NCBI GenBank assembly: GCA_016302525.1
Contig: JAEDNJ010000030.1
Span: 1-11,950 of the forward strand
Reading direction: 5' to 3'
Origin: Phascolarctobacterium sp.
GTDB taxonomy: Bacteria; Bacillota; Negativicutes; Acidaminococcales; Acidaminococcaceae
Length of the DNA: 11,950 bases
The notes beneath the pieces are model-generated. The model was given only the letters and a program-made list of their open reading frames with translations. It did no database searches and had not been told where the DNA came from. A program made the position numbers and the translations under genes. Position 1 is the first letter of the stretch; each line of letters begins with the position of its first letter. Of the stretch, positions 1 through 11,950 are shown one piece after another.

Positions 1-611
1 GGAACCATGGTGAGCTCTGCAACCTCAACCTCAATACCAGCGTCAGCTAAAGCTTTTTCAACATCATCAAAAGCTTCCGGAGTAGTGATTACTTCAAAGC
101 CGCCGTCCTCAGCCTTAACATCCTCAGCACCAGCCTCTAAAGCAGCCATCATAACGGTATCCTCATCAGCTTCTGCTTCGGGAGAAATTGCGAACACACC
201 CTTCAGGTTGAACATATAGCCAACGCAGCCGGTAGCACCCATGTTGCCGCCGTATTTGCTAAAGACATGGCGTACATCTGCAGCAGTACGATTGCGGTTA
301 TCAGTGAGGCAGTTAATCATAACTGCAACGCCAGCAGGACCATAGCCTTCGTAGGTAATTTCTTCGTAGTTTGCACCCTCTAAAGCACCAGCGCCCTTTT
401 GAATTGCGCGTTGAATATTGTCCTTAGGAACATTGTTAGCCTTAGCCTTGGTTAAAGCTAATTTCAGCTTCATGTTACCAGTAGGATCAGCGCCGCCCAT
501 ACGAACAGCAATGGTAATTTCACGGCTGATTTTAGTTGTAATCTTGCCACGCAGAGCATCTGCCTTACCTTTTTTATGTTTAATATTAGCCCATTTACTA
601 TGTCCAGACAT
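1..611 (-). CDS. yebC: YebC/PmpR (TACO1) family protein, 3' end outside window
   Basis: The minus-strand frame starts with [18 protein letters not shown], the hallmark N-terminus of the YebC/PmpR/TACO1 family, and stays open to the window edge (203 full codons). Family members are about 240-250 residues, so roughly 40 C-terminal residues are missing only because the window ends. The conserved stretch around [18 protein letters not shown] is also present. The family was long annotated as transcriptional regulators; later work points to a role in helping ribosomes translate difficult, proline-rich stretches. The protein is cytoplasmic. The ATG at 609-611 is preceded by GGAGG (minus strand, 621-625) with 9 nt spacing, which fixes the start. 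It lies 95 nt downstream of the Nudix gene on the same strand but has its own promoter. The family call is nearly certain; the cellular role follows from the family. Confidence 0.96.
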
Positions 612-663
612 CTTAAAAATCCTCCATCAATGTTGAATGTAAAAAGTTTAAAATCACCTTAGT

Positions 664-692
664 ATTGTAACACTTTTTACAATGTAAAACAA
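664..692 (-). promoter_or_regulatory. Promoter of yebC with overlapping inverted repeat
   Basis: Read on the minus strand: TTGTTT (687-692), a 17-nt spacer, then TACAAT (664-669), followed about 50 nt later by the yebC start. A perfect inverted repeat ATTGTAA-6-TTACAAT (664-670 and 677-683) covers the -10 box and half of the spacer, where a repressor would block RNA polymerase. The promoter is well supported by its spacing; the operator reading is inference. Confidence 0.6.
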
Positions 693-706
693 GTATAAAG
701 TGCGTA

Positions 707-1210
707 TTATTTTTCAAAAACCTGCTTGATACTACTATAATGTAAGAAGACTCCCTGCTCTCCCAGCGCGGCTATCTCTTCCCTTGTCGCAAGCTTATAG
801 CCCATGGCCTCTCTTGTCTGTAGCTTGATATCCTTTTCCTCAAAATCCAGCACAAAGCGATAAATATCTACAAAATAATTATCTCCTTCTTCTGGATTAA
901 TGCGCTGATAGCTAAACATATAGCCGCCTTCAGCCTGCGCAACATCAAGACCTGTTTCTTCCCTTATTTCCCGAAGCACTGCTTCGTGAGAGTCTTCCCC
1001 AGCCTGCACGCCACCACCAGAAACCTCCCAATGCCCGGGCGCCCAGGACTTTGTCAGCACCCTTTGGGTAATCAAGAATTTGCCGTCTGGCCGCATAATA
1101 ACGCCCAAAACCGTCAAATGAAATTCATCTGGTCCCATGCGCCAATCATTGCGCACCATAGTGCGGCCAGTTTTTTGCTTATTACTATCGTAAATATCCC
1201 ACAGTTCCAT
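707..1210 (-). CDS. Nudix hydrolase
   Basis: A 167-residue Nudix protein that would hydrolyse a nucleoside diphosphate linked to some other group; the substrate is not readable from sequence. The Nudix box GX5EX7REUXEEXGU is complete: starting at the second glycine of SGGGVQAG, it reads GVQAG, E, seven residues, REIREETGL, so all metal-binding glutamates are present. The N-terminus MELWDIYDSNKQKTG resembles the IPP-isomerase-like Nudix subgroup. The reading frame extends upstream to a GTG at 1246, but the ATG at 1208-1210 is preferred because AAGG (minus strand, 1219-1222) sits 8 nt ahead and homologues begin at MELWD or similar; ATG 1226-1228 is an alternative. It may be cotranscribed with yebC, since no terminator is visible between them. 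Confidence 0.9.
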   Translation of the reverse strand: MELWDIYDSNKQKTGRTMVRNDWRMGPDEFHLTVLGVIMRPDGKFLITQRVLTKSWAPGHWEVSGGGVQAGEDSHEAVLREIREETGLDVAQAEGGYMFSYQRINPEEGDNYFVDIYRFVLDFEEKDIKLQTREAMGYKLATREEIAALGEQGVFLHYSSIKQVFEK

Positions 1211-1237
1211 TTCAGCAACCTTTATCATCAAAAATTT

Positions 1238-1259
1238 AGAGGTCACTACAGTAACCTCT
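1238..1259 (-). promoter_or_regulatory. Leader hairpin or operator upstream of the Nudix gene
   Basis: On the minus strand the arms AGAGGTTAC and GTGACCTCT enclose a TGTA loop. The stem is 9 bp in RNA, with one U-G wobble that would be a mismatch in the opposite-sense transcript. It begins a few nt downstream of the predicted transcription start and is followed by AAATTTTTG, so it resembles a weak attenuator. It could equally be a DNA operator. Confidence 0.45.
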
Positions 1260-1270
1260 CTAGTTCTTAC

Positions 1271-1299
1271 ATTATACAGGAAATTGTTTTTTTCTGCAA
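1271..1299 (-). promoter_or_regulatory. Promoter of the Nudix gene
   Basis: On the minus strand: TTGCAG (1294-1299), 17-nt spacer, TATAAT (1271-1276). This is a near-consensus sigma-A promoter giving a leader of about 55 nt that contains the hairpin at 1238-1259. Confidence 0.75.
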
Positions 1300-1369
1300 G
1301 ACATAAGCCTATGTTCCTGCATTTCTCAGCATTGAAGAAAACATCTGTCTATAGTTAAGCAGGCAGTAT

Positions 1370-1443
1370 TTGACAAATCAAAAAAATAGTATATACAAAC
1401 AGGGGTAAATGGTGTATAATTAAGTAATTAAATTGATTAATTA
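1370..1443 (+). promoter_or_regulatory. Promoter(s) and candidate operator of the tetR-family gene
   Basis: Two overlapping promoter readings are possible: TTGACA (1370-1375), 16 nt, TATACA (1392-1397); or TATACA as a -35, 17 nt, TATAAT (1415-1420). Four nt after TATAAT lies the inverted repeat TAATTAA-5-TTAATTA (1425-1431 and 1437-1443), which includes TTGATTAAT (1433-1441). A very similar repeat occupies the same place relative to a -10 box in front of the efflux operon at 4310-4327. Its position suits an autorepressor operator. The AT-rich composition limits confidence. Confidence 0.55.
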
Positions 1444-1464
1444 ATTATCCGAGAGGTATGTTAA

Positions 1465-2070
1465 ATGCTTGAACAAGAAAATATTTCTACCAGTGCAATA
1501 AAGATTCTTGAGGCCGCCACTGACCTTTTTTCTCGCGATAACTTTGATGCTGTTTCTATAAAACAAATTGCTGCTGCCAGCGGCGTAAATAGTGCTTTGA
1601 TTTCCTACTACTATGGTGGTAAGAAGAATCTTTATCAAGAGGTTCTCTTAACTCATGTCAAAACCTTTATCAGCTTTCAGGATAGAATTCGCGCTCAGAG
1701 CATTTCTCCCTTAGCTAAGCTGCGTCTTTATGTAGACACCATCGCTAAAATCCAATCTGAGCATCCCTATCATATACACCTGATTTTCCGCGAGCTGCTC
1801 ATGCCTAACCCCACCTTTGAGGGCTTCGTTAAAAACTACCTCTATCGTCCCCATCAGTTTATGGCAGAGCTGGTTGAAGAGGCTATAGCTGCTGGTGAAA
1901 TCAATACTAAAATGCAGCCTACTCATGTTGCCTTTAACCTGGAATCTATTATCCTCTTCTTCTTCCTTATGCGTACCCATGTAATCATGCTGGGTAATTT
2001 CGAAGAGGGTCGAGAAATTGAATATCTGTACAAAGATATTGATTCCTTCCTTGAAACCCTAAAAAAATAG
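1465..2070 (+). CDS. TetR/AcrR-family transcriptional repressor, CecR-like
   Basis: A 201-residue one-component repressor. Residues about 10-57 form the TetR DNA-binding domain: helix 1 around AIKILEAATDLFSRDNF, then the helix-turn-helix SIKQIAAASGVNSALISYYY followed by GGKKNLY, the usual TetR ending. The C-terminal half, with HLIFRELLMPNPTF and YLYRPHQFMAELVEEAIAAG, looks like the CecR (YbiH, DUF1956) ligand-binding domain, members of which control export genes. The ATG is preceded by GAGAGG (1451-1456) with 8 nt spacing. It is transcribed away from the Nudix gene and ends at a bidirectional terminator. An AT-rich inverted repeat lies just after its -10 box and a similar one after the -10 of the RND operon, so it probably represses itself and that pump. 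The inducer is unknown. The family is certain, the subfamily likely, and the regulon inferred. Confidence 0.93.
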   Translation: MLEQENISTSAIKILEAATDLFSRDNFDAVSIKQIAAASGVNSALISYYYGGKKNLYQEVLLTHVKTFISFQDRIRAQSISPLAKLRLYVDTIAKIQSEHPYHIHLIFRELLMPNPTFEGFVKNYLYRPHQFMAELVEEAIAAGEINTKMQPTHVAFNLESIILFFFLMRTHVIMLGNFEEGREIEYLYKDIDSFLETLKK

Positions 2071-2077
2071 CACAAGC

Positions 2078-2125
2078 AAAAAGGACTGAGCCTAAGCGAC
2101 AAGCTTTACTCAGTCTCTTTTTATT
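2078..2125. terminator. Bidirectional intrinsic terminator between tetR and rluA genes
   Basis: The stem is GACTGAG (2084-2090) with CTCAGTC (2109-2115), with a second internal pairing AAGC/GCTT in the loop. It is flanked by an A-run on the left (2078-2082) and TCTTTTT on the right, so it can stop transcripts from both converging genes. Confidence 0.8.
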
Positions 2126-2127
2126 AC

Positions 2128-2850
2128 TTAAAACAGCTTGATTAATTCTTCCGGCAGGGCCCTGGTAAGCTCCAGCAGATAATCTCCCACAGGATGTTTT
2201 AGGCTCAGCTTATAAGCATGCAGAGCATGACGAGCCTGGGGTCCAGGGGTGCCATAAAGATTATCGTTTACGAGAGGACAGCCTATATAGGCCATGTGTA
2301 CACGAATCTGATGTGTGCGTCCTGTAAAAAGCTTTAGTCGCACAAGGGCTTTGCCATTGCGGCGAGCTAGCACCTCATAAGCCGTTTTAGCGTACTTGCC
2401 GCGTTCAAAATCAACGCAGCGTTCAATGATACTTTCCAGATTGCGGGCTATGGGCGCCTCTACTATTCCCTTAGCAGCAGAAAAGTTATCGTAGCACAGG
2501 GCTAAGTATTCTTTATGGATATTCTGCTGGGAAAGCCAAAACTGAATAACGGGCTCCTTGGCAAAAATTACAAGACCAGAGGTATTACGGTCCAGCCTGA
2601 GGACAGGGTGAATGTCTGCCATAATCCCCTTTTCCTGATAGTAGGTCTTCACAAAATCATAAAGACTTGTGCCAGCCTCTATAGTTGTGGGATGTACCAA
2701 CATTCCCGCTGGCTTATCTATAATAAGAAGATAGTCATCCTCGTAAGCAATATGCTCTACTCCTAGCCTAAAATTAGAAAAATCCACATGAAAGGCTAGG
2801 CTTTTTTGTGCCTCACGTTCCGCCCTCAGCTCTGGAGAAACGCAGCTCAT
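2128..2850 (-). CDS. RluA-family 23S/tRNA pseudouridine synthase, no S4 domain
   Basis: A 240-residue RNA pseudouridine synthase that isomerises uridine to pseudouridine in structured RNA. Motif I DKPAGMLVHPT is at about 45-55, the catalytic motif RLDRNTSGL at 85-93 with D87 as the nucleophile, and the RTHQIRVHMA motif at 178-187. RluD-type enzymes are about 300 residues and begin with an S4 RNA-binding domain. Here the catalytic domain starts after only about 35 residues, so S4 is absent, as in RluA-like or YlyB-like short forms. The start ATG overlaps the stop of the upstream DUF896 gene as ATGA, indicating translational coupling and cotranscription. The target uridine cannot be predicted. 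Confidence 0.92.
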   Translation of the reverse strand: MSCVSPELRAEREAQKSLAFHVDFSNFRLGVEHIAYEDDYLLIIDKPAGMLVHPTTIEAGTSLYDFVKTYYQEKGIMADIHPVLRLDRNTSGLVIFAKEPVIQFWLSQQNIHKEYLALCYDNFSAAKGIVEAPIARNLESIIERCVDFERGKYAKTAYEVLARRNGKALVRLKLFTGRTHQIRVHMAYIGCPLVNDNLYGTPGPQARHALHAYKLSLKHPVGDYLLELTRALPEELIKLF

Positions 2851-3050
2851 GACTGCTTATCTTTGGGCAGCTCGTCCACTACCTCAATATTGTCTAGCTG
2901 TGCACTTAAGGAAGCGCGGATATTACCTAAATACCACTTGTAAAGCTCCTTTTGCTCGGCCTGCTCACTAGAGGTGAGGCCCTCCTTCTTCTTTTTATGA
3001 GCTAATGCGTTGATACGATTGATTTTCGCCATGAATTCTGGACTGGGCAT
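2847..3050 (-). CDS. DUF896 (UPF0291) small protein
   Basis: A 67-residue, highly charged cytoplasmic protein matching the DUF896/UPF0291 (YnzC-like) family of Firmicutes: AKINRINALAHKKKKEGLT, then SSEQAEQKELYKWYLGNIR and SLSAQLDNIEVVD. The family forms a two-helix hairpin; its function is not established. The ATG at 3048-3050 has GGAG on the minus strand (3063-3066), a rather long 12 nt upstream. An internal ATG six codons later would give a 61-residue form. It is the first gene of a two-gene operon with the RluA-type synthase. Confidence 0.88.
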   Translation of the reverse strand: MPSPEFMAKINRINALAHKKKKEGLTSSEQAEQKELYKWYLGNIRASLSAQLDNIEVVDELPKDKQS

Positions 3051-3091
3051 AATTTATTTCTACTCCTTTACAGAAAAATTTACTGTCCTAA

Positions 3092-3120
3092 ATTATAACA
3101 ACATCCTCTGCTAAAGTCAA
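3092..3120 (-). promoter_or_regulatory. Promoter of the DUF896-rluA operon
   Basis: On the minus strand: TTGACT (3115-3120), 17-nt spacer, TATAAT (3092-3097). Nearly consensus. It is divergent from the aldolase promoter that starts about 30 nt away. Confidence 0.85.
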
Positions 3121-3132
3121 TTTTTCTTCAAC

Positions 3133-3177
3133 AAAGCAGAAAATATGCTTTACTAAAAGTTCTATAAAAGGTATAAT
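3133..3177 (+). promoter_or_regulatory. Promoter of the aldolase gene with inverted repeat over the -35
   Basis: TTTACT (3149-3154), 17 nt, TATAAT (3172-3177). A perfect inverted repeat AAAGCA-7-TGCTTT (3133-3138 and 3146-3151) overlaps the -35 box and could be a regulator site. The promoter is likely; the operator is speculative. Confidence 0.65.
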
Positions 3178-3217
3178 TAGAGTATACCAATTTAAATTAT
3201 TCAAGGAGGATTTTACT

Positions 3218-4147
3218 ATGCCTTTAGTTACAAGTACTGAAATGTTTAAAAAAGCTTATGAGGGTCATTATGCCATTGGTGCCTTCAATGTTAACAACAT
3301 GGAAATTATCCAAGGCATCGTTGGTGCGGCAAAGCAAGAGCAATCTCCTGTAATTCTGCAGGTTTCCGCAGGCGCTCGTAAATATGCTAACCACATTTAC
3401 CTGGTAAAGCTGGTTGAGGCTGCTCTCTTAGATACTGACCTGCCTATCTGCCTGCACTTAGACCACGGCGAAGATTTTGAAATCTGCAAGCAATGCGTAG
3501 ATGGCGGCTTTACCTCTGTTATGATTGACGGCTCTAAATATCCCTTTGAACAAAATATTGAAATGACCCGCCGCGTTGTTGAATATGCTCATGAGCACGG
3601 TGTTGTTGTTGAAGCTGAGCTGGGTAAGCTGGCTGGCGTTGAGGATGCTGTTAAGGTTGCTGCTAAGGATGCTACCTACACCGACCCTGACCAAGCAGTT
3701 GAATTCGTAGAGCGCACTGGCTGCGACTCTCTGGCAATTGCTATCGGCACCTCTCACGGCGCATACAAATTCAAGGGTGAGCCTTCCTTAGACTTTGCTC
3801 GTCTGGAAAAAATCACCAATATGCTGCCGGGCTTCCCTCTGGTTCTCCATGGTGCTTCCACCGTTATCCCCTCCTTCGTGCAAAAATGCAATCAATACGG
3901 CGGTGCTTTAGACGGTGCTCAAGGCGTGCCTGAGGATATGTTGCTGAAGGCTGGTACCTTTGGTGTTTGCAAGATTAATGTAGATACCGACCTGCGTTTG
4001 GCTATGACCGCTTGCATCCGCGAACATTTTGCAACCCATCCTGCTGACTTCGATCCGCGTCAATACTTGAAGCCTGCTCGTCAAGCTATCCAAGATATGG
4101 TTGCTCATAAGATTAGAAATGTTATGAACTCCTCTAATAGACTGTAA
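3218..4147 (+). CDS. fba: Class II fructose-bisphosphate aldolase
   Basis: A 309-residue zinc-dependent aldolase that reversibly cleaves fructose 1,6-bisphosphate into dihydroxyacetone phosphate and glyceraldehyde 3-phosphate, the central step of glycolysis and gluconeogenesis, in the cytoplasm. The catalytic and metal residues are visible: HLDHG with catalytic D82 and zinc ligand H83, VEAELG with E134, GTSHGAYKF with zinc ligand H180, LHGAS with zinc ligand H211, and KINVDTD (252-258) for substrate phosphate binding. Length and motifs fit the FbaA/Fba class IIB enzymes, although tagatose-bisphosphate aldolases share these motifs. AAGGAGGA (3203-3210) lies 7 nt before the ATG. It is monocistronic, with its own promoter and terminator. 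Codon use is strongly biased, consistent with high expression. Confidence 0.95.
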   Translation: MPLVTSTEMFKKAYEGHYAIGAFNVNNMEIIQGIVGAAKQEQSPVILQVSAGARKYANHIYLVKLVEAALLDTDLPICLHLDHGEDFEICKQCVDGGFTSVMIDGSKYPFEQNIEMTRRVVEYAHEHGVVVEAELGKLAGVEDAVKVAAKDATYTDPDQAVEFVERTGCDSLAIAIGTSHGAYKFKGEPSLDFARLEKITNMLPGFPLVLHGASTVIPSFVQKCNQYGGALDGAQGVPEDMLLKAGTFGVCKINVDTDLRLAMTACIREHFATHPADFDPRQYLKPARQAIQDMVAHKIRNVMNSSNRL

Positions 4148-4170
4148 TCAGACTGTAATTTGCTTTTCAT

Positions 4171-4210
4171 AAAGGAGCTGTCCTTCGGGATGGCTCCTTT
4201 TGCTTTTGCG
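4171..4210 (+). terminator. Intrinsic terminator after the aldolase gene
   Basis: The stem AAAGGAGC / GCTCCTTT, with inner TCC/GGA pairs and a TTCG tetraloop (4184-4187), is followed by TTTTGCTTTTG. A UUCG-capped stem of this length is a strong terminator. Confidence 0.9.
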
Positions 4211-4233
4211 CCCCTCTCTTAAGCATTTTGCTC

Positions 4234-4327
4234 TTGTCTTAGCTGCTTTAATGTACTATAATTAAGCTAGGCTATTGATTTAAGAGATAGTTATTTTTTA
4301 TAATTTTCAATTAATCGTTTGATTAAT
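4234..4327 (+). promoter_or_regulatory. Promoters and candidate TetR operator of the RND efflux operon
   Basis: Two promoters can be read in tandem: TTGTCT (4234-4239), 17 nt, TATAAT (4257-4262); and TTGATT (4275-4280), 18 nt, TATAAT (4299-4304). Five nt after the second -10 lies the perfect inverted repeat ATTAATC-4-GATTAAT (4310-4316 and 4321-4327), across the transcription start. The TTGATTAAT half-site is shared with the repeat in front of the tetR-family gene. This suggests that the CecR-like repressor at 1465-2070 controls this operon. Confidence 0.6.
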
Positions 4328-4378
4328 ATTTTTTAGAACTAACCTTGCAAAATCTATTCTGCGAAGGAGGAGCAAAAA

Positions 4379-5527
4379 ATGTCAGGCTTTCCTCAAGCTA
4401 TAGAAGCTCATAAAAAAAAGATTGTCTACGGACTTGCTGTCCTCGTAGCCCTAGGAGCTGGCTATCAGCTCTATAGAGTTATGAACAGCAAGCCTACAGC
4501 AGCAAAAATTGTTCCCATTGTACGCACGGTTACTGTTGGTGCTCTCGACTCTAGCAGTCTTAGCACCTACCCTGGTGCTGTGCATGGTCGTTATGAAAGC
4601 AGCCTCGCCTTTCAGGTGGGTGGCAAAATCAATGCCCGCCTTGCCAACCTTGGAGATAAGGTCGCTGCTGGCCAGGTACTAATGACACTTGACCCCAAGG
4701 ATGTGGCTCAAGCAGCAGAAGCAAATAATGCTGCCCTAGAAGCAGCTATCAGCAGTCAAAGGCTAGCACAAAAGAATGCTGAGCGTTACCGTGCTCTCTA
4801 TGCACAGGGAGCCACCAGCAAGGCAATTCTCGATATGTTTAACACGCAGCTTGATTCAGCTAACTCCACCCTGCGCCAAGCTCAGGCTCAGGCTCAGGTC
4901 AGCAATAACCAATTGGGCTATACCCAGCTCAAAAGTGACACAGCTGGTGTAGTTGCAGCTCTTTCAGGAGAGGTGGGCATGGTCGTTGGTGCTGGTACGC
5001 CTGTCGCCACTGTTGTGCGTGACGGCGAGCGGGAAATACGGATCAATGTTCCTGAAAACGCTTTGGCTCAGCTTAAGCTAGGTCAAAAAGCTACTATCAG
5101 CTTTTGGGCTTTAAATGAGCTCAGCTGCTCTGGTTATATCAGGGAAATCGCCTCGATGGCCGATCCGTTGACAAAAACCTATCGTGTTAATGTGGCTCTT
5201 GACACAATGCCTGCTGAGCTTAAGCTGGGCATGACGGCTAAGGTCACCTTTGAAAAGAATCCTAATAAAGGCTCTGCCTTTGTGCTTCCTGCTACCGCTC
5301 TTTACAACACTGGCTCCAAGCCTCAGGTTTGGCTGGTTAAGGATGGTCACGTCGAGCTAGCCGATGTCACTGTAGCTGGCTACGCTGGCAATGATGTGCT
5401 CATCTCTAAAGGCTTGCAGGCTGGTGACAAGGTTGTCACAGCTGGCCTTTCTAAGCTGGTTGCCAAGAGCGAGGTACGCATTTTAGAGGAAGCACAACAA
5501 AATAAGCAGCAAGGAAGTGAACAATAA
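4379..5527 (+). CDS. RND efflux membrane fusion protein (HlyD/AcrA family)
   Basis: A 382-residue periplasmic adaptor that links an inner-membrane RND pump to an outer-membrane channel. It has one N-terminal membrane anchor (about residues 14-34, after basic HKKK) and no lipobox cysteine, so it is membrane-anchored rather than a lipoprotein. The first half of the lipoyl domain is GGKINARLANLGDKVAAGQV (81-100); an alpha-helical hairpin runs over about 108-178, including the QAQAQAQ stretch; the second lipoyl half is QLGYTQLKSDTAGVV (178-192). A beta-barrel domain (IRINVPENALAQLKLGQ) and a membrane-proximal domain follow. AAGGAGG (4364-4370) is 8 nt upstream. Its stop codon shares one base with the permease start, so the two are translationally coupled. 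Confidence 0.93.
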   Translation: MSGFPQAIEAHKKKIVYGLAVLVALGAGYQLYRVMNSKPTAAKIVPIVRTVTVGALDSSSLSTYPGAVHGRYESSLAFQVGGKINARLANLGDKVAAGQVLMTLDPKDVAQAAEANNAALEAAISSQRLAQKNAERYRALYAQGATSKAILDMFNTQLDSANSTLRQAQAQAQVSNNQLGYTQLKSDTAGVVAALSGEVGMVVGAGTPVATVVRDGEREIRINVPENALAQLKLGQKATISFWALNELSCSGYIREIASMADPLTKTYRVNVALDTMPAELKLGMTAKVTFEKNPNKGSAFVLPATALYNTGSKPQVWLVKDGHVELADVTVAGYAGNDVLISKGLQAGDKVVTAGLSKLVAKSEVRILEEAQQNKQQGSEQ

Positions 5528-8500
5528 TGAAGCAGGCAAATTGGGCTGAATGGTCCATCAAACACCGCCAGCTCGTGTATTTCTTTGCTGTGCTCACCTT
5601 CCTCAGCGGCTTCTTTGCCTGGTTTTCTATGGGGCGCAGTGAGGACCCCACCTTTACGGTGCGTACCATGCTGGTTTCTACAGTCTGGCCCGGAGCTACA
5701 GCCAAGGAAGTAGAAATGCATATTACGGAGAAGCTGGAAAAGCAAATCCAAAATATCCCGCAGATTGACAAAATTGTTAGCCAATCTCGCCCAGGAACCT
5801 CTGTCATTGAGGTCTCCTTTAAGGATAACCTTAAAAAGGATTTGGTGCGCCAGCGACTTATAGAAACCCGTAATATGGTAGAGGATATTAAGCGCAAGCT
5901 TCCCCCCGGTGTTTATGGTCCCTACTACAACGATCGCTTTGATGATGTTTACGGTAATATCTATGCTCTCTCCGGTGAGGGCTATAGCTATGAGGATATG
6001 CGTAAATACGGCGAACAAATCAAGCTGGAATTTTCTTACATCAAGGATGTTAAAAGAGTTGAGCTCATCGGCGTACAGCCAGAGCGCATTTACATCCAAA
6101 TGGAAACCGATAAACTGGCCCAGCTAGGACTTGACGTGTCTAGTCTGGCAGCTATGATTAACGCGCAGCTTTCTGTAAACGCCTCCGGTATGGTGGATAC
6201 GGATAAAACTAATACCTATTTGCGCCTCACTGGCAATGCAGATAGCGTGCAGGAAATTGCTGCCCTGCCTATTAATGCTAACGGTAAGGTTTTCCGCCTA
6301 GGTGATATAGCTACAATTAAAAGAGGCTATGCTGATCCAGCCGAATCAAAGTTTTACTATAACGGTCAGCCTGCTATCGGCATTGCCCTTTCCATGGAGG
6401 ATGGCGGCAACAACCTGGATTTGGGCGAAAATGTAGCCAAGGCTATTGCCAAAATTCAAAAGGATCTGCCCCTCGGCCTAGAGCTGAATCAGGTTGCTAA
6501 CCAGCCAGAGGTTGTTAAAAGCTCTATTGCTGAGTTCTCCGAAAGCCTTTGGGAGGCTATTGTTATCGTTCTGGTTGTCAGCCTCTTTACCTTGGGCCGT
6601 CGCAGCGGTTATGTAATCTCATGCTGTATTCCTTTGATTTTGCTGGGCTCCTTTGCGGCCATGTATGCTATGAACATTGACCTGCAAAAAATCTCTCTGG
6701 GTACACTTGTGCTGGCCCTAGGTATGCTGGTTGATGATGCTATTGTCGTAGTTGAGCTCATGGAGCTGAAAATGTCAGAGGGCATGGAGCGCATTGAAGC
6801 TGCCTCCTACGCCTTCAAAACCTGTGCCTGGCCCCTGCTGACTGGCACGGTAATTACCTGCCTAGGCTTTATGCCCATAGCCTTTTCTGAATCTGCTTCT
6901 TCAGAATTCTGCTACAGCCTTTTCCCTGTAATGAGCGTTACTTTGCTGTTGAGCTGGGTTGTTTCGGCAACTCTAGCCCCTGTTTTGGGTTACGAATGGA
7001 TTCGTCCTACCGTAATCAAAAAAGAAAGCTTTGATAGCAGCTTTTATAAAATGCTCCGCAGCCTTTTACATTGGTCGCTCACGCACCGTCTAGCTGTAAT
7101 TACCATTACACTCATCACTCTGGGCACCTCCCTCTTTTTGGCAAGATTTGTCAAACAGGAATTCTTCCCCTCCTCGGTTCGCCCTGAGCTTTTGGTAGAA
7201 ATCAACCTGCCTGAGGGCAGCAGCCGTCTTGCTACAGATGCAGCTGCACAAAAGCTTACAGCAGCCATACTCAAGGACAAGGACTTAGACCATGTCTCTA
7301 CCTATGTGGCAGAGGGTGCTCCCCGCTTTGTTCTGGTAATCTCCCCCGTCACCCCTAGAGATAACTACGCTCAGCTGGTTATTGTAGCCAAGGATTTAGA
7401 GGGTCGCCAACGCCTTGACCAAAAAATACGCGAGCTAGCTCCCACCTTAATTCCCGAAGCTATCACGCATAACAAAACCATCCCTCTAGGCCCGCCTACA
7501 GATTATCCTGTTATGCTGCGTGTACGCGGCAGTGACATTGCTAAAATTAAAGAAATAGCTCTTAAGGTTCGTCAGGTTATGGCGGCTAATCCTAATATCA
7601 ATGTTACCCATGTAGACTGGCTAACTGAAAGCAATGTGCTCAAGCTGACCATTGATAATGATAAGCTGCTGCAGCTGGGGCTCACTCGCCAAACAGTGGC
7701 TAACGCCCTGCAGGCTCAGGTCAGCGGTTATACTGTAGCCCAATATTTAGAGGGCGATCAGGAAATCAGCGTAGTTTTCCGCTTAAATCCCAAGGAAAGA
7801 GCGGACTTATCGCAAATTGGCACTGTCTCCATTCCTACAGCCAAGGGTGCTATTCCCTTGTCTCAGGTGGCTAAGCTAGACTACGGCACAGAGGATAACA
7901 TTATTTGGCGGCGTAATTTATTGCCCACGATTACAGTCAGCGGCGGCATTATCGAAGGCACCACTGGCAACGATGTCACTAAGCAGGTTTATCAGGAGCT
8001 GGCAGAGCTGCGCAAGCAGCTGCCCTTAGGAGTTAGCATAGATATAGGCGGTCCCTTAGAGGAAAGCCAAAAGACTCTGAAAAAGCTTTTGGCTCCTATT
8101 CCTATTATGCTGCTCTTGATAGTGATTCTACTCATGCTGCAGATGCAGGACATCCGCAAGCTGCTTGTCGTAATGATTACTGCCCCCATGGGCATAATCG
8201 GTGTCATCCTAGGGCTTTTGTTCTTCAACTCTACCCTAGGCTTCATGTCGGAGCTGGGTGTCCTAGCCCTTACCGGCACTATTATCCGCAACAGCATGGT
8301 GCTCGTGGACCAAATCCAACAGCATTTGGATGCTGGTATGGCACCCTTGCAAGCAGTCACAGAATCGGCCATTGTCCGCTTCCGTCCTATTATGCTGGCT
8401 GCCTTTACAACTGTCTTAGGCTTGGTGCCCCTGTTCTTTAGCAGCTTCTGGAATCCGATGGCTGTTGCTATCTCCTGTGGCTTAACAGGCGCTACTCTCT

Positions 8501-8553
8501 TAACACTTGTTGTGCTTCCAGTGCTCTATGCTATTGTGTTCAAAATCAAATAG
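5527..8553 (+). CDS. RND efflux transporter permease (AcrB/TriC-like)
   Basis: A 1008-residue inner-membrane pump of the hydrophobe/amphiphile efflux RND family, driven by proton influx. The N-terminal membrane segment is about 15-36; two large periplasmic loops (about 40-335 and 545-865) contain the porter domains; membrane segments cluster at 340-490 and 870-1005. The proton-relay pair in TM4 is intact: GMLVDDAIVV with D403 and D404. In TM10 the position held by the relay lysine of AcrB (K940) is arginine here (GTIIRNSMVLVDQ, R921), as far as motif alignment can show. The ATG overlaps the adaptor stop as TAATG, with GGAAG about 10 nt upstream. There is no outer-membrane factor gene next to it, so the channel must be encoded elsewhere. 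Substrates cannot be deduced. It ends 2 nt before the 54-bp repeat that contains its terminator. Confidence 0.94.
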   Translation: MKQANWAEWSIKHRQLVYFFAVLTFLSGFFAWFSMGRSEDPTFTVRTMLVSTVWPGATAKEVEMHITEKLEKQIQNIPQIDKIVSQSRPGTSVIEVSFKDNLKKDLVRQRLIETRNMVEDIKRKLPPGVYGPYYNDRFDDVYGNIYALSGEGYSYEDMRKYGEQIKLEFSYIKDVKRVELIGVQPERIYIQMETDKLAQLGLDVSSLAAMINAQLSVNASGMVDTDKTNTYLRLTGNADSVQEIAALPINANGKVFRLGDIATIKRGYADPAESKFYYNGQPAIGIALSMEDGGNNLDLGENVAKAIAKIQKDLPLGLELNQVANQPEVVKSSIAEFSESLWEAIVIVLVVSLFTLGRRSGYVISCCIPLILLGSFAAMYAMNIDLQKISLGTLVLALGMLVDDAIVVVELMELKMSEGMERIEAASYAFKTCAWPLLTGTVITCLGFMPIAFSESASSEFCYSLFPVMSVTLLLSWVVSATLAPVLGYEWIRPTVIKKESFDSSFYKMLRSLLHWSLTHRLAVITITLITLGTSLFLARFVKQEFFPSSVRPELLVEINLPEGSSRLATDAAAQKLTAAILKDKDLDHVSTYVAEGAPRFVLVISPVTPRDNYAQLVIVAKDLEGRQRLDQKIRELAPTLIPEAITHNKTIPLGPPTDYPVMLRVRGSDIAKIKEIALKVRQVMAANPNINVTHVDWLTESNVLKLTIDNDKLLQLGLTRQTVANALQAQVSGYTVAQYLEGDQEISVVFRLNPKERADLSQIGTVSIPTAKGAIPLSQVAKLDYGTEDNIIWRRNLLPTITVSGGIIEGTTGNDVTKQVYQELAELRKQLPLGVSIDIGGPLEESQKTLKKLLAPIPIMLLLIVILLMLQMQDIRKLLVVMITAPMGIIGVILGLLFFNSTLGFMSELGVLALTGTIIRNSMVLVDQIQQHLDAGMAPLQAVTESAIVRFRPIMLAAFTTVLGLVPLFFSSFWNPMAVAISCGLTGATLLTLVVLPVLYAIVFKIK

Positions 8554-8555
8554 GC

Positions 8556-8609
8556 TTATGAGCAAAAAAAGCTGTACCCACCCTAAAAAGTGAGTACAGC
8601 TTTTAATAT
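8556..8609 (+). repeat. 54-bp direct repeat, left copy (target-site duplication)
   Basis: Base-for-base identical to 11701-11754. It abuts the left end of the transposon at 8610 with no gap, so it has the geometry of a target-site duplication. It begins 2 nt after the RND stop codon and contains a full intrinsic terminator: AGCTGTAC (8570-8577) pairs with GTACAGCT (8594-8601), flanked by seven A and four T. This copy is probably the original terminator position of the efflux operon. Confidence 0.9.
8564..8606. terminator. Intrinsic terminator of the RND operon (left copy)
   Basis: An 8-bp perfect stem, AGCTGTAC/GTACAGCT, is extended by A/T pairs on the outside and CAC/GTG pairs on the inside. 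The T-run on one strand and the A-run on the other make it usable in both directions. Confidence 0.88.
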
Positions 8610-8690
8610 TGTTATTGCTAAGCCATCTCGTCCACCAGTAGACCAGTATTTTTGTCCGCCAGTTGCTCAAATCTTTGTCCAGGCTAAGGC
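8610..8690 (+). repeat. Transposon left end with repeated transposase-binding sites
   Basis: The terminal TGTTAT is followed by three spaced sites. Site 1 starts near 8629 (CGTCCACCAGT), site 2 at 8653 (TGTCCGCCAGTTGCTCA) and site 3 at 8676 (TGTCCAGG). The steps are 24 and 23 nt, i.e. roughly two helical turns. Sites 1 and 2 share GTCC-x-CCAGT. The layout matches the right end position by position. Confidence 0.82.
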
Positions 8691-8692
8691 CT

Positions 8693-8718
8693 GAAAAGGC
8701 AGGCGGCTGTGCCGCCTG
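8693..8718 (-). terminator. Terminator of the transposon operon
   Basis: A GC-rich hairpin CAGGCGGC-3-GCCGCCTG (8700-8718) is followed on the minus strand by CCTTTTC, just after the stop of the ATPase gene. The T-tract is short, so its strength is uncertain. Confidence 0.6.
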
Positions 8719-8723
8719 TCAAA

Positions 8724-9536
8724 TCAAACTCCAGATAACATTTCGTTCTCTGCTACATAGCGCACAATGTGCTCATCAATCAGCCGTTTTTGCTGCTGTG
8801 CAGCATACATAAGGCTTTTTTCGCAGAACCTGTTAATCAGCCTAGGGATACCCGTGGTCTCTTTGTAGATATCATCAATGGCCCTTTCAGTGAAGATTTC
8901 CTGTTGAGGACATTCCGAATAAGCCAGATGGCTCTTAATATACTGCTCCGTTTCATATCGCTCCAGATGCGGCAGAACACAGTTAATATCTATTCTCTGC
9001 CTAACAGCAGCGTATCTTTGGAGCTTTAACTTGTCCCATAGCTCGGATTGTCCTACCAATACTAGAGCCATAGGACTCATTGAATCAAAATTGTAGTTCA
9101 GAAGGAAACGGAATTCTTCAATGGTTTCCCTTTCAAGAAGGTGTGCCTCATCTAGCACACAGACTACCTTTTTCCTTCTAACTCCACGTATAATTTCAAT
9201 TTCTTTCTGTAGTTGCCGCTTAGCATCTCCTCTGTAGTATCTGGATTCAACGCCCAACTGGTCGAGCATTCCTTTGTAAAACCACCGAGGAGTCAGCTTG
9301 GAATCGGACAAATACAGTAGAATATAACTTTCGCTAGGCAGTGCAGCAGAAAACTTTCTAATGAGAGTGGATTTTCCACACCCTGAATCAGCTGTTACAA
9401 CAACAAACAGCTGCCGGTCTGCTGCATAACACAATCTTCCTAAAGCATCTGCCATAGAAGATGACTCATATAGTCTGTTGGCAGGTACATCCCTAGTGAA
9501 TGGCAAATTTTTCATGCCAAAGTATTCCTCATACAT
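8724..9536 (-). CDS. ExeA/TniB-type AAA+ ATPase, transposition accessory protein
   Basis: A 270-residue AAA+ ATPase of the ExeA/TniB/MuB/IstB type, which selects target DNA and activates the transposase. The N-terminus MYEEYFGMKNLPFTRDVPANRLYES is typical of ExeA-like proteins. Walker A is TADSGCGKST (48-57), with Ala where the first Gly of GxxxxGKS is usual. Walker B is VVCVLDEAH (124-132), the sensor region is LVGQSELWDKL, and GIPRLINRFCEKSL (229-242) lies in the C-terminal lid. It starts 3 nt after the transposase stop; AAGAGGTG within the end of the transposase gene serves as its ribosome binding site, so the two are coupled. In the related systems this partner governs target choice, so it is a candidate for the terminator preference suggested by the insertion site. 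Confidence 0.92.
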   Translation of the reverse strand: MYEEYFGMKNLPFTRDVPANRLYESSSMADALGRLCYAADRQLFVVVTADSGCGKSTLIRKFSAALPSESYILLYLSDSKLTPRWFYKGMLDQLGVESRYYRGDAKRQLQKEIEIIRGVRRKKVVCVLDEAHLLERETIEEFRFLLNYNFDSMSPMALVLVGQSELWDKLKLQRYAAVRQRIDINCVLPHLERYETEQYIKSHLAYSECPQQEIFTERAIDDIYKETTGIPRLINRFCEKSLMYAAQQQKRLIDEHIVRYVAENEMLSGV

Positions 9537-9539
9537 CTG

Positions 9540-10931
9540 CTACACCTCTTTCTTGAAAATCTGAAATGAAATTGCGTTAGCCCTGCGGTTGTTGCTTTCC
9601 TGTCGTTTCTTTTCCAAACCTTTCAGGAAACGAGACTCTTTAGGCTTAACCGGAAGCATACACTGCGGAATAGCAGGCTTAGGGTCACAATATTCACCAA
9701 TTTTCAATGGTTTAGCTGTAAAAGGTTCAATGCCCGGATAGGATACTGTAATAATTTCCTTAGCTGCCGGGTCATAACTAATCTCTACTTTGGCACCAAT
9801 GAGAGATGTAGATACTTCATACTTCTTGCCGTCAAAGCTAATGCAGGCTCCCTTGTCCACAATTCTATTCTCGTGGTGGAGAAACGCTGCGGCAACAGTA
9901 TTTACATCAATAAAGCGCAGCTGCCGAGTATCTCTGTTGAATTCCTGTAAAGGCGTAATGCCATTGGCAGGAACTTTGAGACCTCTGCTGGAGTAATATT
10001 CTTTAATGCCCTCATGGGGCTTGTTGAGATAATACTGCTCAACCCACAGATTCCAGTAATAGTTGGCCTCTTCAAGGGTTCTCACATTCTGAGCCTTGCA
10101 TTCATTAACATAGGAGTTAATGAACCTGTTAAACACCTCTACCTTGCCTTTGGATTGGCATGCTCTGGGCTTGGCTCTTAAATGTCTAATGCCAAGCATG
10201 CTCAAGGTATTAATCAGCTGTCTACTAATGAACTGCTTGCCGTTGTCAACATAGGTAGTGTCGAATGCGCCATATTTCAGGATGGCTTTACGGTAAGCAT
10301 CTTCTACAATCCATGCTTCCTGGTCACCATAGATGCCCGAGCCAAGAATCATCTTGGAATGGTCATCAATAATAACCACCGCATAGGTTTGCACCATCTT
10401 CCCGTTAGGACCAATAGGCAGCTTCATGGTGTACTTAATGTCAGCCTGTGCAAGCATCATACGGTGAGGTTTGCAGAATCTTTTGGATGAGGCTTCACTT
10501 GCTTCAGCAAACTTCTTGAGCTGCTTTTTACCAAAACCTGCATCATAGAGGTATCTTTGCAGGGTAGAACGCTTTAATACTCCCGGAGGAGCAATCCCTT
10601 CCATTTCCATAATCATAATAATCTGGCTAATGGACCTTGTGGGGACCTCGCGTTTTAGCTGTATAGCTTCATCCCTGTATTTGGCATAATCTGCTTGTAG
10701 AGGCTTAACATGGGTATAGGTTTTGGATTTTGGCTTCAAGCCTTCAAAGCCTTTGGCTTTATAAATTTGTAGCCACCGCCTAATGGTGCGCTCCGAGCAG
10801 TCGTTGTTCAGGGCTATCTGTAGCTTGAGCTTCACTGCTTTGGCTTGATCCAGTGTCGGATCAAGCAGAGGAGCAATAATTTGGTATTTCTTTAAAGCTG
10901 TGTTATCTGCACTGCTTGTGGATGTTATCAT
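9540..10931 (-). CDS. Mu/TniA-type DDE transposase (rve integrase core)
   Basis: A 463-residue transposase that cuts and joins the element ends. An N-terminal helix-turn-helix region (SERTIRRWLQIYKAKGFEGL, 46-65) is followed by a second helical DNA-binding region (about 80-135). The RNase H-fold core carries D164 (AQADIKYT), D229 (TTYVDNGKQF) and E265 (KGKVEVFNRF), giving DD(35)E. After the NKPHEGI motif (303-309) come a Mu-type C-terminal beta-barrel (about 345-415) and a basic tail that would contact the ATPase. The frame extends upstream to a TTG at 10982, but the ATG at 10929-10931 has AAAGGAGGG (10939-10947) 7 nt ahead and is the true start. It is followed 3 nt later by the ATPase gene. 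All catalytic residues are present, so the element may be active. Confidence 0.94.
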   Translation of the reverse strand: MITSTSSADNTALKKYQIIAPLLDPTLDQAKAVKLKLQIALNNDCSERTIRRWLQIYKAKGFEGLKPKSKTYTHVKPLQADYAKYRDEAIQLKREVPTRSISQIIMIMEMEGIAPPGVLKRSTLQRYLYDAGFGKKQLKKFAEASEASSKRFCKPHRMMLAQADIKYTMKLPIGPNGKMVQTYAVVIIDDHSKMILGSGIYGDQEAWIVEDAYRKAILKYGAFDTTYVDNGKQFISRQLINTLSMLGIRHLRAKPRACQSKGKVEVFNRFINSYVNECKAQNVRTLEEANYYWNLWVEQYYLNKPHEGIKEYYSSRGLKVPANGITPLQEFNRDTRQLRFIDVNTVAAAFLHHENRIVDKGACISFDGKKYEVSTSLIGAKVEISYDPAAKEIITVSYPGIEPFTAKPLKIGEYCDPKPAIPQCMLPVKPKESRFLKGLEKKRQESNNRRANAISFQIFKKEV

Positions 10932-11007
10932 CTGGCATCCCTCCTTTGAGTATAATTTAACCCAAAAGATGCCGGCCAGCAAAACAAAGCAGGTGCATAC
11001 TTATTTA

Positions 11008-11520
11008 TCAGGATGGAAGCATTACTCCACCCTGGTTGTAGATAACACGAATAATAGACTCAAGCCACTTTTGGCTGCTTTGCTTAATATAGGAAATCCA
11101 AGATTCATGGTAAAATAATATTTCTTTTTTGAAGTCAGAAAGCTTGTATTGGGCAGACCGGAGATAGCCTTCAATATTATCCCTGTTGCCAGTAAACCAC
11201 TGTTGCCAACGCTCCATTGTTTTAGCACAGGGATAATCTTCGGAGTCCAGGTCTTCCGTTGTCACAACACCATCCAAAACTCCGGCAATAACTTCAGTTC
11301 CATAGTGTTTGTATGGAACTAAGATGTCCGTTAGACAGGTGTGGAAACGGCCGCAGTGCTCACAGCGGTACCTGTTGACAACAATATGAGCACATTCACC
11401 GCCTTCCTGCTTATATATGCGTTTACGGTTATCTCTATACTTGAGTTCACCACCGCAAATTGGGCAGGGAGGGATGGTCGGCCTGCCCTTAATGAAAAAT
11501 ATTTGATTCTTGGTTGTATT
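11008..11520 (-). CDS. DUF6431-like zinc-ribbon protein of the transposon; start codon unclear
   Basis: An open frame of up to 170 codons, stopping 76 nt before the transposase start. A C-terminal fragment could start at a TTG at 11275-11277, but the frame continues upstream with conserved-looking sequence: FFIKGRPTIPPCPICGGEL, then RYRCEHCGRFH and DILVPYKHYGTEVIAGVLDG. Two CxxC pairs (C19/C22 and C53/C56 counted from 11520) suggest a zinc ribbon. The HYGTEVIAGVLDG and TMERWQQWF segments look like a helix-turn-helix. This matches the DUF6431 proteins that accompany such DDE/AAA elements; their role is unknown, though DNA binding is plausible. Oddly, no ATG, GTG or TTG precedes the conserved part in frame. 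Upstream is ATG-AGC-TAG (11521-11529). Either a rare ATT start (11491-11493) is used, or the gene carries a nonsense mutation at codon 3. Confidence 0.72.
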   Translation of the reverse strand, partial: NTTKNQIFFIKGRPTIPPCPICGGELKYRDNRKRIYKQEGGECAHIVVNRYRCEHCGRFHTCLTDILVPYKHYGTEVIAGVLDGVVTTEDLDSEDYPCAKTMERWQQWFTGNRDNIEGYLRSAQYKLSDFKKEILFYHESWISYIKQSSQKWLESIIRVIYNQGGVMLPS

Positions 11521-11544
11521 CTAGCTCATACTCTGATATAATGA

Positions 11545-11610
11545 CCATGGTTTTATAACCACCATGGACTCCAGAGTATTGTCGTGTCAGGATAAGGGAC
11601 TCTGGAGTCC
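11545..11610. repeat. Paired inverted repeats in the transposon right sub-terminal region
   Basis: A perfect 12-bp inverted repeat, GGACTCCAGAGT (11566-11577) and ACTCTGGAGTCC (11599-11610) with a 21-nt loop, is followed on the plus strand by TTTCCTTTT, so it can act as a rightward terminator. Directly to its left is a second inverted repeat, CCATGGT (11545-11551) and ACCATGG (11561-11567). On the minus strand both would form in any transcript entering from the right, just ahead of the first transposon gene. They could shield it from read-through expression. Confidence 0.65.
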
Positions 11611-11619
11611 TTTCCTTTT

Positions 11620-11700
11620 CTCAGCATATGGACATTATACTGAGCATTTTGCGGACAGTCAACCAGAGCAAAAATCGGTCATTTTTTGAGGTCTATAACA
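11620..11700 (-). repeat. Transposon right end with repeated transposase-binding sites
   Basis: Read inward on the minus strand from 11700: TGTTAT, then site 1 (TGACCGATTTTTGCTC, near 11681), site 2 (TGTCCGCAAAATGCTCA, from 11657) and site 3 (TGTCCATATGCTGA, from 11634). TGYCC/TGACC and TGCTC recur at the same internal spacing, and the 24- and 23-nt steps equal those of the left end. Confidence 0.82.
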
Positions 11701-11754
11701 TTATGAGCAAAAAAAGCTGTACCCACCCTAAAAAGTGAGTACAGCTTTTAATAT
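11701..11754 (+). repeat. 54-bp direct repeat, right copy (target-site duplication)
   Basis: Identical at all 54 positions to 8556-8609 and directly adjacent to the ATAACA terminus of the transposon. It carries the same terminator hairpin (stem halves at 11715-11722 and 11739-11746). Confidence 0.9.
11709..11751. terminator. Duplicated intrinsic terminator (right copy)
   Basis: The same AGCTGTAC/GTACAGCT hairpin with A- and T-runs as after the RND gene. Here it insulates the transposon from the downstream transcription unit. It could stop leftward read-through into the element as well as rightward transcripts leaving it. Confidence 0.85.
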
Positions 11755-11821
11755 GCTAATCTTGTGACAGGACCAGTAATTATCTTGCCAGTTTTCTAGT
11801 ATGCTAGTGCAGAAAAATTCT

Positions 11822-11850
11822 TTGACAAACTCAAGCTTATGTTCTATAAT
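11822..11850 (+). promoter_or_regulatory. Full-consensus promoter of a short RNA
   Basis: TTGACA (11822-11827), 17 nt, TATAAT (11845-11850): both hexamers and the spacing are perfect for the housekeeping sigma factor. The predicted start is near 11857. A short partial palindrome CTAGTATGCTAG (11796-11807) lies just upstream. Confidence 0.9.
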
Positions 11851-11856
11851 GGAGCT

Positions 11857-11946
11857 AGAGAGGTGCTGCCGATAGTGGTTAGCCCTTATATTTGAAGATC
11901 AAACACGACCGCAAAGTTTAGGGGACTAGCGGTCGTGTTTATTTTT
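11857..11946 (+). ncRNA. Small structured RNA or attenuated leader, unrecognised
   Basis: The transcript from the consensus promoter would run about 90 nt to an intrinsic terminator. Its 5' part folds into a hairpin (11862-11885): GG/CC, GCT/AGC and GCC/GGT pairs around a GATAGT loop, with single-base bulges. TTGA/TCAA (11892-11902) can form a mini-stem. No open reading frame with a ribosome binding site is visible inside. It does not match the SRP RNA, 6S, tmRNA or the common riboswitch classes that I can recall. It may be a stand-alone sRNA, or a leader whose terminator is regulated for a gene beyond the window. Confidence 0.5.
11901..11946 (+). terminator. Terminator of the small RNA
   Basis: A perfect 12-bp stem, AAACACGACCGC (11901-11912) with GCGGTCGTGTTT (11929-11940), has an inner AGT/ACT pairing in the loop and is followed by ATTTTT. 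Strong and unambiguous. Confidence 0.9.
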
Positions 11947-11950
11947 ATAA

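Follow-up and report, generated by a model that had tools for sequence, protein, structure and literature searches.

Tn7 and Tn5053 duplicate 5 bp of their target when they insert, while members of the IS481 family are single-gene insertion sequences (ISs) of about 1–1.5 kb. Unusually long target duplications, of 16–28 bp, are described for one subgroup of the IS1202 group in PMC10132070, which also gives a length of about 1.5 kb for ISAjo2-type elements and models the ISAjo2-type transposase on TnsB.

Single ISs are also known from the junction of directly repeated host segments. In Pseudomonas fluorescens SBW25-Dup-IS, two copies of a 59,943-bp segment have a newly acquired IS481 between them and are reported to lack a target duplication; the authors prefer to explain this by entry of the IS into a DNA break that was already there, and regard a transposase-driven duplication as unlikely (PMC11708052). 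Evolved E. coli populations have yielded 'unflanked' amplifications, in which a single IS joins the copies of a locus; they are explained by a model of repeated replicative transposition from one sister chromatid to another. In this E. coli set all unflanked cases involve IS1, their median length is 26 kb, and a single sister-to-sister step of the model also places a second IS to one side (PMC13423834).

Here we describe a bacterial transposon that is bordered on both sides by the same 54 bp of host DNA, a length far outside what its relatives leave behind. We favour the explanation that this is an ordinary DDE and AAA+ transposon whose two ends became attached, on two copies of the locus, at points that lie 54 bp from each other, and give this reading a probability of about one half.

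Results

The window, by which we mean the whole stretch of 11,950 nt that was analysed, is apparently an entire metagenome contig, and all observations on the repeat come from this one contig (n = 1). Directly 3′ of an RND efflux gene, whose stop lies at 8553, a 54-bp segment (8556–8609, plus strand) adjoins the left end of the element, and an identical segment (11701–11754, plus strand) adjoins the right end. This direct repeat, already noticed in a preliminary description of this DNA, is perfect, and such a match at both ends of an element is far beyond chance; the next-longest direct repeat in the 3.65-kb stretch spans 20 bp at 80% identity. When lengths from 1 to 59 bp were tried at the edges of the element, only 1 bp and 54 bp matched, leaving the edges free to slide by 1 bp and revealing neither a hidden 5–7-bp duplication nor any other edge repeat of 2–53 bp. 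The right flank open to checking comprises 196 bp beyond the repeat and contains no second IS. The long duplication rests on this single case and is not a demonstration of a new transposition behaviour.

The element itself (8610–11700, minus strand) is 3091 bp long, with the ends TGTTATTG and CTATAACA (TGTTAT...ATAACA), an end type common to its relatives. Read inwards, the two ends are TGTTATTG and TGTTATAG, the element closing with the inverse of the latter; the two match at 7 of their first 8 bases and at 8 of their first 20. Subterminal motifs recur at equal distances, with CGTCC at +20, TGTCCGC at +44 and TGTCCA at +67 in the left end (8610–8681, plus strand) and TGACC at +20, TGTCCGC at +44 and TGTCCA at +67 in the right end (11629–11700, minus strand). 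The preliminary description had placed the last two motifs at +43 and +66 on each side, which are the same positions counted from 0. It had also placed the ends correctly: TGTT...AACA is kept in relatives, many of which carry 5–7-bp duplications directly outside it, and the contigs of several relatives begin or end exactly at these element ends. A location of the ends elsewhere was therefore rejected.

Two candidate promoters lie in this region. One, near-consensus (TTGACT-17-TATAAT, 11/12; 11662–11634, minus strand), is situated inside the right end between the repeated motifs, where transposase binding might regulate the element's own operon. The other, a perfect consensus (TTGACA-17-TATAAT), lies within 11822–11950, about 100 bp before the end of the contig, and a hairpin with 12-bp arms is found at 11901–11940. 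Short pieces just upstream of and at the −35 of this second promoter match weakly in many genomes of the presumed host family (E 0.006 or more), and a search of 59 such genomes with the right flank as a whole gave only short, weak matches (best E 0.0064). Our guess is that 11822–11950 may hold the beginning of a repeated operon, of rRNA or of another kind, at which the assembly broke.

Three genes are carried by the element, all on the minus strand. The DDE transposase (9540–10982; 480 aa from a TTG start) has an HTH, an rve core (3e-10) and a weak Mu-transpos_C match (20.8 bits against a cut-off of 21.7), the last of these domains being present in the precomputed domains of many of the 120 transposase relatives listed. 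Residues D181, D246 and E282 are invariant in an alignment of 37 transposase sequences and likely form the catalytic triad, as predicted from this conservation. The best NCBIfam match of the transposase is IS481 (NF033577, 145.3 bits over residues 55–327), below the curated cut-off of 224. Among solved structures, the transposase family profile matches TnsB in its N-terminal part, with an E-value of 9.2e-10 for the whole sequence and no stretch passing alone, and, with part of the core, retroviral integrases as well. The AAA+ ATPase (8724–9536; 270 aa) scores higher with AAA_22 (5.3e-21) than with TniB (24.7 bits, cut-off 22.4); its TIGR03015 match lies below the cut-off, and a comparison with solved structures returned no match. 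The preliminary description had rightly classified the element as a DDE/AAA+ transposon.

The third gene (11008–11520), an open frame from stop to stop, encodes a small cysteine-rich protein that we call DUF6431-type because three closed plasmids annotate DUF6431 in the same gene order (DUF6431, DDE transposase, AAA); a fourth plasmid has no annotated DUF6431 at that place. A family scan of an 89-aa part of this frame gave no match, the TniQ/TnsD target protein included, and no TnsA or resolvase family was matched in the three scanned reading frames, of which the third was represented by the 89-aa part only. In the region 11477–11560, no ATG precedes the cysteine motif of the DUF6431-type frame, and an MVII...-like start, as seen in some relatives, lies just upstream in another frame, so that an interruption of this gene, or frameshifting in its expression, is possible.

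The repeated 54 bp contain a 38-nt hairpin (arms of 15 bp, loop of 8 nt), and the repeat extends beyond it by 11 nt on one side and 5 nt on the other. Neither this hairpin nor the third gene figures in the preliminary description of the repeat. We compared the ten best RND loci, with 61–72% protein identity to the RND protein of the window. One locus (L126) is cut off by the end of its contig, which leaves nine with readable sequence past the gene; eight of the nine have a hairpin-plus-T terminator at the same position, starting at most 36 nt from the end of the match, and at L122 the script detected none. No tandem terminator was present in the nine relatives with 1 kb of downstream sequence, where direct repeats that begin in the first 110 nt past the RND gene reach 12 bp at most. 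This comparison identifies the 54 bp as host DNA, the predicted terminator of the RND gene. That they are part of the element was rejected, since the elements of relatives stop at the TGTT end and the terminator hairpin follows the RND gene in these eight loci. With no tandem terminator in the RND relatives, one copy in the window is native and the other extra.

The closest RND locus compared at the DNA level is ~72% identical in protein. The 120 relatives listed include an RND protein 88% identical to that of the window, and the nearest named ones among them are from Phascolarctobacterium, at ~71%, which makes a member of that family the probable host. The searches turned up neither an empty site nor a second copy of the locus, nor a genome of the same species. 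Searches of viral contigs gave 0 exact matches each for the 38-bp hairpin and for both element ends and nothing informative for the RND protein, and Rfam found 0 matches in the window at the gathering score.

A scan of a genome collection yielded 114 confirmed transposase relatives, of which 80 loci were kept and joined by two from viral contigs to give 82 loci (L001–L082). Judged by title, the relatives in the collection come mostly from Lachnospiraceae and other Clostridia, while in 59 genomes from the presumed host family the transposase gave only one match at E up to 1e-60; in its host the element is thus probably a visitor.

To find the element ends we used a position-specific model built from 13 copies including the window, first picked with a bonus for duplications of at least 4 bp; this bonus favours the finding of duplications and does not work against long ones. 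A copy was kept if it started with TGT and ended with ACA, if both ends scored at least 7 and if both flanks had 8 bp. The 34 copies kept comprise 31 of the 82 loci plus L104, L138 and L143; left out were L083–L103, which repeat genomes or copies already reached, L105–L112, which are partial or distant, and the remainder of L131–L144, which failed the rule. Adding L151 and L155 by hand brought the sample to 36, with ~40–62% protein identity; three plasmid relatives (L156–L158), whose ends could not be fixed, were not counted.

Exact duplications of 5–7 bp flank 19 of these 36 relatives, the other 17 have 0–2 bp, and none has more than 7 bp. Among the 34 copies kept by rule, 17 have duplications of 5 (two), 6 (nine) or 7 bp (six), and 17 have 0 (ten), 1 (four) or 2 bp (three). 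The number without a duplication is an upper limit, since one end scores under 10 in L002, L014, L054 and L069; L064, counted there, matches over 6 bp with one mismatch. Duplications of 6 bp were found at both copies on a 3.5-Mb contig of one genome, at a copy on a Planococcus plasmid (L155) and at a copy (L151) that is interrupted by ~1.36 kb of other DNA at 849–2210. The family to which the element belongs thus normally leaves a 5–7-bp duplication.

A screen for exact direct repeats of at least 13 bp, which covered 2.6 kb to either side of the transposase match and is free of the bias of the end model, found none at element ends in the 82 loci and speaks for the 31 of them with both ends and flanks. 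Its single repeat was a 13-mer in L060, away from the ends, against 54 bp in the window. Around relatives that lack a short duplication, the 16 bp beside each end are not repeated elsewhere in the fetched locus; this is weak evidence, since assemblies from short reads would hide long duplications. A comparison by eye of the flanks of copies in one genome (G004) showed no match of the kind expected from reciprocal exchange. Four loci (L010, L030, L060 and L072) have two recognised ends and no target duplication, and are possible rearrangement junctions.

Taken together, these lengths refute a fixed wide cut for relatives of ~40–62% protein identity. The preliminary description had offered as one option that the family makes an extraordinarily wide staggered cut; the counts lend this no support, and the check named there, on flank repeats of transposase relatives, turned up short duplications, the very outcome it had listed as contradicting the idea.

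A terminator-like hairpin by the hairpin-plus-T rule lies within 80 bp of the insertion, on either side, in one of 18 relatives with a 5–7-bp duplication, a count that covers all 19 duplication-bearing relatives except L155. The idea of a terminator-seeking element is unsupported by this frequency. In a Lachnospiraceae contig (L016, 3514–3577), an element with a 6-bp duplication lies ~40 bp from a CRISPR-repeat-like sequence, which we take to resemble a type I-E repeat.

Discussion

The locus most likely records a one-off accident of insertion or recombination, and not a new way of transposing. Under the favoured explanation, the two ends of the element would have been joined on either side of the RND terminator, which would thereby be duplicated. 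This could have happened by inter-sister transposition, either replicative or break-associated, or by recombination inside the element between two alleles that carried it on either side of the terminator. The product would have the order host–terminator–IS–terminator–host, with one IS where the two copies of a 54-bp direct duplication meet. We infer the participation of two copies of the locus. In the published model one step would also place a second IS to one side, and the 196 bp to the right contain none; the favoured reading therefore calls for two steps, for a partner without an IS or for allele recombination. Two nearby insertions are not favoured, because relatives show no preference for terminators.

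In such a product the normal duplications would be expected to be separated, so flanks without an edge repeat of 2–53 bp fit the favoured reading; the 17 of 36 relatives that also lack an exact 5–7-bp duplication look as rearrangement would leave them. Transposition tends to be replicative in DDE/AAA+ systems that lack a TnsA-type nuclease, a tendency that would, by analogy, fit the same reading. A duplication of 54 bp would be unusually small against the published kilobase-long ones. For this one case, the second option of the preliminary description, a repair- or replication-linked route, comes close to the favoured explanation and may apply.

Among the alternatives, the best placed, although unlikely, is a chimera, in which two strains had the element inserted at opposite sides of the terminator, the left part of one being fused to the right part of the other by metagenome assembly through the identical element. 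Such a join is consistent with a window that is apparently a whole metagenome contig, with an element of 3.1 kb that exceeds the length of a short read, and with several short contigs of relatives whose flanks lack a 5–7-bp duplication. It requires, however, two independent insertions in the same orientation 54 bp apart, in a family without terminator preference.

Next in order, and rather improbable, comes a hairpin-assisted wide cut, in which the transposase would attack the two strands at the two flanks of the terminator hairpin, extruded or single-stranded, and gap repair would produce a genuine 54-bp target duplication. The placement of the repeat edges just outside a hairpin with 15-bp arms argues for it, as does the coincidence that the sole long duplication also spans a strong hairpin, when so few short-duplication relatives have one nearby. 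Against this stand the sample of one, the arithmetic, in that 54 bp minus the 38-nt hairpin leaves 16 bp and not 5–7, and the open-access literature searched, which showed no precedent for it in a DDE transposon nor for any 54-bp or hairpin-linked long duplication. Slightly less likely again is the general proposition that a DDE/AAA+ transposase can target a folded terminator hairpin, cut on either side of it and duplicate the whole structure.

Insertion exactly at the boundary of a pre-existing tandem pair of terminators would yield perfect copies on both sides. A normal insertion there would leave a 5–7-bp edge repeat, where only 1 bp and 54 bp match, and an insertion free of any duplication would have to hit the boundary precisely; direct repeats starting in the first 110 nt past the RND gene also do not exceed 12 bp in nine relatives. 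The missing short repeat at the window's edges makes this reading very improbable, nearly excluding it. That the whole family makes very wide staggered cuts is suggested by the window alone and can be practically dismissed, with 19 of 36 relatives at 5–7 bp, 17 at 0–2 bp, none longer, and no direct repeat of at least 13 bp at the ends in the 31 of 82 loci with both ends and flanks.

If the favoured reading is true, the window offers a natural case, on a very small scale, in which an IS has joined two copies of a locus; it shows that an apparent giant target duplication can stem from an inter-copy event and warns against inferring duplication length from single copies. If the hairpin-assisted cut were true instead, the rule of a fixed duplication length per transposase family would be broken, the length being set by the shape of the target DNA and not by the transposase, and elements so inserted would keep a host transcription stop on both sides. 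Also, the relatives supply a measured duplication length, 5–7 bp, for an element of the DDE/AAA+/DUF6431 type, which occurs mostly in Clostridia; in the open-access literature searched, DUF6431 turned up in one paper.

Compared with known systems, the element resembles the IS481 family in that NF033577 is the best NCBIfam match of its transposase, and differs from it in falling short of that model's cut-off (145.3 against 224 bits) and in its 3091 bp with three genes, including AAA+ and DUF6431. With the IS1202 group it shares the resemblance to TnsB seen in the ISAjo2-type transposase; unlike in the long-duplication subgroup, long duplications are not common to its relatives (0 of 36 above 7 bp), and the element measures 3.1 kb against ~1.5 kb. 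From the Tn7/Tn5053 type it is set apart by a TnsB match in the N-terminal part only and by relatives that duplicate 5–7 bp; it may differ as well in Mu-transpos_C, which scores just below the cut-off, and in a DUF6431-like third gene in place of a recognised TniQ. In other respects it is like the TnsB/TniA plus TniB transposons (Tn7-like and Tn5053-like), with an rve-core DDE transposase, a TniB-like AAA+ partner and repeated subterminal motifs, and its transposase has a remote match to TnsB among solved structures.

As a duplication, the locus differs from SBW25-Dup-IS and the unflanked amplifications in size (54 bp against ~60 kb and a median of 26 kb), in its source, one contig as opposed to laboratory populations, and, from the unflanked E. 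coli cases, which are all IS1, in the DDE/AAA+/DUF6431 type of its element. Like SBW25-Dup-IS, the window element has no short target duplication, and as in both published settings one IS lies between two direct host copies, with no IS seen outside them (on the right, within 196 bp).
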